A stretch of 64,000 bases of DNA from Pseudomonadota bacterium (GTDB lineage Bacteria > Cyanobacteriota > Vampirovibrionia > Obscuribacterales > Obscuribacteraceae): contig JAJPJO010000115.1 in assembly GCA_021324135.1 (NCBI GenBank), forward strand, positions 1 through 64,000, read 5' to 3'. Made by a program: the position numbers and the translations under genes. Position 1 is the stretch's first letter, and the number at the start of each line of letters is the position of its first letter. The notes under the pieces were generated by a model that was not told where the DNA came from, did no database searches, and saw only the letters and a program-made list of their open reading frames with translations. Positions 1-64,000 of the stretch are shown in pieces.

Positions 1-239
1 AGGGGAGGCGGCATAGCGACTGAAAGCGGTGCGCCACCGCTATCGGATGAGGCAGTGATTCCTGGAAGAGGAGGCGGCATGGCTCCTGAATAGTTCGGCA
101 AGGAAGGCGGTCCGCCGTCTGTGGCAGTGCTGAAGCTATCGGCCGGGCTTGCACCATATGCGGTGGCGGCCTCTCTGACTGTATTTTTCTTTTCGGGATC
201 CCTGTCAGCGGTGGCCGGCGATTGATTAAATTCAGTCAT
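1..239 (-). CDS. Partial Pro/Ser/Gly-rich protein, N-terminal 79 residues only
   Basis: An open frame starts at an ATG at 239 on the minus strand and runs off the left edge. The visible 79 residues begin MTEFNQSPATADRDPEKK and become rich in Pro, Gly, Ser and Ala, including the repeated element AMPPPLPG/VAMPPP. There is no signal peptide or hydrophobic segment. The composition resembles the disordered part of the giant anti-sigma-like protein at 2741-7861. A purine-rich GAGG lies about a dozen bases upstream. No function can be assigned from this piece. It is divergent from the CAP-domain gene that starts at 367. Confidence 0.6.
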   Translation of the reverse strand, partial: MTEFNQSPATADRDPEKKNTVREAATAYGASPADSFSTATDGGPPSLPNYSGAMPPPLPGITASSDSGGAPLSVAMPPP

Positions 240-366
240 CTCGAACCTCTGCCTCATACCCCAGCTAGGTACATTGTACCCAGAGTACAGGCGCCTGGCT
301 TGCCGGAGCGAATCGGTGCCCGAACGTGGCATAATCTCTGATGATGAAATGGAGAGTTCAGCGGTA

Positions 367-1302
367 ATGCAGCGTTTTTTGTCGATCGTCTCTGCTTTGT
401 TTGCAGGCATAGTGGTTGCTTTAGTGGGCACACTGGCGGCCGGGGCGGCGGATAAAACGTTTATCTCAAGAGCCGGCGGACCCTCTTCCTACTCAGCCCA
501 GTTAGGAGTGCAAGCTACAGCTGTTTATGTGCTCGTGGGAGGCGGCCGCTTGCGCGGCTTGTACATCGAATCAAAGCCGCGGACCGACCTGGGAAAACTT
601 CTCAATTTGAGCCCGGGGATGGTGTTGTTGAGCGTCGATGGCTATTCAATGAGCTCGACTACAGTTGCCGACCAGTGGATTGCCAAACGTCCGAAGATTA
701 CCCTCCAATACAAATACGTGATTATGTCGGGCGGTAAGCCGACGATACAGGAGGCGCAGAAGGAGGTCTCGCAACTGGCAAGCAGCTCGCAGGCAGGCAG
801 CTCGGCTCAGGGGCAGGGGATTGGCCCTGTGCACCATATCCTCAGGCGGGCAGGACGGGCGGAGTCGGCTGCCGAGCTGGAGTCGCTCATAATCACCCTG
901 GTCAATCAGAGCCGCACCAAAGAGGGGCTGCCTGCCTTGAAAAACGACGCCGGTTTGGCTGGTGGTGCCAAGAAATACGCTCAGTATATGGCTCAGTGGG
1001 AGAAGGACTACGACGTCTTCGGAAACCGCAGCGTGCATCAAGACCTGCAAGGGCGGCTTCCGCATGAGCGCGCTCAGCAGGCCGGTATCAGTAATTTTCT
1101 CTCCGAGAATATCGGCCGAGGCACGCGCGAGGGCGTCGCCGATAGCGATATTATCAGAACGGTCCATGCCCAGATGATGGCGGAGGCTCCCGGTCAGGGC
1201 GGCCACAGGGAAAACTTGATGGATGCACAGGCTGCCTCAATTGGCGTCGGCGTCTGCTGCACGCAAGGCCGTTTGTTTTTCGTCGAATGGTTCGGTAAGT
1301 AG
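367..1302 (+). CDS. Secreted CAP/SCP-domain protein with a PDZ-like N-terminal module
   Basis: The ATG at 367 is preferred over the upstream in-frame ATG at 274 because it puts a classic signal peptide (MQRFLSIVSALFAGIVVALV, cleavage near AGA-A) at the N-terminus, and a GGAGAG lies 9-10 bases upstream. Residues of about 50-120 resemble a PDZ fold (GGRLRGLYI, then LSPGMVLLSVDG). The C-terminal 140 residues form a CAP (SCP/PR-1-like) domain: LVNQSRTKEGLPAL, a His in SVHQDL, SENIG, and GHRENLMD followed by IGVGVC. Bacterial CAP proteins are extracytoplasmic and mostly uncharacterised, so the substrate is unknown. A lipid- or peptide-binding role is possible. Confidence 0.8.
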   Translation: MQRFLSIVSALFAGIVVALVGTLAAGAADKTFISRAGGPSSYSAQLGVQATAVYVLVGGGRLRGLYIESKPRTDLGKLLNLSPGMVLLSVDGYSMSSTTVADQWIAKRPKITLQYKYVIMSGGKPTIQEAQKEVSQLASSSQAGSSAQGQGIGPVHHILRRAGRAESAAELESLIITLVNQSRTKEGLPALKNDAGLAGGAKKYAQYMAQWEKDYDVFGNRSVHQDLQGRLPHERAQQAGISNFLSENIGRGTREGVADSDIIRTVHAQMMAEAPGQGGHRENLMDAQAASIGVGVCCTQGRLFFVEWFGK

Positions 1303-1408
1303 AGATTTGTATCTAATGCTGAGAAACTGGGAATCATACGTATTTCCAGATCGGATCGCCAGCATTTATGATTAAGCTCGATCGGAGCGGTTCAACGGAG
1401 AGCGCATA

Positions 1409-2719
1409 GTGAGGCAGACTTCCTTCCTGAGAGCGAACAGCCAACAAGTTCTTGAATATATCGATTCGTACTGGTCCAGGATCATTCGGCACAACAAGGA
1501 AGACAAAGAGACCCTCATCGGCTTGCCGCACGCTTACCTGGTCCCCAGCGACGGCGACATATTTCAAGAGATGTATTACTGGGACAGCTTCTTCATGGCG
1601 CTGGGAGTTGTCGAAACGCGCTTTGAGTATTTGATACCGGATATGACACTAAATATGGCGCACATGCTCAAGCGCTTCGGTCTTATTCCAAATGCCAGCC
1701 GCTATTATTTTCTATCGCGCAGCCAGCCGCCGATTTTTACTCAGATGATCTGGCTTGCCTACAGGACGCTTCTTTCCCGAAAGGCTGAGACAGCTCGGCA
1801 ATTCTTGAAAGAGATGATCGTTCTCTCCGAGATGGAGCACGAGTCGGTTTGGCTGGGAACCAGGCATCCTCACCATCGCCGCATGGAGTGCGGACTGTCG
1901 CGGCACTTTGATATCAACTATCTCGATATGCTCGCTTCCTGCGAAAGCGGCTGGGACCACTCCACGCGCTGTGACGATCGCTGGATGGAGCACCTGCCCA
2001 TTGATCTCAACTCAATTCTGTACATCCGCGAAGTCGATATCGCCAGAGCCTGGCTCGAGCTGGGCGATGTCGAGAAAGCGCAGCAATGGCGCTATCGTGC
2101 CGATCAGCGCGAGGAGTTGATCAACAAGCTCATGTGGGATGATGCGAGCGCCTTCTACTATGACTACGATCTGAAAAACAAAATGCCCAACACCACCGCC
2201 AGTCTTGCCGGGTTCTTCCCTCTCTGGGCTGGTCTGGCCTCGAGCGAACAGGCTGAGAAAATGGTGGCGACCTGGTTGGCGAAGTTCGAGTTCGACGGCG
2301 GCTTAGTGACATCCCTGCAAACTCAAGATGGGCGCCAATGGGCATATCCCAATGGCTGGGCGCCTCTCCATTGGATCGTCTGCGAGGGATTAGAGCGTTA
2401 CGGCTTTCATGATCATGCCAATCGCATCCGAGAAAAGTGGTGCAATTTGTGCATCGATGTCTTCGAAAAGACAGGCGCACTCTGGGAAAAATACAACGTC
2501 GTCGAGGCCGGTCGCATGCCAGAGGAGGGTCTGTACGGATCGATTCCGGGATTCGGATGGACCAATTCGGTATTCGTCGATTTTCATCGCAAGCTGCAAA
2601 AATCCAGAGAGCAAGCTATGGAAGCCACGTCAATGGCGGCGGAGCAAGCTTCCGGGCAACCGATCTGGTCGGAAACGGCCACGCCCGTTCAGGCAGCGGA
2701 TCTCTCCACTACTCTTTGA
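1409..2719 (+). CDS. treA: Trehalase, GH37 family, probably cytoplasmic
   Basis: GH37 enzymes hydrolyse alpha,alpha-trehalose to two glucoses by inversion. Family motifs are visible in order: DGDIFQEMYYWDSFFMALG near residue 50, ESGWDHSTR near 178 (containing the catalytic Asp equivalent to D312 of E. coli TreA), GRQWAYPNGWAPLHWI near 310, and EEGLYGSIPGFGWTNSV near the end. At 436 residues it is shorter than E. coli TreA/TreF (about 550), mainly at the N-terminus. There is no signal peptide, so cytoplasmic use of internal or imported trehalose is likely. The start is a GTG with a GGAG 8 bases upstream. The C-terminal 35 residues, rich in Ala and Ser, look like a disordered tail. The specific symbol is tentative because treF-like would also fit. 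Confidence 0.85.
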   Translation: MRQTSFLRANSQQVLEYIDSYWSRIIRHNKEDKETLIGLPHAYLVPSDGDIFQEMYYWDSFFMALGVVETRFEYLIPDMTLNMAHMLKRFGLIPNASRYYFLSRSQPPIFTQMIWLAYRTLLSRKAETARQFLKEMIVLSEMEHESVWLGTRHPHHRRMECGLSRHFDINYLDMLASCESGWDHSTRCDDRWMEHLPIDLNSILYIREVDIARAWLELGDVEKAQQWRYRADQREELINKLMWDDASAFYYDYDLKNKMPNTTASLAGFFPLWAGLASSEQAEKMVATWLAKFEFDGGLVTSLQTQDGRQWAYPNGWAPLHWIVCEGLERYGFHDHANRIREKWCNLCIDVFEKTGALWEKYNVVEAGRMPEEGLYGSIPGFGWTNSVFVDFHRKLQKSREQAMEATSMAAEQASGQPIWSETATPVQAADLSTTL

Positions 2720-2740
2720 TAAGCTCTCCTAGCCTCTAAA

Positions 2741-5700
2741 TCAAGAGACGAGATCGGTTATCTTGCGCATCAGTGGAATGAGTGTATCCGTCTCCGTGCC
2801 ATCAGTGATGGTGACAAGCAGCCCGCCGCCGAAATCGGCAATGACGACGTAGCCTCTTGGAGTTCTGGAGACGACCTGGTGCACCCGCTCATGTCCCATC
2901 TTCTTGGTGACGTGCTCGGTGTTCATGTACACACCCAGTGCCCAGACCCCGATCGATTCGGCATCGACTTCCTCGGGCATCGTGTTGGCGATCAACAGTC
3001 CGTCATGCCCGACGATGACCGAGCCGATAACTTTCTCCTGGCTGCCAATCTCGCTGAGCAAGGTTTGCAGATCCTCGGATGCCTCCAGGGTAAGAATGCG
3101 CATCTTGATGTCTTGCTGGTCGGCAGCGGTAATCTTGCTCAGCTTTTCGATGTCCTTCTGGTCGAGCAGGAATTTTCCGATGGCGGCAATGCGTCCCGAA
3201 CCAGTCTCGGTCACTTCGGCGCTGGCATCGAGTTTGCCGATGCCCTCGATTTTAGGTGGTGGCGCGCTTGGTGGCACATGCGCGACGGCAACCGGTGCGG
3301 CAGGCTCCGGTGGTCGCTGGATCGGCGCTTGCGCCGGTGGCTGCGGTGCGGCGGCAGCGGGGAACTGTCCGTTTGTATTCGGTGCGGCAAAAGGCGCTGC
3401 TATGGGTTGCGGCGCCGGTGCCATCGGCGGTTGTTGCGCCATGCTGTTTTGATTGACTCTGCTATTGGTTTCCTGGACCGGATTGATCAGGACCTTGTCG
3501 AAGAGATTATCCATGTCGCTGTCGTCAACCTGGAATAAGCCGCCGGCGGGCTTGGGCGCGGCAGGCATTTGCGGCGGGGGCAGCGGTGCGGGGGCGGCGG
3601 CAGCCGGCGGTGCTCCCCAGCCACCCGATGGAGGCTGAGCAAAACCGGACGGTGAGCCAAACGGCGGCGCAGCGCCCATTGGAGCTTGTGGTGGCGCAGG
3701 TGGTGCAGGCATTTGTCCGGGCGGCGCCGCACCAGGAGGCATGACGCCTGGAGGTTCTTGCGGCATACCGCCGCCAGGGAATCCGGACGGCATGGTTGGC
3801 GGTGCCATTGCCGGTGGTGCGGGCGGCATCGACGGCGGTGCCGGAGGCATGGAAGGTGCAGCCGGCTGTGCTTGATTTACCGGGATTGATCTTTCATCTA
3901 CACCCATGTTGGCGAAAATCTGATCGACGGCGGCATCATCGAGACTGAATATGCCGCTGTTGGAGCTTCCGCCTGACTGCCTGGGCTTTTCCGGGCTCGG
4001 AAACTGAGGGGCCGGTGGCGCTGCTCCAGGCGGAGTGATGGCGGCCATCTCGCCTGTATTTTTCGCTTGCACGGCTGTAAATCTGGGAGTGCCGTCCGCC
4101 GGCGCTTGCGATGGTGGCGTCCCTGGTGGCGCAAAAGAGATCATGTCCTGCTGAGCCGGAGGTGCCCCCCAGCCCAGTCCTGGCGGAGCGGCTGCTACAG
4201 GCGGGGCGGCTGCCACAGGTGGTGTGGGCGGCAAGTTTTGCATCACTGCCGGTGCCTGAGCGGCTGGTTGCGGAGCGGCCGGTGCCGGCGCACTGTCTTT
4301 GATACCGAGATTCTCGTCGAAAATTTTGTCGATTGCCTGATCGTCGAAGGCTTTTCCGAACAGTCCGGCTTGGGCCGCTGCCGGCTTGGGTGCAGCCGGT
4401 GCGGGCGGAATCGGTGCCGGAGCTGCCGGTGCCGGTGATCCAAATGGTGATGCCGCTGGTGGTGCCGGGGCAGCACCGAAGGCCGGCGGTTGGGGCTCGG
4501 CAGGCGGACTGCCGAAGGGGGAGGCCGGCGGGTTGAATCCTGAAGGGGCAGGTGGAGAGCCGAATGCAGGCGGCGCTGGTTGGGTGGCGGGCGCGTTGAA
4601 GGGAGGAGGGCTGTTGAAGTCGGCAGGCTGACCAAAGGCGGGGGGAGCCCCGAATGAAGGCGGACCGGCGACTGGAGCATCAGCTTGTGGTGCGGGTGCG
4701 GGCGTGGCCATCATTTGCTGAGCCGCTTGAGCGCCGGCTTGCAGTTTCATCTTTTCTTGAATGGGCAAATCCCAGTGACTGTCTGCGCTTGCTTTATCGG
4801 CAAACGGGTTGGCAGCCGCTTGGGCAGCGGGAGTCTGACCCCAGCCCGATGCTCCCGGCGGTTGGCCGAAGGCGGAATCCGGCGTTGAACCACTGATCGA
4901 GGCAGTACCACCGGCGGTGCCAGCGCCGGCAGGCGGCGTGGACCAACCTGGAGGGGCGGCTGGTTCTGGCTGACGCTCTTGAATCGGAGTCTCGAATCGA
5001 CTGGCGTCCGGAGCTGGACCACGTTCTTGAATCGGTTTGTCCCAGCGATCTCCAGCTAATTCGGACATCGGATCGAATGGTGAGGGTGGGGCTGCCGGCG
5101 GTGCGGACGAGGCCAGGGCCGAGTCGCTTGTTTGCGGTGAGAATGCGCGCCATGAGCCGGTTTCCATTTGCTCGGCTTCAATGGACCAGGCGCCTCGATC
5201 GGCCTCACCAGGTTTAACCTCAGTCCATGAGGCTGCCGCTGATGGTGCCCCGGCTGGTGCGCCCCAGCCTGCCGGTGCGGCCGGCGCTTGAGGCTTTTGA
5301 GTCGTCCAGCCCTGATCGCCTGCGCCTTCGGGCCAGCCGGTCTTCTCGGCTTTAGGTGCCGACCAGCCGTCCGCTTGATGGGCTGCTTGTGCGGCAGGTG
5401 CTGCTGCTGCCTGTCCTGGTGGTGTACCCCAGCCTGCTGAAGTTGTCTTCGGAGCGCCCCAACCGGCCGAGTCGCTCTGTGCAGCGGCTTGTGGCGGAGC
5501 ACCCCAACCAGCTGAAGATCCCGACGCCGGCAACCCTCCCCAGCCGGGTGATCCTGCTGAGCCGGGCGAAGCAGGTGCTTGCGCTCCTGGTGTTCCGGTT
5601 GTCATGGCGGCAGCCGGGGAGGCAGGCAGTTGAGATGGGGGCGGAGTGGAGGCTGGCTCTGCAGGCGGCGGGCTTGAGCTTGGCACGCCCCAACCGCTGC

Positions 5701-7861
5701 TTGTCGATGAAGGTGTCCCCCAGCCTTTGTTATCAGCGGCTGGGCTGGGTGTTCCCCAGGATGCATCATTAGTGGGCGATGCTGTTGGCGGTGTGGCAGC
5801 AGCGGGGGATGTGGCAGCGGCGCCTGGGGGTGTGCCCCAACCGCTGTTCTCCGACGCTCCTGGTTTGCCCCAACTGTCCGGTGCAGCCGCCGATGGTGGG
5901 CTCTGATTCCAGCCATCGACAGGCGCGGATGGCGCCGGCGTTGCTGTTGCTGGAGGAGGCGCTTGATTCGCCTGCCCCCAGGATAAATCGGTGCTTGATG
6001 GCGAAGCGGCTGGCCCGCCGCCCCAGGATGGCTGTTGATCTTGTTTCGGCGCTCCCGGCACCCCCCAACCGCTGTCCGAGGCGGCAGCCGGTGCGGGGCT
6101 GGTTTTCGGTGTGTCCCAGGCGCTTGATGTGCCGCTGGTTTGCGAGCGTGGTGCCTGGCCGGGGGTTGCCCATGAAGCAGCGGCTGGATCGCCGCCACCC
6201 CAAGCATTGCCTGACTGTGCCGGTGCTGCTTGAGCGGGATTATCAGTTTCTTGTGTTTTAGCGGGCAAGGCTCCCCATGAGCTGACTGAGCCGCCAGTCG
6301 AGCCACCGCCCCAGTCTAGCGAGGCTGATGGATTTGCCGCCGGTACGTTTTTGCCGCTGGTCTGTCCGTCTTTGGCTGAAGCTGCTGAAGACCAGCCTCC
6401 GCTCTGGAATGGGTCGCTCGGACCTGGACTTCCACCCCAGGCACCGCCAGGCGCGCCTGGACCTGATGATGGGGCGCCGCCCGGCGGCGGAGCGTCGGGC
6501 TGGGCAGTCGGGCTATTCCAGGATGAGTCGCTGGTTGGTGATTTTGTCGATGGTGCCGTCCATGAGGCACCGGGCTGAGGTGATGTCCACGAACCTGAGG
6601 GCGGGGTGGATGGCGTGGGTGCGGGCTGGGCAGGAGCAGCCGGCGAGGGAGTTGATGGCATCGAGCTGGCCCATGAGGCGCCTGGCGTGGCCGATGGCGT
6701 GCCCCAGGGCACGCCGCCGCCTACCGGGCCCGGACCGCTCGGTCCGCCTGCTCCGGCGGGTTCCACCCAGGAGCCGCCTGCTGGAGGCGGACCCCAACCG
6801 GACTCTTCATCGCCCGGATTCGTGCCTTTTGGCGGACGGCTGTCTTTGTCCCAATTGTCTCCACCTGGTGCACCAGGTGGTGCCAGACCGATAGAGCTTC
6901 CCGGGTGCGGTGCCGCGCTTGCCCCGGCAATTGGCGAAGGTCCGCCTGGAGAAGGCGCACCGGGCATGCCCGGTGGTGGAGCGATGCCACCAGGTGGTGG
7001 AGCTGATTGGAAACCGCCGCTGGTCGAGCCTGAGGGTCCTGCAACTGCGCCTGGACCTGGACCGCCAACCGGTGCGCCCCCTGGTGGGAGTGCCGCCGGG
7101 AAGCCGCCACTAGGCCCGCCGCCTGGTCCGCCAGGACCGGCTGCCCAGGGTGCTGCCCCCTGTCCGTCGCCGGCCCATGGGGTCGGGGCTCCGCCTTTGT
7201 TCCATTTGTCTTCACCGCCTCCGGCCGTGCTCATGGAGTCGGTCGTCTCATAGGCGTCATTGACTGATATTTTCTGCGATTCCGATATCTTGCGGCGAAT
7301 TGATTCCGCCAGGGTCAGAGGTGCCCCCTGCTCGAGTTGGCCGCTGCCGCCGGTTTGAATGCCGAATTTCTGACCAAGACCGGTGGTGGTTGATTGAGCT
7401 TCAAAGCCGTCTTTCATCGGCGGAGTGCTTACTGGCGGCCTCAATCGCGACGCCCCCATCTCGTCTTCGTCGCTGGCTGTTTTTCTGCCTTTGACAGCCG
7501 GCCGTTTGGTGGCAAATTCTCCTGCCCCGCCGACCGTCTTCTTGCTCGCGCGCGAAGCGGGAGCGGTGCCGCCTTTCTCTTTTGTGCCGCCAAAAATATT
7601 GGTGACCATATTCAATAAGGACGACTTCTGCTGCGGCAGTTGTTGTTGAACCATTTTGGCGAGCGCTTCTGGATTGGGCGGTGCCAGCTCCTCCGGGAGC
7701 GGCATCTCCTCAGCGCCCTGAATCATCTGGTCTAGCTGGTGCTCAAATTTCGCACACGACTCGCATGTCTCAATATGATCGTCGAGGGAGCCGGCTTCAT
7801 CTGGATCGAGGTCTTCATCGAAGCGGTGTTGGATCTGAAATCTATACTCGTGGCAGCTCAT
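2741..7861 (-). CDS. Giant anti-sigma-like protein: zf-HC2 zinc finger, disordered Pro/Gly/Trp-rich region, C-terminal Roadblock/LC7 domain
   Basis: This 1706-residue protein starts 35 bases after an ECF sigma gene. Residues 1-45 hold the zinc-binding anti-sigma pattern C3-x25-H29-x3-C33-x2-C36 of the zf-HC2/ZAS family, which normally holds an ECF sigma factor inactive. Residues of about 70-1560 are low-complexity Pro, Gly, Ala, Ser and Trp with dozens of GWG/SWG-type motifs, three [WF][DE]xPIQE[RK] motifs (W940, F956, W1030) and three G[LI]F...DD..[IVM]D.[IL]F motifs (near 1172, 1307, 1445). The last 150 residues resemble a Roadblock/LC7 domain (IVGHDGLLIANTMPEEVDAE, then VVIADFGGGLLVTIT), the family of GTPase partners such as MglB. 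No membrane segment is visible, unlike most ECF anti-sigmas, so it should act in the cytoplasm. Function is inferred from architecture and neighbourhood only. Confidence 0.8.
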   Translation of the reverse strand: MSCHEYRFQIQHRFDEDLDPDEAGSLDDHIETCESCAKFEHQLDQMIQGAEEMPLPEELAPPNPEALAKMVQQQLPQQKSSLLNMVTNIFGGTKEKGGTAPASRASKKTVGGAGEFATKRPAVKGRKTASDEDEMGASRLRPPVSTPPMKDGFEAQSTTTGLGQKFGIQTGGSGQLEQGAPLTLAESIRRKISESQKISVNDAYETTDSMSTAGGGEDKWNKGGAPTPWAGDGQGAAPWAAGPGGPGGGPSGGFPAALPPGGAPVGGPGPGAVAGPSGSTSGGFQSAPPPGGIAPPPGMPGAPSPGGPSPIAGASAAPHPGSSIGLAPPGAPGGDNWDKDSRPPKGTNPGDEESGWGPPPAGGSWVEPAGAGGPSGPGPVGGGVPWGTPSATPGASWASSMPSTPSPAAPAQPAPTPSTPPSGSWTSPQPGASWTAPSTKSPTSDSSWNSPTAQPDAPPPGGAPSSGPGAPGGAWGGSPGPSDPFQSGGWSSAASAKDGQTSGKNVPAANPSASLDWGGGSTGGSVSSWGALPAKTQETDNPAQAAPAQSGNAWGGGDPAAASWATPGQAPRSQTSGTSSAWDTPKTSPAPAAASDSGWGVPGAPKQDQQPSWGGGPAASPSSTDLSWGQANQAPPPATATPAPSAPVDGWNQSPPSAAAPDSWGKPGASENSGWGTPPGAAATSPAAATPPTASPTNDASWGTPSPAADNKGWGTPSSTSSGWGVPSSSPPPAEPASTPPPSQLPASPAAAMTTGTPGAQAPASPGSAGSPGWGGLPASGSSAGWGAPPQAAAQSDSAGWGAPKTTSAGWGTPPGQAAAAPAAQAAHQADGWSAPKAEKTGWPEGAGDQGWTTQKPQAPAAPAGWGAPAGAPSAAASWTEVKPGEADRGAWSIEAEQMETGSWRAFSPQTSDSALASSAPPAAPPSPFDPMSELAGDRWDKPIQERGPAPDASRFETPIQERQPEPAAPPGWSTPPAGAGTAGGTASISGSTPDSAFGQPPGASGWGQTPAAQAAANPFADKASADSHWDLPIQEKMKLQAGAQAAQQMMATPAPAPQADAPVAGPPSFGAPPAFGQPADFNSPPPFNAPATQPAPPAFGSPPAPSGFNPPASPFGSPPAEPQPPAFGAAPAPPAASPFGSPAPAAPAPIPPAPAAPKPAAAQAGLFGKAFDDQAIDKIFDENLGIKDSAPAPAAPQPAAQAPAVMQNLPPTPPVAAAPPVAAAPPGLGWGAPPAQQDMISFAPPGTPPSQAPADGTPRFTAVQAKNTGEMAAITPPGAAPPAPQFPSPEKPRQSGGSSNSGIFSLDDAAVDQIFANMGVDERSIPVNQAQPAAPSMPPAPPSMPPAPPAMAPPTMPSGFPGGGMPQEPPGVMPPGAAPPGQMPAPPAPPQAPMGAAPPFGSPSGFAQPPSGGWGAPPAAAAPAPLPPPQMPAAPKPAGGLFQVDDSDMDNLFDKVLINPVQETNSRVNQNSMAQQPPMAPAPQPIAAPFAAPNTNGQFPAAAAPQPPAQAPIQRPPEPAAPVAVAHVPPSAPPPKIEGIGKLDASAEVTETGSGRIAAIGKFLLDQKDIEKLSKITAADQQDIKMRILTLEASEDLQTLLSEIGSQEKVIGSVIVGHDGLLIANTMPEEVDAESIGVWALGVYMNTEHVTKKMGHERVHQVVSRTPRGYVVIADFGGGLLVTITDGTETDTLIPLMRKITDLVS

Positions 7862-7896
7862 TCTACATTTATACCTGCAATTTTATGGGGCGTCTC

Positions 7897-8469
7897 CTAT
7901 CCTCGACCCAGGCACTTTACGATTTGAACTCTCGCTCGAAATAGCGATGCCATTGTCATCTCGACAGATTGGTTTAGAACAATCGAGATTTGATCATAGT
8001 TGAGGTCCAAGTGATGCCTGAGGTAGAAAACCTTTTGCTGATCTTCAGGCAATGAGCCGAGACATCTTTTAATTCGTTGAACTCCAAGCAGAACCGTTGT
8101 TTCCCATTCCATATTTGCCGAGCCGTCAGCAGCCGGATCAATATCTTGCTCGGCTGGCGGGTCCGAATTTTGAGCATGGTATTCGGCACAGGCTTCTACG
8201 ACAAATTGTGATAACCAATCCCAGATAGTCAATTCATTGTCTTTCTTGGGTAAGCCCTGTTTGATTGAGGCAAAAGCGTTTCGAAAAGTGGCGATAGTGA
8301 TCTCTTGAGCATGTTGCGGGCTGCCGGTTGCCAGAAGACCGATCGCATAGACACGTTCTTGATTGACCCAAACAAATTCATTGCGCTTCTCATTGCCGCC
8401 CTTTTTAATGTCTGACAAGACCGAAGCGGCGGACATTGTGAAATTGGTTCGAGAAGGTATGAGAGTCAT
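7897..8469 (-). CDS. ECF-type sigma-70 family factor
   Basis: This 190-residue protein has the size and two-domain layout of an extracytoplasmic-function sigma factor. A helical N-terminal half (AQEITIATFRNAFASI) matches region 2. A C-terminal half has a typical region 4 sequence (GSLPEDQQKVFYLRHHLDLN, then YDQISIVLNQSVEMTMASLFRARV), with the helix-turn-helix expected to read the -35 element. Region 2 is diverged. Gene order sigma then zinc-finger anti-sigma with a 35-base gap supports a cognate pair in one operon. The first ATG at 8469 has no close Shine-Dalgarno sequence (AAGGA is 17 bases away); an internal ATG at 8436 (MSAASVLSD) is an alternative. No autoregulatory promoter could be identified with confidence. 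Confidence 0.78.
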   Translation of the reverse strand: MTLIPSRTNFTMSAASVLSDIKKGGNEKRNEFVWVNQERVYAIGLLATGSPQHAQEITIATFRNAFASIKQGLPKKDNELTIWDWLSQFVVEACAEYHAQNSDPPAEQDIDPAADGSANMEWETTVLLGVQRIKRCLGSLPEDQQKVFYLRHHLDLNYDQISIVLNQSVEMTMASLFRARVQIVKCLGRG

Positions 8470-8886
8470 CGTTGTGTCGCTGTGTTTCCTTAATTGAACT
8501 GAGAATTGAGCTCAAGCACCCGTGGACGAACGCCAGGGGAAACCAGCCCAAGCCGGCCGAGAACGCCGGGGGTTGCCGTGGATTGTGTCGCTTTGCCTGG
8601 TCAACTTTTGATCGTTGGGCTCAGGGCGAGCCACTTGTTTAAGTTTACTTAGCCGCGATATCATCCCTTTTTCGACAACTCACTTTCCCCCATCGAAAGT
8701 AAGTTGCCAGCCGCCTACACGCCTATAATCCAGTTTACATGATTATCAGCTGACCGGGGTCAGCTTGTGTCGGATAACTGGTTGTTTCCTCCTTTTGTCG
8801 AATCTGACCCGATTTCAAGTCGTAACATAGATGTACCACGATTGATTGCTACATATACTGGCAGGCAAGAAAATTAGCGATGACCT
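8470..8886. other. Divergent intergenic region, no gene seen
   Basis: This 417-base gap separates the minus-strand sigma/anti-sigma operon from the plus-strand gene at 8887 and must hold both promoters. Apart from the palindrome at 8748-8765 there is an AT-rich stretch near 8860-8880 (with a TATACT hexamer), but no well-placed -35 partner. No convincing open frame with a ribosome-binding site is present. Confidence 0.5.
8748..8765. promoter_or_regulatory. 18-base near-symmetric palindrome, possible operator
   Basis: The sequence AGCTGACCGGGGTCAGCT has perfect 8-base arms (AGCTGACC/GGTCAGCT) around a GG centre. It lies in the divergent region, about 120 bases before the gene at 8887 and 280 bases before the sigma gene. 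It has no T-tract, so an operator is more likely than a terminator. Confidence 0.4.
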
Positions 8887-9666
8887 GTGCTAAACGATCA
8901 AGTTATGAGTCGATCAAATAAACGCAATCTGCAAATAAAGTGTCTTGATAATGAAGCATTCAATCTTCATTCGGTTGTCTGCGACCCGCGCTCGGCAAGA
9001 CCTTATGACGTCAAAGCCGCTTGCAGCAATATCACGATTAGCACCGAGGGCAAGAAGCCGCCTCTGGATGTGATGTCCCTGGCTGCCTATGTACTGAGCG
9101 GCTATTTTGAATATGCGCACAAGAGCGGGCTTTACAATCGCCAAAAGGATCTCTGGGAGTCGCTGGCCCGCCTCACGTCCTGCAATATCGAGGTGGTTCG
9201 CTCCGACGGGCTTGTGCCGATAAAACTGCCGGCGGTCGATTTGCACTTCCTGAGCCATCAGGGCGATCTCCTCTTGATGGCCAGGCTCGTCAAACCGCAC
9301 AAACGCCTGCAGAGCGATCGGCGCTCACTCTCGTTTTTAAAAAGCTTCATCAGCAGGCTGAGCAAAACGAAGGTCAAGAAACGCACTTTGAGCGGTGCAT
9401 TTATCTGTTATCCCGAGCCGATCGCCAAGAGCGTCATTCAAAAAATGGAGGCGATCGCAGGCAAAAACGATCCGGTCGCTAAATTCGAATCACGCTTGCC
9501 GATGCCCGCTGAAATCACGCTCAACGTTCTCGAGATGTCATATCAAAGCGAGCCGGAAATTGATCCGCCATCCAATGGCGGCGCCGGCGATAATCGCCTG
9601 ATTTATCCTGAAAGCCAGTTGCTGCCAATCAAGCTCGCTTATCCTCCGATCCGGGAAAAGCGCTGA
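8887..9666 (+). CDS. Hypothetical protein, 259 residues
   Basis: I do not recognise this family. The protein has no signal peptide or transmembrane segment. It has a mixed alpha/beta-looking first 140 residues (including LAAYVLSGYFEYAHKSG and VDLHFLSHQGDLLLMARL), a very basic stretch around residues 140-165 (KPHKRLQSDRRS and SKTKVKKRT), and a Pro-rich acidic tail. The start is uncertain: a GTG at 8887 or an ATG at 8905 (MSRSNKRN), neither with a strong ribosome-binding site. It converges on pccB and the pair share a hairpin terminator at 9656-9675. Confidence 0.6.
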   Translation: MLNDQVMSRSNKRNLQIKCLDNEAFNLHSVVCDPRSARPYDVKAACSNITISTEGKKPPLDVMSLAAYVLSGYFEYAHKSGLYNRQKDLWESLARLTSCNIEVVRSDGLVPIKLPAVDLHFLSHQGDLLLMARLVKPHKRLQSDRRSLSFLKSFISRLSKTKVKKRTLSGAFICYPEPIAKSVIQKMEAIAGKNDPVAKFESRLPMPAEITLNVLEMSYQSEPEIDPPSNGGAGDNRLIYPESQLLPIKLAYPPIREKR

Positions 9667-9675
9667 ATCGCTTTT
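9656..9675. terminator. Bidirectional hairpin terminator
   Basis: AAAAGCG and CGCTTTT form a perfect 7-base stem around a 6-base loop. The A-run on one side and T-run on the other allow termination in both directions between the convergent genes ending at 9666 and 9680. The stop codon of the plus-strand gene lies in the loop. Confidence 0.7.
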
Positions 9676-9679
9676 GAAA

Positions 9680-11227
9680 TCAAAGCGGTATGTTGCCGTG
9701 CTTTCGGCGTGCCCGCTCAACCCGCTTGCTTGCTTGAGTTCGCAGAGCCTGGCATAAACGCTGCCGCGTCTCGGAAGGAAAAATCACATCATCGATGTAA
9801 CCTTCCTGGCTGGCAATATATGGGTTTGAAAAACGCTCTTTGTATTGTGCCACCAGTTTCGCGAACGCTTTGTCGTCCTTCTCGAGCTCCTTGCGATAAA
9901 GCAAATGCACCGCGCCCTCTGCACCGACGACGGCAATCTCGGCTGTCGGCCAGGCGAAATTGAAATCACCGCCGACATTCTTCGAGCCCATCACATCGAA
10001 AGCGCCGCCATATGCTTTGCGTGTGATCACGGTCAATTTAGGAACAGTCGCCTCGCAGTATGCATACAAGAGTTTGGCGCCATGCTTGATGATGCCGCCG
10101 AACTCCTGCGTCGTTCCAGGCAAATATCCGGGCACGTCTACAAATGTGATGATCGGAATGTTGAAAGCATCGCAAAAACGAACGAAGCGAGCGGCTTTGA
10201 TCGAGGCGTTGATGTCGAGACAGCCGGCCAGGCTCTTGGGCTGGTTGGCCACTATGCCGACGGGATTGCCGTTCAAGCGGGCAAAGCCAACAAGAATATT
10301 GGTTGCATACAAAGACTGGCACTCAAAAAATTCGCCATAATCGAAGATGCGCTCGATCACGCCTCTCATGTCGTAAGGCTTGGCAGGATCGGCCGGGACG
10401 ATGTTATCGAGCCCCTGAGCGTCCGCCGGATTGGCATCATCGCCTACCTCTATATATGGCGGCGGCTCAAGATTGTTGCTGGGCAGATATGAAAGGAGCG
10501 CCCGGGTGAGCTCAAAAGAATCGGCTTCATCGCGAGCCAGGAAGTGGGCCACGCCTGACTTCTTATTATGCACCAGGGCACCGCCGAGATCCTCGAGCGA
10601 AACGTCTTCGCCGGTCACGGTTTTTACAATCTCCGGACCGGTGATGAACATGTAGCTTTGCTTGTCGACCATGATTGTGAAGTCGGTGACCGCCGGGCTG
10701 TAGACGGCACCACCGGCGCAGGCACCATAGACGACAGATATCTGTGGCACCACTCCTGATGCCTTGACGTTGCGATAAAAGATATCGGCGTAACCGGCCA
10801 GGCTCTTCACGCCTTCTTGAATGCGGGCGCCGCCGCTTTCATTGAGACCGATAATCGGACAACCGGATTGATAGGCAAGCTCCATGATTTTGCAAACTTT
10901 ACGCGCGAAAACTTCGCCGAGCGCACCGCCCACGAATGCCGCGTCATGGCTGAAGAGATAAACCGGTCGGTTGTCGATCAGTGCTTGCCCGGTGATCACG
11001 CCGTCGCCGAAAACCCGCTTTTCCTCCATGCCGAAATCGGAGCAATGATGCAGGGCGTACTTGTCGATCTCCATAAAGGAGCCGGCATCGACCAATTGCT
11101 CAATTCGCTGTCTGGCGCTCAGAACGCCCTTCTCGGAGCGTTTTTTCGTTCTCGCCTCTTCCTGCCTTTCAATTTCTTGGCGCAACTCCCTCAATCTGTT
11201 GCTCGGATCAACGCCGGTTGAAGTCAT
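9680..11227 (-). CDS. pccB: Acyl-CoA (propionyl-CoA type) carboxylase beta subunit
   Basis: This carboxyltransferase subunit moves carboxyl from biotin to propionyl-CoA (giving methylmalonyl-CoA) or a related acyl-CoA. At 515 residues it has the full family length, with two crotonase-like halves. Visible motifs include SHDAAFVGGALGE, GLNESGGARIQEGV, YGACAGGAVYSPA and MVDKQSYMFITGPEIV in the first half. The second half has VANQPKSLAGCLDI, FVDVPGYLPGTTQEFGGII, ITRKAYGGAFDVMGSK and AVVGAEGAV, ending in the usual SNPYIA. The start ATG has an AGGAA 9 bases upstream. The biotin-carboxylase/BCCP alpha subunit is not in this window. The gene follows mgtE by only 15 bases, so the two may share a transcript. 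Distinguishing propionyl- from methylcrotonyl- or glutaconyl-CoA specificity is not possible by eye, though PccB is the best fit. Confidence 0.9.
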   Translation of the reverse strand: MTSTGVDPSNRLRELRQEIERQEEARTKKRSEKGVLSARQRIEQLVDAGSFMEIDKYALHHCSDFGMEEKRVFGDGVITGQALIDNRPVYLFSHDAAFVGGALGEVFARKVCKIMELAYQSGCPIIGLNESGGARIQEGVKSLAGYADIFYRNVKASGVVPQISVVYGACAGGAVYSPAVTDFTIMVDKQSYMFITGPEIVKTVTGEDVSLEDLGGALVHNKKSGVAHFLARDEADSFELTRALLSYLPSNNLEPPPYIEVGDDANPADAQGLDNIVPADPAKPYDMRGVIERIFDYGEFFECQSLYATNILVGFARLNGNPVGIVANQPKSLAGCLDINASIKAARFVRFCDAFNIPIITFVDVPGYLPGTTQEFGGIIKHGAKLLYAYCEATVPKLTVITRKAYGGAFDVMGSKNVGGDFNFAWPTAEIAVVGAEGAVHLLYRKELEKDDKAFAKLVAQYKERFSNPYIASQEGYIDDVIFPSETRQRLCQALRTQASKRVERARRKHGNIPL

Positions 11228-11242
11228 CGTGAACGTTCCTTT

Positions 11243-12637
11243 CTATGTGATGTGCGAGCGGAAGTAGTGAACTATCGTCAGGTAAATACTCATCGTCGAT
11301 ACATCGAGCAGGCTGGTTATGAACGGTCCGGAGGCATGGGCCGGATCGATGCGCAAGCGCTGAAAGAGCATGGGCATGAGCGTGCCGATTGAGACGCCGA
11401 CGGTCATTGTAACGACGAGAGAAAAGGCGACCACCAGGCCGAGATTGGTGTGGGAGTGGTGAAGAACCTGGCTAAGCGCATATGTAGCCGTTCCGCACAG
11501 CACGGCGAGCAGCAGTCCGACTTTGACCTCGTGCAATAAATTGCGCGCCATCAATTTGAAATTCAGACTCGAGCGCTCGCGACTGCTGCGAATAATGATG
11601 CAGGTGCTCTGGGTCGCGACACTGCCTGTCACTCCGGAAAGCAGCGGCATGAAAGAAGCGGCTGCCACCGTGTCTCGGATGACGCTGTCGAAGTGTGTAA
11701 TTACGCTGGCGGAGCCGCTCTCGATCAGAAGTGTGGCAATCAGCCAGGGCAGACGCGCGCTGAAGGCCTTGGTGACGTTGTAGCCCAGCTGCTCTTGCGC
11801 CTCTCCGCCTGGTGAGCTGATCCCGGAAGACTGATATATGTCCTCGGTCGCTTCTTCATTGATGACGTCGATGATATCATCGGCAGTGATGATACCGCGC
11901 AACTTGCCCTGATCATCGATGACCGGCAGTGAGAGAAGATCGTAGTGTCCCAGTTTGTCCGCCACTTCTTCCTGATCGTCATGCACGTTTACCGAAATGA
12001 AATCATCATCCATGATCGTTTCAATCATGCATGATGGATCCTCGGTGATCAGATGTTTGACCGTCAGGTGGCCGACGAGCTCATTGACTTCGTTTACCAC
12101 ATAAACATCATAGATGTCTTCCTCGAGATCCTCGTACATCTCGCGCAGGAGAAGCAGCGCCTCGCCCACCGACATCTTCGAGAATACCGAGAGATAGTCG
12201 GTCGACATGATACCGCCAGCCGTATCATGCTCGAAGCTGAGCAACTCGGCCAGATCCTCTTTCGATTCTTGATCAGGTAATTGATTGATGATGGCGTTTA
12301 TCTTTTCGTCGGGCAACTCATAGAGCAGGTCGGCGGCATCATCGGGTGACATGCGGCTGATAATGGCAACGATGCCGATGTCGCCCAGGGAGCGGAGCAG
12401 ATCATTTTGCACGTCACTGTCCAGCTCGGCTAAAACTTCCGAGGCATGATCAAGATCGAGGAGCCGGAAGCAAGCCAGTCTTTCGGGCCCATCCAGTTCG
12501 CTGAGTTGTGATGCCAGGTCGGCGGGATGGAGTTCATTCAAGTACATGCGCAACTTGTGGCGTTGGCCGCTGTTTGCCATCTCCGCCAGCTGATCGCGAT
12601 CGATCCGTTCTTTATCAAGTGTGCCTGTGCTTGCCAT
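11243..12637 (-). CDS. mgtE: Magnesium transporter MgtE
   Basis: MgtE is a dimeric Mg2+ channel of the inner membrane, gated by its own cytoplasmic domains. From the ATG at 12637 the protein has 464 residues, the usual size. It has an N-terminal superhelical domain (RMYLNELHPADLASQLSELD, SPDDAADLLYELPDE), a CBS pair (TVKHLITEDPSCMIE, SLPVIDDQGKLRGIITADDI), then a membrane domain of about five helices with the family motif around MPLLSGVTGSVATQSTCII and VGVSIGTLMPML. The frame stays open 57 codons further upstream (to 12808), but that part has no MgtE similarity and overlaps the rpoD-side spacer, so I took the internal ATG. No clear Shine-Dalgarno precedes it. The pccB gene follows within 15 bases. 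Confidence 0.9.
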   Translation of the reverse strand: MASTGTLDKERIDRDQLAEMANSGQRHKLRMYLNELHPADLASQLSELDGPERLACFRLLDLDHASEVLAELDSDVQNDLLRSLGDIGIVAIISRMSPDDAADLLYELPDEKINAIINQLPDQESKEDLAELLSFEHDTAGGIMSTDYLSVFSKMSVGEALLLLREMYEDLEEDIYDVYVVNEVNELVGHLTVKHLITEDPSCMIETIMDDDFISVNVHDDQEEVADKLGHYDLLSLPVIDDQGKLRGIITADDIIDVINEEATEDIYQSSGISSPGGEAQEQLGYNVTKAFSARLPWLIATLLIESGSASVITHFDSVIRDTVAAASFMPLLSGVTGSVATQSTCIIIRSSRERSSLNFKLMARNLLHEVKVGLLLAVLCGTATYALSQVLHHSHTNLGLVVAFSLVVTMTVGVSIGTLMPMLFQRLRIDPAHASGPFITSLLDVSTMSIYLTIVHYFRSHIT

Positions 12638-12883
12638 ATTGAGGTGGGTTTCCGAAAAGGTGCCAAGCCTAAATTGCTCCGGGCATTCGTTTGATGCAAC
12701 GTCGGGCTGAGAAGTTGCCCGCCTGAGGCGCACGGCTGCCAGCCGCTTGCCGGGCGTGCGCTGGCCCAGAGGAATACATCCAATGCAGGGCGCGCCCCGG
12801 GCAAGCATAGCAATTCGCCCGGCCCGTGCTCAAGACCGATCGTCTCATAAAAACGGGCTGAAATTGGTTTGTCCGACAGCCGA

Positions 12884-13849
12884 TCAGTCGTCGAGGTAGC
12901 CGACCAGTTTGTTGCTCCAGGAAGGTTGCCTGAGCTTTCTAAAGGCTTTGTGCTCGATTTGCCTGACGCGCTCGCGAGTGATGTTGAAGAGCCGTCCCAC
13001 CTCTTCCAGGGTTCGCTGCCTGCCGTCCTCGAGACCGTAGCGCAAGTGCATGATGTCACGCTCGCGTGGAGTCAGTTGGCTGAGCATGCGACCGATGTCC
13101 TGGCGAAGCAATTCTTCTTCGGTGGTCGAGTCCGGACGTGCCGACTCGTTGTCTTCAATCAAATCGCCCAGGTAAGTTTCTTCGTCTCTGTTCAAAGGCA
13201 TCTCCATTGAAACAGGTTCGCGATCGGCTGCCAGAATTTCTTGAATCTTGGCGATCGGCAAATCCATGGCGAAAGAAAGTTCTTCTTCGTTCGGCTTGCG
13301 TCCTAGCTCTTGAGAGAGTCTCGCCGATGTTTTCTTCAGCTTGTTGATCGATTCGACCATATGCACCGGCACACGAATGGTCCGCGACTTATCGGCCAGA
13401 CCACGGCTGATTGCTTGTCTTATCCACCAGGTGGCATAAGTGCTGAATTTAAATCCTTTTGTATGGTCAAACTTTTCAGCGGCCCGGATCAATCCGAGGT
13501 TGCCTTCCTGAATCAGATCTTGAAATGGCAAGCCGCGGTTGACGTACTTCTTGGCAATGGAAATAACCAGTCTGAGATTGGCTTGGATCAGTTTCTTCTT
13601 CGCTTCCTGATCGCCTTTTGCAATTCGTCTTGCCAGTTCGATTTCTTCATCCGGTTTGATCATCCGTACCCGACCGATCTCTCGGAGGTACAGCCTGACT
13701 GAGTCTTCAGTAAAACCATCGGCCTTCTTTTTGGGAGTGCCCAGAGCCGGATCAAACTCGCCGTCGTCGCTGAAATCGTCATCATCGACGGGCTCAAAAT
13801 CGATATCGGACCATTCATCGGTCATTTCGTCGGTGACACGAGTGCTCAA
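12884..13849 (-). CDS. rpoD: Sigma-70 family RNA polymerase sigma factor, RpoD/SigA type
   Basis: This is a sigma factor with regions 1.2 to 4 in order: [12 protein letters not shown] (1.2), [20 protein letters not shown] and [19 protein letters not shown] (2.1-2.2), [14 protein letters not shown] (2.3-2.4, promoter melting and -10 reading), RTIRVPVHM (3.0), then [18 protein letters not shown] and [20 protein letters not shown] (region 4, -35 reading). Region 1.1 is reduced to an acidic stretch. It is most likely the housekeeping factor, but a group 2 factor cannot be excluded. For the start I favour the TTG at 13849 because AGGGAG lies 6 bases before it. The ATG at 13825 lacks such a site, and the frame is open to 13972. 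Confidence 0.92.
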
Positions 13850-14057
13850 CTGCTGCTCCCTATACAATGTATTAGCTATAAGTATTGACCGTTCTCTAAG
13901 TCTGTATTTACCCAATTCCTCACATGCCCTAGCACTTCGTGCACGAATTAACTTTTGTAAATTTAAGAGCAAACATAAGAGGGAAGAACATAGATAGCGG
14001 GCTGGCTAAACATATGCAAGTTGTTGCCTCGGCCAGTGCCCTACAAAGGAACCGTGC

Positions 14058-15896
14058 ATGATTGAAGGCGATCTTCAGGATGTCAGTTTGCCTGGCTTAT
14101 TACAGCTCCTGGCTGCCGAATCGTCGCGCAGCTATCGGCTGCGCATCAAAAAAGGCGGGCAGCATGGCGATCTGTTTATTTGCGATGGCCACTTACTGGT
14201 TGCCACATTCGGCATACTCGAGGGTCTTGATGCGCTCTCCGAGATGCTTGTCTGGTCTGATGGCGAGTTCGTCGTCGAGCGCTTGCCGGCCCATTTCAAG
14301 AACACCATTCGCAGCAATATTACCCTTCGTCTCACTGACCCCCGCTGTTTCTCCGATCAATGCGCTTTCTTGCATGAGAGTAACGTCGGGCTGAATACGG
14401 AGCTCATACCCTCGCGCACTTTCGGAACCAAAGAGTGGCAGGAAGCACTCAATGTTCAGCCGCTCAACAAAGAGGATTATGCCGTCATTGCCTGGCTTAC
14501 CGATGGGCGCACCATGCGCCAGGCGATGCGTGAGTTTCAGTTCGATCTGAAAAGAGCGATCGGCATTCTTTATCGTTTGTTGATCACCAGATCCGTGGAA
14601 GTCGTGAGAGCCACTTTCCTGAGCAGCGAATCAGGAGAGGGCAGCGAAGAGCAGCTGACGCGCATAGCCAACCAGCATCTCGCCAAGCATACAGCCGATG
14701 CGCACAACAGGCGCACCATCACCGTCGAGTTCGAGCCCGTCGATATCGGCGGTGCCAGAATGCGCAGCCCGCAGAGCGGTCACGCCTTTGCCTCGACGGC
14801 CGATCAGCTCGAGTCCGCAGTCGATACCGCATATGGTGCGACTATAGAAGCGGAGCCTGCTGCCAGTGAAAAACATTCTCTGGCTGCCGCTAAGGCAGTC
14901 GACAGTGAGGCCCAGAAGGGCAGCGGGCAAAGCAGCCGCGAAACCACCCTCACCGGCATCGAGGCCGCCCAGGTGCAGACGAGCGAATCGGTTCAGAGGA
15001 AGCCGGCCCAGCTCGCCTCGATTATCGATCGCATGAAAGATTCAGTCAGCCGGGCGGATGAAAGCAAGGCCGATGTTCAGAAACCGACACCTGCCAAATC
15101 GGCGGAAACGACTGCCGACAAGCTCGCCGCGGCCAACGCCGAAAAGAGAAAGCTGCTCGACTTCAATGATGATGAGGCGGATAACTTCAAAAAACGGCTC
15201 AAGAAGCCGAAGGCGGATGGAGCGAAATTGAAGGACGGCAAGTCCAGAGATACGCAAGATCTGCCTGCCTTCGAGGACGAGATGCCTCAAGCCGAGCTGC
15301 ACGATGGTCTGAACGGAATTGCAGACGAGGAGTTCGTCGAGCCTTTTCCGGAACCGGCGCCCGAGCCCAATAAGGTACTGAATGTAGTGGCATCGACCAC
15401 GCCGGTAAGAAACTTCGACGAGCGCAAAACCGATCCACTGCCGCTCGTGGCCATCGATATAGAACGGCTGCTAAACAGCAGTTTCAACATAACCAAAATC
15501 GGCACTCTGGCCTTGACCAATCCATCCCTCGATCAGGTTCTGCAGCAAGTCCTTCTTGATGTCGAGCGCGGCAAGAGCATGATGCTGGTCATGACCGACT
15601 CCAGCCGCTCGGATGCGGCTGTATTAGCCACTTACAAATATAGTCTCGACCGCGGTTATATCGAGCACAGCGATTTAGTCATGGCCTTGACCATCGATCT
15701 GTTGCTGGGGCGCATGAAACTGGAACAATATCTCTTGCAACGAAGGCGCATAACGGGCGATCAATTGCGCGATCTCATGGCGATTTCCGAGCGCCAAGGA
15801 ATTTCTCTTGAAAAGCTGCTCGTGGCGGCCGGTTATGTGCTCCCTCACGACATGGAGCGCCTGCGCCAGGAGCAGGACCGCTTCGCCCAGCACTAA
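14058..15896 (+). CDS. DUF4388 (PatA N-terminal-like) protein with acidic disordered middle and helical C-terminus
   Basis: Residues 1-110 match the DUF4388 pattern (EGDLQDVSLPGLLQLLAAES, GDLFICDGHLLVATFG, and WSDGEFVVE), a module found in bacterial signalling proteins including cyanobacterial PatA-like regulators and gliding-motility proteins. Residues of about 135-200 look like a winged-helix or a second helical module (VIAWLTDGRTMRQAMREFQF). Residues of about 210-430 are charged and low-complexity. The last 130 residues are helical and end in a motif reminiscent of MshEN repeats (RRRITGDQLRDLMAISERQG, SLEKLLVAAGYV). No membrane segment is seen. AAAGGAA sits 8 bases before the ATG. The exact role is unknown; a protein-interaction scaffold in signalling or motility is the usual guess for this domain. 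Confidence 0.75.
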   Translation: MIEGDLQDVSLPGLLQLLAAESSRSYRLRIKKGGQHGDLFICDGHLLVATFGILEGLDALSEMLVWSDGEFVVERLPAHFKNTIRSNITLRLTDPRCFSDQCAFLHESNVGLNTELIPSRTFGTKEWQEALNVQPLNKEDYAVIAWLTDGRTMRQAMREFQFDLKRAIGILYRLLITRSVEVVRATFLSSESGEGSEEQLTRIANQHLAKHTADAHNRRTITVEFEPVDIGGARMRSPQSGHAFASTADQLESAVDTAYGATIEAEPAASEKHSLAAAKAVDSEAQKGSGQSSRETTLTGIEAAQVQTSESVQRKPAQLASIIDRMKDSVSRADESKADVQKPTPAKSAETTADKLAAANAEKRKLLDFNDDEADNFKKRLKKPKADGAKLKDGKSRDTQDLPAFEDEMPQAELHDGLNGIADEEFVEPFPEPAPEPNKVLNVVASTTPVRNFDERKTDPLPLVAIDIERLLNSSFNITKIGTLALTNPSLDQVLQQVLLDVERGKSMMLVMTDSSRSDAAVLATYKYSLDRGYIEHSDLVMALTIDLLLGRMKLEQYLLQRRRITGDQLRDLMAISERQGISLEKLLVAAGYVLPHDMERLRQEQDRFAQH

Positions 15897-15996
15897 AATA
15901 CTTAACAGGCTTTGCTCATCAAGGATATCGGCCATGGGCACATGGTATATTCTGTCCTTATCGACGTGCTCAAGTTAACCGATGAGGATGAATTGA

Positions 15997-16107
15997 ATGA
16001 CGAGCAAATATAATACCAAGCAGAAGCGTGCGCGCCGCAAGGCAAAAGAGAATCGCAAGAAAGAAAGAGTCAGAGAAGCGATCCAGAACAAAGGAAAGAA
16101 GGCTTAA
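15997..16107 (+). CDS. Small, very basic protein (36 residues) coupled to trpS
   Basis: An ATG at 15997, with GAGGA 8 bases upstream, opens a 36-codon frame ending in TAA at 16105-16107. The trpS start codon (TTG, 16108) follows without a gap. The product begins MTSKYNTKQKRARRKAKENR; 16 of its 36 residues are Lys or Arg, and it should be a single basic helix. The trpS Shine-Dalgarno (AAGGAAAGAAGG) lies inside its last codons, which suggests translational coupling. RNA or ribosome binding is plausible from composition only. It could also be a leader peptide, although it has no Trp codons, which argues against classical Trp attenuation. Confidence 0.6.
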   Translation: MTSKYNTKQKRARRKAKENRKKERVREAIQNKGKKA

Positions 16108-17151
16108 TTGACAAGCACGCTCGCCACAACCAGGACCAAGCGTATTATGTCCGGCATGCGTCCGACGGGGCGTCTGCATCTCGGGCATTATTTCGGGGTT
16201 TTGATCAATTGGGTGCGCTTTCAAAACGAGTACGAGTCGTTTTTCTCCATCGTCGACTGGCACGCCCTGACTACGAAATATCAGAATGTCGCCGAGATCA
16301 AGAAGAATATATTTGAAATCGCGCTTGATTGGCTGGCTGCCGGCATCGATCCGGAGGTTTCGACAATCTACGTCCAGTCAGGTGTGCCTGAGATTGCCGA
16401 GCTCCATTTATTGCTTTCGATGATCACTCAACAGAACTGGGTCGAGCGCGAGCCGACGCTCAAGGACATGGTGCGCATGCTGGCTCAGGATGAGGCGGAA
16501 GCGCGCGAGAAGGCCACCTATGGATTGCTTGGTTATCCGGTTTTGATGTCGGCTGATATTCTGGCATTCAAAGGCGAGCTTGTTCCTGTAGGGAAAGATC
16601 AGGAATCCCACCTCGAGTTCGCCCGTGACCTGGCCCGCAAGTTCAACAATCTGTACGGCGTCGATTATTTTCCGGAACCGAAGCCCGAGTTCACCTCGAC
16701 ACCGTTGCTTAAGGGCATCGACGGGCAGAAGATGGGCAAGTCCTACAACAATGACATCAAGCTGGCTGATACCGCAGATGATACCACAAAACAAGTTTTG
16801 AAAATGGTCACCGATCGCACCAGAATAGCTCGCACCGACCCGGGTCACGTCGATCTCTGCGAGGTCCCCTGGCCGATGTATTTGATTTTTGCATCCGATA
16901 TCAAAGAGCAGGTCAAGGACGAGTGCGAGAGCGCCGCGATTGGCTGCGTCGATTGCAAGAAACGCCTGGCTGCTCACATGAATGACTATCTGCGACCGAT
17001 GAGAGAGAGGCGAGAAAAGCTCGAGCGCAACCCGGACGAGCTGATGAAAATTCTCGAGCACGGCAATATGAAAGCCCGCAAAGTCGCCGGGCAGACTTTG
17101 AAGGGCGTGCGGGAAATCATGGGGCTGATTGACTGGCGTGGTGCTCAGTAA
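16108..17151 (+). CDS. trpS: Tryptophan-tRNA ligase
   Basis: TrpS charges tRNA-Trp with tryptophan in the cytoplasm. This class I synthetase of 347 residues has GMRPTGRLHLGHYFGVL near residue 15 (HIGH-type signature), GYPVLMSADILAFKGELVPV near 145, the DQESHLEFARDLARKFN element, and a KMSKS loop in the form KMGKSYNN near 208. The C-terminal half has the family-typical TDRTRIARTDPG and a stretch of acidic helices. The TTG start follows the preceding small gene directly and is preceded by a strong purine-rich AAGGAAAGAAGG. The next gene overlaps its 3' end by 23 bases. Confidence 0.95.
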   Translation: MTSTLATTRTKRIMSGMRPTGRLHLGHYFGVLINWVRFQNEYESFFSIVDWHALTTKYQNVAEIKKNIFEIALDWLAAGIDPEVSTIYVQSGVPEIAELHLLLSMITQQNWVEREPTLKDMVRMLAQDEAEAREKATYGLLGYPVLMSADILAFKGELVPVGKDQESHLEFARDLARKFNNLYGVDYFPEPKPEFTSTPLLKGIDGQKMGKSYNNDIKLADTADDTTKQVLKMVTDRTRIARTDPGHVDLCEVPWPMYLIFASDIKEQVKDECESAAIGCVDCKKRLAAHMNDYLRPMRERREKLERNPDELMKILEHGNMKARKVAGQTLKGVREIMGLIDWRGAQ

Positions 17152-18496
17152 GAAAACAGAAGGGCAATACCGAGCCCTCCTCAAGCTGCAAGAATGGTCG
17201 GTGCTCATCTATGCCCTGGCCGTTTTCCTGCCAATAACCATTTCCTGGATTGCGCTCATCGTATTGGCCGCCGCTTTTTGCTCTGTTTTGGCTTGCGAGT
17301 GCTGGCGCGCCGATCAGCTCGAATTGCCGCATTTTCCGCCCTCGCTCAAGCTGATCAAAGAAGCGCCCTTAAATCTTCCCATTCTTATTTTTGCTGTTTT
17401 GACTTTCGTTGAAGGTACTATATGTGGTGGCATCAAAGAGGGCTTCGCTTCCCTCTTTTCTCTGCGGGCGCTGATCATTTACCCCCTTGCCTATCAGGCA
17501 TTTCGCCGTGACGGGCAGCTGCTTCAGCGCGCCTGCTTCACGCTCTTGCTGGTCGGCGGGCTTGCCGGCATCTGGGGAGCGATTCAACAACTGTTCGCAT
17601 TTCATCCCTTCGAAAAATACCAGTATTTGCAGGCATCCGGCTTCATGGGAAAACCGATGGCCTATGCCGGGCAAATGCAAATTGTAGCGAGCCTGGCCGT
17701 CGGGCTGCTGATCTCGTCTGCCTACAGGCTCCTCAACAATCAGTGGCAAAAGTCTACCTGGTCGTTCGGCGCCGTCACCGCTGCCAATCTTGCCGGAATA
17801 TTCTTTGCCAGTGAGCGCAGCGGCTGGCTCGGCATGCTCGTCTCGCTTCTGACGATGTCCTGTCTTGTGTCCAGGAAAGTATTCTTGAGGTTGTCCGCCG
17901 CTTTGATTATATTGCTCTCGCTTGCCTGGTTTGCCGTGCCTGTCGTTCAGAAGCGCATCATTCCACTGATTACCAATGTGCAGAGTGATGTCAGCGTGCA
18001 AGCCCGCTTGAAAGTCTGGAAGGTTGCCATCGATCTCTGGAAATCGCATCCAATAGTGGGGGTCGGCCCGCGAAATTTTCCCCAGCTCGACATTCCCGAG
18101 GCTGTAGTTCCGGGTGAGTCATCATATCTAGTGCACGCCCACAGCAACTATTTGCACGTTCTTGCCACCATGGGCGCTACCGGTCTCATGGCTTTCCTTT
18201 ATCTTCAATTCTCTATTCTTCTTGTTGCTTTCCGGAATTGGCGAGCCTGCGGAAATAAGACCATTGACGGAGCTGTTGCCCTTGGTGCCCTGGGGGGTAT
18301 AGTATCGCTGGCGGTGGCAGGGCTCTTTGAGTATAACTTTGGAACCGGACACGTTCGTCTTATGTCGTGGTTTGTTTTAGCCATGCTGTGCAAAAGACAG
18401 CCGCTGCGCGAAATTGAAGGATTGCCGCAAGACGGGCAGGCACAATTGCCGGAGAAAGAGCAATCGCTGCAGAATAACCAGCAATTACTGCCGTGA
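17129..18496 (+). CDS. O-antigen ligase / polymerase-like membrane protein
   Basis: This polytopic inner-membrane protein of 455 residues has about 10-12 hydrophobic helices. Near residue 300-345 it has the Wzy_C/WaaL signature: WKSHPIVGVGPRNFPQL followed by HAHSNYLHVLATMGATGLM, where the His-containing periplasmic loop is catalytic in the family. Such proteins join O-antigen or other glycans to lipid A core, or polymerise them. The substrate cannot be told from sequence. The gene overlaps trpS by 23 bases; TTG at 17129 and GTG at 17138 are possible starts. Its 3' end overlaps the convergent gene at 18485 by 12 bases. The C-terminal 45 residues are charged and Gln-rich, likely cytoplasmic. 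Confidence 0.8.
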   Translation: MTGVVLSKKTEGQYRALLKLQEWSVLIYALAVFLPITISWIALIVLAAAFCSVLACECWRADQLELPHFPPSLKLIKEAPLNLPILIFAVLTFVEGTICGGIKEGFASLFSLRALIIYPLAYQAFRRDGQLLQRACFTLLLVGGLAGIWGAIQQLFAFHPFEKYQYLQASGFMGKPMAYAGQMQIVASLAVGLLISSAYRLLNNQWQKSTWSFGAVTAANLAGIFFASERSGWLGMLVSLLTMSCLVSRKVFLRLSAALIILLSLAWFAVPVVQKRIIPLITNVQSDVSVQARLKVWKVAIDLWKSHPIVGVGPRNFPQLDIPEAVVPGESSYLVHAHSNYLHVLATMGATGLMAFLYLQFSILLVAFRNWRACGNKTIDGAVALGALGGIVSLAVAGLFEYNFGTGHVRLMSWFVLAMLCKRQPLREIEGLPQDGQAQLPEKEQSLQNNQQLLP

Positions 18497-19507
18497 AAAG
18501 GACTGCCTCAAGTCATCGATCTCTCGTTTCAGTTGTTCGATCTGGCGGTCGCGCTCTTCCAACTCAACAGCCTGCTCTTCTAATTTGAGATTGCCTTCCT
18601 CGATCAAACGGTCGTGCTCGAGGATCTGTTCATCGAGCTCATGAATGCGCTCGTCGCGTTCGCGAATCAATTTGTCGCGGCCGTTGAGAAGATCGAGCAT
18701 GGCATCATATTTCTCTGCAAAACCTTGCAGCTCGGCTTGAAACTCTTGTTTGAGAAACGAATCGCTTCCTCCCTTTCCGCGCACGCCCTCTGAGGCATTG
18801 AGCCAGGCCGCTCCCAACTCGCGAGCCAGAGTGCGTATGTCTTCAGCCAGATTGAACAGCGGTCCGCGCGAGTCGTACTTAGTGATATCATCGGCGATGC
18901 GCAATAGTTTCTGAATCAGCTTGGCATATTGCAGGCTGCTGGTCGATTCTGCCGGCGATGCAGTCTCGGCATCGCGAGCGGCGCTATCGTGGGATCCGAG
19001 CATTCGCCGTTTGGCTACTTCTTTCTCGATTTCCTCGGGCGTAATGTTATTGATCAGCATCGGTCCGGCGCAAATCTCTCGCCATGGCGCGCCGGCCATC
19101 GCTTGCCTGACTATAACTTCGAAAACTTGAGCCCGAACACCGGCCCCGTACGATTTAGCATTGAGGTGATCTTTGCCCTGTTTTTTGCCGGTGCTCGGGT
19201 TGTTTTCCATGAATATATTGGGCAAACCGGCTGGATCACCAGGCTTAGGAGGCTCTTTCAGTCCATCGAGCGTCACCATCGGGAAGCGGGGCGCCTCTTT
19301 TTCTGGTTGCCCTTTGCGCTCGGGGTCGGCCAACCTGGCTTGACAGAAGCGGCATCTCGTTGCCGTTTTCCGCACCATCTCACCGCAAAATGAGCATGGT
19401 GAAAACAACTTGCCATCAATGCCTCGGTCGCAGTGCCTGCAGACAGATGCTGCCCTGGCGACCGGCTCGTGGCAATGCGGGCACGGCATAGAGTCCTTAT
19501 CGTTCAT
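18485..19507 (-). CDS. Double zinc-ribbon protein with C-terminal coiled coil
   Basis: The first 60 residues carry four CxxC pairs (C9/C12, C23/C26, C38/C41, C52/C55), enough for two zinc ribbons of the double-zinc-ribbon type. Residues of about 110-165 form a small helical unit (VRAQVFEVIVRQAMAGAPW, then ITPEEIEKEVAKRRM). The last 90 residues are a long charged coiled coil built of short DR/ER-rich repeats (RDKLIRERDERIHELDEQIL). There is no signal peptide or membrane helix, so it is cytoplasmic. AAAGAGGTG precedes the ATG by about 8 bases. The function is unknown; similar ribbon-plus-coil proteins act as scaffolds. Confidence 0.7.
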   Translation of the reverse strand: MNDKDSMPCPHCHEPVARAASVCRHCDRGIDGKLFSPCSFCGEMVRKTATRCRFCQARLADPERKGQPEKEAPRFPMVTLDGLKEPPKPGDPAGLPNIFMENNPSTGKKQGKDHLNAKSYGAGVRAQVFEVIVRQAMAGAPWREICAGPMLINNITPEEIEKEVAKRRMLGSHDSAARDAETASPAESTSSLQYAKLIQKLLRIADDITKYDSRGPLFNLAEDIRTLARELGAAWLNASEGVRGKGGSDSFLKQEFQAELQGFAEKYDAMLDLLNGRDKLIRERDERIHELDEQILEHDRLIEEGNLKLEEQAVELEERDRQIEQLKREIDDLRQSFSRQ

Positions 19508-19545
19508 CCAGTAGGCACCTCTTTGGCGAGCCGACTTATCGTATT

Positions 19546-21000
19546 TTACATTGGCTCAGACAATCTGTCTGCTTCTTGCTCGAGAAAATCACGCTTCGTC
19601 GTGTAGACCAATGTCTCCGGCGTAGTGCGCTCTTTCGCCTCCTGACGCATGCGCTCCGCCTCCTTTAGTTTCGAAATCAATTCGCTGCTTGGCTCCTCTA
19701 GTATCTTCGCAAATTGTTCGATGCGCTGATTGTACCTTTGAATGGCGGCGTTTTCGAACTGCAACAGAACCCACCTGATCGCCGGAACAAGGAGGAAAAA
19801 TGCGGCATAAACGGCAAGCAACAAAAAGATATTGGTAGTGTTTATCGATGAGCTTCTTGCCGCGAAAAGCAACCACCAGAAAAAGAGCGTGCCAACGAAG
19901 TTGGCCCCGGCCAGAGCGACGGTTTGAAGCATGGCGTCCCGACCGATGCCTGCAAACAGAAGCTTTTGCTTGAGCAGTTTATCGGGCAGGTGAGAGCGCT
20001 CGAGGCGATCGATTGCCAGGTTTTGAGGCTCATCCTCTGCATGTTCTGTCCATTGGTCCTCGATCATTGGCTGATTGGCGGGCTTGCTCTCATTGAGCGC
20101 GTGCTTGTGTTTATGCTTGTGCTTGTGCTTGTGCACAGAACTGAGCGCATGTGTGTCCGACGCGATGCCGGACACTCCGGCTTGCAAGTCTGGGAAAAGG
20201 TAGATTAGCTGACCGGAAGGTGTAGTGGCAGGCATGCCGTTGAACCTGGCGAGATACGGAAACATGTTCTTGGTGTCGTTCGGGTCGACGCCGGTATAAG
20301 GCGCCAGTTCATCAGGAAGAACTATGCCATGCTTTTCTCGAATGAGCTGAGCGGCAAGGTACGACTGGTAGGCCTCAAAATCACGGTTGGGATCACCAGG
20401 ACCAAACAGGAATGAATAGCAGTTGAGCAGGAAACCCTGGTCTTTCTGGGATTCGCTGATGTTCTCCGCCGTGGTGCTTTCAGGGCTGGCAGAAAGCTGA
20501 TCCGAGATCACGAGCTTTTGTTTGAAAAATGATTGTGACGGCAGCACGTGTTGTAAAACGGCGAGCCGCTTGAGCAGCGCGAAGTAATCCTTGAGTAGAT
20601 CAACGGCCGAGGTAGTGTTGCCTGATGCCGCCGCCATCATCAGTTGCAAGACGAGCATTATTGATGAAACAAAGAGCAGTGACAGAAGCAGCATCAGTCC
20701 GAAGGAAATGCGAAAGGCGAAGTTCAAAACCGGTGAGACCAGGGCCCAGGCTCTGTGAATCAATGCTGCCAGACGGCTTGAGTACAGGCGGAAGTGCAGG
20801 TCGGCGGGAAAGGAATAATAGATCAGACCGGAGGATGTGACTTCCAGGTCAGCCTTTGTCTCATACGCCAATTCATTGAGTCCGTTCGCAACCGCATCAA
20901 GAGACAAGCCCGTCGCCGCCACCACATCCGGTATCGTGACTCTTCTATCCTTATTGATTACTTGCAGTAAACGTTTGCGAACAGATGGGGGCGTTTTCAC
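19546..21000 (-). CDS. Winged-helix-like N-terminus, multi-pass membrane protein of unknown function, with His-Lys repeat
   Basis: Residues 1-70 look like a winged helix (RVTIPDVVAATGLSLDAVA, then a beta pair ending TSSGLIYYSF). A hydrophobic hairpin follows at about 95-125, and two more membrane helices at about 355-420 (NFVGTLFFWWLLFAA and IFLLLAVYAAFFLLVPAI). The middle part contains GPGDPNRDF and LIYLFPDLQ, then an alternating His/Lys run (HKHKHKHKHKH, near residue 290). The C-terminus is a charged helix. The start is a GTG with GGA 7 bases upstream. I cannot name the family; winged-helix plus membrane-domain proteins of this size occur in Cyanobacteria as uncharacterised proteins. Confidence 0.65.
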   Translation of the reverse strand: MKTPPSVRKRLLQVINKDRRVTIPDVVAATGLSLDAVANGLNELAYETKADLEVTSSGLIYYSFPADLHFRLYSSRLAALIHRAWALVSPVLNFAFRISFGLMLLLSLLFVSSIMLVLQLMMAAASGNTTSAVDLLKDYFALLKRLAVLQHVLPSQSFFKQKLVISDQLSASPESTTAENISESQKDQGFLLNCYSFLFGPGDPNRDFEAYQSYLAAQLIREKHGIVLPDELAPYTGVDPNDTKNMFPYLARFNGMPATTPSGQLIYLFPDLQAGVSGIASDTHALSSVHKHKHKHKHKHALNESKPANQPMIEDQWTEHAEDEPQNLAIDRLERSHLPDKLLKQKLLFAGIGRDAMLQTVALAGANFVGTLFFWWLLFAARSSSINTTNIFLLLAVYAAFFLLVPAIRWVLLQFENAAIQRYNQRIEQFAKILEEPSSELISKLKEAERMRQEAKERTTPETLVYTTKRDFLEQEADRLSEPM

Positions 21001-21195
21001 TTTTCCGAACCCGTCAGGTAAAACCGGATGGTCTTAATGACTTACCCATCCCATGGTCAAAAGCCTATTAGATAGATGCCCGGGCGTTTCAAAGATCCAA
21101 CCAATAGATTAAGAAAGCGGGATTATCAGGCAAAGAGCAGCCGAGCTTGAGCGGGCGGTTCTAGAGGCTCGTCCTTGTCCTTGATGGCGACGGGA

Positions 21196-23445
21196 TCAAT
21201 ATGGGTTGGGAACGTAATGCTGCAGGTTGCCTGAGATCAGGCGCATGTACAGCGAATGTTTAGGACTGGCCGGCGGTTCGACCCAAATGGGCGCCGTCCA
21301 CATCTTGTCGGTATGGCCGGTCTGCGGATCCTTTCGGTCGATTTCAGCATGATATGAAGATTTCCTGCCCAGTGTATGATCGATTGGATCGAATTCGACT
21401 TTATAGCCTGCATCGATCAATTCCTGGCCGGTGAGTTTCTGTTGGTAGATCACCTCGGCTGGATTGCCGTCGCCAATCTTTTTGTCGCCCCAGATCTTGA
21501 CCGTGTATTCAGCGTCCGGCACGACATCTCCGCCGACGTGGACCGACAAGCGGAGTTCTTTCGCGGCTGCTTGATCGAGTATGCTGCCCATAAAGTGTTT
21601 GTCGTTGCCCCACATGAAACCGTTTAGCTTGTCACCATTTGTGGTGGCAATCGTTCGGCGGTTGCGCAAGGCATCCAGGAGATCGGGCTTGGTCAATCCT
21701 TTTGCGTAGATCCCGGTCGCACCAGGGTTTCCTGTGGGTTCATAGTGGAAGTCTCGACCGAAGGTCGGGCTGGCGTGTATGCCTTTGTCGATATAAGCGT
21801 TGTAGCTGGGATGGTCGATCATATGCTCCGGCACTTCATCGATTGGTTCTTTCCTCAAGGCACCACCTTTGATGACTTCAATTTGATCGACATACTTACC
21901 GAAGCGAGTGCGCCATTCTTTCTGGCTTTTGAATGATTTTTGACCGTAATCATGATCGAGCCGATTGCGATTTGGATGGTTGAGCTGAATTGAAGGCCTA
22001 CCACCTGTGGTATCAGTCAGAGGATCGAGATGATCGACCAGAGCTTTGTAGTTGCCATCCTCGAACTTTACTATGTCGGGCGTTCGCACGACCGGGCCGG
22101 GGTCGAGCCCGAGCATTCGGCGCGTCAATTGACTGAAAAGACTTCTTGGTGCCTTTGATGTGGTGAAGAACGTTTCCACCTCAAGCAGACCAATGTGATT
22201 GCTCGCCCCTGGATGGGCTAAAGCCGCCGAGACTGGCTCACCGCTTCCTGTTGGCAGTATTCCGTCATTGGAGCCTTGACCTCCCTCGGTCCGAGACTGA
22301 GCGGGGAGCGCTGATTGAGCCTCCACTGCCTCCGGACCGATCAGATCGGAATGACCGCCGCCGTTTCCTATTCTGCCGATCTCAAGGCCATTCAGGGCGA
22401 CGAATTTGCCGTCTTCGGTAGCCGCTCTTGCATCGGCAAATGTTTGCATGTAGAGACGCGGGTCGGTGCCTATGTTGGGACCATCCGTGCCGTCTTTGGG
22501 ACTGACGCCGTCGGGGTGCTCGTGATCGGTGATGGTCGTGTAATCATAACCGGCTTCTCTGCCTTTGCGATAAATGTAGCTTGGTTCGTTCGAACCATCG
22601 GAGCGATTGGAGTGCCCGTGCAGCCCAGGTCCTTTATATAAGGTATAGGGCTCAGGCTCCTGCAGAAGTTGATCGAGGCGGCGATTAACCAGACCGATGG
22701 GACGCTTGTAGAAGGGCATCGCATTTACATCGACAGTCGGCTTCGGCTTGGCCGCCGGAACAATGGACTCGGCCTCGACAGGAGAGCCGTGCAACATTTG
22801 ATCGGCGGCGCTCAGCCGGGATGCACCTGTCCTGATGTCTATCTTTGGCAGCTTTAAACCGGGGAGCTCCGGCAGAGGCATGGTTCGACCGGGCAAACCG
22901 ATCTCCAACTTTGCCGGGCTTTTGCGCAAGAAGGCTAAACCTTTGTTTTCGACATCGACAATTCCCTTTTGAGTTTTCTGCCCGAGACGTCCGGCGGTGC
23001 TTTCGCTTTCTGCGAGCCTGTACCCGCCTTCGGCTCCCAGAAAACCGCCGGCAAAACCGAGCGTCAGATCGACACCACCTTTGATGGCATGCCTGGCCAG
23101 CTGATGAGCGATCAAATCCTGGCTCGCCCCGATTTCTTGCGACTCTTGATACGCTTCAACCAGCGTCTTGCCGGCGCTCCAGATTTGAGGGATTGTCAGC
23201 CCGGCGGCAAGAATCATCGAAGCTGGTCCACGCGCAGGCACCAGATAGCCAATGCCCAGTCCGAAGGCGCCGGAGACCAGAACCGTCTTCGCCCCATCCG
23301 CGGCGGTTTGCCAGGGGTGTTCCATGGCTTCATCGAGCATCTGCCGCGCCACTTCAGGCGATGAGGTGAAGGCTTTGCTGAAAACGTTGAGACCGCCAGT
23401 TTCCTGGAAGGTGTATTGCTCGAGGGTTTTATGGCCGCCGTCCAT
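21196..23445 (-). CDS. PHP-domain metal-dependent phosphoesterase-like protein with glycine-rich N-terminal region
   Basis: At about residue 270-310 the protein has the first two PHP metal-binding motifs, GLHGHSNRSDGSNEP and YTTITDHEHPDG, followed by FVALNGLEIGR and GGHSDLIG. Further His residues occur in ALAHPGASNHIG and QLNHPNRNRLDHD. This is the pattern of CehA/McbA-type PHP hydrolases. The first 160 residues contain two glycine-rich hydrophobic segments (SGAFGLGIGYLVPARGPAS and GFAGGFLGAEGGYRLA) that look like glycine zippers, and no signal peptide. The C-terminal 100 residues resemble a beta-sandwich (LRLSVHVGGDVVPDAEYTV). At 749 residues it is much larger than simple PHP enzymes. Substrate and location are unknown. 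Confidence 0.7.
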   Translation of the reverse strand: MDGGHKTLEQYTFQETGGLNVFSKAFTSSPEVARQMLDEAMEHPWQTAADGAKTVLVSGAFGLGIGYLVPARGPASMILAAGLTIPQIWSAGKTLVEAYQESQEIGASQDLIAHQLARHAIKGGVDLTLGFAGGFLGAEGGYRLAESESTAGRLGQKTQKGIVDVENKGLAFLRKSPAKLEIGLPGRTMPLPELPGLKLPKIDIRTGASRLSAADQMLHGSPVEAESIVPAAKPKPTVDVNAMPFYKRPIGLVNRRLDQLLQEPEPYTLYKGPGLHGHSNRSDGSNEPSYIYRKGREAGYDYTTITDHEHPDGVSPKDGTDGPNIGTDPRLYMQTFADARAATEDGKFVALNGLEIGRIGNGGGHSDLIGPEAVEAQSALPAQSRTEGGQGSNDGILPTGSGEPVSAALAHPGASNHIGLLEVETFFTTSKAPRSLFSQLTRRMLGLDPGPVVRTPDIVKFEDGNYKALVDHLDPLTDTTGGRPSIQLNHPNRNRLDHDYGQKSFKSQKEWRTRFGKYVDQIEVIKGGALRKEPIDEVPEHMIDHPSYNAYIDKGIHASPTFGRDFHYEPTGNPGATGIYAKGLTKPDLLDALRNRRTIATTNGDKLNGFMWGNDKHFMGSILDQAAAKELRLSVHVGGDVVPDAEYTVKIWGDKKIGDGNPAEVIYQQKLTGQELIDAGYKVEFDPIDHTLGRKSSYHAEIDRKDPQTGHTDKMWTAPIWVEPPASPKHSLYMRLISGNLQHYVPNPY

Positions 23446-23622
23446 GTAAAACTGGACCTCAGCATTTGGGGTGCGTTGGGTGCTTGGTGCTATTTGCCGT
23501 GCCGACTAGAATGATAAGACAGATACAGCACTATACTAAGCCGGTAAATACGCAAAGCAAGTCGGGAAATACGCAGCGGAATCTGACAATATCGCACACA
23601 CTGCAAGTGGTAGCCTGGTGCG

Positions 23623-25869
23623 CTAGAATTTGTCAGACCTTATGACGTGCAGATTCTCGCTTCGATCATCAAGAGTGTCGAACAGAACGCTGCAATCCCA
23701 GCCGCGGGTTAAGTTTTTGATTCTGCCTCGGTCGGCTCGGTCGCCTAAATAGAGTTTGCGCAAACCACTCATACTTTTCAGCTTCAAAATTCCATCTGCA
23801 CTTACGCCGCTGCCGGAGATATCCAGGGTTTTGATGGATGTGAAGTTGAGATTAGGCATTCCGGAGTCGCTCACTTTAGTGTTGTACAGGCACAGCTCTT
23901 CGAGTGCTTTGAGATCACGCAAATACACCAGGTTCTCATTGCGTATATTTGTGAAACCCAGATCTAGTTTCCTCAGGTGGCTCAGATTTTTCAGATGGAT
24001 CAGTCCTCTGCCGTTAATCGGGACGTATTTCAGTTCCAGGAGCTCGAGCGAGGCAAGATTGCTGATGTATTTAAGATCATCATCGGAAAATTCGTCGCCT
24101 CTCAGGCGAAGCGTTTTCAAATTCTTGAGGCTCCTCAAATACACGAGAGAGCGCGCATGCAGCTTGGGATCGCGCCCAACATCGAGCACCTCAAGAGTTT
24201 TCATAGAGGCTATTATCGGCATGGCATCATCACCAATTTCGGTTCGCCTGAGCTCCAACCCTTTCAGCGGGATATGGGCGATGTATGAAAGACCCTTTGC
24301 AGTGATTGGTTCGGAATACAGACTGAGGTAATCAAGCTTTGAGATGACGTCGACTTCTCTTCTCAAACTCTCGTCATCGACATTGAATTTTTTCCACCAG
24401 GAAATTCCGTCGCTCCATGGGATCTTGGTCCACTCCCCGAGCATAGGCGTTTCCAAAGACGGATCCCTGGAACTCGCATTCATTGTATCCGGCTGATTTC
24501 TTGCCTCGATGTTCAAAAGGTTGCTGAAGCAGTAAACGATGACCACGCAAGACGCCACCGCACATAGTATCACCAGCAACCTGAATGGATTGAAATGACC
24601 AGCGTTGTAACCGGCTCCTTCCAATGGAGTTATTCGTGAGAACGTCAATGCCTCGCTGTCGTCTTCGTCGCTAGTTGCTTGCAATAACAGCTCTTCCAGA
24701 GCACTTTGCAGTTCTGCCATGGATTGATATCTTCCGGCCGGATCTTTTTGAAGACATTTTTTGATGATCTTCTCGAGCCGCTCAGGAGCATCCGCCCCCT
24801 TTGCAAGCTGGCTGAGAAGCGGAGGCTCCTCACGCGTGTGCAAAGCCAGGAGTTCTATAGATGAAGCGGCAAGGAACGGCGGACGTCCCGTTATGCATTC
24901 AAACAACAAGCAGCCAAGTGAGTAAATTTCCGATCGAGCATCATATGTCAACCCGGCGCTCTGGTCCGGACTCATGTAGGCAGGCGTCCCTACAATTACG
25001 GTGCCGTCGCTGATGGCTGATGACGACGCGTCATTCGCTGTCGATCGCGCTTGACCGATCACTTTGGCCAAGCCAAAATCGATCAGTTGGGCGGACAAAC
25101 CCTGATCAGTTTCGCTAATCAAAACATTTGCCGGCTTCAGATCTCGGTGGAATATGCCGCTCTTATGCGCGTAGCCCAGAGCATCGCATATGTGGATAGC
25201 CAGCTCGACGGCGTCTCTCCAGTCCATCGCCCCATTATCCTTGAGCGCATGGTCCAGACTGGTTCCCTGAGTATAGTCTAGCACCATATATGGTGCGCCA
25301 CCTTCACTGACACCAAAGTCGAGAACTTTCACGATGTTAGGGTGGCTCAGACCGCTGGTCGCTTTTGCTTCGGTTTGAAAAGCAATTGTTTGACTCTCTG
25401 TAGCCATACGAAGAGTTTTGACGGCGACCTTCTTTTTGAGTAATTTATCTCGACAAAGATAGATGTCCGCCGCGGCTCCTGAGCCTAACTGGGCGATCGG
25501 TTTATACCGGCTCAACGGCAGTAATCTTGGATCGATTTTCAATTCGGTCTCGTCTTCCTCTTCTCTCGAGGCGGTTAGCGAATTCGTGCCGGCTGCCCGA
25601 GCCAGGGCAACCCCTCTGTCGTTTTGTTTAGAGTCATCTAGAGCTCTGCGCGAACACTGGCAACTGCCTGCCTTGAAAATCCACTGCGTAAGAGTTCCGG
25701 CTCGCGCCTCGGATGTCCTTTTGCCACAACTCGGGCAGATTAGAGGCTCGAGATCTTCTAATTGCGAGGAGTCAGTGATTTTACAGCGGCATGTCGTCAG
25801 CCATTGGGTAATCGTAGCGTTGTTTGAATCGCCTCGCTTTTTACCGCATTTTTTACAGACTTCTCTCAA
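23623..25869 (-). CDS. Receptor-like Ser/Thr kinase: two Cys4 modules, kinase, TM helix, leucine-rich repeats
   Basis: Two similar N-terminal Cys modules come first (C5/C8...C27/C29 and C45/C48...C70/C72), each with a TQW motif between the Cys pairs. A Hanks-type kinase domain spans about 122-395: glycine loop LGSGAAADIYL, AVKTL Lys, catalytic HRDLKPANVL, DFGLAK, and activation segment VGTPAYMSPDQS, where the usual SPE is SPD. One TM helix lies near 437-458 (LLVILCAVASCVVIVYCF). Residues of about 520-720 are leucine-rich repeats of 23-25 residues. The expected topology is kinase inside and repeats outside the inner membrane. The start is a TTG. The gene lies 21 bases after a related kinase gene, so the two are likely cotranscribed. 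Ligand and substrates are unknown. Confidence 0.85.
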   Translation of the reverse strand: MREVCKKCGKKRGDSNNATITQWLTTCRCKITDSSQLEDLEPLICPSCGKRTSEARAGTLTQWIFKAGSCQCSRRALDDSKQNDRGVALARAAGTNSLTASREEEDETELKIDPRLLPLSRYKPIAQLGSGAAADIYLCRDKLLKKKVAVKTLRMATESQTIAFQTEAKATSGLSHPNIVKVLDFGVSEGGAPYMVLDYTQGTSLDHALKDNGAMDWRDAVELAIHICDALGYAHKSGIFHRDLKPANVLISETDQGLSAQLIDFGLAKVIGQARSTANDASSSAISDGTVIVGTPAYMSPDQSAGLTYDARSEIYSLGCLLFECITGRPPFLAASSIELLALHTREEPPLLSQLAKGADAPERLEKIIKKCLQKDPAGRYQSMAELQSALEELLLQATSDEDDSEALTFSRITPLEGAGYNAGHFNPFRLLVILCAVASCVVIVYCFSNLLNIEARNQPDTMNASSRDPSLETPMLGEWTKIPWSDGISWWKKFNVDDESLRREVDVISKLDYLSLYSEPITAKGLSYIAHIPLKGLELRRTEIGDDAMPIIASMKTLEVLDVGRDPKLHARSLVYLRSLKNLKTLRLRGDEFSDDDLKYISNLASLELLELKYVPINGRGLIHLKNLSHLRKLDLGFTNIRNENLVYLRDLKALEELCLYNTKVSDSGMPNLNFTSIKTLDISGSGVSADGILKLKSMSGLRKLYLGDRADRGRIKNLTRGWDCSVLFDTLDDRSENLHVIRSDKF

Positions 25870-25890
25870 ATTCGTGCTCTGCTCTGGAAG

Positions 25891-28251
25891 TCATTTATTC
25901 TTTTGGGCTGGTTGGGTAGATGTGTCTGTCAGTGGATCCGGCCCCATGATCGCTTTAAAAAACGTTTTTTGCATTTCCATCATCTCAACTTGATTGCGTG
26001 GATCGCGCCATTTCTCGCGGATTTTAGGATTCTTCAGGATGCGATTGAAATGCGGATTGTCAAAATATTTTCTTATGCGCGGATTGGTTATCTTTTTTGC
26101 CTGATCTTTGCTTAAATCCCAGTTCTTCGGTTTGCTGAAAAAAGCCCGCACTTCCGGGTCCGACCAGTCCCGCCGCGCCTCAGCATGCCAGCTGTCGTCA
26201 TCCTCGACTGAGTCGTACCGATTGCTCGCAGAGTGTTCATGATGATGCCGGCCGTGCCCCCAGCGTTCTTCATGACCCCATAGTCCTTCATGGTGCCATT
26301 CATCATCATCATCATCATCTCCACTTGCTTTTGCTCTCTTGTCGGACTGCTGATCGCGCCTCTCCAGGTAGGTTCGTTTCTGCCAGCCTAGTCGATTTCC
26401 GTGGATCAATGGCACATCGGTAATTACATGAATGTTTGACTGGGATTGAAAATTCTTTATTTCAACCAGCGGGATCTTCTTGCATTCTGCTATTTGTACG
26501 GTGCTCAGGTGCGGCATCTTTCTGAGCTTTTCAAAGATTGCCGGAGTGAGATTATCGCAGTTGGTGATGTCCAGCGTTTCCAGAGCCGGCAGGTGAGAAA
26601 GCAATTCCACGCTTCTGTCCGTGATCAACGTACTGCGCAAACCCAGCTCGCGCAAACCAGTCAGCGTTTTCAACTGCTCTACGCCGGCATCGCTTATGGA
26701 ATCCGCGTCCAACCACAGTCCGTGAAGCGCTTTCATCCTGGCCACCTCAGCCATGCATTTGTCATCTACACGAGTGTTGCTCAGATCGAGATCCTCGAGG
26801 TCCTGTTTGCTGAAGAGTGAGAGGTTCGCTCCGGTAATGTCCGAGTTCACAAAGCTGATGTGCCTGCATTTAGGAAAGTGGTGCTGGAACTCTGCTACGC
26901 CATCGTCTCCAAAAGGCAAAATGACGACCACCCACTTTCGGCCGTCCTCCTCGTATTGATGAAATTTTTTGGTAATTTCGGTCAAAGGATGGGAAGGCTC
27001 TCTTTGGGAAATCGGCTTGACCACGTCATTTGGGCTCAAATCGTCAAACTTATGCACCACGAATCCGCAAATCGCGACAATAAGGGTTGTGACTGCAGCC
27101 GCAACCAGGACTGCAGATCTTAATTTTTTCCTTTTGTCCGTGGTATCGAGGGTGGTGCCATGAGATTCCGGACTGCTTCTTTGTTCCTCCAGAGGTGTTC
27201 TTAGCGAGCTCAGGTCAAGGTTAGAAAGGGTCTGGCGCAACTCCTTGCACGACTGGAATCGATCAGCGGGATTTTTGGCGATCGATTTTAGAACGATTTT
27301 GGAGAGCTCATCTGGAAATTTGAGATGACGAGTGTTTTCATTGATATCCCTGGGTTCTTCATGAACGTGCTTGGAGAGCGTGTCCAGAAACGAATCTCCC
27401 TGAAACGGCACAGCACCGGTAAGGGTTCGATACATGAGTATGCCCAGGGAATAAATGTCAGACCGCTTATCGACCGCCAGTCCATTGCATTGCTCAGGGC
27501 TCATGTACAGAGGGCTGCCGACGCGCGCACCGGTGGTGGTGAGGGACTGCTCTTCTTGTCCCATTTTGGCCAGACCGAAATCGACGAGCTTGACCTGCAT
27601 GAAGCCGCGTCCATCATCAACCAGCATTATGTTGGACGGTTTGATATCGCGGTGCAACACGCCCAGGGCATGGGCATACTGAAGTCCATCGCAAATCTGA
27701 CAAAAAATCGGGATAGCCAGTGAGGGTTCAAGAGGACCCTTGGCCCTGAGCAAATCGGACAGACTCTGCCCATCGAGAAAATCCATCACCAGATAGGGCT
27801 CACCTGAATCACCTAATCCGAAATCGAGTACATTGAGTATGTTCGGGTGACTCAGTTTGGCGGTTGTCTTTGCTTCTTTATGGAAGCGAATCATCGCCTC
27901 TGCCTGGAGGTTGGGAAGCAGGACCTTAAGGGCAACGACTCGGTCCAGGACGAGGTCTTCGGCGCGATATACCGCGCCCATCCCGCCTGCACCGATCTTC
28001 GCGATGATCTTGTAGCGCGAGCCAAACATGACGCTGGCACTGGCCGCTTGGCGGGGTCCTGCTGATTTGTCTTCGCGTGTCAGGGAAGCGTCCCAGCTTC
28101 CTGTCGAGGAACTGCGTGCAACCGATGAGGACGTTTCATGAGATGATGAATTGCTGGCGCTTGCCAATAATGTGTCGTCGAACGCGGATTTATCCTCGTC
28201 CTGTAGGCTCTTTTCGATATCCTTGCTGGTTTTGGGTTGAGGAGTGGGCAC
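25891..28251 (-). CDS. Receptor-like Ser/Thr kinase: kinase, TM helix, leucine-rich repeats, His-rich and helical-repeat tail
   Basis: A Ser-rich disordered N-terminus (1-75) precedes a PknB-type kinase at about 80-345: IGAGGMGAVYRAED, ALKVL, HRDIKPSNIML, VDFGLAKM and VGSPLYMSPEQ. One TM helix follows near 378-400 (VLVAAAVTTLIVAICGFVV), then leucine-rich repeats at about 470-610. After these come an Asp run followed by a His-rich stretch (EWHHEGLWGHEERWGHGRHH) and about 90 residues with repeated [DN]P-x-[IV]-R elements (DPEVRAFF, NPRIRKYF, NPKIREKW). All catalytic residues are present, so it should be an active kinase with an extracytoplasmic sensor part. A weak GTG start is used; residue 75 (MFGSRYK) is another possible start. 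It leads the tandem kinase operon. Confidence 0.85.
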   Translation of the reverse strand: MPTPQPKTSKDIEKSLQDEDKSAFDDTLLASASNSSSHETSSSVARSSSTGSWDASLTREDKSAGPRQAASASVMFGSRYKIIAKIGAGGMGAVYRAEDLVLDRVVALKVLLPNLQAEAMIRFHKEAKTTAKLSHPNILNVLDFGLGDSGEPYLVMDFLDGQSLSDLLRAKGPLEPSLAIPIFCQICDGLQYAHALGVLHRDIKPSNIMLVDDGRGFMQVKLVDFGLAKMGQEEQSLTTTGARVGSPLYMSPEQCNGLAVDKRSDIYSLGILMYRTLTGAVPFQGDSFLDTLSKHVHEEPRDINENTRHLKFPDELSKIVLKSIAKNPADRFQSCKELRQTLSNLDLSSLRTPLEEQRSSPESHGTTLDTTDKRKKLRSAVLVAAAVTTLIVAICGFVVHKFDDLSPNDVVKPISQREPSHPLTEITKKFHQYEEDGRKWVVVILPFGDDGVAEFQHHFPKCRHISFVNSDITGANLSLFSKQDLEDLDLSNTRVDDKCMAEVARMKALHGLWLDADSISDAGVEQLKTLTGLRELGLRSTLITDRSVELLSHLPALETLDITNCDNLTPAIFEKLRKMPHLSTVQIAECKKIPLVEIKNFQSQSNIHVITDVPLIHGNRLGWQKRTYLERRDQQSDKRAKASGDDDDDDEWHHEGLWGHEERWGHGRHHHEHSASNRYDSVEDDDSWHAEARRDWSDPEVRAFFSKPKNWDLSKDQAKKITNPRIRKYFDNPHFNRILKNPKIREKWRDPRNQVEMMEMQKTFFKAIMGPDPLTDTSTQPAQKNK

Positions 28252-28351
28252 GGGTCTTGAGCTTCTAACCAGATGGGTAAACTGGCTACCAAATGGTTAT
28301 ACCCGTTTGTGACTCTTGCTCCTCTGGAGCGGGCGTCGGCCATGGAAGCAC

Positions 28352-30166
28352 TCAGGCTGAGGGAAGGCGAAAGTAGAAGGAGCTCCCTTTGCCATTGTTG
28401 CCCTGGACCCCGATAGTGCCGCCATGACCATCGATAATCGCCTTGGAGATGGACAGTCCCAGCCCAAATCCTTTAGTTTCAGATGCCGTTCCGAGCTGCT
28501 TGAAGCGGTCGAAAATGTGCAGACGCTGTTCTTCAGGTATTCCGGGACCTTCATCTGTGACCCGTACCTCTATCCAGTCGTCTTTGGCTGTGATACCGAG
28601 TGTGATACTGCTGTTTTTCGGCGAGAATTTGATTGCGTTGGAAAGCAGATTTACCAGGACCTGCACGATTCTCTCCGCATCGGCAATGACGCGAGCATCT
28701 GTATGCGGAACCTTAAGCTCTATATTCTTCCGACGAGCTACCCCTTCGACCGCATTCAATGAACGCTCGAGTATTGACGATACCGCCTCCGGTTGCATTT
28801 GCAATTCGAGTTTTCCGGCTTCCATCCGCGCGAAATCGAGCAGGTCGACAATCAACTGGATGAGCCGCGAGAGCTCAGCCTCCGATCGCTGGACCATAGT
28901 TTGCGCCTCACCGGGCAGCTCTCCCAGCTTGCCCTCAGAAAGCAGTGCCAGCGAGCTTGCCACCGATGTTAAGGGTGTGCGCAAATCATGGCTGACCATA
29001 GCGAAGAATTCCTGCTTCATCTCCTCGACTAATTTTCGATCGGTTATATCGTGTGCGACGCAAAACATCGCTTGCTCGCTGGGCACCCAGTGCAGCGACC
29101 AAAGCATATGGCAGATAGAGCCATCCTTTTTGCGAATGCGGTTTTCGAAAGATTGATCCGAACCAGTTGCCTGAGCTTTTTTAAAACTCTCGGTAGTGCG
29201 ATCGGCATCTTCTTGCATGACCAGATTGATCAAACGCGACCCTGCTAGCTCGTCATTTGCATATCCCCAGACGTTGAGCGAAGCGAGATTTACCTTGGTG
29301 AAAACGCCGTGCTGATCGACGGAGCAGATTACATCGAGGGCATGGTCGACGATGGCTCGCTCTTTATGATTTGCCTCCTCCAGATTCCTGGCCATGGAAT
29401 GAAAAAAATGATCGAGGCGGGCAATTTCATCGCCACCAGGCAGCGGACTTCTGAGCTTCTCTCCGGCAGCAAGACGAACGGTGTTGTCGACCAGAACATC
29501 GAGCCTTCTGGTTATTCCTCCTGCCAGGACGGACACTGTCCACAATGAGAGAAAAACGTTCAATCCAACACCAATCAGCAACCATTGTTGAAACAAAGAA
29601 CGGTAGTGCTGCTCGCCGGCCGGATCGATCTGGTTGAGTTGGTATTGAGCCAGGGCATGAAGTTGACTGACCATGTCGTGGAAGGGCCCTCGAATGTTAT
29701 CGCGCCATTCCTGAACCGAAGCCATGGCGGCCAGAACCTCGCCCCGGTCAATGCTATCCTTGTAATTCTTGATGAATCTGAGAACGCCCTGCAGGTTCGG
29801 TTCGATTTTCTCAATTGTGGCTATTTGATATGGATCATCTTTAGCCAGGTTTTTTAGAGTCTGCAGTTTATCAGGTAGATTATCGACGAGCTCCTGATAA
29901 TGCGCGCTGTCTGACTTGTTTTTCGAAACATGATAGGTAATCAGCGTGTTGACCACTTCATAGAGATCGGTAAGCACGCTGTTGGTCTTTGCTGAGATCG
30001 ATCTGAAATGCGCCGCTCTGGTTGCTTCTTGTTCGGCTCCCTGAGTAATCCAGGCCAGCGAGCAAATGAAGACAAGTTCTACAAGTAGGATGGAAACTAC
30101 CAGCAGGAGCATTTTGTGAACGAGGCGCAGTTTCAATTGCATGGCTCTGTGCTGTACGCGATGCAT
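28352..30166 (-). CDS. Membrane sensor histidine kinase (HAMP-PAS-HisKA-HATPase)
   Basis: There are two TM helices (about 18-40 and 193-215) flanking a helical extracytoplasmic sensor domain. Then a HAMP linker (TRRLDVLVDNTVRLAAGEKL), a PAS domain (about 275-385, with VICSVDQHGVFTKVN and HDITDRK), and a HisKA domain with the phosphoacceptor His393 in MVSHDLRTPLTSV follow. The HATPase has its N box (LVNLLSNAIKFSPKN), DEGPGIPEEQ and GFGLGLSISKAIIDGHGG. The family autophosphorylates and signals to a response regulator. The likely partner is the divergent regulator at 30227, only 60 bases away. Either the ATG at 30166 or the one at 30142 (MQLKLRLVHK) could be the start; neither has a good ribosome-binding site. 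Confidence 0.9.
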   Translation of the reverse strand: MHRVQHRAMQLKLRLVHKMLLLVVSILLVELVFICSLAWITQGAEQEATRAAHFRSISAKTNSVLTDLYEVVNTLITYHVSKNKSDSAHYQELVDNLPDKLQTLKNLAKDDPYQIATIEKIEPNLQGVLRFIKNYKDSIDRGEVLAAMASVQEWRDNIRGPFHDMVSQLHALAQYQLNQIDPAGEQHYRSLFQQWLLIGVGLNVFLSLWTVSVLAGGITRRLDVLVDNTVRLAAGEKLRSPLPGGDEIARLDHFFHSMARNLEEANHKERAIVDHALDVICSVDQHGVFTKVNLASLNVWGYANDELAGSRLINLVMQEDADRTTESFKKAQATGSDQSFENRIRKKDGSICHMLWSLHWVPSEQAMFCVAHDITDRKLVEEMKQEFFAMVSHDLRTPLTSVASSLALLSEGKLGELPGEAQTMVQRSEAELSRLIQLIVDLLDFARMEAGKLELQMQPEAVSSILERSLNAVEGVARRKNIELKVPHTDARVIADAERIVQVLVNLLSNAIKFSPKNSSITLGITAKDDWIEVRVTDEGPGIPEEQRLHIFDRFKQLGTASETKGFGLGLSISKAIIDGHGGTIGVQGNNGKGSSFYFRLPSA

Positions 30167-30181
30167 TGTCAGGACAGGTGA

Positions 30182-30194
30182 ATTATCAGATAAT
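30182..30194. promoter_or_regulatory. Palindrome between divergent histidine kinase and response regulator
   Basis: ATTATCAGATAAT is a perfect 13-base palindrome with one central base. It sits in the 60-base gap shared by the divergent two-component genes, where both promoters must lie. It is a candidate binding site for the regulator itself, but its AT-rich content makes chance occurrence possible. Confidence 0.35.
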
Positions 30195-30226
30195 GCACTG
30201 GTTGTTGCATAGACCGGATTGTAAAA

Positions 30227-30907
30227 ATGGCAAAGATCCTGATAGTTGAGGATGATACAAGCCTTGGCGACAATTTAAAACGTTGGTTGGCATCCGAGAA
30301 CCATGTGGTTTATTTGATCGAGGACGGGCGCGAAGCGCTGGAGCACATCAAATTTTATCAATATGACGTGATCGTGCTCGATTGGACGCTCCCGGATGTC
30401 TCCGGTCTTGAGATCTTGAAGGCGTATCGCGCCGGCGGCGGCATTGCCAGAGTGATTATGCTCACCGGCAGGAGCAGGATCGAAGAGAAGGAGATCGGGT
30501 TGGATTCCGGTGCTGATGATTATTTGACCAAACCCTTTCATCCTAAGGAACTTTCCGCACGGCTGAGGGCGCTGATCAGGCGACCGACGCCCGTTGCCGA
30601 GGAGCAGCTTGTATGTGGCGATCTGACTCTCCTGGTTCACAATCGCATGCTTCTAAAGGGTGAGGATGAGATAAGCCTACTTCCATCCGAGTTCGCCTTA
30701 CTCGAATTTCTTATGAAGCATCAAGATCAAGTCTTTACGCCGGAGGCTTTGTTGAACAGAATCTGGCCGACGGAATCAGAGGTTTCGCCTCAGTCTGTGC
30801 GAACGTACATGAGCCGGTTGCGTAAGAAAATTGACACGGAAGGGCAGCCATCATTAATCCAGAACGTGCATGGTGTAGGCTATCGCATGGCATCTCGAAA
30901 GGGATGA
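30227..30907 (+). CDS. OmpR/PhoB-family response regulator
   Basis: A receiver domain spans 1-118: acidic pair ED at 8-10, phosphoacceptor Asp52 in VLDWTLPD, Thr near 80 in MLTGR, and Lys in LTKPFHP near 102. The C-terminal winged helix follows (LLPSEFALLEFLMKHQDQVF, PQSVRTYMSRLRKKID, and IQNVHGVGYRM). The domain pair is typical of transcription factors that dimerise on direct repeats after phosphorylation. At 226 residues the length is standard. It is divergent from the histidine kinase at 28352-30166 with a 60-base shared promoter region. Regulated genes are unknown; the neighbouring palindrome suggests local control. Confidence 0.93.
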   Translation: MAKILIVEDDTSLGDNLKRWLASENHVVYLIEDGREALEHIKFYQYDVIVLDWTLPDVSGLEILKAYRAGGGIARVIMLTGRSRIEEKEIGLDSGADDYLTKPFHPKELSARLRALIRRPTPVAEEQLVCGDLTLLVHNRMLLKGEDEISLLPSEFALLEFLMKHQDQVFTPEALLNRIWPTESEVSPQSVRTYMSRLRKKIDTEGQPSLIQNVHGVGYRMASRKG

Positions 30908-30938
30908 TACCGTGCGTGGTGCAAACTATATTGTCCGC

Positions 30939-32474
30939 TTATTGATGTGATGCAGCAATTGGGCTGCCATCCAGAGTATTCCCGCTGCCGGTCACTGTGC
31001 CGCCGTAGATGACAAACGGGTTATCGCTCTGGCCTTCAATGGTGTTGTTGGCGACAATGGAATCGCCATGCCAAACACCGATCCCTCCTCCGGCGTTGTC
31101 GGATATGGTGTTGTTTTCGACATCGCATTGGTCGGTGGTGGCCGAACCTCCTGTAAGTCTCAATCCGAAGCCGTTGCCACTATCTTTGATGGCACCCTGC
31201 CCGTTGCCTGCCAGCAAATTGTGAGATATTTCAACGTTGACTGTCTTCATCCGCGACGCTTCGCTTCCGCCCGGCTCGACATCAATTCCGCTCATGGGAA
31301 GTTGCTCGGCGTTCGGAACGTCGGTGTCAATTGAATCCGGCCCGCCATTGTTGAGGAAGGCGCTGTGCTCGACTTTCATTCCGTCGACGCCTTCTATGGA
31401 AAGTCCATCGCGGCGATTTCCACTGGCAACGCTATCGATAATGTTAATGTTGCTTGATCCGTAGTCGACGTCGAAGCCATCGCCGAAGTTATGATTGGAG
31501 CTTACTCCGACAATATTGACATTGGATGAAGCGATGACGTAAACGCCGTTTAAAGTTTCACCCCGGTTGCTTGGCTGATGCTGGAAACGATCGCCCTCGA
31601 GCGTGCCGCCGTAAATATTGACGTCGTGCACTCCCTTTACGTCGATGATCGCTCCGGACTCAGATGAGCTTGGTATCGCTTTTAGTACCGCCCCATCTTC
31701 CATTTGCAGTGTCACACCTGACTTCATTATGATACCGGGGTGATTCGGATCGCCGGCGTTGATCATATAAGTGCCTTTCGGAATGAATACTGTTCCACCA
31801 GGAGGGCAGGCATCGACCGCCTTTTGAATGGCCATGGTATCGTCTGTGGTTCCGTCTCCCTTCGCGCCGTATGAGGTCTTGACGTTCAGAGCATCGGCCG
31901 GCACGGGAGGAATGATTTTGTCTGCCCCCTTAAGGGCATCGCCGGCGGTGGCAGGCGTCGACGGATCGCCGGCGACAGGTTGACCAGTCCCATCTCCAGT
32001 CGAGCCGCCTGCTGCGCCTGTCCCGTCTCCTCCCGGCTGACCTTTGCCGCCACTGGTCGAACCATCATTACCGCCGTTCGGCCCCTCGCCGCCGCAACCT
32101 TTTTCATTGCCGCCGGCACCAGGCTGTGTGCCGTTCAAAAGCTGGTTTAGATCAGATACAAACAGGTTCAGTTCGGCCATGAAGAGTTCTACCTCGGCAC
32201 GTAAGAGTTGCTGCTCCAGTTTCCGGAACTCATGTTCGGATGGCGTCGTATCGTTTCTGCCCAATTGATCGGGATCGACGATTTTGAAATCGGCGAGCAT
32301 CCTTGCCACATCCGGAGAGTTAGAGGTGGACCGCTGATCATAATTGGTCTTCCATTGACTTTTATCTGCGAAGATCTCAGCAGAAAATCCTCGGCTGCTT
32401 TCTTGCTCTAATGCATGGGAACGAAACACGGCGTCGTTTGTGACGCGACAATCATGAGGGGCATGCGAGTGCAT
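30939..32474 (-). CDS. Right-handed parallel beta-helix (pectate-lyase-like) protein
   Basis: The ATG at 32474 (MHSHAPHD) is preferred because AAGGAG lies 8 bases before it; a GTG 3 codons upstream is an alternative. The N-terminal 110 residues are charged and helical (PSEHEFRKLEQQLLRAEVEL). A Gly-rich linker of about 70 residues follows. The C-terminal 300 residues start with VKTSYGAKGDGTTDDTMAIQ, the opening motif of the Pectate_lyase_3 family, and continue in beta-helix rungs rich in Asn and Gly (SSNVNIVGVSSNHNFGDGFD). Enzymes of this fold cleave or epimerise polysaccharides. No signal peptide is visible, so export would need another route. The substrate is unknown. Confidence 0.75.
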   Translation of the reverse strand: MHSHAPHDCRVTNDAVFRSHALEQESSRGFSAEIFADKSQWKTNYDQRSTSNSPDVARMLADFKIVDPDQLGRNDTTPSEHEFRKLEQQLLRAEVELFMAELNLFVSDLNQLLNGTQPGAGGNEKGCGGEGPNGGNDGSTSGGKGQPGGDGTGAAGGSTGDGTGQPVAGDPSTPATAGDALKGADKIIPPVPADALNVKTSYGAKGDGTTDDTMAIQKAVDACPPGGTVFIPKGTYMINAGDPNHPGIIMKSGVTLQMEDGAVLKAIPSSSESGAIIDVKGVHDVNIYGGTLEGDRFQHQPSNRGETLNGVYVIASSNVNIVGVSSNHNFGDGFDVDYGSSNINIIDSVASGNRRDGLSIEGVDGMKVEHSAFLNNGGPDSIDTDVPNAEQLPMSGIDVEPGGSEASRMKTVNVEISHNLLAGNGQGAIKDSGNGFGLRLTGGSATTDQCDVENNTISDNAGGGIGVWHGDSIVANNTIEGQSDNPFVIYGGTVTGSGNTLDGSPIAASHQ

Positions 32475-32626
32475 GGGCGACACTCCTTGATTAATCGATA
32501 ATGCGAATTTTGGTAAGGGCTAAGATTTGCTCAACCGAGCAGTTCTGAGCATGGTCAGCGGTCGGGTGCAGTGATGGCAAAGAGTGTAACAAGAGTTTGT
32601 TGCAAAGTCGCAACATCGCTGTCCGA

Positions 32627-33244
32627 TCAATCTTTATGCATGCCAAATTCGCAGAAGCGGATCATCCGCTCAGCGGCTTCCTCGGGCGTCCAATCCTGCG
32701 GATCGGCATAGCGTTTGCGAATTTCGTTTTGCCGTGTAAGAAAGCAAACGATCAAACTCAACATGAATTCAAAATTCCATTGCAGATCTGATTCGGTTGC
32801 AGAGGGCATGCAAAGACGAAAGGCGTCAATGAAACGCCGGCGGCAATGTGCGAAGTGTTTATCTACAATTGAGAAAATCGGCTCCGGCTCTGTTTGAAGA
32901 CGGCCTAAGAAAAGTGGAAGCGTCCTGGCTGATTTGCCTTTTGACTTTATGAGGGTGAGCGGCGGCAAGTAGAAAGCTTCCAGCATTAACTTCAAATCGT
33001 GCGATGCTTGCACTTCATCAAGCTTGCGAAGCTGCGCATCGACGACCGGCACTGCAAATCGCTCGATGACGGCATTGAGGAGCTCTTCCTTATTGCCGAA
33101 ATGATAGGCGACCGCGGCAATGTTTACTTTCGCGTCTTTGATAATTCCACGCAAAGAAGTTCCAGCGAATCCATAAATAGCAAAGTGATGCTCAGCCGCA
33201 TCAAGAATTTGTTGTTTTGTCGCTGCTGCATTCCGCGATTTCAT
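32627..33244 (-). CDS. TetR-family transcriptional repressor
   Basis: The N-terminal 60 residues are a TetR helix-turn-helix (TKQQILDAAEHHFAIYGFAG, SLRGIIKDAKVNIAAVAYHF, and GNKEELLNAVIERF). The C-terminal helical domain (YLPPLTLIKSKGKSARTLP and beyond) is the ligand-binding and dimerisation part. At 205 residues the length is typical. It is divergent from an O-methyltransferase, with overlapping promoters and a 16-base palindrome at 33292-33307, so it most likely represses that gene and perhaps itself, and is released by an unknown small ligand. The predicted minus-strand promoter would start RNA only about 3 bases before the ATG, which would make the mRNA almost leaderless. Confidence 0.9.
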   Translation of the reverse strand: MKSRNAAATKQQILDAAEHHFAIYGFAGTSLRGIIKDAKVNIAAVAYHFGNKEELLNAVIERFAVPVVDAQLRKLDEVQASHDLKLMLEAFYLPPLTLIKSKGKSARTLPLFLGRLQTEPEPIFSIVDKHFAHCRRRFIDAFRLCMPSATESDLQWNFEFMLSLIVCFLTRQNEIRKRYADPQDWTPEEAAERMIRFCEFGMHKD

Positions 33245-33253
33245 ACTTGCAAC

Positions 33254-33282
33254 AGATTAGCTTGACGGTTGAGCCGGGTCAA
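33254..33282 (-). promoter_or_regulatory. Predicted sigma-70 promoter of tetR gene
   Basis: On the minus strand, TTGACC (33282-33277) and TAATCT (33259-33254) are separated by 17 bases, close to the sigma-70 consensus. They point to the TetR gene whose ATG is at 33244. Transcription would begin about 3 bases before the start codon. Confidence 0.55.
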
Positions 33283-33291
33283 GCGTATGAT
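33262..33291 (+). promoter_or_regulatory. Predicted sigma-70 promoter of the O-methyltransferase gene
   Basis: TTGACG (33262-33267) and TATGAT (33286-33291), with an 18-base spacer, fit the sigma-70 consensus and face the methyltransferase gene. The -35 and spacer overlap the divergent tetR promoter. The operator-like palindrome starts directly after the -10 hexamer. Confidence 0.6.
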
Positions 33292-33307
33292 TCAATCATA
33301 TGATTGA
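33292..33307. promoter_or_regulatory. Probable TetR operator
   Basis: TCAATCATATGATTGA is a perfect 16-base palindrome. It directly follows the predicted -10 of the methyltransferase promoter and covers its expected transcription start, a classic place for TetR repression. The adjacent divergent TetR gene makes it the obvious binder. Confidence 0.65.
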
Positions 33308-33367
33308 CTAAAATTCGTGAAGTCCCTACAGTTGGGGCTTAGAATTTTTGCGTTTACGGAGTATGCA

Positions 33368-34420
33368 ATGAGAATTAAAGACAAGAACAGAGGCCGCATA
33401 GTTGATCAGGCAGATATAAATCTGGAAGCGCGATATCGTCTGAACGATATTTTCTCGACTGCCTGGCTGGGTTACGCACTGAGTGCGGTGGCACAGCTCT
33501 CGATTGCCGATCTGATCACCGAAGAGCCAAGATCATTTAAAGAGATTGCAGCTAAAGCGGGATTACATGCACCTTCGCTTTATCGCGTTTTGCGAGCCGC
33601 TGCAGCCAATGGAATTTTCGTCGAACATCCTGTCGGCTCATTTTCACACAATGACGTTTCATCCCTATTGAAAGGAAATCATCCATTTAGCTGGAGAGGC
33701 ATGGCGATAATGTGGAACCATCCTTCATGTCTGCGGGGCTGGAGCGTTTTTTCCGAAAGCATCAAAGACGGACGATCGGGGATCGAGCATGCATTCGGCA
33801 AAAGATTATATGAGCATCTGGCGGAGACACCCGGAGCAACAAAGGCATTCTCCGATGCTATGGTAAGCAACTCGGCGCACACATCCGGATCAATAGCCAG
33901 GCAATTTCCCTTTCAGGACTACGAGTTGATCATGGATCTAGGTGGTGGCGTGGGAACTCTGCTCTGTGCAATTCTGCAGGAGCACCCACACTTGCGCGGT
34001 GTAATTTACGAAATCGAAGAACTGCTGCAACCTGCGCAATACAACATTGATTCGTGCAATTTAACCGGCAGAGCGCGCACCGAGGCTGGAAACTTTTTGA
34101 AAAAAGTTCCGCCCGGCCCAGATCTTTATATGATCAAGAACTCGCTATGGAACTGGCAGGACGACGATTGTCGTCATATACTCAGCAATGTACGAGAGGC
34201 TTCTCAGGCGTCTAAAGGGCAATTGTTGATCATTGAATATGTGATTGATAATGAGAATGCTCCATGGTCAACGCTATACGATCTGCAAATTCTAAACATG
34301 CCCGGTGGACGCGCGCGAACCATGTCCGAGTATGAGAAGCTTCTATGCCAGAGCGGTTTTGCGATCGATTCCGTCGAGCTGGTAGAGGACCAGACTCTGG
34401 TTCTCTGTGTGCCTGTTTAA
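33368..34420 (+). CDS. SAM-dependent O-methyltransferase (family 2 type)
   Basis: The ATG at 33368 has GGAG 6 bases upstream and is preferred over the earlier GTG at 33317. The N-terminal third is a winged-helix dimerisation domain (YALSAVAQLSIADLITEEP, AAKAGLHAPSLYRVLRAAAA). The C-terminal domain has the SAM motif LIMDLGGGVGTLL, an acidic end of strand 2 (VIYEIEE), then KNSLWNWQDDDCRHIL, with the family His/Trp region. The layout matches plant caffeate/flavonoid O-methyltransferases and bacterial antibiotic or carotenoid O-methyltransferases. The substrate is a small hydroxylated, probably aromatic, molecule that cannot be specified. Control by the divergent TetR regulator suggests the enzyme modifies or detoxifies its inducer. 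Confidence 0.85.
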   Translation: MRIKDKNRGRIVDQADINLEARYRLNDIFSTAWLGYALSAVAQLSIADLITEEPRSFKEIAAKAGLHAPSLYRVLRAAAANGIFVEHPVGSFSHNDVSSLLKGNHPFSWRGMAIMWNHPSCLRGWSVFSESIKDGRSGIEHAFGKRLYEHLAETPGATKAFSDAMVSNSAHTSGSIARQFPFQDYELIMDLGGGVGTLLCAILQEHPHLRGVIYEIEELLQPAQYNIDSCNLTGRARTEAGNFLKKVPPGPDLYMIKNSLWNWQDDDCRHILSNVREASQASKGQLLIIEYVIDNENAPWSTLYDLQILNMPGGRARTMSEYEKLLCQSGFAIDSVELVEDQTLVLCVPV

Positions 34421-34480
34421 GCTTATCGACTGAATTGAACACCTCAGTGCTAGAATTTTCACTGATTCAAGAGCAGAAAT

Positions 34481-34984
34481 GTGAAAATTCTACAGCTGAC
34501 GGTCGAAGTTCTCGTGTCAAGTTACCAGGACGCAGGTCCTGGAAATCTCATCTGCGTAGTTCGCCTGGATGGCCTTGCTCTAATTGATGCCACGCCTGAA
34601 ATCGAGAAACTCCTTGCCGAGCGTGATATCAGTATGGAGGTACTGATAAGGGACTGGGAACGGCAAGGCGAACTGTCGAAGCCGCATTGGATTTCGAGAC
34701 GTCCAAGCGTTTCAATGGACGAGCTTTGCGCTCTTGCCGAGAAGGTATGGGACAAGAAGACACAACCATCGCTAAATCTGAGAATGACGAGCAATACGGT
34801 CTACCATGGAGTCTCTCTGATTGTGGCGATGTCTGACGGTTACGGTCCTCCCGACAACGACTTTACGTGGGTGCTGCGCCTTGTGCCTTACGGCGAGATA
34901 GAGGGCGAGGATGCCGAATTCGTACGCGAGCTCATCGGAACCATATCTAGATTGGCGAATCTGCCGACTTACCTGATCTCGTAG
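34481..34984 (+). CDS. Hypothetical protein, 167 residues
   Basis: No family is recognised. The protein starts with a GTG (an ATG one base earlier is out of frame). It reads as a small soluble alpha/beta protein: a strand-rich first 40 residues (MKILQLTVEVLVSS, then LICVVRLDGLALI), a helical middle with a Trp-rich RDWERQGELSKPHW, and a second strand group near 100-145 (VYHGVSLIVAMSDGYG, FTWVLRLVPYGEI). There is no signal peptide or membrane helix. It sits 60 bases after the O-methyltransferase, with a purine-rich but weak ribosome-binding region. The reading frame is credible by length and codon use, but the function is unknown. Confidence 0.6.
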   Translation: MKILQLTVEVLVSSYQDAGPGNLICVVRLDGLALIDATPEIEKLLAERDISMEVLIRDWERQGELSKPHWISRRPSVSMDELCALAEKVWDKKTQPSLNLRMTSNTVYHGVSLIVAMSDGYGPPDNDFTWVLRLVPYGEIEGEDAEFVRELIGTISRLANLPTYLIS

Positions 34985-35078
34985 TTCCCCTGGATATAGC
35001 ATCACATATGGTGGCGCTGCCCGGCGGAGGAAAGGTCCGTTTGGAGAAGAACTCTATCGAGTCAGCTCGCCGCATGAA

Positions 35079-35921
35079 TCATGACGCCGGTAACTGGTGA
35101 GTCATCTTCACCGCAGAATCGACTTTGCTGTGCAAATACGAAGCCAGGGAAAGCAGCTGAAGCGCTTCCTCCAACTCTATAGGCCATGCCTGACGATAAC
35201 TTCTAGTTTGCTCATCTTGAAACATCAAGAAAAATGCCTTGAGGAGGATCATGAACCCGTATTGCTCACCATAGTCCCGATCGCTGCAGAATGAGTTGAT
35301 TGCCAAAAGCGGCTTGCCGTTCCAGGGGAACGAGAAGGCGATTTCAGCCAGTTGCGGTCCGTCGCCACCAACGGCTGACTTGGCTCTTACCTTTTCGTTC
35401 AGCAATCGCATCGCTTCCTTTACAGCTTTGTGATAACCGGGCTCGGTGAAGTTCTCACCCCGGCAAATGATCTCTATATCGGGATGGAGTTTGCGCTGGC
35501 GCACGGCATTGCGAAATTGATTGGCGCGCTCCTCCGCCTCGGGCGGGACATAACTGGTTTTCGAACGGTCGAGCTGCCTCAGCTCGCACTCGGCGCCCAA
35601 CTCATAGCCGGCAAAGGAGAGCACCTGATTCATCTCTTTCGTGAACTTCTTCAGAGCCTGATCGCCGCGACTCTTCTTAATGTGGTAACCGGTGCGCCGC
35701 AGAAATGTGGCGAGGTTATCCGCGCAGCGGTTGCGATCCTGGTCAGCCGTCAAGGCGTAGGATAGCCGTCTGTGACGCGAGGCGTTGTGATAAACATCAT
35801 TAATGCCGCTCGAGATCAAGAGCGCACCCAGCTCACCGTCGCTTATCACATCCTCCAGCGCCACGAAAGCATCACACATCATTGTGATGTAAGTCGGGTC
35901 CACAGAAGGAATGGTTGTCAT
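35079..35921 (-). CDS. TIGR02391/Ymh-like family protein
   Basis: The C-terminal 110 residues (about 145-255) match the TIGR02391 (Hypoth_Ymh) pattern: HPDIEIICRGENFTEPGYHK, AVKEAMRLLNEKVRAKSAVG, AEIAFSFPWNGKPLLAIN, and then the EQYGFMILLKAFFLMF helix near the end. This family is often encoded in mobile or defence-associated loci, but its biochemistry is not established. The N-terminal 110 residues are a separate helical domain (LISSGINDVYHNASRHRRLS, DNLATFLRRTGYHI) that I do not recognise. There is no membrane segment. No mobile-element genes adjoin it here. Confidence 0.65.
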   Translation of the reverse strand: MTTIPSVDPTYITMMCDAFVALEDVISDGELGALLISSGINDVYHNASRHRRLSYALTADQDRNRCADNLATFLRRTGYHIKKSRGDQALKKFTKEMNQVLSFAGYELGAECELRQLDRSKTSYVPPEAEERANQFRNAVRQRKLHPDIEIICRGENFTEPGYHKAVKEAMRLLNEKVRAKSAVGGDGPQLAEIAFSFPWNGKPLLAINSFCSDRDYGEQYGFMILLKAFFLMFQDEQTRSYRQAWPIELEEALQLLSLASYLHSKVDSAVKMTHQLPAS

Positions 35922-36135
35922 CCGTTTTTATCTCGAGCGCATGATTCCTCTTACTATTTTATATTTCATATCTTGCTAAACTGTGGCCGCGCGAGTAAAT
36001 AATCGTGTGCCGGCCTGGTTATTTAATCGAAACCCGGCAACCCGGCTCGCTTTTTAAGCTTTTCAGGCTGGCCGCCGAGTCCGGCCTGGATCGATTCATG
36101 GCTGATAATGCATGACACTCAAAGAAGGAAAGTCG

Positions 36136-37113
36136 ATGGACGTGGCAAATTCGATCGAAGAACTGGTCGGCAACACGCCCATTGTAAAGCTGAGCCGCTT
36201 CGGCGCCGCTTTATCACACAACCTCTTTGGCAAGTGCGAATTTTTGAACCCGGGCGGATCGGTAAAGGATCGCATCGCTTTCCATATGGTAAGCAAAGCT
36301 GAGCGGTCGGGATCTCTCCGACCCGGCGGCACGATAGTCGAAGCGACGGCCGGAAACACTGGCATCGGTCTGGCGCTTGTTGCCGCATTGCGAGGCTACA
36401 AGCTCATAACCGTCGTTTCCCAGAAAGTGAGCCAGGATAAAGTCAAGTTTCTGCAGGCACTCAAGGCAGAGGTCGTCGTCTGCCCATCCGGCAAATCAAT
36501 TGAGGATCCCGAACATTTCATGAATCGCGCTCGCGCCATCGCCGAGTCGCAAGGCGCGTGGTTGGCGGATCAATTCAACAATGCCGACAACATCGAAGTG
36601 CATTACAAAACTACCGGGCCTGAAATCTGGCGCCAAACCGAGGGTGCAGTCGATGTTCTTGTTGTTGGTGTCGGCACTGGTGGCACACTTACCGGCGCCG
36701 GCAGATATCTGAAGGAGCGCAAACGAGAGCTAAAGATTGTTCTTGCCGATCCGGTCGGCAGCCTGCTTGCCGATCTGGTTCAGGGAAAGGCAGGCGGCAG
36801 GAGTTCATCATACATCGTCGAGGGCATAGGGCAGGATTTCGTCCCCGGCAACTTCGATCTATCCCTGGTTGATGACGTTATTCAAGTAAGCGACAAGGAC
36901 GCGATTGCATGCGCCAGAGATCTCTTTGCCGCAGAGGGAATGTTCGTCGGCAGCTCATCAGGCTGCATAGCTCATGCCGCTCGGGCATACTGCGGCAAAA
37001 CTTCCGGGGCTGCCAAAAACGTCGTTGCGATTTTACCGGATGGCGGGCGCGGTTACCTCAGCACCATATACGATGCAACCTGGATGGCTGAGAAGCTTCC
37101 CCCTTCTCAGTGA
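36136..37113 (+). CDS. PLP-dependent cysteine synthase / cystathionine beta-synthase-like enzyme
   Basis: The ATG at 36136 (MDVANSIEELVG) has AAGGAA 6-7 bases upstream and is preferred over the ATG at 36112. The fold-type II PLP motifs are clear: ELVGNTPIVKLSR, the Schiff-base Lys in NPGGSVKDRIA, the substrate loop EATAGNTGIGLAL (the Ser/Thr-rich asparagine loop), and the phosphate-binding VGVGTGGTLTGAGRYLKE. The GSSSGCIAHAA motif near the end contacts the PLP pyridine. Members make cysteine from O-acetylserine, or cystathionine from serine and homocysteine. By eye it lies closer to short cystathionine beta-synthases without a CBS domain, but cysK cannot be excluded. It stands alone; its 3' end overlaps a convergent small gene by 7 bases. 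Confidence 0.85.
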   Translation: MDVANSIEELVGNTPIVKLSRFGAALSHNLFGKCEFLNPGGSVKDRIAFHMVSKAERSGSLRPGGTIVEATAGNTGIGLALVAALRGYKLITVVSQKVSQDKVKFLQALKAEVVVCPSGKSIEDPEHFMNRARAIAESQGAWLADQFNNADNIEVHYKTTGPEIWRQTEGAVDVLVVGVGTGGTLTGAGRYLKERKRELKIVLADPVGSLLADLVQGKAGGRSSSYIVEGIGQDFVPGNFDLSLVDDVIQVSDKDAIACARDLFAAEGMFVGSSSGCIAHAARAYCGKTSGAAKNVVAILPDGGRGYLSTIYDATWMAEKLPPSQ

Positions 37114-37292
37114 CCGGGTGTGCTGGAAGACTGATTCTGAGTCGCGGACGGATCGGTGGGCAGCGCGCTGGTGAAAACGCTCGTCAGATAGTTGACGGCA
37201 ATGACGAGGATGATGCAGCCGAGAATTGCGAACATCAAGATCATCTTGAAGCCACGGCTCAGATACGATTGTGCTTTATCATCAAGGCTCAC
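37107..37292 (-). CDS. Small single-pass membrane protein (61 residues)
   Basis: A GTG at 37292, with AGAGGTGG just upstream, starts a frame coding for a short charged N-terminus (SLDDKAQSYLSRGF), one hydrophobic helix of about 22 residues (MILMFAILGCIILVIAVNYL), and a Ser/Thr/Pro/Gln-rich tail. An earlier TTG at 37316 would add 8 residues. The frame and composition are good for a real small membrane protein, but there is no recognisable family. It converges on, and overlaps by 7 bases, the cysteine synthase-like gene. Confidence 0.6.
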   Translation of the reverse strand: MSLDDKAQSYLSRGFKMILMFAILGCIILVIAVNYLTSVFTSALPTDPSATQNQSSSTPGH

Positions 37293-37314
37293 GTTGCCCA
37301 CCTCTTGCGCTATC

Positions 37315-37342
37315 AAATCCGTTATACCCGGCGGACGGATTT
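37315..37342. terminator. Hairpin with A/T ends between minus-strand genes
   Basis: AAATCCGT and ACGGATTT form a perfect 8-base stem around a 12-base loop, followed by further T on the plus strand. It lies between the TPR gene stop at 37353 and the small membrane gene, so it could end transcription of the TPR gene. Confidence 0.55.
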
Positions 37343-37352
37343 TTCAGCAAAA

Positions 37353-38615
37353 CTAACCGCGGATTTGATTGGCTCGCGCCTGCAGCTTCGAAGCTTCCTT
37401 TTGCCTGTCCGTTTTTTTCAGAAGATAGGCATACTTATCGAGAATGGAAGCCAAAGAGGCATGATGCGGTCCGTTTATGCGCTCTTTGATCTTGAGTGCC
37501 GAGCCGACCAAATCGGCTGCTTCATGGTACTGCCCCTGGTGCTCGAGAATGGTTGCCAGGGCAAGTTGTATATCCGCGACGTTGCTGCTGTTCTTGCCAT
37601 ATGCACTCTGGAAGGACTCGAGCGCCTGGCTGTACAATTGTTCGGCTGCCTGAACTTTGCCGAGGCTGATCAGCGTTTGTCCATAAGCGTCCAGTTGCTC
37701 GAATGTTTTCGGCTTGGGCAAGCCAATCGTTTCCTTGCACATTGAATAAGCCTTCTGCAAAAGAGGCTCGGCCAGGGCATATCGTTCCTCCGACGCGTAG
37801 AGCTTGCCCAGATTGGAATAGCTCTGGGCCAGGGCGAGGTGACTGCCGGTCAGGACATGCTCACGCAGCGTCAGCGCTTGCTTGTACAATTTCTCCGAGT
37901 CCGGTTTGCGTGCGTGCGCAGTGTTAGCGTTCCGGTCCATGTAAGCATCGGCAACCTGATCGAGAAGCACGGCAAGCTCAAGGCATTGATTGTTGGTGCG
38001 GCTCTCCGTTGATTGTTTCAGCTCGGCAAGCTGCGCTCGTGCCTTCTCCAGCTCGTGATGATGACTGAAAAAATCGCCGAGCTGTTTCATCGAGTTGGAC
38101 AGATTCTGGTAATCCCTGATCTGCATATCGGCAAACTTCTCGATGCGCTGGCAGAGGGCATCAGCTTTCTCGAGTTTCTTGCGCTTCAAATAAAACTGGC
38201 ACAATCGCGCCGCGGAATCGACGACATCGACATCAAAAGCGCCGAGCGCCTTTTGCTTGATCGTCACCGATTGCTCGAACAGCGGCTCGGCTTTGTCGAA
38301 TTGGCCCCGGCTGTTGTAGAGGACCCCGAGATTGGTGCAACTGGTGGCCAGCCTCAGATCGTTGGCGCCGAATTTTCTCGCCTCGGTCAACGCCGTTTGA
38401 AATTGTCGCTCTGCCTCGCCATAGCGATTCTCTTTGAAGGCCTCGGCGCCAATCCTTGTCGATTTCTCCCACTCTGAGGGTCCGGCTTGCGCCGATGGTG
38501 AATGGACGAGGGCGCCGGCACAGGCGAGCGATATAAACGCAAGGCGCCCTGCCAGGGCAAATGAAGTTGAATAGGCCGATAAGCCTGTTTGATTTTTTGA
38601 TTTACGATTCGCCAT
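37353..38615 (-). CDS. Secreted kinesin-light-chain-like TPR protein
   Basis: A signal peptide is visible after a basic start (FALAGRLAFISLACAGALV, cleavage near AQA-G at about residue 45). The rest is made of about seven 42-residue TPRs of the kinesin-light-chain style, for example SCTNLGVLYNSRGQFDKAEP and QSYSNLGKLYASEERYALAE. It ends in the motif YAYLLKKTDRQKEASKLQAR, which recurs in the TPR protein at 43658-44395. Such repeats bind other proteins; an extracytoplasmic scaffold is likely, with an unknown partner. The start ATG has no strong ribosome-binding site. Confidence 0.8.
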   Translation of the reverse strand: MANRKSKNQTGLSAYSTSFALAGRLAFISLACAGALVHSPSAQAGPSEWEKSTRIGAEAFKENRYGEAERQFQTALTEARKFGANDLRLATSCTNLGVLYNSRGQFDKAEPLFEQSVTIKQKALGAFDVDVVDSAARLCQFYLKRKKLEKADALCQRIEKFADMQIRDYQNLSNSMKQLGDFFSHHHELEKARAQLAELKQSTESRTNNQCLELAVLLDQVADAYMDRNANTAHARKPDSEKLYKQALTLREHVLTGSHLALAQSYSNLGKLYASEERYALAEPLLQKAYSMCKETIGLPKPKTFEQLDAYGQTLISLGKVQAAEQLYSQALESFQSAYGKNSSNVADIQLALATILEHQGQYHEAADLVGSALKIKERINGPHHASLASILDKYAYLLKKTDRQKEASKLQARANQIRG

Positions 38616-38858
38616 AAGAGCTCTGAGCGGTTGCCATTCTTAGCTGCATTTCAGCGGCGTCTGGTCGCCTTCGATTTCGATCGTTGTGGAGAGATAGCAG
38701 CAAAACGCATGAATTAAGTGGATATGCGGACCGATCGACTTAAGATATCGCTTAAAGATATCAAGAATTCAGCCAGCAGGATCTTAACCGACGGGGTTGT
38801 CAGTTCAATCGAAAAAACGCTTAAGATCGGCTCAGATAAGATCGGCAACAGGTTCGCT

Positions 38859-39764
38859 CTAGATGCCAAGCGCTGCTTTGATGGTTTCTTCCGTCAAGCG
38901 CCTCTGCGGTTGCAAGTCATCGGGCAAGACCTCGCATCCCTTGAGGGGTTTGCTCATGTTCTCACTCAGCATTCTCACCTGGGCAACCGAAACCAGTGGA
39001 TCAGCGGAGATCCGCTCCAGAACCGATGCCAGCGTGTAGTGGCAGATTGAAGGGAGCGGCAATATCACAGCCAGCTTCTTCTTGACGCGGGCGACGCGCC
39101 TGACGGCTTCGCCCAGGGACATCTCCTCAGGTCCCAGAACAGCGACCGTTTGCCCAATCAATCGGTGTCCGAGGAAGCAAGCCAGCATCACATCCACGAA
39201 GTCGTCGATTGAGACGGGGCGTATCTTTCGGGGAAGCAGTCCCACCGGCGCGAAGAACGGAAACGTGTCAAGCGCTGATGCAATGTGGGAAATCATATGG
39301 TCGCCCGGGCCGAAAATCATGCCCGGTTTGAGGATTGTGTAGTCGAGACCGGAGCTCCGCACAATCTCCTCGGCTTCCCACTTTGTCTGGAGATACTTTG
39401 AAAACGAGCGCGGGCGCGCCCGCAAGTAGCTGACGAAAATCAAACGGCTGATCCCCGCCTTGCGCGCCGCCTGGACAACCCGCATGGTGCCCTCGACGTG
39501 CACCTTCTGAAAGTCGCCCTTCTCGGCTTCCCGATTGATGCCGACTAGATGCGCGACGCCGTCGCAATTGTTGAAAGCTTGAAAAAGCTTGCGCTCATCA
39601 GTGAGGAGCATCGGCATAAAGTTGATGTTCGGAAACTTGCGCATCGATTCGCCGCTTGGATTGACGCCGCGCGCCACAACCGTGGGAAAATGCCCGAGCG
39701 AAATCAGCTTGTAGGCGAGGTGCTCGCCCAGAAAGCCAGTGCCGCCGGTAATCGTAATCCTCAT
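38859..39764 (-). CDS. NDUFA9-like atypical short-chain dehydrogenase/reductase
   Basis: A Rossmann fold is evident from ITGGTGFLGEHLAYKLI at the N-terminus (TGxxGxxG NAD(P)-binding motif). Further on are CDGVAHLVGINREAEKGDF, VHVEGTMRVVQAARKAGISR, the YxxxK pair in SKYLQTKWEAEEIV, and LKPGMIFGPGDHM. The combination (VHVEGT, S-Y-x3-K-x2-AE, KPGxIFGPGD) matches the bacterial proteins related to the complex I subunit NDUFA9 and other atypical SDRs. Cofactor is likely NADP(H); a sugar-nucleotide or quinone-linked role has been suggested for relatives, but the substrate is unknown. It is divergent from the M16 peptidase gene. Confidence 0.82.
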   Translation of the reverse strand: MRITITGGTGFLGEHLAYKLISLGHFPTVVARGVNPSGESMRKFPNINFMPMLLTDERKLFQAFNNCDGVAHLVGINREAEKGDFQKVHVEGTMRVVQAARKAGISRLIFVSYLRARPRSFSKYLQTKWEAEEIVRSSGLDYTILKPGMIFGPGDHMISHIASALDTFPFFAPVGLLPRKIRPVSIDDFVDVMLACFLGHRLIGQTVAVLGPEEMSLGEAVRRVARVKKKLAVILPLPSICHYTLASVLERISADPLVSVAQVRMLSENMSKPLKGCEVLPDDLQPQRRLTEETIKAALGI

Positions 39765-39923
39765 TGTCGGGTGCCGAGTATAGTAAGTGTTTTGAAGGCT
39801 AAAGCGCGTAGGATGAGATTGGATCGATCCGAGCTATCTGAAGTGTACTGTACCAGCTTCGCTGCGATATAAGCGCGAAAATCGAAATTTCTTGGTATCT
39901 TAGATGTTTGTTCCAATTCTCAT

Positions 39924-39941
39924 CGACCGATAAAACGGTCG
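39924..39941. promoter_or_regulatory. Hairpin or operator in leader of M16 peptidase gene
   Basis: CGACCG and CGGTCG form a perfect 6-base inverted repeat around ATAAAA, 18 bases before the ATG at 39960. It could be an operator or a small leader hairpin. There is no downstream T-run, so a terminator is unlikely. Confidence 0.4.
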
Positions 39942-39959
39942 GAAACGAAGAGTTATGCA

Positions 39960-42803
39960 ATGGTAAACACGCTTAAACAATCAGATTGGCTCTCCGAGCT
40001 GGGCATCGAGAAAGTCTCGGAAGTCAAGAATGTGCAGGAGTACCGGCTCTCCAACGGGCTCAAGGTTCTTCTCATGGAGAACCACACGGCGCCCGTCGTG
40101 ACTTTTCTCGTTCTCTATAAAGTAGGCAGCCGCAACGAAGCTGTCGGTCATACCGGGGCGACGCACTTCCTCGAGCATATGCTTTTCAAAGGAACGAAAA
40201 AGCACAACCCGGACAATGGCAACGGCATCGATGATTTACTGACGCAAATCGGGGCTTACTGGAATGCCACCACCTGGTTCGATCGCACCAGTTATTTCGA
40301 GGTTGTGCCTGCCGAGTTTATGGATTTGTGCATCAAGCTCGAAGCCGATCGCATGCGCAATCTTTTGCTCCGCCAATCAGATCGCGACTCGGAGATGTCT
40401 GTTGTAAGAAACGAATTAGAGCGTGGCGAAAATTACCCGGAAGAGGCTCTCGAGAAGGAACTATATGCGGTGGCATTCCGCGAACATCCCTACCATCATC
40501 CGACCATCGGCTGGCGCTCGGATGTAGAGGGTGTGGCGCTCGATCGCCTGCGTGAATTCTACGATACCTTTTACTGGCCGAACAACACGACCACCGTTCT
40601 TCTGGGCGATTTCCAGCCGGAGGAAGCGCTCAAGGTAATCAATAAGTATTATGGTCCCATAAAATCGTCACCGCATCCGATACCGGATGTTTATACAATC
40701 GAGCCGCCGCAAGAGGGCGAACGCCGCCTCGAGATTATTCGCGCCGGCGATCTGTCGCGGGTTTGGATCGGATATCACGTATGCCAGGCGGCGCACGACG
40801 ATAACTACGCGCTGGCAGCCATCAGGCACATTTTGGGAAGCAGCTATGAGCGTTCCAGCCGTTTGTACAAAGCCCTCATCGATACGGGAGTGGCAGCAGA
40901 AGCCTTTGCCCGCCATGACGAGCTTCGGGATCCCGGTTTGTTCATCGTCGGTGCATCGCTGAATCCCGGGGTGCCGGCGGAAAAGGCCGAGAAAATCATT
41001 CTTGAGGAATTGCAAAAATTAACCACTCAGCCGGTCGATAGCGAAGAACTCGAGCGGGCAAAAAGCGCGAACTTGAAAGGAACGATTCTGGCCAAGGCCG
41101 ATCCGAGCAGCATGGCATTCATGCTCGGCGAAGCCGAGTCCAAAGCTGATTGGCGCTGGCTCATGGAATACGATGATAAATTCGAGTCCGTCACCGCCGA
41201 CGATATCATGCGAACGGCAGGTACTTACTTCAAGAAGAACAATCGCACCATAGGTTACTTCAAACCTCTGCAATCCCTGACCGAGCAGGCTGGTGGCGCC
41301 GATGGTGCCGAGGGCGAAGCGGCAGTGGAACCTGGTGGTCAGGAAGAGTTTGATGAAAGCGGAGCTGGTCCGGCTGTCATCGGGCTCCCGGCTGGTTTTG
41401 CCGAGCCGCAGCCGCGCGAACGCTCGGCTCCTGCGGCTGAGAGTTCGTTCGGCAAAGATGAACTGAAGACTTTGCTGGCGGAGTCGGTAAAGGCAGTAAA
41501 GGTAAAAATTCCCAAGAGCAAGACGCCCGCCAAGACATTCGTCGAGCGGGTGCGCAAGGAAGTATTGCCGAACGGCTTGACCGTATTGCTCATGCAAAAT
41601 CCCGGAACGCAATCAGTCGGCTTCGCACTGAGTCTGCGAGCCGGCCGATATTTCACCCGCAATGAAAAGGGAAGTCTGGCCGAGCTGGTGGGTGAATTGC
41701 TGCCGCGCGGTTCCAAGAAGTACAGCAAATTGAAGATTGCCGAAATTCTGGAAGGCATGGGCATCCCATCGGGATTGGAATTTTCAGTAGACAACTATCG
41801 GCTCAGCCTGGCATCGCATATGGTGAGCAGCGATTTCAAGCAATATCTCGACTTGCTCGAGGATGTTTTGAAAGAACCGCTCATGGATGCCGAAGAGTTG
41901 AGGAAGGTAAAAACGGAATGGATAGCGAGACTGGTCGAGAGCGCCAACAATACCAGGAGCGTCGCCTGGAACGCCTTGAAGCGCGCCATTTATCCAGCCG
42001 GTCATCCGCTTTACGATGATTCATTTACCGAGCAAATCGAAGAGTTGACTCAGGTCGACAGTGCCGCTCTGCTGGAAACGCATGCTCGTTTGGTCAGCCC
42101 CCAGAGAGGCTATATCGCTGTGGTCGGTGATATCGATCTTGATGAAGCCCTAACGGAGATTTCCTCACGCTTCGGGATCTGGACGGGCGATATTCCAGGA
42201 GAGATCGAAATTCCCGAGGTTCCCTTGAGCGGTCAGCGGCGTTACCTTGAGGTCGAGATTCCGGACAAGAGCAGCGTCGATGTTCTGATGTCGCACCCCA
42301 CCATCCTGCGCCGCAACAACAAAGATTTCTATGCTGCGAAGCTGGCCAATGCCGCCCTCGGGCAAGATACAATCACCTCGCGCCTCGGAAATGTCGTACG
42401 CGATCGAGCCGGTCTGACCTATGGCATCCACTCCATGTTCTCCGACACTGCATTTGGTGGTGCACCATGGTCGGTGACCCTGACTTTGAATCCGAAGAAC
42501 ATCGACAAGGGAATCTACCTGGTCAATCAGGTGCTCGAGGAATACATGAGCCGAGGTATCCTTCCTGAGGAGCTGTCGCGTGAAACGGGGCGGGCTGTCG
42601 GAGCCTTCAAGGTCGGCCTGGCATCCTCGCTGGGAATTGCGCGCGTTCTGGCCGAACTCGAGTTCCTCGGCCTGGGTGTGAAGGAGCTGGACGAGGTAAG
42701 CAAGAAGTACTTATCGGTCACCAAAGCTCAAGCTGATGAGGCGATGCGCAAGTACTTCCATCCCGAATCCGCGACGACCGTGATCGCCGGTACCCTGCGC
42801 TAA
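39960..42803 (+). CDS. Fused double M16 (pitrilysin/insulinase) peptidase
   Basis: This 947-residue protein carries two M16 units. The first has the inverted zinc motif HFLEHMLFKGT (HxxEH) near residue 80, with the third ligand Glu about 75 residues later (VVRNELERGENYPEEALEKE). The middle has an acidic disordered linker of about 75 residues. The second unit (VLPNGLTVLLMQNPGTQSVG onward) has SLAELVGELLPRGSKKY in the equivalent place, so it lacks the HxxEH zinc site and should be a non-catalytic partner, as in other M16 pairs. These peptidases cut peptides inside a closed chamber. No signal peptide is seen. The C-terminal half has the usual RxxY-type substrate-binding region (DRAGLTYGIHSMF). 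Confidence 0.88.
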   Translation: MVNTLKQSDWLSELGIEKVSEVKNVQEYRLSNGLKVLLMENHTAPVVTFLVLYKVGSRNEAVGHTGATHFLEHMLFKGTKKHNPDNGNGIDDLLTQIGAYWNATTWFDRTSYFEVVPAEFMDLCIKLEADRMRNLLLRQSDRDSEMSVVRNELERGENYPEEALEKELYAVAFREHPYHHPTIGWRSDVEGVALDRLREFYDTFYWPNNTTTVLLGDFQPEEALKVINKYYGPIKSSPHPIPDVYTIEPPQEGERRLEIIRAGDLSRVWIGYHVCQAAHDDNYALAAIRHILGSSYERSSRLYKALIDTGVAAEAFARHDELRDPGLFIVGASLNPGVPAEKAEKIILEELQKLTTQPVDSEELERAKSANLKGTILAKADPSSMAFMLGEAESKADWRWLMEYDDKFESVTADDIMRTAGTYFKKNNRTIGYFKPLQSLTEQAGGADGAEGEAAVEPGGQEEFDESGAGPAVIGLPAGFAEPQPRERSAPAAESSFGKDELKTLLAESVKAVKVKIPKSKTPAKTFVERVRKEVLPNGLTVLLMQNPGTQSVGFALSLRAGRYFTRNEKGSLAELVGELLPRGSKKYSKLKIAEILEGMGIPSGLEFSVDNYRLSLASHMVSSDFKQYLDLLEDVLKEPLMDAEELRKVKTEWIARLVESANNTRSVAWNALKRAIYPAGHPLYDDSFTEQIEELTQVDSAALLETHARLVSPQRGYIAVVGDIDLDEALTEISSRFGIWTGDIPGEIEIPEVPLSGQRRYLEVEIPDKSSVDVLMSHPTILRRNNKDFYAAKLANAALGQDTITSRLGNVVRDRAGLTYGIHSMFSDTAFGGAPWSVTLTLNPKNIDKGIYLVNQVLEEYMSRGILPEELSRETGRAVGAFKVGLASSLGIARVLAELEFLGLGVKELDEVSKKYLSVTKAQADEAMRKYFHPESATTVIAGTLR

Positions 42804-42933
42804 GCGCTTAAGCTCTCGTTTGAACGAGAGGGACGACATAACATCCGCGCCTGCGAGAGTCGCACCGTCCCTGGTAGCAGTACCGCGTCTGGTGTCAGGA
42901 CATATACACTGAATATAGTATCGCTTGTCCAGG
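42804..42933 (+). ncRNA. Structured intergenic segment, candidate RNA element or 3' UTR
   Basis: After the M16 stop, several perfect inverted repeats are packed into about 80 bases: CTCTCGTT/AACGAGAG (42813-42830), AGGGACG/CGTCCCT (42829-42835 and 42866-42872), GCGA/TCGC (42853-42863) and GGTA/TACC (42873-42884). The CTCTCG arm can pair with either CGAGAG copy (42825-42830 or 42854-42859), so alternative folds are possible. A terminator follows at 42934-42966. No open frame covers it. I do not recognise a known RNA family. Confidence 0.35.
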
Positions 42934-42966
42934 CAAAAATTCTGCTGTACAGCTTGCAGTTTTTTG
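42934..42966. terminator. Rho-independent terminator before the gene at 43004
   Basis: An A-run (42935-42939) precedes CTGC; a GCTGTACAGC core follows; GCAG and then six T residues (42960-42965) close the structure. The A- and T-runs can extend the stem. It lies 38 bases before the next ATG and about 130 bases after the M16 stop. Confidence 0.65.
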
Positions 42967-43003
42967 TTACCATTACCTCAGCTATCTAGAAAGCGAGCTA
43001 AAA

Positions 43004-43648
43004 ATGGCTAACGTTCAACGGTCATCGCAATACGTACATTTACCCGATCCCGCCAGCCTCGAGGGTCTCGATGATTTTCTCTGCGGATTGATAGATAATC
43101 TCTTCGAAGATCAGGTCAAAGAGGAAGGCGAAGAGAGTGAAGCTGAAAATCCTCTGGATGAATTAGCCAGAATCGAACAGGAAATTATCAATGAAATCAC
43201 CGAGCCGGTTATGGATGAGGATGCCGGCGGTATCGTATCTGGTGAGGGTGGATTGTTCGAAAAAAGCGTCGCCGTTTCTGCCAACGATAAGCCAAGCATT
43301 TTCGAGGCCGACAGCGAACTCTTGAACGCGCATATTTTGCGGGTCAAGCTTCTCACATCACAGCTTGATTATCGCAATGCCGAGCTGAAAGAATCGCTGC
43401 GCCGCATCAAATGGCTCGAGACTCAACTGGCCGAGAAGGATGAGCAGTTGAAATTCCTGCCTGAGCTTCTCAAACGGGCTATCGATGCCACCAGCTACGA
43501 ATTCGAACTGGACGATTTGAAATTGAAGCTTGAATTTCTATCGAGCGAATTGCAGGCGGCAAATCATCAGCTCGATATAATTAAATCAAGTTGGCTCGGG
43601 CGGCTGAGCATGTGGCTCTCTTCCAAGCGCGAAGCCGACGTCGCTTAA
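43004..43648 (+). CDS. Acidic coiled-coil protein, unknown function
   Basis: This 214-residue soluble protein has a strongly acidic first 85 residues (FEDQVKEEGEESEAENPLDE) and a second half of long amphipathic helices (SELLNAHILRVKLLTSQLDY, RIKWLETQLAEKDEQLKFL, and ELDDLKLKLEFLSSELQAAN) that should form a coiled coil. A basic C-terminus has a possible amphipathic anchor (SWLGRLSMWLSSKR). There is no signal peptide. The ATG is preceded by GAAAGCGAG. The next gene follows after 9 bases, so the two form an operon with a secreted TPR protein. No family is recognised. Confidence 0.65.
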   Translation: MANVQRSSQYVHLPDPASLEGLDDFLCGLIDNLFEDQVKEEGEESEAENPLDELARIEQEIINEITEPVMDEDAGGIVSGEGGLFEKSVAVSANDKPSIFEADSELLNAHILRVKLLTSQLDYRNAELKESLRRIKWLETQLAEKDEQLKFLPELLKRAIDATSYEFELDDLKLKLEFLSSELQAANHQLDIIKSSWLGRLSMWLSSKREADVA

Positions 43649-43657
43649 TTCAATGGA

Positions 43658-44395
43658 TTGACAAAACCAATCGCACGAGCGCGAACCATTACTCTTATAT
43701 GCCTGCTCTGCCAGGCGGCATTTTTCCTCGCCAATCGGCAGGCGGACTGCTTTGGCGCTGAAAGAGCGAAGCTTCTCCTGGCTCAGGACAACATCGAAGA
43801 ACCTGATGGCCAGTTTCAGGACATTGTTTTGTTCCTACCGCGAGGTGATGGCACGCGCGGCTCGTTCGGCGCCGTCAATCCCACCCCTCAAACTGCAAAG
43901 ACCGAGTGGTTTCGCCTCGATCAAGAAGCCAGAAAAGCGCTCAAGGAAGAGGATGTGGCGCGGGCCGATCAAGTTTTCAATCAAGCCATCCAGGAGGCAG
44001 ACCGCCGCAAACAGATCGAACCCGGGGTGGTCAATTCCCTGATCGGACTGGCTTTTGCGCAGCACAAGAAGCACAATTTCGCCGAATCGGATCGTCTCTA
44101 CGAATATGCCATGCGCAACGTCGAGGGGCTTTATGGTCGAAGCAGCTCGAAGTTCGCTGATTTCCTGGCTGATCTCGCCTGGCTGTACACCCAGCATGGC
44201 AAGCCGGATAAGGCCGAATTGGTTCTCAAACAGGCGATTTCAATTCGCGAGAAAACCGCGGGGCAGTACAGCTCCGAGCTGATGCAGAGTCTGGAGGAGT
44301 ACAGTCGCTTTCTCAAGAAGACAGAACGAGCCACTGAAGCCAGGCTGATCGATGCTCGAATCGAGACCATTAAGGAAAGGCAAAAGACTGAATAA
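43658..44395 (+). CDS. Secreted kinesin-light-chain-like TPR protein, short
   Basis: A TTG start gives a basic N-terminus followed by a hydrophobic signal sequence (TITLICLLCQAAFFLANR), with cleavage near residue 30-35. The mature part has about three 42-residue TPRs: WFRLDQEARKALKEEDVARA, GLAFAQHKKHNFAESDRLYE and DLAWLYTQHGKPDKAELVLK. It ends in EYSRFLKKTERATEARLIDA, almost the same closing motif as in the TPR protein at 37353-38615. It shares an operon with the coiled-coil gene 9 bases upstream. An extracytoplasmic interaction role is inferred; no partner is known. Confidence 0.75.
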   Translation: MTKPIARARTITLICLLCQAAFFLANRQADCFGAERAKLLLAQDNIEEPDGQFQDIVLFLPRGDGTRGSFGAVNPTPQTAKTEWFRLDQEARKALKEEDVARADQVFNQAIQEADRRKQIEPGVVNSLIGLAFAQHKKHNFAESDRLYEYAMRNVEGLYGRSSSKFADFLADLAWLYTQHGKPDKAELVLKQAISIREKTAGQYSSELMQSLEEYSRFLKKTERATEARLIDARIETIKERQKTE

Positions 44396-44441
44396 TCATC
44401 AGCTCGTATAAAACAGGCTATGATTAAGCTGATGTTGTTTA

Positions 44442-45692
44442 GTGAATGATTTACTACAAGAGTGTCCTCTTGGTTCGTTTCTCCTTATGGCCAAACGTAG
44501 TTCCCCGGTCTTAATCGGCGACTTGCTTGTCAACTCGGAGCTGATCACGCTCAGCCAGATGGCTGATACTGTGCCGATTTCGCTCAAGACCGGCCTGCCG
44601 GTCGGGCGCATCCTGGTTAGTTCCGGTTTTCTCTCGGAACCTGAATTCAAAGCGGCAGTCGCCGCTCAGTCTCTGGTGCGAGAAAATTTGCTCCCGCTTG
44701 ATATGTCCTTTCAAGCACTCAAACTGGTGCGGGCGCGGAAATGCACTCTGGATGAAGCATTGAAACAGCTCGGCTGGCGCTCGGAATACTACGAGCAAAC
44801 CAATCGCCTCGGCGAGCTTCTCGTCGAGGCTGGCTGCCTGAGCGGAAAACAACTGGAAGAGGCTCTTGATACTTGTTTCACATCCGGGTTGCCCCTGGGC
44901 AGAGCGCTTGTCCTCAACGGCTCCGTCAATGAGATGCTGGCTTATGCCGCTTTGACGGCACAGGTGTTGATCAGGGAAGGTCACATCACCCGCGATCAAG
45001 CCATCGAGGGATTGAGAGTGGTCGCCAAACGCAAAATCACCATCGAGGAATCGCTGTATCCTCAAGGGTTTGCGCCGCGGCGCGGGCATACAATTAGATT
45101 CGGCGAGCTTCTTATGCTGGCAGGACTGGTGTCCGAAATCGATCTTTTGTCGGCGGTCGAGCGTGGTCTTGTCGATGAGCAGCCGATCGGCCAGGTCCTG
45201 GTCAATGTCGGTTTGATTACCGGCCCAACCGTGGAGCAGGCACTGGCCCTTCAGTCCATGGTTACAGCCAACAAGCTCCTCCCCCTGGATGCCGCTAGTA
45301 TATTAAGGAAGGTGCGCAAGTCGGGCATCTCTCTGGAGCAAGCCCTGCAGCAGCACTTCAGCGCCGCTCGTCAGGAAGGTCAAAGAGAGATCATGGAGTT
45401 GCCGGAGCTTCTGCGCTCCCTGGGTTTGATAACCCAATCGGACATGATCAAGGCCATAGACTATGCCTCATCAACAGGCACGGCCCTGGAGGAAGTGATG
45501 GCGCAGATGCAAATAATCGATGTGGGCACGCTCTATGCTGCCAACACGTGCCATGCACTCCTCAAGCAAGGGCAGATCAACCAGGAGCAATGCATCTTCG
45601 CCTTGCAAACCTTTCTCGGCTCGCGCGAAGACATCGAACAGATCCTGGTGAATGTCGGCTGGAAACCGTCGGCGCAACGCTCGGGCGGATAG
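44442..45692 (+). CDS. Protein of four tandem MshEN/GspE-N-like modules
   Basis: The 416 residues divide into four units of about 97-100 residues beginning near 23, 121, 218 and 319. Each opens with a version of the MshEN pattern: VLIGDLLVNSELIT, RLGELLVEAGCLS, RFGELLMLAGLVS and ELPELLRSLGLIT. The first three then have GLPVGRILVSSGFLS, GLPLGRALVLNGSV and EQPIGQVLVNVGLIT. MshEN modules at the start of secretion and pilus ATPases can bind cyclic di-GMP. No ATPase domain is present here. The start is a GTG at 44442 with no good ribosome-binding site; the ATG at 44487 (MAKRSSPV) is an alternative. It converges with a GGDEF-like gene, 2 bases stop to stop. Confidence 0.75.
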   Translation: MNDLLQECPLGSFLLMAKRSSPVLIGDLLVNSELITLSQMADTVPISLKTGLPVGRILVSSGFLSEPEFKAAVAAQSLVRENLLPLDMSFQALKLVRARKCTLDEALKQLGWRSEYYEQTNRLGELLVEAGCLSGKQLEEALDTCFTSGLPLGRALVLNGSVNEMLAYAALTAQVLIREGHITRDQAIEGLRVVAKRKITIEESLYPQGFAPRRGHTIRFGELLMLAGLVSEIDLLSAVERGLVDEQPIGQVLVNVGLITGPTVEQALALQSMVTANKLLPLDAASILRKVRKSGISLEQALQQHFSAARQEGQREIMELPELLRSLGLITQSDMIKAIDYASSTGTALEEVMAQMQIIDVGTLYAANTCHALLKQGQINQEQCIFALQTFLGSREDIEQILVNVGWKPSAQRSGG

Positions 45693-45694
45693 TC

Positions 45695-46387
45695 CTACTC
45701 CGCGATCACGACGCAATTGCCGCCTTTGTCGATGGCTTGATTGAGAGCATCTTCGGAGCGAGCGAGCAATTCCTCGAAGTTCATCGCATGCGATGGGAAG
45801 GATGCGATGCCGATGCTGACCGTCACATGCCAGTTTTGGGTGAGATCGGAAACGCGCTCCAGCGGCAAGCGGCTGCGAATGCGCTCTGCCAAAATAGCCA
45901 CGCCTTGCGCATCCGTCTCGGGGCACAAGACCAGCAATTGCTCGGCGCTCCAGCGTGCGGGAATATCGACGTCGCGAACGGTGCGCATCAGGAAATCGGC
46001 AACACCTTTAAGAATCGAGTCACTGACGTCGGCACCATGGCTTTGCTGGATGCCGTACAAGTTGTCGACCAGTAACATAAGAATGGTCGAGTCATGCTTG
46101 TAGCGCTTCGATCGCTTGAGCTCATCAGCAATAATGCGCGATGAGGTGTTGTGGTTATAGAGCTCGGTAACATTGTCGAGCAAGGTGATGCGCTCGAGCT
46201 CTTTCGGATCCGTTTTTGAAAGAGTGCTCTGCACGTTGGTCAAATAGGAACCCTGCTCCAGCTCCTTGAGTCTGGACTGCGTGTCGCCCTGCGTTTGCTG
46301 GGGGATTTTGCCGGTCTTTCTAAGCTGGTTAAGCTTCTGCCGGAACAGTCCTTCACGCGCGAATAAAGGTTCCTGATCACGCACCAT
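45695..46387 (-). CDS. Degenerate GGDEF-domain protein
   Basis: The C-terminal 160 residues have the GGDEF fold (ITLLDNVTELYNHNTSSRII, STILMLLVDNLYGIQQSHG, and the closing VTVSIGIASFPSHAMNFEEL with LARSEDALNQAIDKGGNCV). The active-site loop reads ARWSAEQLLVL where active diguanylate cyclases have GGDEF, and the metal-binding Asp of the first strand is present in LLVDN. Cyclase activity is therefore unlikely, and a GTP- or c-di-GMP-sensing role is possible. The N-terminal 65 residues are a charged helix. The ATG is preceded by GGTGAGGAG at 5 bases. It is convergent with the four-module MshEN gene. Confidence 0.8.
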   Translation of the reverse strand: MVRDQEPLFAREGLFRQKLNQLRKTGKIPQQTQGDTQSRLKELEQGSYLTNVQSTLSKTDPKELERITLLDNVTELYNHNTSSRIIADELKRSKRYKHDSTILMLLVDNLYGIQQSHGADVSDSILKGVADFLMRTVRDVDIPARWSAEQLLVLCPETDAQGVAILAERIRSRLPLERVSDLTQNWHVTVSIGIASFPSHAMNFEELLARSEDALNQAIDKGGNCVVIAE

Positions 46388-46975
46388 ATTTGCTCCTCAC
46401 CGTATAGATTAGGTCCCGATAATGTGTATTTTAAGATTATACTACCTAAAACGCTCATACGTTAGTTAGATCTTGGCTCTGCGGCTTAGTGCCGGGCTTG
46501 ATGGCAAATGGCGATATCACTTCCGGATCTGTGGCAAGCGTGATGAATGCTGTTTTTGAAATAAAAAGGGAAACGGAAGGCGGGCCGGCACTGGTATCAA
46601 ATATGGTGGCATTGCGAGCAATTCACATTTGGTTGCCTAAAGATTCGGCTGAACTGATTCTCACATTGCCATGCATAAGTATTCTTAATCCAATCCGAAT
46701 CGCTTTTGACATCCGGGCTTCATGACAACATTCGACAACCGCGGTGATAGCACCGGCGGTAGTAGCATACTTGCAATTATGAGTCAATTCTTTGCTTTTC
46801 ATCGGCGTTTTGCTAAAGTATTTCCAATTTTACGAGCGTACCGGGGCGTTTATTGTCAAGTATGCTTGTTAAGCTAACAGCTCGTGCTCGCCCTCTTTGG
46901 AACCTTCTTCGGGGTCGCAGCGTCTAACCAATAATTGATGGTTTCTTCATTACTACATAGGGCGGGGAAGAACTC
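46388..46975. other. Long intergenic region with no convincing gene
   Basis: This 588-base gap holds the promoter of the minus-strand GGDEF gene and of the plus-strand gene at 46976. A 78-codon frame at 46489-46725 lacks a ribosome-binding site and recognisable composition. The region from about 46740 is AT-richer and may contain the promoter for 46976. No hairpin terminator or known RNA stands out. Confidence 0.4.
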
Positions 46976-47656
46976 TTGAAACAGTTGAATTGGCTCGTGG
47001 CTTTGTGTGTATTCTCAGCGGCCCTGGCACCATGCTCAGCATCACCGATTACCGCACCAGATGCGGTGCTGGAGCACAAAGTCCAGGAACGCCTCGAAAA
47101 AGGCGAAATAGTAGTTGGTCTGGAGACAATCGGCAGCACAAGATTCGTCACCGGCAGAGTGCTTATCGATCAGCCACCCGAGAAAGTCTGGCCGATCATG
47201 GTCAATCCTTTTGAATTCAAAGGCAAAATCTCACCGCGGATGAAAACGGTCGACGTTCTGCTCGATCAGGTCAGCAAGTCCGTTCTCAAGGTGAAGATGG
47301 ATACCTTCCCGATGCCGGACATCACCTACGAGGTCGAGTCCAGCTATTCCAGAACCGAGCATGGAGCGCGCATCGATTTCAAACGCATCGGCGGCACTTT
47401 GAAGGATTTCAAAGGTCACTGGATCATGAATCCGGCTGATGGCGGCAAGAAGACGGAACTCGTCTACAGCATGTATCTCGATGTCGGCTTCTTCGTTCCC
47501 CAGTGGGTAGTACGCTATGGCGTGAAAGGCGAACTGCCCAGAACCCTGGAAGCCCTGCGCACCAGAATCAATGAAGTCTACGATCACAGCCACAGCCTCG
47601 AGAAGAAAACGATACTGGCTGCGACACCACTCAAAAATCATCAAATTAGTTATTGA
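46976..47656 (+). CDS. Secreted SRPBCC (START/COQ10-like) domain protein
   Basis: A TTG start, with GGGGAAG about 7 bases upstream, opens a signal peptide (MKQLNWLVALCVFSAALAPC). The mature 200 residues fit the SRPBCC helix-grip fold: RFVTGRVLIDQPPEKVWPIM, SPRMKTVDVLLDQVSKSVLK, TYEVESSYSRTEHGARIDFK, and a closing long helix (VKGELPRTLEALRTRINEVY). Proteins of this fold bind hydrophobic ligands such as lipids, polyketides or quinones in a deep cavity. Here it should act outside the inner membrane; the ligand is unknown. The next secreted gene begins 26 bases downstream. Confidence 0.78.
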   Translation: MKQLNWLVALCVFSAALAPCSASPITAPDAVLEHKVQERLEKGEIVVGLETIGSTRFVTGRVLIDQPPEKVWPIMVNPFEFKGKISPRMKTVDVLLDQVSKSVLKVKMDTFPMPDITYEVESSYSRTEHGARIDFKRIGGTLKDFKGHWIMNPADGGKKTELVYSMYLDVGFFVPQWVVRYGVKGELPRTLEALRTRINEVYDHSHSLEKKTILAATPLKNHQISY

Positions 47657-47682
47657 ACGCCTGACTCGGTGGTATCAGTACA

Positions 47683-48243
47683 ATGATGAGGTTGAGTGCC
47701 GCCGTCTTTTGTTTATGCCTGAGTCTGCTGAGCGTCGTCTTGCTCCGTCCTCCGGCATGCCAGGGCTCGCCAACGGCACGCTCGACCTCCGAGCGCATCG
47801 TCGCTGCTGCTGAGAAGTCGGTCGGCAAGCGCATGTGGAAAGACGGCTTCGGCTTGCCCGACGGCCGGCTCGGCTGCGCCGCATCCCTCAGCAATGTTCT
47901 GAAGTCGGCTGGCCTGAGCTACTCAAGCTCGCCGGTTACCAAAGTGGTCAGGCAGAAACTCCTGAAAGGACCGCATAAGTGCGACGAGTATGTGATCAAG
48001 AACGGCGGCGATGCTCCGATCAGTGATCAGGTCGTCTTGAGAGTCTCAAGACCCGGCGATGTCCTGGTTGCATTTATGGACCCGCTGCCTAAAGGAAGCA
48101 TCGGTCCCAGAGCGCATTGCGGCATTATCGGCCCGGGCGGAACCGTTTTCACCAATGATTGGAACGACGGCATTTGGAAAAACGGCAACATTCATGATTA
48201 CTTCGACAGTTACCGCTATATTCGCGTCATCCGCGTAAATTGA
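47683..48243 (+). CDS. Secreted NlpC/P60-like putative peptidase
   Basis: A signal peptide (MMRLSAAVFCLCLSLLSVVL) leads a small papain-like domain. The catalytic Cys65 sits in GRLGCAASLSNVLKSAGLS at the start of the active-site helix, and His145 in RAHCGIIGPGGTVFTNDW follows a strand after the RPGDVLVAF turn. This order (Cys at a helix, then GD-V strand, then H-x-G-I) is typical of NlpC/P60 and CHAP cell-wall hydrolases. The likely role is cutting peptide bonds in peptidoglycan or a related substrate in the periplasm. It follows the SRPBCC gene by 26 bases, suggesting cotranscription. Confidence 0.72.
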   Translation: MMRLSAAVFCLCLSLLSVVLLRPPACQGSPTARSTSERIVAAAEKSVGKRMWKDGFGLPDGRLGCAASLSNVLKSAGLSYSSSPVTKVVRQKLLKGPHKCDEYVIKNGGDAPISDQVVLRVSRPGDVLVAFMDPLPKGSIGPRAHCGIIGPGGTVFTNDWNDGIWKNGNIHDYFDSYRYIRVIRVN

Positions 48244-48309
48244 GGTTATCGGCGCGCCCTCAGTGGTATTTATTTAAATGACATCATCCCTCTGCAACGG
48301 CTGAGAATC

Positions 48310-48894
48310 GTGCGCTGGCTATCAGGCATTCGCAAAGCATTTCACAATGACGGTGGCAAGGACCGCCAAGAAAGCGGGACGGCGAACGACCATCGCCAGC
48401 GGCGCGTGCACATTCCCCACGATGAGAATGAAGCAGCGCATGCCGGCGAGCCCCCGAGCAAAGATGCGATAATCGAGGCTGCATGCTATTACACATGCAG
48501 CAAAGTTTGCTACGGCGTCAAGGGTCAAGCCGCTCAATGCTGTGCCATTGGCGAGCGGGATTTCATCATCGGTCCCATCGATGATACCGAGAGATTCTTG
48601 AAAGACCTTTCAAGCAAGCTGGGTAGAGCGGTCGAGTATGCCGATGTATTCATGGACTTTGAGGAGGGATCGAAGTTATTCCCCGAAAAGAAGCTCTGGC
48701 AGGATCCGGAGAATTATCCATGCATGCGCATAGTCGATGATGCTTCGATTGGCTACCCATGCCAGTTCCTTGATCAGAACATGAAGTGCATGGTTCATTC
48801 AATCAAGCCTGATGTTTGCCGCCGCTATCTTTGCCCTTATTTGCGCGAGATTGTCGATCAACTCGAGTACAAGTTAGATCCGCCCGATGAATAG
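48310..48894 (+). CDS. YkgJ-family cysteine cluster protein
   Basis: The C-terminal 140 residues show the Cys pattern of the YkgJ family (putative metal or Fe-S cluster binding): CYYTCSKVCYGVKG and QCCAIGERDF early, then YPCQFLDQNMKCMVHSIKPD followed by VCRRYLCPY. The latter block (CxFL...xCxVHxxKPxxCRxYxC) is the clearest hallmark. The N-terminal 55 residues are polar, charged and probably disordered. The start is a GTG with no strong ribosome-binding site. There is no signal peptide, so it is cytoplasmic. The biochemical role of the family is unsettled. Confidence 0.72.
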   Translation: MRWLSGIRKAFHNDGGKDRQESGTANDHRQRRVHIPHDENEAAHAGEPPSKDAIIEAACYYTCSKVCYGVKGQAAQCCAIGERDFIIGPIDDTERFLKDLSSKLGRAVEYADVFMDFEEGSKLFPEKKLWQDPENYPCMRIVDDASIGYPCQFLDQNMKCMVHSIKPDVCRRYLCPYLREIVDQLEYKLDPPDE

Positions 48895-48925
48895 AATGAG
48901 GCTGCCGGATGCAAGCGGCGCGCAA

Positions 48926-50665
48926 TCAATGCCTGCGCCGGCGTCCTTTTGAATGTCTGGCCGGTTTGGCTTTGCGAACCAGAGCCTGGGTATCCATCAC
49001 CACCCCTTCGTGAGTGCTTGTCGTTATACTCGGATCATCAGCCGCTCCTGGTGCTTCTTTGTACGGCCCATCACCGATATGTTTCAAAACGCGCAGTTGG
49101 CTTATAAGTGCCGAGACGGCAATGCGGAGGTTGCGCACCGAGGGCGTGTGTCCGTTTACGATCACTGTCACTGCCAGGTTTTCTCCGCCAGCCGTGGTCA
49201 AGACACCCGACATTGCTCTGATACTGTCCATGGTGCCGGTCTTATATCTGTAGGCACCTTTTCCGGTTCCCGACTCGTCGTTCGCCTTAAGCAAACCCAG
49301 ATAGCCGCCGTTTACTTTCTCCCCGGCCATGTGCTTCATAATGATGTTCAGGGCATGCGGTGAAACGCCATCCTTCCTGCACAATCCACAACCGTCGAAG
49401 AGAATGATTTCCTGACCGGGAACACCGATTTTTGTCAGCCACCGCGAGATTTCCAAAATGCCGCGATCTTCCAGGGGGATATCGCCACTGGATGCGGTGC
49501 CGCCATTTCCCTGCGCCGCTTGTTCCTTTTCCTTGCTCTGGGCAAGCGAGTGCAAACCGAGCGTCCGCAATATCTCCTGAGCGTAGAGATTATCGCTTTC
49601 GTGCAAACAAGTCTTTAGAATCTCGGCCAGAGGTTTGGATGAATGCTGGGCAAGCTGGTAGACGTTTTCTTTGCCGGTAAAATTGATCTGCTGGCCGACG
49701 ATGCGAATGCCGTGTCTTCTAACCATCCATTCAATCAGGGCGAGATTGTAGTCATCCGGATTTGCCACCGCATATGATGGCTCTTTCGGAGCCTTGGGGT
49801 TGTGAGGTTTGTAGGCAAAGAGAGCCCGGTTCGCCCGATCGATATAAACCCAACTGGGTCCGTCCGGCGCGCTCAAAAGCATATCAAACAGGGCACCGTG
49901 AGTATTGGCCGCTTCGATGATGCGGTAGTTATCGAGGAGCTTTAAATCTCCGGAATTGGCAATGTTCTCGTCGACAACCAGGTTGCTGGCGACTGGCATC
50001 CAGTACCGGCCCCAATCTTCTACAAGCCAGGACTGATGAAATCCGGAATCCAAATTGCTTTGCCTGGCTACCTTTACCTGCCCGTCAATTTGCGAGATTG
50101 GAGATTTGCCGTCAATTCTCGCTGTTTGCTGCACGGCTTCCTTAATCAGCTCCTGAAGTTGCCCCTTAGTCAATGTAGGATCCTGAGAAGGAATGACGAC
50201 GAGATTGCCGTGCAAAATGGTATTAGATAAGGTGCCCTCCGCTATGACGGTGGTTTTATATGTATAATTCGGACCGAGCAAATCGTAAGCACATGCCGTC
50301 GTGATTGCTTTTGCAGTTGAAGCCGGCGTGAATCGCTTCGAGCCGTTATAGGAATACATGATTTTCCCGGACGGCAAAGCCATGACCTCGACACCGACAA
50401 CGGAATGCTCCAGAGTCGGCACGCGAAGCCAATTGCGCACCAGGCTGTCGATGGTGGTTCGATCCTTGGCACCAGGCGCGGTACTGTTTGAGGCACCGTT
50501 TGCCTCGGCTGCATATGCAGTATCTGCACGGGCATGTACATCGCCGCCGCCTGAATCCGATGGTGCTTGAGTCGAAATTATGCAGGCAAGGCAAACTGAG
50601 GCCAGGCAAATCCACCATGTCCCGAGCTTTTGAGGAAAACCAGCCTTTCTCATTCCTGACACCAT
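48926..50665 (-). CDS. dacB: D-alanyl-D-alanine carboxypeptidase/endopeptidase, PBP4 (S13) type
   Basis: This periplasmic penicillin-binding protein trims the peptide stems and cross-links of peptidoglycan. A hydrophobic N-terminal segment (LGTWWICLASVCLACIIST) serves for export. All three S13 active-site motifs are present: the nucleophile in PASTAKAITTA (SxxK, near residue 115), HESDNLYAQEILRTLGL (SxN) and YRYKTGTMDS (KTG). DGCGLCRKDGVSPHAL is the DGSGLSR-like motif with Cys in place of Ser. A disordered basic tail ends the protein. The start overlaps the end of the thioesterase gene by 16 bases, so translation may be coupled; ATGs at 50665 and 50653 are both possible. Confidence 0.88.
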   Translation of the reverse strand: MVSGMRKAGFPQKLGTWWICLASVCLACIISTQAPSDSGGGDVHARADTAYAAEANGASNSTAPGAKDRTTIDSLVRNWLRVPTLEHSVVGVEVMALPSGKIMYSYNGSKRFTPASTAKAITTACAYDLLGPNYTYKTTVIAEGTLSNTILHGNLVVIPSQDPTLTKGQLQELIKEAVQQTARIDGKSPISQIDGQVKVARQSNLDSGFHQSWLVEDWGRYWMPVASNLVVDENIANSGDLKLLDNYRIIEAANTHGALFDMLLSAPDGPSWVYIDRANRALFAYKPHNPKAPKEPSYAVANPDDYNLALIEWMVRRHGIRIVGQQINFTGKENVYQLAQHSSKPLAEILKTCLHESDNLYAQEILRTLGLHSLAQSKEKEQAAQGNGGTASSGDIPLEDRGILEISRWLTKIGVPGQEIILFDGCGLCRKDGVSPHALNIIMKHMAGEKVNGGYLGLLKANDESGTGKGAYRYKTGTMDSIRAMSGVLTTAGGENLAVTVIVNGHTPSVRNLRIAVSALISQLRVLKHIGDGPYKEAPGAADDPSITTSTHEGVVMDTQALVRKAKPARHSKGRRRRH

Positions 50666-51078
50666 TTCTCGAATTTTTCCTGGATGGTCGCTGGAATGCG
50701 GACCGGTCTCAAGGATTGGCTGCTAATGAAGACTCCCGTATGGGAGGCTGTTGTAGTCAGGCTGCCGTCCACTTTGATCTCGCCTTGAAAGATGACGCTG
50801 GCAGCTCGCAACTCAGCGATCCACATATAGCCTATCGGCTTGTCAAAAAGGTTAATCGCTTTCTTGTATTCAATAGAGCTTTTCGTCAAGATCGGCAGCA
50901 ATCCCTGATCCATGAAGCCTTTCAGTGGAAAGAACTGGTCAAAAATTTGCAAGCGCATGTCCTCGAGCCAGCGGAAATAAGAAATGTTCGATACATGACC
51001 GGCGAAGTCTATGTCGTAAGTGCTGATCGAAATATTCTTGCTGACTTCAAAACAACGGCGACCGCTGAGCGTTTGCAT
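50650..51078 (-). CDS. 4HBT-family hotdog acyl-CoA thioesterase
   Basis: The hotdog motif YDIDFAGHVSNISYFRWLED contains the catalytic Asp region of the 4-hydroxybenzoyl-CoA thioesterase (YbgC-like) family. The length of 142 residues from ATG 51078 (MQTLSGRRCFEV) matches the family. Strands follow in LPILTKSSIEYKKAINLFD and AASVIFQGEIKVDGSL. Further in-frame ATGs at 51120 and 51153 would add an N-terminal extension with no family similarity. None of the starts has a clear ribosome-binding site. The enzyme should hydrolyse an acyl-CoA thioester; chain preference is unknown. It is coupled by a 16-base overlap to the downstream dacB-like gene. Confidence 0.75.
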   Translation of the reverse strand: MQTLSGRRCFEVSKNISISTYDIDFAGHVSNISYFRWLEDMRLQIFDQFFPLKGFMDQGLLPILTKSSIEYKKAINLFDKPIGYMWIAELRAASVIFQGEIKVDGSLTTTASHTGVFISSQSLRPVRIPATIQEKFEKWCQE

Positions 51079-51582
51079 GATTTTACCCGTGGCTGTAGTG
51101 CATAGCGGAGAGGCAGGCATGGTGGTCAAGTGAAAAGCGTAGATTGCCATCATTCAAAGATGTGGCTTAGCTTCCAGGCAGATCACAATTATATGTTGAG
51201 CAAGATTCAAAAAGCATTTCCACGCTTTGCCTGGCTGCTCGGCAATTTGCAATCCAAGCTGTTGTAAAACGATTTTTTCTTGAGAATGATTTGTGACAGC
51301 TTCCTCCCACGGATAAGCTGAACCTGCAAGCCGCCACTGTTAGCGGTGGCAGATTCGACCATGCTGGCAACCGCCTGTGACAGCTAAATTATTTTTAGGA
51401 AAATCGTGGCGGTGCCTTAAATAGCGCTCGCCACTGCATTTCAATGCCCGTGCAACGGCCTTCCTTCAGGAACATTCATCGCTCCTTAAGCATCGCCTTG
51501 AGCATAACCTGGGAGCACGAGCTAAAGCCTGCTCCACAATCGGGTAAAGGTGTTCAGGAAAGTGTTTTAGAGGAATGAATTT
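51079..51582. other. Intergenic region, promoters only
   Basis: This gap lies between the divergent thioesterase and Gly/Trp/His-rich genes. If the longer thioesterase start is used, the gap begins at 51154. I see an imperfect GC hairpin near 51330-51350 but no T-run, no known RNA, and no frame with a good start. Frames present here have scrambled composition. Confidence 0.4.
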
Positions 51583-51876
51583 ATGAACGGACTATTGAAG
51601 TATTGTCTCGTCATGGCCTTTGCATTGGTGACGGCCGGTCTGCTTATGCCGGCTGCCGAAGCCCGTCATCATGGTTGGGGCAATTGGAACGGCTGCCGCT
51701 CTTACCATGGCGGCTGGGGCGGCTATAACAATGGCTGGCATAACACCTGGAATAATGGTTGGCACAACGGCTGGTACGGCGGCAATGGCTGGGGCAACGG
51801 CTGGGGCCGTGGCTGTGGACGCGGCTGGGGTCATGGCCGGCGCTGGCAAGCCGGCGGATACAGACCGTGGTGGTAA
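51583..51876 (+). CDS. Small secreted Gly/Trp/His/Asn-rich protein
   Basis: A signal peptide (MNGLLKYCLVMAFALVTAGL, cleavage near AEA-R at residue 27) leads a 70-residue mature part made almost only of Gly, Trp, Asn, His, Tyr and Arg, for example GGYNNGWHNTWNNGWHNG. An imperfect repeat NGW[HG]N recurs. AGAGGA lies about 7 bases before the ATG. The composition suggests a disordered or amyloid-like surface peptide, possibly metal- or glycan-binding. No family can be named. The two Cys residues could make one disulfide. Confidence 0.7.
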   Translation: MNGLLKYCLVMAFALVTAGLLMPAAEARHHGWGNWNGCRSYHGGWGGYNNGWHNTWNNGWHNGWYGGNGWGNGWGRGCGRGWGHGRRWQAGGYRPWW

Positions 51877-52019
51877 CAGCCGTTCTGGTGCATTACCCTT
51901 AAGCAGGGAAATTCAGGCGCTGCCTCAATCGATTCGCCTGATTGAATTCGCTCCGGCACTGGCATTTGCATTATCATGTTAATACGCAGCCGCAAATGTT
52001 GATTGCCAAGGAGGATTGT

Positions 52020-52253
52020 ATGTCGCAGAAGGTGATTGAGGCAGCCATAAAGGACAAAAAGATGATTTGTCCTAAGTGCAATCAACCGGTGACAAAGTAC
52101 GAAAAATACATCGACATGTGCGGATCTGTTTGGGATGGGGCCGGTGACTCGGGAATGCAAACCCAGGGCTCGATGGTCACCCTGATCTGCGGAAATGCCG
52201 GTTGCAGCTGGGAAGAGCGCACGGAGTTCTGGGACTCATACATCGAGGAATAG
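52020..52253 (+). CDS. Small zinc-ribbon-like protein (77 residues)
   Basis: The ATG at 52020 is preceded by a near-perfect AAGGAGG, so it is preferred to the longer frame opening at 51942. The product has CPKCNQPV near residue 17 and CGNAGCSWEERTEF near residue 59, giving a CxxC plus CxxxxC pair that could hold zinc. The middle contains MCGSVWDGAGDSGMQTQGSM. There is no signal peptide. The function is unknown; small zinc-ribbon proteins of this kind often act as adaptors. Confidence 0.75.
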   Translation: MSQKVIEAAIKDKKMICPKCNQPVTKYEKYIDMCGSVWDGAGDSGMQTQGSMVTLICGNAGCSWEERTEFWDSYIEE

Positions 52254-52292
52254 TAATTGGCACCACATGCACTTCGCTCATGCAAGTGGAGG

Positions 52293-52517
52293 TCAATCAA
52301 GTCCGGTATCGCTTTCCTGAGCCGGAGCTCTTTTGTTTTGACCGGACCAGTTTTGTTTTTCTTTCAAATGTGCTGAAATTGCTTTGCGTTCCAGGGACAA
52401 TAAGAGATCGGCGAAATAAATTTTGTCATCGCCGATTTCGCCTGACTTGAGCTTGGCTAAAATGCAGTCAAGCAGCTTATCGTGAGAGATGGTGGAGGGT
52501 ATTTTCTGTGACGGCAT
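52293..52517 (-). CDS. Small hypothetical protein (74 residues)
   Basis: An ATG at 52517 has AAGAGG 6 bases upstream. The peptide begins MPSQKIPSTISHDKLLDCIL and is a small helical, charged, soluble protein (FADLLLSLERKAISAHLKEK) with a polar tail. The good ribosome-binding site and the consistent composition support a real gene. It is convergent with the zinc-ribbon gene at 52020-52253. I recognise no family. Confidence 0.55.
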   Translation of the reverse strand: MPSQKIPSTISHDKLLDCILAKLKSGEIGDDKIYFADLLLSLERKAISAHLKEKQNWSGQNKRAPAQESDTGLD

Positions 52518-52746
52518 GCACAGCCTCTTAAGGTTGCCCTTGAACAAGAATTGCCCTGATCGATCCCAATCTGTTTAAGCAAGCGGAGGTACGCACAAAT
52601 TGGTAAAGACTTGTCCAAGGGCTGTTATACGCTAGCATTGTTTGATATCTCTTGTATAGAAAGTGTAAAGCATTATCTCTTAGCAACTCCTAAGTCATGT
52701 AGTTGTGCGCCGAACAAATGCTCGAGCGTGAGATAGAGGAGTGATG

Positions 52747-53748
52747 ATGGTGGCGAAAATTGAGCGGATGAATGCCGTCGTAATATCGCAATTCGGCGGC
52801 CCCGAGGTTCTGCAATTCTCTGAGGTTGCAAAACCGGAAGCACAGCGAGGTGAGGTGCGAATTGAGGTAAAGGCGACCGCCATCAACAGAGCGGATGTGG
52901 TGCAACGCAAAGGCAACTATGCTGCGCCACCGGATGTGGTGCAAGATATTCCCGGGCTTGAATTCGCCGGAATAGTCGACGCGGTCGGCGAGGCATGCCA
53001 GGGAATCGCAAAAGGAGACAGGGTCTTCGGTCTGGTTGCCGGCGGCTCATACGCTCAGTACCTGGTCGTGCATCATCGAGCTCTGGCAAAGATGCCGGAG
53101 GGACTGTCCTTTGAAAACGCAGCAGCGATTCCAGAGGCATTCATAACCGCCTATGATGCCATGGTCCTTCAAGCGCGATTGAGCGCCGGCGAGTGGTTGC
53201 TCGTGCACGCCGCAGCCAGCGGCGTCGGAACGGCGGCTGTGCAGCTGGCCAAGGCTGTCGGAGCAAAGTGTCTGGGTACGATGCGTTCGCCGGAGAAGCT
53301 GGAGCGCGTCAAAGAGCTGGGGTTGGATCATGGTATTGTATGTGGTGCCAGCGGTTTTGCCAGCCAGGTGAAGGAACTGACCGGCGGGTCCGGTGTCGAT
53401 GTTGTTTTGGATCTGGTTGGCGGACCTTATGTCTCAGAAAATCTGGAATGTATTGCCTCGCGCGGGCGCATCATGGTGGTCGGGCTGCTGGCGGGAGCCC
53501 AGGTGGAAATGAATCTGGGGCGGCTACTGATGAAGCGGGCGGTGGTCAGAGGAACGACCTTAAGAGCGCGGCCGCTGGAGGAGAAGATTGCCAGCGCTCA
53601 GGTCTTGTCCCGCAATATAGTGCCATTGCTGCAAGAAGGAAAAATCAAGCCGATAGTGGATCGCGTCTTCAAGCTTTCAGAGGCTTCTCATGCCCATGAA
53701 TATATGGAAAGCAATAAAAGCTTTGGGAAAATTATTTTGAGCGTTTGA
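52747..53748 (+). CDS. NAD(P)H quinone oxidoreductase-like MDR enzyme
   Basis: This is a medium-chain dehydrogenase/reductase of the zinc-free quinone-oxidoreductase (QOR/PIG3) group. The N-terminus has VVISQFGGPEVLQFSEVAKP and VEVKATAINRADVVQRKGNY; the Rossmann motif is in LLVHAAASGVGTAAVQLAKA, followed by VVLDLVGGPYVSENLECIAS and GRIMVVGLLAGAQVEMNLG. No zinc-ligand Cys cluster is present. AGAGGA precedes a run of starts (GTG 52741, ATG 52744, ATG 52747); the last has the best spacing. The stop codon overlaps the next gene in TTGA, so the two are translationally coupled. The true substrate is unknown. Confidence 0.85.
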   Translation: MVAKIERMNAVVISQFGGPEVLQFSEVAKPEAQRGEVRIEVKATAINRADVVQRKGNYAAPPDVVQDIPGLEFAGIVDAVGEACQGIAKGDRVFGLVAGGSYAQYLVVHHRALAKMPEGLSFENAAAIPEAFITAYDAMVLQARLSAGEWLLVHAAASGVGTAAVQLAKAVGAKCLGTMRSPEKLERVKELGLDHGIVCGASGFASQVKELTGGSGVDVVLDLVGGPYVSENLECIASRGRIMVVGLLAGAQVEMNLGRLLMKRAVVRGTTLRARPLEEKIASAQVLSRNIVPLLQEGKIKPIVDRVFKLSEASHAHEYMESNKSFGKIILSV

Positions 53749-54800
53749 TTACTGGTATCGAGTATGGTGCGGTGACAGAGAAAGACGAAAGCTTGCCCGA
53801 CAATCTGGTCTGCACCGCCGATGGTAGCATCAGCGCCAGGGACTCGGCTACAGGCGAGCTGTATCATAACCGGGCCGGTGCTTACCTGGAGGCGCTCAAT
53901 AATTACATCAGGCCGTCGCGCTGGCAGTGGCTGATTGAGGAGAAGCCGGGCGAGAAGCGCCGGATCTCCCTGTTTGACGGCTGCTTCGGTCTGGGCTACA
54001 ACAGCTTCGTCCTCTGGGATGAGATTGTCAATCGCCGGGCTTTGTTGGACACGGTCGAAGTCGAGGCAGTCGAAATCGATCCTGGCGTTCTGGCGGTACT
54101 ACCGGCGGTATTGTCTCAAGACTGTTTTCACTTTATGAGCAGCGGTATCATCGTTGATAATCTTTCCTGTGCCGAGCTGGCCGACGATCAATCCGTGCGG
54201 GGAAGGACATTGCTGGAAGCCTTTCAATGGTTGGCAGACAAACAGGCCGGGGTCGATCTCGGCCGAGCGAAGATCGAGATCAGGGCACGTTTCGAGCGAT
54301 CGACCAGTTTTACACTCCAGCTTTATTTCGCTGATTTGCGCGCTCACTTGCAAGCGCTGCATTTGTCTAAAATTGCAGCGTTTGACTTCGTCTTCCATGA
54401 CCCGTTCTCGCCCTCCAAAGTGCCCGAGCTCTGGACCATCGACATCTTTCAGAGGTATCACAAACTGTTGAGCGCCAGGGCCACGAGCCGACTTTTGACC
54501 TACAGTGCCGCGTCGGCTGTGCGAGGGGGATTGCAGGGAGCCGGATTCTCAATATATCGAACCATGGCTGTGGGAGCCAAAACAGGAGGGACGCTGGCTG
54601 TACCGGTGGCCTGGAGCGATGATCAAGAAGAGCACGAGCTTGCCGATGGCGTCGTTCTGCCTCTCGCGGACGAGGAGCGCAAAAAATTAGCCGGGCGCTC
54701 GGGTGTTCCCTACAAAGACCCGAACCTGTGTGCTGACCGCCGCCATATTTTAAAATGCCGCGAGGCCGAGCAACACGCTATGAGGGCAAAACTCGATTAA
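53745..54800 (+). CDS. mnmD: MnmD/MnmC-like tRNA wobble-uridine methyltransferase
   Basis: The enzyme adds the final methyl in 5-methylaminomethyl-2-thiouridine at tRNA position 34. Family features: an ATG GELYHNRAGAYLEAL-like opening, FDGCFGLGYNSFVLWDE (SAM loop), VEIDPGVLAVLP, and HDPFSPSKVPELWTIDIF, which is the diagnostic D-x-F-x-P-x3-PELW motif. At 351 residues it is longer than MnmD alone (about 230), with an insertion before the DPFSP motif and a C-terminal extension, but it has no FAD-dependent MnmC2 part. The TTG start overlaps the preceding gene by 4 bases (TTGA). Coupling to a quinone reductase is unusual. Confidence 0.8.
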   Translation: MITGIEYGAVTEKDESLPDNLVCTADGSISARDSATGELYHNRAGAYLEALNNYIRPSRWQWLIEEKPGEKRRISLFDGCFGLGYNSFVLWDEIVNRRALLDTVEVEAVEIDPGVLAVLPAVLSQDCFHFMSSGIIVDNLSCAELADDQSVRGRTLLEAFQWLADKQAGVDLGRAKIEIRARFERSTSFTLQLYFADLRAHLQALHLSKIAAFDFVFHDPFSPSKVPELWTIDIFQRYHKLLSARATSRLLTYSAASAVRGGLQGAGFSIYRTMAVGAKTGGTLAVPVAWSDDQEEHELADGVVLPLADEERKKLAGRSGVPYKDPNLCADRRHILKCREAEQHAMRAKLD

Positions 54801-54829
54801 TGGCGGTTGTGGACCGGCCTTTGATGCCG

Positions 54830-55204
54830 TCATTCATCGGTGCTGCCCACCTCGGCCTCGACGATCGCCTCAAGAGCTCTTATTTGTTTTTCAACTTCTT
54901 CGAGTTCCTGGAACAGCTCTGCCGTCGGTTCGGCCAGGTCGGTGATATCCTCGGTGAGTGTCTCGATTTTTTCGCCCAGAGCTTCGATCAGCTTCAGCAT
55001 CAGTTCGATCTCCTCCTCGCCGAAGTCATCGCGATGCTCCTGCAGAGCCGCTATCAGCAGACTGTACTTCTTGCCATGCGTTTGCAACTTCTCGATGCGG
55101 ACTCCGACGGAACGATTGAGACGCCGTATGCGCGTGCAAATCTTGATGCGATCTCTGGACAATCGCTTCAATCTTTGCCAAATATCTACCGTATCGCCGC
55201 CCAT
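54830..55204 (-). CDS. Small coiled-coil protein (124 residues)
   Basis: The whole protein is charged and helical: IWQRLKRLSRDRIKICTRIR, then long heptad-like stretches such as LMLKLIEALGEKIETLTEDI and LFQELEEVEKQIRALEAIVE. It should form a coiled-coil dimer or bundle. The first 35 residues are basic and the rest acidic. There is no signal peptide. It is convergent with mnmD and divergent from the sigma-like gene at 55349. No family is recognised. Confidence 0.6.
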   Translation of the reverse strand: MGGDTVDIWQRLKRLSRDRIKICTRIRRLNRSVGVRIEKLQTHGKKYSLLIAALQEHRDDFGEEEIELMLKLIEALGEKIETLTEDITDLAEPTAELFQELEEVEKQIRALEAIVEAEVGSTDE

Positions 55205-55348
55205 GTAAATTCTGAATTTGCCCTGGCCAATGCCCTATAGCCTGCTCTTCCTACCCATTACTTACCACATGTAGCAATTAGGTAGCGCTTTGCTATAAAT
55301 TCCATGGTAACCTGGTCAACTATCAGCCCAAAACGACTGCGAGGAATC

Positions 55349-56014
55349 ATGTCCAAAACGGGGGGACCAGATGAGCAAGGATTTGAGGATCGGGCAGCAG
55401 AGCCGCTTATCGATGACAATCTGATCGCTCTTGTGGACTCTTTGCCAAGCCCGCCGACTTTTGCCGCTACGTTGCTTAAGGCTGTCCCGCAAGCTCAGCA
55501 GATAAGAACCTATCTGGAGGAAATCGCGAAATGTCCAGCGCTTGGCGAATCTGAGCAGTTGCGTTTGCTTGCATCGATCGCAAATGATCAGTCCGCCAGG
55601 AAGCGCCTGAATGAGGCTAATTTGAGGCTGGTCGTTTGGGTGGCAAAGGAATATGCCGGGGCTGACTTGATGCTCTCCGATCTGATTACCGAAGGAACGA
55701 TTGGCTTGCTCAAGGCGATCGACACGTATGATGCCGCCAATGACATTCCCTTTGCCCTGCATGCTGCGGCCTGCATAAGGCATGCCGTTTCGCAAGCGGT
55801 TGCCTATGAAACCAGTCAAAATCGGGTGCCTGCTTATTTGCTGGAAAAGGTCACATCAATCAAGCCCGTTTCACAACGGCTGACTGAAAAGACCGGCAGA
55901 GAGCCGACACGGCAGGAAGTCGCTAAAGAGCTTGGCATGAGCGCCGACGAGCTGGACCGTCTGGTGCAACTGGTCAAACAAGCACCTGAGGTTGAAGAGA
56001 ATAGCGAGGAATGA
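55349..56014 (+). CDS. Sigma-70-like protein with regions 1.2-3 but no region 4
   Basis: The ATG at 55349 has GAGGA 4 bases upstream and is preferred over an open frame from 55304. Residues of about 50-75 resemble region 1.2 (IRTYLEEIAKCPALGESEQL). Region 2 is recognisable (EANLRLVVWVAKEYAGADLM, LSDLITEGTIGLLKAIDTYD), but the melting/-10 part reads FALHAAACIRHAVSQAV instead of [13 protein letters not shown], so key aromatics are lost. A region 3-like segment follows (RVPAYLLEKVTSIKPVSQRL, EPTRQEVAKELGMSADELDR). The protein stops there, without region 4. It may bind RNA polymerase without normal promoter recognition, act as a decoy, or use another -35 reader. The stop is not obviously due to a frameshift. 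Confidence 0.7.
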   Translation: MSKTGGPDEQGFEDRAAEPLIDDNLIALVDSLPSPPTFAATLLKAVPQAQQIRTYLEEIAKCPALGESEQLRLLASIANDQSARKRLNEANLRLVVWVAKEYAGADLMLSDLITEGTIGLLKAIDTYDAANDIPFALHAAACIRHAVSQAVAYETSQNRVPAYLLEKVTSIKPVSQRLTEKTGREPTRQEVAKELGMSADELDRLVQLVKQAPEVEENSEE

Positions 56015-56247
56015 TACCGGATATGGTACCGCTATTCATTTGCGCTCCGTTCATCCTTCCTGCTCTCATCATGATGATAACGCGCTCAGATTTACATCAA
56101 GTTCTGATCGAAATTTGCTCATCTGTCTTATACTAATAACGCGCGCGATTGCGATGTGTTAGAGCCGTGTGCGAGCGACATTCGGTGCAGGAACATTTAC
56201 GGACATTGCTTCGACTGATGGCTTGGTAGCCTCAAGGAGTATTTCAG

Positions 56248-57483
56248 ATGGAGAAAACCCATGCCCGCATTCTACTGGCTGGCGCAATATTAGTTTCGGC
56301 CACGTTTCCTCTCGGACCAGTCTTTGCTCAGGACGCTCCCAAACCGGCACTGTCCGAGCCCTTGCGCGGTGCGCTGCCCGTCCCGAAGGAAGACGCCGAA
56401 GAGCAAAAGGCAATAGACCAGGTGACAGACTCAGTCATGGATCCGAGCAAACAGGTCGATCCGAGCCAGGCTCCTCTGAAACCAGGCAAGCTCCAGACCC
56501 CCGGTCCGCATCATGCAGTGGTCACCAACACAGCCAAAGTGATCGGGAAAGAAACGCGCAAAGGCGCCGAGTCTCTGGGCAAAGGCGTCGAGGTGGTTGG
56601 TCGAGATACGGTTAAGGGCGCCGGAGTGGTAGGCAGAGATGCAGTCAAAGGCGTGGAAGTCGTCGGCCGCGACGCCGTCAAAGGAGTGGGTGTGGTCGGC
56701 AAAGGCGCCGCCAGAGGCACAGAGGAAGCCGGCAAGGGAGCAGAGGCGATCGGCAGAGGCACGGTCAAAGGCGTCGAGACAATAGGAAGAGGGGCGGTTG
56801 TCGGCGTCGAAGCTGTTGGAACCGGCACCGTGCACGGAATTGAAGCGGTCGAGAAGGGCACTGTCCGGGGCGCTAAAGCGGTAAAAACAGGCGTGGTCAA
56901 AGGGGCCGAGGAGGCCGGCAAGGGGGCTCAGAAGATTGGCCATGGCGCCGTCCGCGGCGTGAGCGCGCTTGGCAAAGGAGCTGAAACCCTGGGATCGGAG
57001 ACGGCCAGGGGTGTAAGCGCCATTGGTAAGGGCGCCAAGAAGCGAATATCCGCTATCGGTCATGTTTTTCAGCACAATCCGCCAGCGGGCGACAGCGGCT
57101 CGCCGGCTGCTCTCAAAAGCGGCAATGCCGGCACCGAGGCGACAGCCGCCGGCAGCGGCTTGAGCACCGCCAGTAAAGCGGTTCCTTCCCAGGTTGCCCA
57201 GAGCGCTAAGGCTAAAGAGACGGTTGGAGCCGGCACCGCAGGTGGTGTGGGGGCGGCCAATGCCTCGAGCGCTGCAGACGAAAGTGAGTTAAACGCTGCC
57301 GGCACCACTGCAGGTGGCAGCACCGCATATAGTATCAAATCCGCAAATAGTGTCAGTACTGCTGATGGTATCAATAAGACGGCTGGCTCCGCCGGCGGTA
57401 TCAGTACTCCTGGCGCTGCCGCTCCCGTGAACGGCGCCGGTGCTGCCAGTCCGGTCGACAAGCCTAAAGGCTGGGCTGACTGA
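56248..57483 (+). CDS. Secreted alpha-synuclein/LEA-like 11-residue-repeat protein
   Basis: A signal peptide (residues 1-28, ending PVFA-QDA) is followed by a Pro-rich spacer. Residues of about 98-272 are a nearly pure run of 11-residue repeats with occasional 7-residue units: VGRDTVKGAGV, VGRDAVKGVEV, VGRDAVKGVGV, VGKGAARGTEE, AGKGAEA, IGRGTVKGVET and so on. The consensus [VI]G[RK][DG][AT]VKGVE[VA] gives an amphipathic 11/3 helix, as in alpha-synuclein, apolipoproteins and group 3 LEA proteins. The last 130 residues are Gly/Ala/Ser/Thr-rich. The predicted place is outside the inner membrane. A role in membrane binding or stress protection is inferred only from the repeat. Confidence 0.8.
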   Translation: MEKTHARILLAGAILVSATFPLGPVFAQDAPKPALSEPLRGALPVPKEDAEEQKAIDQVTDSVMDPSKQVDPSQAPLKPGKLQTPGPHHAVVTNTAKVIGKETRKGAESLGKGVEVVGRDTVKGAGVVGRDAVKGVEVVGRDAVKGVGVVGKGAARGTEEAGKGAEAIGRGTVKGVETIGRGAVVGVEAVGTGTVHGIEAVEKGTVRGAKAVKTGVVKGAEEAGKGAQKIGHGAVRGVSALGKGAETLGSETARGVSAIGKGAKKRISAIGHVFQHNPPAGDSGSPAALKSGNAGTEATAAGSGLSTASKAVPSQVAQSAKAKETVGAGTAGGVGAANASSAADESELNAAGTTAGGSTAYSIKSANSVSTADGINKTAGSAGGISTPGAAAPVNGAGAASPVDKPKGWAD

Positions 57484-57501
57484 GTCGGCTTCAATCCGAC
57501 T
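57483..57501. terminator. Weak hairpin at the end of the repeat-protein gene
   Basis: AGTCGG and CCGACT pair around a 7-base loop, directly after the stop at 57483, followed by TTCACTG rather than a clean T-run. A second inverted repeat (CACTGA/TCAGTG) follows in the 41-base gap to the convergent kinase stop. Termination for both genes is plausible. Confidence 0.4.
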
Positions 57502-57524
57502 TCACTGATGCAATTGTTTCAGCC

Positions 57525-58793
57525 TCAGTGCTGCATAATCTGAAGAATCAAGATCAATATGACGATTGACAGTACAATCACGGTCATAGAGATGATCTTG
57601 GCGCTTCTGTCACTGCCGAGAGGATCGTCGTTTATGCGAACGGCGGTTGGTGCGCTCTTCTCAATGGCGCCACTTTTGCTTTCGCCGGCGTCTTTATTCT
57701 CCGCTTCCTCAGAATCTTGCCGGGCACCATCGTCAGCTTTCTTAGCGGCATCATCTTCCGATGGATTCGGCTTGTCCTCACCGTTCTTCGACTCTGAGGA
57801 AAGTCGAGTCTTGCCCAGCGACCGCAAAGCCTGAGCCAACTCGCTCATGGATTGAAATCGCTTCTCAGGATCCTTGTTAAGCGCCTTGAATACAATGGCC
57901 TCGAGATCGCTCGAAATTTCCACATCATAATTTACCAGGGCGAAGGGAGCCGGCATCTCGGTCATGTGTTTGAACATGGTCTCGAAGGCGGTATTGCCGA
58001 CCAGCGGCGCCACCCCGGTAAGCGTATGGTACATCAAGCAACCAAGTGAGTAGATATCCGATCGATGATCGACGATGCCGCGGCACTGCTCAGGGCTCAT
58101 ATAGAGAGGGCTTCCGAAAACTTCACCGGTCTTCGTCAATTGCTGTTGCTCGGCGGATTCCAAACCGACAGCTTTGGCAATCCCGAAGTCCATAACCTTG
58201 ACTGTAAAACCGTTTGCTCCCTCGCTGAGCATGATATTGCTCGGCTTGAGATCGCGGTGCACGAGAGACTTCTCATGAGCATGAGCCAAGCCATCGCAAA
58301 TCTGGATGAAGATTTGCACTGCCTCCTTTTCAGGCACCGATCCCTTTTCGGCGATGTAATCTTTCAAACTCCGGCCCTGGATGAATTCCATAACCAGAAA
58401 TGGCTCACCCTTTGGCATTCGGCCTGAATCGAAAACACTGCAAAGATTCAAGTGCGACAATGAGCCGGCCATCTTTCCTTCTCGGCGAAAACGCTCGACG
58501 CTTTCTTGCTCCATAGCCAGACGGCAGTGCATTATCTTCACGGCGACGGTTCGATCTATATCGACGTGCTTTGCCCTGTAGACGACTCCCATGCCGCCGA
58601 TGCCGGTCAGCTCCAACAGTTCATAACGCTCTTCCAGAAGCGAGCCGACCAGCTTGCCTGCTCTTACAGGACATGGATAAGCATGACCCTCCTCAGGCGT
58701 TTCCGAACCGAATGTTTTGGGAGCGGTATCATTGGCGATACCACTACTGATGGTTGAGTCAGGAGCAGGTCTGGCTGAATCCGCCTGGGTCAT
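57525..58793 (-). CDS. Tail-anchored Ser/Thr kinase
   Basis: After a 50-residue disordered start, a PknB-type kinase spans about 55-330 with all catalytic motifs: TGIGGMGVVYRAKH, AVKIM, HRDLKPSNIML, DFGIAKAV and VFGSPLYMSPEQ. A charged, acidic linker follows (NGEDKPNPSEDDAAKKADDG). One hydrophobic helix (IISMTVIVLSIVILILILQI) ends the protein with only 3 residues beyond it, so it is anchored by its tail with the kinase in the cytoplasm and no external sensor. AAAGGA lies 8 bases before the ATG. The kinase is probably active; substrates and signal are unknown. Confidence 0.87.
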   Translation of the reverse strand: MTQADSARPAPDSTISSGIANDTAPKTFGSETPEEGHAYPCPVRAGKLVGSLLEERYELLELTGIGGMGVVYRAKHVDIDRTVAVKIMHCRLAMEQESVERFRREGKMAGSLSHLNLCSVFDSGRMPKGEPFLVMEFIQGRSLKDYIAEKGSVPEKEAVQIFIQICDGLAHAHEKSLVHRDLKPSNIMLSEGANGFTVKVMDFGIAKAVGLESAEQQQLTKTGEVFGSPLYMSPEQCRGIVDHRSDIYSLGCLMYHTLTGVAPLVGNTAFETMFKHMTEMPAPFALVNYDVEISSDLEAIVFKALNKDPEKRFQSMSELAQALRSLGKTRLSSESKNGEDKPNPSEDDAAKKADDGARQDSEEAENKDAGESKSGAIEKSAPTAVRINDDPLGSDRSAKIISMTVIVLSIVILILILQIMQH

Positions 58794-58948
58794 GTCAATA
58801 ATCCTTTGGTTGTTGCAGAGTTCGATAGCGCTGGATTCTTATCTCCACATTATGACTCTTTTGACTCGTATTTGCGTGCGTCAAATAGCTCAATTCTCGA
58901 TTGAAACCGCTTTTCTGCCAAACTCTTGATTGATGGCGCTTCTTTGCC

Positions 58949-60049
58949 TTAAAACACTCCGGCTCGAAGCAGGTCTTTTAAGTCAATCAAGCCGATCGGT
59001 CTGCCCTCTTTATCGAGGATAAGCAAATCGGCTATGGAGTATTTCTCCATTAGCTTTAATGCTGCCACAGCCAGGCAGTCGGCGGCAATAGTTTTTGGAT
59101 TCTTGGTCATCAATTCGGCCGCCGACCTGGCGAAGGATTCCTGCCCGTGCCTGATCAGAGCGCGCCGCAGGTCGCCGTCGGTGATGATGCCTTCCAGGCG
59201 ACCATCATCGTCGCAAACGCAGGTGAAACCGAGCCGTTTATCGTCAATTTCAGAAAGCACTGTGCTGTGATCGGCGCTCAGTGAGACGGTTGGAACACTG
59301 ACGCCGGTGCGCATTACATCAGAAACGCAAAGCAGTGTCTTGCCCAGATTTCCACCTGGATGACTGCGAGCGAAATCTTCCTTTTTGAAGCCCTTCTTAA
59401 GCATCAGCACAAGCGCCAGTGCATCGCCCATGGCCAGGGCGCAGGTCGTCGATGATGTTGGGGCAAGATTGAGCGGACAGGCCTCGCGTGCGACGCCGAC
59501 ATCGATGACCACGTCGCTGACCCGGGCCAGGGTTGAGTCCAGATTGCCGGTCATGGCGATAAGCTTTGAGCCCAGCCTCTTTATGGGATCGAGGACAAGC
59601 TTGATTTCCTGCGTCTCGCCCGAGCTGGAGAGGGCGACCACTATGTCTCGTTCTTCCAGCATGCCGAAATCGCCGTGCCTGAGCTCGGCCGGGTGAACGA
59701 AGAAAGCGGGAGTACCGGTCGAGGCCAAAGTCGCCGCCATTTTGGTCGCCACATGTCCGGATTTGCCCATGCCGGTGACCACCACTTTGCCGGGGCATTC
59801 GCTCAGAAGCTCGACGGCATGCTCGAACTGCTCGTTGAGCCGGTTGCGCATGGAGAGAATTGCTTCGGCTTCCATGGATAAAACATCAAAGGCGGTGCGC
59901 AGCACCTCTGAGTTGTTGATTGCCTCAGGCGATGAAAGCGAATCCCTGGCCGGCACGCTGAAATCAATATCCGGAGCGCTGTAAGTGTTGCTCTGGCGTG
60001 CGTTTAAGCCTGCATCGGATGTGTACTTGCCGCTGGTTTTTGATTTCAC
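58949..60049 (-). CDS. kdsD: Arabinose-5-phosphate isomerase (KdsD/KpsF/GutQ family)
   Basis: This enzyme interconverts ribulose-5-phosphate and arabinose-5-phosphate, the first step to Kdo for lipopolysaccharide. An SIS domain spans about 75-210 (GKVVVTGMGKSGHVATKMAA, TGTPAFFVHPAELRHGDFGM, VVALSSSGETQEI, TCALAMGDALALVLM), then the family motif FARSHPGGNLGKTLL and a CBS pair (about 240-360; ITDGDLRRAL and LLILDKEGRPIGLIDLKDLL). A 50-residue N-terminal extension with no similarity is unusual. The start is a GTG with AAGGAAG 5-6 bases upstream. Presence of this gene points to an outer membrane with LPS. Confidence 0.92.
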   Translation of the reverse strand: MKSKTSGKYTSDAGLNARQSNTYSAPDIDFSVPARDSLSSPEAINNSEVLRTAFDVLSMEAEAILSMRNRLNEQFEHAVELLSECPGKVVVTGMGKSGHVATKMAATLASTGTPAFFVHPAELRHGDFGMLEERDIVVALSSSGETQEIKLVLDPIKRLGSKLIAMTGNLDSTLARVSDVVIDVGVAREACPLNLAPTSSTTCALAMGDALALVLMLKKGFKKEDFARSHPGGNLGKTLLCVSDVMRTGVSVPTVSLSADHSTVLSEIDDKRLGFTCVCDDDGRLEGIITDGDLRRALIRHGQESFARSAAELMTKNPKTIAADCLAVAALKLMEKYSIADLLILDKEGRPIGLIDLKDLLRAGVF

Positions 60050-60332
60050 GTTGCTTCCTTTTGCCCAGGTTCATCCGCTGGCGATTTTACTGTCTTGGCA
60101 ACTGCCTTTTCTTGACAAACTGTAAGCTAAGTTATCTTTGAGAAAGTTTCGTGCCGAATTTGGGCATGCTTCAAGCAACGAACCATATTTTATGGCGGTT
60201 AATATAAGTCACTCGCTCGCTGTAACGCCAAATGCAACCATCGCACCCGCAACCTTCCGCAAACCTTAAGCTGGGCAACCTTTGACTCGCTTAATGTTCG
60301 GGCGTTCAGCCCGGCGGACCACTTACTAAACG
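60050..60332. other. Divergent intergenic region
   Basis: This 283-base gap holds the promoters of kdsD (minus) and the propeller kinase (plus). TTGACA at 60112-60117 is a good -35 hexamer on the plus strand, but a TTATCT candidate -10 is only 14 bases away, so the call is weak. No hairpin or small gene is evident. Confidence 0.35.
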
Positions 60333-62924
60333 ATGACAACCACGGCAATTTTCAATCGCAACGACAAGCTGGAAGACGGTCACTATACGGTGCTCAAAGA
60401 GCTTGGTGTGGGCGGGATGGGAGTTGTTTACCACTGCCGGGACGAGTTCCTGCAGCGCGACGTGGCAATCAAAATGCTCCTTCCCGAGCTTATGACCGAC
60501 CTGAAGAATGTCGAGGTCTTCACCGAGGAGGCTCGGCTGGCCGCCAAAATGGACCACCCCAATATTGTCACCGTCTACGATATCGGAGTCGAGCAACGCC
60601 AGGGGAAGAAACATCACTTTCTGGCCATGGAATATCTGCCGGGCGGCAACCTGGCTCTGCGAACCCAAACCGGGGCGCTGCCGATCGAGCATGCTTTGAA
60701 CTGGATGAAGCAACTGGCCAACGGCCTTAACTTCGCCCACCGCAAGGGTGTTGTGCACCAGGATATAAAAGCGGACAACATATTCATCACAACCGAAGGT
60801 GACTTGAAAATCGGCGACTTCGGGCTGGCGCGTTTGATGGCCAACAAGGTCTACATCAATCCCTCCACAAAAGGGATGGGGACACCGGCTTACATGTCGC
60901 CAGAGCTCTGCCGCGGCGAGCCTCAGGACCAGCGCTCCGACATGTACTCTCTGGGTGTGCTCTTTTTCGAGATGGTCACCGGACAATTGCCGTACAGGGC
61001 AAACGGCATGATCGAAATGGCCATGATGCACACGACGGCGCCGATCCCCTCAGCCCGCAGGTTGAATCCGGAAGTGCCCGACGTCCTCGACCGGGTGATC
61101 AGAAAGATGATGGAAAAGGCGCCGGCCGACCGCTACGTGTCCCTGGGCGAGATACTGAAAATCCTCGATGATCTCGTATTCGAGCTGCGCGTGGCTCGAA
61201 TGGGGCTGACGAAGCGAACATCGCAGCGGGTTGGAGACGTGCTTTCAAAGGATGTAACGGAAGCTGAAAGTGGTGCTGCCAGAGCTGATGCATCACAGGC
61301 GCCGCCACTGGGCGGCACGACCAAGCGCATCACCAGTGTGACACCGACTTTTCCGTCCCCACCCTCCTCAGCCGGGCCTGGCGGACAGCGGGGAGGAGAG
61401 CAGGGCGCCGCCGCCAGACCGACACAGGGCGGTCCTTTCGGGCACGCTCAAGCGGGCAGAGCCGGCACTCCCGCTCAAGGGCAATCAGCTGCACCAGGAA
61501 GAGGAACGCCGGGGGCTGGTCTGCCCGGCGGAGCGGGAACAGCACCCTCCAGACCCGGGGCCTCGCCACCACAGGTGGTGAAGCCTGGTCCTGCTCCGGG
61601 AAGTCTGCCTGCCGGTGGTGCAAAAGGAAAAGCAAGCGATTCCGGTGCTCGCACCCCCAGTGGTGGCACAAGCGCCGCTCCGCCAAGCCAGATCGCGAAG
61701 GGGGCAGCGCCGAGCGGCGGCTCAACCGGCCAGGCCGGCACCTCGAGCGTCAAGCCAAACTATGACGATCGCTCCTTCATCTCGCACTCAAAAATTGAGG
61801 CCGCCGGGATCAAAATGGAAATGTTCGAGCCGGTCGGGCCCGTACGAGAACCAAGCCAGCAAGTGGCTAAGGTAGAGCCGCGCATCTCGGCCTTCGACAT
61901 TCCTGTTATGGAGGACCTCAATCCGCTCATTAAGGAACGCTGGTCGGTAAGAACGAAAGGGCCGATTGGCTGGAATTCGTGCCCGGTCAGACCGCGCGAT
62001 GAGGATTGTGTTTACATCGCCTCGAGCGACGGTTTCCTCTATAAACTCGATGTGGCGTCAGGCTCGCAGATCTGGGCATGCGATTCAGGTTCGATGTTGT
62101 TGTCATCGCCGGTGGTGCGCAATGATGAATTGTTCATTGCTTGCAGTGAAGGAGCCCTTCTAAAGATCGATCGCGATCAGGGCAAAGTCGTGTGGCGCGC
62201 TCAAGCCTCGTCGGGCGTTGTTTGCACGCCGGGCTTGAGCGGCCGGGTTCTCATCGCCGCCACGAGAAAAGGCACCGTGGCCGCCTTTGATACCACCGTC
62301 GGGCAGAAGCTCTGGGAGGCAGACGTTAAAGCTCCGGTCGTAGGCAACCCCTCCGTCTACGGCGGCGCCGTTTATATCGGCACCAGGGGCGGTAGCATCT
62401 ATGCACTCGATTTGATCAGCGGCAGAGTGGAGTGGCGAGCTGAGCTGGACGGCCCCGTCGTCACGGCTGCAACCACTTCGGCGGACAGCCTTTATGTCGG
62501 CACTCAGATGGGAACCTTCTATTCTCTCGATATCGAGTCCGGGCTTTGCATATGGGAGTATCAAACGTCCCGCGGTATCATATCCAGTGCGCAGATAGTC
62601 TTCACCTCGGTTATGTTCTGCAGCCAGGATCGCTGGCTCTACTGCTGCGAAAAATATGACGGGCGCCTGAAGTGGAAGGCGGCTGTGAAGGGCAGAGCTC
62701 TTGCACCACTGACGGTGGCAGCGCAAACTGTGATTGCAACATCTCGAGAAGGATGGATTCAAGGATTCGGAGTAGATAAAGGCGGGGTCAGGTGGCAGAG
62801 GAACTTTGGCAAGCGCCTTGAATCGCAGCCTCTCATATCGAAGGACGGCATGCTCGTCGCTTCTGTCGAGGGCGATCTGACCTTCTACGCATTCGGTGCT
62901 GACAAACTTCTCAAAAGTGCCTGA
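60333..62924 (+). CDS. Ser/Thr kinase with cytoplasmic PQQ-type beta-propeller
   Basis: The N-terminal kinase (about 15-285) has LGVGGMGVVYHCRD, AIKML with the catalytic Lys at 47, VVHQDIKADNIFI at 140-152 (HQD instead of the usual HRD), DFGLARLM and GTPAYMSPEL. Residues of about 300-470 are Gly/Pro/Ala-rich and disordered. Residues of about 545-860 are PQQ-like propeller repeats with a W-x-[AV] closing element: CVYIASSDGFLYKLDVASGS, ELFIACSEGALLKIDRDQGK, VLIAATRKGTVAAFDTTVGQ, AVYIGTRGGSIYALDLISGR, SLYVGTQMGTFYSLDIESGL. No TM helix separates the parts, so the propeller is predicted to be cytoplasmic, unusual for a PQQ-type sensor. Substrates and ligand are unknown. Confidence 0.87.
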   Translation: MTTTAIFNRNDKLEDGHYTVLKELGVGGMGVVYHCRDEFLQRDVAIKMLLPELMTDLKNVEVFTEEARLAAKMDHPNIVTVYDIGVEQRQGKKHHFLAMEYLPGGNLALRTQTGALPIEHALNWMKQLANGLNFAHRKGVVHQDIKADNIFITTEGDLKIGDFGLARLMANKVYINPSTKGMGTPAYMSPELCRGEPQDQRSDMYSLGVLFFEMVTGQLPYRANGMIEMAMMHTTAPIPSARRLNPEVPDVLDRVIRKMMEKAPADRYVSLGEILKILDDLVFELRVARMGLTKRTSQRVGDVLSKDVTEAESGAARADASQAPPLGGTTKRITSVTPTFPSPPSSAGPGGQRGGEQGAAARPTQGGPFGHAQAGRAGTPAQGQSAAPGRGTPGAGLPGGAGTAPSRPGASPPQVVKPGPAPGSLPAGGAKGKASDSGARTPSGGTSAAPPSQIAKGAAPSGGSTGQAGTSSVKPNYDDRSFISHSKIEAAGIKMEMFEPVGPVREPSQQVAKVEPRISAFDIPVMEDLNPLIKERWSVRTKGPIGWNSCPVRPRDEDCVYIASSDGFLYKLDVASGSQIWACDSGSMLLSSPVVRNDELFIACSEGALLKIDRDQGKVVWRAQASSGVVCTPGLSGRVLIAATRKGTVAAFDTTVGQKLWEADVKAPVVGNPSVYGGAVYIGTRGGSIYALDLISGRVEWRAELDGPVVTAATTSADSLYVGTQMGTFYSLDIESGLCIWEYQTSRGIISSAQIVFTSVMFCSQDRWLYCCEKYDGRLKWKAAVKGRALAPLTVAAQTVIATSREGWIQGFGVDKGGVRWQRNFGKRLESQPLISKDGMLVASVEGDLTFYAFGADKLLKSA

Positions 62925-63821
62925 TCAGCGGACGAATATGCGATCGAGCAATATGGCGAAGAATGCCAGAATGCTGACGATACCATTGATGGTGAAAAAG
63001 GCGGCATTGACACGCGAAAGGTCCTTTTCGCTGACGATGCTGTGCTCATAGACAAGCATACAAGCAACGACAGTCACCCCCAGCCAGAAGCACATGCCCA
63101 ATTGAAGCAGAACGCCGGTTGCCGACAACATGGCAATCGTCACCACATGCAGTGCGCGCGCAATCAACAGAGCCTTGCTGATTCCAAAGCGCGAAGGCAG
63201 GCTGCACAAGCGCTCGTTGCGATCGAACTCGACGTCCTGGCAAGCGTAAATTATGTCGAAGCCTGCCACCCAGCACGAAACCGCCACAGCCAAAGTCCAG
63301 GGAGCGACGGACGCCAGACTTCCGCCTGCGGCAATCCAGCCGCCCAAAACTGCTCCACCCAATGCGATGCCCAGAACCATATGGCAGAGCCAGGTGAATC
63401 TTTTCGTATAGGAGTAGAAGCTCAGCCATAAAATGGCAATCGGTGCCAGGATCAGACAAAGTGGTGGCAATTGTGAGGCGGCCGCCACCATGATCGCAAA
63501 ACCAGCGACGGCTATGGCTGATGCATGGGCGCGTTTGATGCGCCCGGCTGGAATGGCTCTGTCTCTAGTGCGTGGATTTTTCGCGTCGATTTCCGCATCG
63601 ATGAGACGATTCAACGTCATCGCTGCTGCACGCGCTCCTGCGAATGCAAGAATTGTGTAAACAACTGTCAAAAAATCAGGCAGGGAAGCCTTCGCCAAAA
63701 TCAATCCCGAGAGGGCAAAGGGCAGGGCAAAAACCGTGTGCTCGATTTTTACCATCTCGGCCCATTCGCGCAAAGTCCGCGTCATTGGCTGAATTTCAGG
63801 CTTGTCGATTGTTGCCGCCAT
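62925..63821 (-). CDS. UbiA-family prenyltransferase
   Basis: UbiA enzymes attach a polyprenyl chain to an aromatic acceptor in the inner membrane. About eight TM helices are visible. The two Asp-rich motifs are NRLIDAEIDAKNPRTRDRAI (first, with NxxxD-x3-D) and YACQDVEFDRNERLCSLPSR (second). The family can serve ubiquinone, menaquinone (including futalosine-route MqnP-type) or other pathways; without neighbouring pathway genes this cannot be decided. I took the ATG at 63821 (MAATIDKPEI) as the start; an upstream ATG at 63935 would add 38 residues of non-family sequence. Neither has a Shine-Dalgarno. The stop abuts that of the convergent kinase gene. Confidence 0.82.
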   Translation of the reverse strand: MAATIDKPEIQPMTRTLREWAEMVKIEHTVFALPFALSGLILAKASLPDFLTVVYTILAFAGARAAAMTLNRLIDAEIDAKNPRTRDRAIPAGRIKRAHASAIAVAGFAIMVAAASQLPPLCLILAPIAILWLSFYSYTKRFTWLCHMVLGIALGGAVLGGWIAAGGSLASVAPWTLAVAVSCWVAGFDIIYACQDVEFDRNERLCSLPSRFGISKALLIARALHVVTIAMLSATGVLLQLGMCFWLGVTVVACMLVYEHSIVSEKDLSRVNAAFFTINGIVSILAFFAILLDRIFVR

Positions 63822-64000
63822 ATGCTTGTGAAACGCCCGTGCAGTTGAGGGCACTAGAATAACACCACGTGCGCCTGTAATCAGCAAACTTGGCGATGTT
63901 TGTTGATGAAATGGTATTAGTTGAATAAATGTCATCTAACTGCGATGATACTCGTACACCGCAACTCTTCAGCCTTTTTAAGTGAACGAAGTACAGAAGG
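63822..64000. other. Right-edge sequence upstream of the UbiA gene
   Basis: This stretch holds the probable promoter of the minus-strand prenyltransferase gene, or its N-terminal extension if the start is at 63935. I see no other gene, hairpin or repeat before the window ends. Confidence 0.4.

Follow-up and report, generated by a model that had tools for sequence, protein, structure and literature searches.

We propose that a sigma/anti-sigma gene pair of the uncultured Candidatus Obscuribacterales has been repurposed, so that its sigma-like protein now serves as an adaptor docked on a giant Roadblock scaffold, probably linked to MglA-type small GTPases; we put the probability of this reading at roughly 0.45. 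According to our proposal, the sigma-like protein would be an adaptor on the anti-sigma domain (ASD) of the giant and not a transcription initiator, while the giant would act as a soluble scaffold whose N-terminal domain holds that adaptor and whose disordered middle displays repeated short binding motifs to partners. The C-terminal Roadblock domain would dimerise with itself or with other cellular Roadblock proteins and couple the assembly to MglA-type GTPases, positioning or gathering it in the cell. An adaptor role appears the most likely one for the sigma-like protein because its anti-sigma-bound surface is kept and most of its promoter-reading features are lost.

The gene pair and its surroundings

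The window, i.e., the whole stretch of 64,000 nucleotides that we analysed, belongs to an uncultured Candidatus Obscuribacterales, a non-photosynthetic member of Cyanobacteriota with Candidatus Obscuribacter and Candidatus Obscuribacterales as close relatives. All the genomes compared are metagenome assemblies, and that of the host is 92% complete with 6% contamination. Both open reading frames of the original prediction were recovered exactly as it had placed them, on the minus strand with the sigma-like gene first and a gap of 35 nt before the giant gene. The pair and the elements flanking it are:

7897..8469, minus strand: ECF sigma-like protein of 190 aa, whose anti-sigma contacts are kept and whose determinants for the -10 element, the core and, in part, the -35 element have eroded
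2741..7861, minus strand: giant soluble protein of 1706 aa, composed of an ASD, a disordered region (IDR) and a Roadblock domain
8823..8839, minus strand: cis element GTGGTACATCTATGTTA, conserved ahead of the pair throughout most of the order
8887..9663, plus strand: divergent gene of 259 aa (TGLYNRQ family), conserved beside the pair and co-occurring with it

The sigma-like gene is present in 50 of the 53 genomes of the order Obscuribacterales and in none of the 187 genomes sampled from the class outside this order (class-wide sample, 240 genomes). Three genomes (G007, G062 and G067) carry neither the sigma-like gene nor the giant, and another five (G014, G019, G028, G038 and G071) appear to possess the sigma-like gene only, their contigs stopping inside the giant or near the sigma-like gene. 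At every readable locus the giant directly follows the sigma-like gene; hence, the predicted linkage of the two genes held in all relatives whose contigs permit the test. Complete giants, including that of the window, range from 744 to 1845 aa. Since full-length orthologues exist in 25 relatives and dN/dS is low (below 1), a chance open reading frame on a GC-rich strand could be ruled out. Rough dN/dS estimates, of which only the ranking is meaningful since dS is near saturation, amount to 0.07 for the sigma-like protein, 0.17-0.19 for the middle of the giant and 0.01-0.03 for the Roadblock domain, and mean column identity reaches 73% in the Roadblock domain and 59% in both the sigma-like protein and the ASD. 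Judged by column identity and by the lowest dN/dS, the strongest constraint within the pair falls on the Roadblock domain.

The element GTGGTACATCTATGTTA lies between the two divergent transcription units; it occurs as a single exact copy in its own genome, and related forms are found at most loci. Its retention beside the sigma-like gene in two genomes of one genus that kept the pair and lack the divergent gene (G002 and G024) suggests that it belongs to the sigma-like operon. It does not resemble an ECF-type two-box promoter, and we rejected it as a regulon site, given the one exact copy and near matches that are no commoner than those of the reversed pattern. An autoregulated ECF promoter was likewise discarded, no promoter of the GAAC/CGTC type being conserved upstream of the pair, and the leader holds no credible Rfam RNA, the one match falling far under the gathering score. 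Homologues of the divergent gene occupy the same place in 32 of 36 fetched relatives and occur in 47 of the 53 genomes of the order; besides G002 and G024, it is missing from the three pair-less genomes and at one contig end. The 259-aa protein has an invariant H..GL.NR core and found no match in Pfam, NCBIfam or PDB, and profile comparison gave no match that would make it a further Roadblock protein.

The sigma-like protein and its probable anti-sigma partner domain

Full-length models, PDB profiles and a structure model all place the sigma-like protein among the ECF sigma factors by homology that spans sigma2, the linker and sigma4. All 29 family members are matched by full-length ECF models and by TIGR02937, on which the window protein scores 28.4 bits (cut-off 42.9), and in the PDB profile search residues 11-187 align with AlgU, RpoE and SigW. 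In Pfam, the window protein matches region 4 alone (Sigma70_r4_2, E 2.4e-9), Sigma70_r2 being found in 0/29 members, and the 28 region-2 matches of the host genome do not include the window gene. The top structural matches of the AlphaFold model of the protein were SigW, AlgU and RpoE, with many of the best-match ECF sigmas anti-sigma-bound, and the modelled region 4 can be overlaid on region 4 of DNA-bound RpoE at 0.7-0.9 Å; the structure models, each of one chain, have moderate confidence (mean pLDDT 82 and 83). PhyR structures were among the weak matches of the model.

Residues were compared, in RpoE numbering, between 36 members and 26 ECF controls drawn mostly from one lineage (23 of the same lineage plus RpoE, AlgU and SigW). 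In RpoE, R171, S172 and R176 are contacts of the -35 element, and the -10 element is read by the region around N80. The core-binding motif of region 2.2 (D/E-x-x-Q-[DE]-x-F) is not preserved: Q51 is Q in 26/26 controls versus 0/36 members, in all of which the position is hydrophobic, and the F54 equivalent is kept in 35/36. Neither are the -10/melting residues of regions 2.3-2.4 (RpoE R76, N80 and N84) with their basic face. The N80 position holds N in 26/26 controls versus 2/36 members, 31 of the 36 having D/E; N84 corresponds to N/D in all controls and to E/D in 28/36 members; and the mean net charge of the -10 face (residues 70-92) is +2.7 in the controls and -3.0 in the members. At position 171, 25/26 controls have K/R as against 1/36 members, M being the usual residue among the members, and the S172 equivalent is mostly A. 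The R176 equivalent is R in 36/36, so a residual DNA contact is possible. Invariant as well (R in 36/36) are the equivalents of R149 and R178, through which RpoE contacts anti-sigma domains at their helix 1 (PMC7406223). One face has been lost and the other retained, which is the pattern expected of a protein kept for ASD binding and not for promoter reading. Hence, the label of ECF sigma in the original prediction stands as regards full-length homology, while its controlled-release reading becomes doubtful: with promoter and core residues eroded and the anti-sigma interface retained, a released protein may fail to drive transcription, and the sigma-like protein probably lacks sigma activity.

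The same residues bear on a less probable reading, in which the protein still works as an ECF sigma, at an unusual promoter, and is held by the giant until signals at the Roadblock domain or the middle release it to its regulon. Such a sigma would fit the full-length ECF homology, the sigma-then-anti-sigma gene order of classical pairs, the invariant R176 equivalent and the strong constraint on the sigma-like gene (rough dN/dS 0.07), but it would have to operate with an acidic instead of a basic -10 face, with N80 and Q51 lost in nearly all members while kept in 26/26 controls, with the R171 and S172 positions replaced, and with an upstream region that conserves no GAAC/CGTC-type promoter and whose element GTGGTACATCTATGTTA is not two-box and has no second exact copy. 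Conversely, the invariance of R176 (36/36) and the fit of the region 4 model to DNA-bound RpoE count against the repurposed reading, and divergent sigmas may use other residues.

The probable partner domain lies at the N-terminus of the giant:

7622..7861, minus strand: class I ASD, residues 1-80, with the zinc ligands C3/H29/C33/C36 and with D15

A profile built from the N-termini of 35 orthologues aligns, over positions 1-80, with the complete anti-sigma domain of RsiW (E 6e-7), and the assignment rests on this sequence match since a Foldseek search with the isolated domain returned no significant match (MucA at rank 5). The modelled domain comprises helices at 3-15, 20-32, 34-51, 64-74 and 81-90. 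The acidic helix-1 residue with which the four-helix class I anti-sigma domains contact sigma4 is represented by D15, which is D/E in 36/36 members and was equated with RseA D11 by hand alignment; the Hx3Cx2C motif, optional in this class, is present in the window protein (H29/C33/C36, together with C3), and the protein is encoded beside its sigma in all readable relatives. We infer that the sigma-like protein and the giant bind each other.

The zinc finger had been part of the prediction, and it is indeed there in the window protein: C3, H29, C33 and C36 are in place and zf-HC2 reaches 23.0 bits on residues 1-95 alone, compared with 17.3 bits on the whole giant, below the cut-off of 22.2; 33/35 orthologues match. 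It is not the key feature, though, as the ligands are missing in 7/36 members, six with all three cysteines replaced and a seventh (G001) with H29 and two cysteines replaced. On a tree of the sigma-like and Roadblock parts the zinc label needs three changes, at least two of them forced by well-supported branches. The ligands thus disappeared on two or more occasions while the rest of the pair persisted, so that zinc must be dispensable to it; RsiW is reported to bind independently of zinc (PMC7406223). Repeated ligand loss also makes a redox switch via the zinc site unlikely. A membrane anti-sigma could be ruled out, in line with the predicted solubility: the giant has no TM helix, its highest 19-residue hydropathy (1.21) lying inside the Roadblock fold.

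The disordered middle, the Roadblock domain and MglA-type GTPases

The remainder of the giant contains the following features:

3194..7576, minus strand: disordered P/A/G/S-rich middle, residues 96-1556, with many WGxP motifs
4742..5056, minus strand: three W/F-D/E-x-PIQE-R/K motifs, residues about 936-1040
4286..4369, minus strand: GLF..DD..ID.IF..NLG motif, copy 1
3878..3958, minus strand: GLF..DD..ID.IF..NLG motif, copy 2
3461..3544, minus strand: GLF..DD..ID.IF..NLG motif, copy 3
3068..3193, minus strand: conserved IGKFLLDQKD... segment preceding the Roadblock fold, residues 1557-1598 (from the alignment)
2810..3067, minus strand: Roadblock/LC7 domain (PF03259), residues 1599-1684

The middle, for which about 1480 disordered residues had been claimed, comprises 1461 aa, of which 63% are P/G/A/S and 10% I/L/V/F/Y/C/M. 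Two patterns of the GLF..DD..ID.IF..NLG motif gave 39-45 copies in the 26 complete giants versus about none in shuffled sequences; in its own genome the motif is confined to this giant, apart from one weak match in a TM-anchored paralogue (C127). The C-terminal domain matches Robl_LC7 (PF03259) over residues 1599-1684 with 29.8 bits (cut-off 23; E 4.9e-7), and so do 25/25 orthologous C-termini. Profile matches and composition therefore confirm the predicted plan of a zinc ASD, a long disordered middle and a C-terminal Roadblock domain.

The best solved relatives of the Roadblock profile are Roadblock proteins without MglB annotation. Several paralogues are encoded in the same genome: a 279-aa protein with an HxxxCxxC-type N-terminus and a Roadblock domain, with no adjoining sigma gene (C141); a 1015-aa protein with N-terminal TM helices, a disordered region and a Roadblock domain (C127); a 125-aa single Roadblock (C356); and a protein joining TPR to a Roadblock-like domain (C297). 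Further ASD-IDR-Roadblock paralogues occur in other genomes, with or without zinc ligands, and have no sigma-like gene nearby.

These paralogues, together with a true ECF with a membrane anti-sigma that the host genome also encodes, would suit a PhyR-like decoy, which we consider improbable. The sigma-like protein would then compete with a real ECF for ASDs, either ASD-Roadblock or classical ones, and its capture and release by the giant would set the amount of free sigma. In PhyR/NepR a protein is known to mimic a sigma without acting as one (PMC4598750), the sigma-like model weakly matches PhyR structures, and the lineage has further ASD-Roadblock proteins with no adjoining sigma gene. However, the sigma-like protein has neither a receiver nor a switch domain, an ASD protein of its own accompanies it in every case, and we found no competing sigma for these ASDs.

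Three MglA-type GTPases are encoded in the host genome (C300, C123 and C482), the first matching an MglA of known structure at 2.8e-65. MglA-type genes are found in 50 of the 53 genomes of the order, including three genomes without the pair, and are unlinked to the locus. Regulators of the MglB type, which bind or activate an MglA GTPase, usually have genes linked to it. Bacterial Roadblock proteins usually work with small GTPases (PMC4316618), and the giant may be coupled to one, a notion to which the three MglA-type GTPases and the several Roadblock paralogues add context. We likewise infer Roadblock pairing and a scaffold or condensate behaviour of the giant. Counting against the MglA link are the lack of linkage, the MglA genes in pair-less genomes and the solved relatives not annotated as MglB.

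On these last observations one might see in the Roadblock domain a dimerisation module without any GTPase partner and in the giant a multivalent sink or condensate that collects the sigma-like protein as well as whatever binds the repeated motifs. The solved relatives not named MglB, the absence of an MglA gene at the locus and the three genomes with MglA and without the pair would all agree with this. We nevertheless hold it to be highly improbable, as so strong a constraint on the Roadblock domain points to a role beyond dimerisation and as bacterial Roadblock proteins usually act with small GTPases (PMC4316618). At the other end, our repurposed reading may be extended to a pair that has left transcription altogether, with the sigma fold serving only as a docking partner and an MglA-controlled Roadblock domain making the assembly a spatial or condensate regulator; this extension we regard as rather doubtful.

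Relation to known systems

In its gene order (sigma then anti-sigma, adjacent) and its ECF fold the pair resembles SigW/RsiW and the class I zinc ASD pairs (RsrA, ChrR, MucA and RseA); its ASD is homologous to RsiW residues 1-80, and the R149/R178-D11 contact residues are kept on both sides. Anti-sigmas of the SigW/RsiW type are, however, mostly membrane-bound or small and soluble, whereas about 1480 disordered residues and then a Roadblock domain come after the ASD here; moreover, the sigma lacks promoter and core determinants, and members of a single orthologous family can do without the zinc ligands. As in PhyR/NepR/EcfG, a sigma-like domain would be the partner of an anti-sigma without itself being a sigma. 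Unlike in that system, it stands alone without a receiver, its partner is a class I ASD and not NepR, and no third-party sigma was found.

The combination of a Roadblock domain with a disordered scaffold, and MglA-type GTPases in nearly all genomes of the order, recall Myxococcus MglA/MglB/MglC/RomR, in which RomR is a partly disordered scaffold working with Roadblock proteins and the MglA GTPase (PMC12719032). In contrast to that polarity module, the Roadblock domain is here fused to an ASD and a giant disordered region, and linkage to MglA is lacking. In the conservons of Streptomyces (CvnA-D) a Roadblock protein likewise takes part in signalling with a small GTPase (PMC4316618), but our locus has sigma-like and ASD parts in place of kinase, DUF742 and GTPase genes.

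Each of the domains is known; neither their combination nor the eroded sigma is known to have been described. The open literature yielded no system of anti-sigma, Roadblock and ECF, which is weak evidence given that most subscription papers fell outside this scope, and nothing comparable among sigma-like proteins that do not bind DNA; neither Roadblock nor GTPase is mentioned in a review on ECFs of non-canonical type. To our knowledge, no anti-sigma domain joined to a Roadblock domain has been described earlier.

If our reading is true, a sigma/anti-sigma pair conserved throughout an order has ceased to take part in promoter choice and could connect bacterial small-GTPase machinery to sigma-type proteins. 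The family also offers a natural test of the role of zinc in ASDs, the ligands having been lost at least two times while the domain, its partner and the acidic contact stayed. Our proposal thus provides a testable claim on uncultured relatives of Cyanobacteria whose regulation is barely known.

Roadblock paralogues and MglA-type GTPases

Two Roadblock paralogues of the giant protein are encoded elsewhere in the genome, and additional Roadblock genes lie directly downstream of the giant gene in two relatives, two of them in genome G013 and one in G005.

L097:6109-6948, compact paralogue C141, 279 aa
L090:2225-5272, paralogue C127, 1015 aa
L171:3660-4493 and L172:1912-2733, additional Roadblock genes immediately 3' of the giant gene (G013, G005)
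L091:1212-1799, L092:1208-1828 and L093:909-1625, three MglA-type small GTPases of the same genome as the window

In C141 a short linker connects an HxxxCxxC-type N-terminus with a Roadblock domain, and no sigma gene adjoins the C141 gene. C127 possesses N-terminal TM helices, a disordered region containing LF...D.DIDDIF motifs and a Roadblock end; relatives such as that at L174 have two Roadblock domains. As read from sequence, the GTPase gene at L093 adjoins sensor-kinase-like, response-regulator-like and protein-kinase-like genes.

Upstream element and leader of the sigma-like gene

8823-8839, minus, conserved element GTGGTACATCTATGTTA, upstream of the pair
about 8673-8709, minus, hairpin TGGCAACTTACTTTC-GATGGGG-GAAAGTGAGTTGTCG, in the leader

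Most of the order's genera keep the element 5' of the pair, at a spacing that varies (30-490 nt), and the genome of the window has a single exact copy of it. The nearest relatives (L035, L036 and L037) form a stem capped by a comparable ATGGGG loop; the arms of this stem differ from those in the window, with pairing retained.

Neighbourhood and the divergent gene

274-1302, CAP-domain gene, downstream
1409-2719, trehalase-like gene, downstream
8887-9663, plus, divergent gene, 259 aa
9680-11227, minus, carboxyl-transferase-like gene
11243-12808, minus, MgtE-like gene

The carboxyl-transferase-like and MgtE-like genes constitute an upstream neighbourhood conserved in most relatives; on the downstream side, the trehalase-like and CAP-domain genes are not kept as neighbours. 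Searches of Pfam, NCBIfam and PDB returned no match for the divergent gene product, which possesses an invariant H..GL.NR core (FxxAHxTGLYNRQ). Its gene is present in 47 of the 53 genomes of the order, and every one of the 53 that lacks the sigma/giant pair lacks this gene as well.
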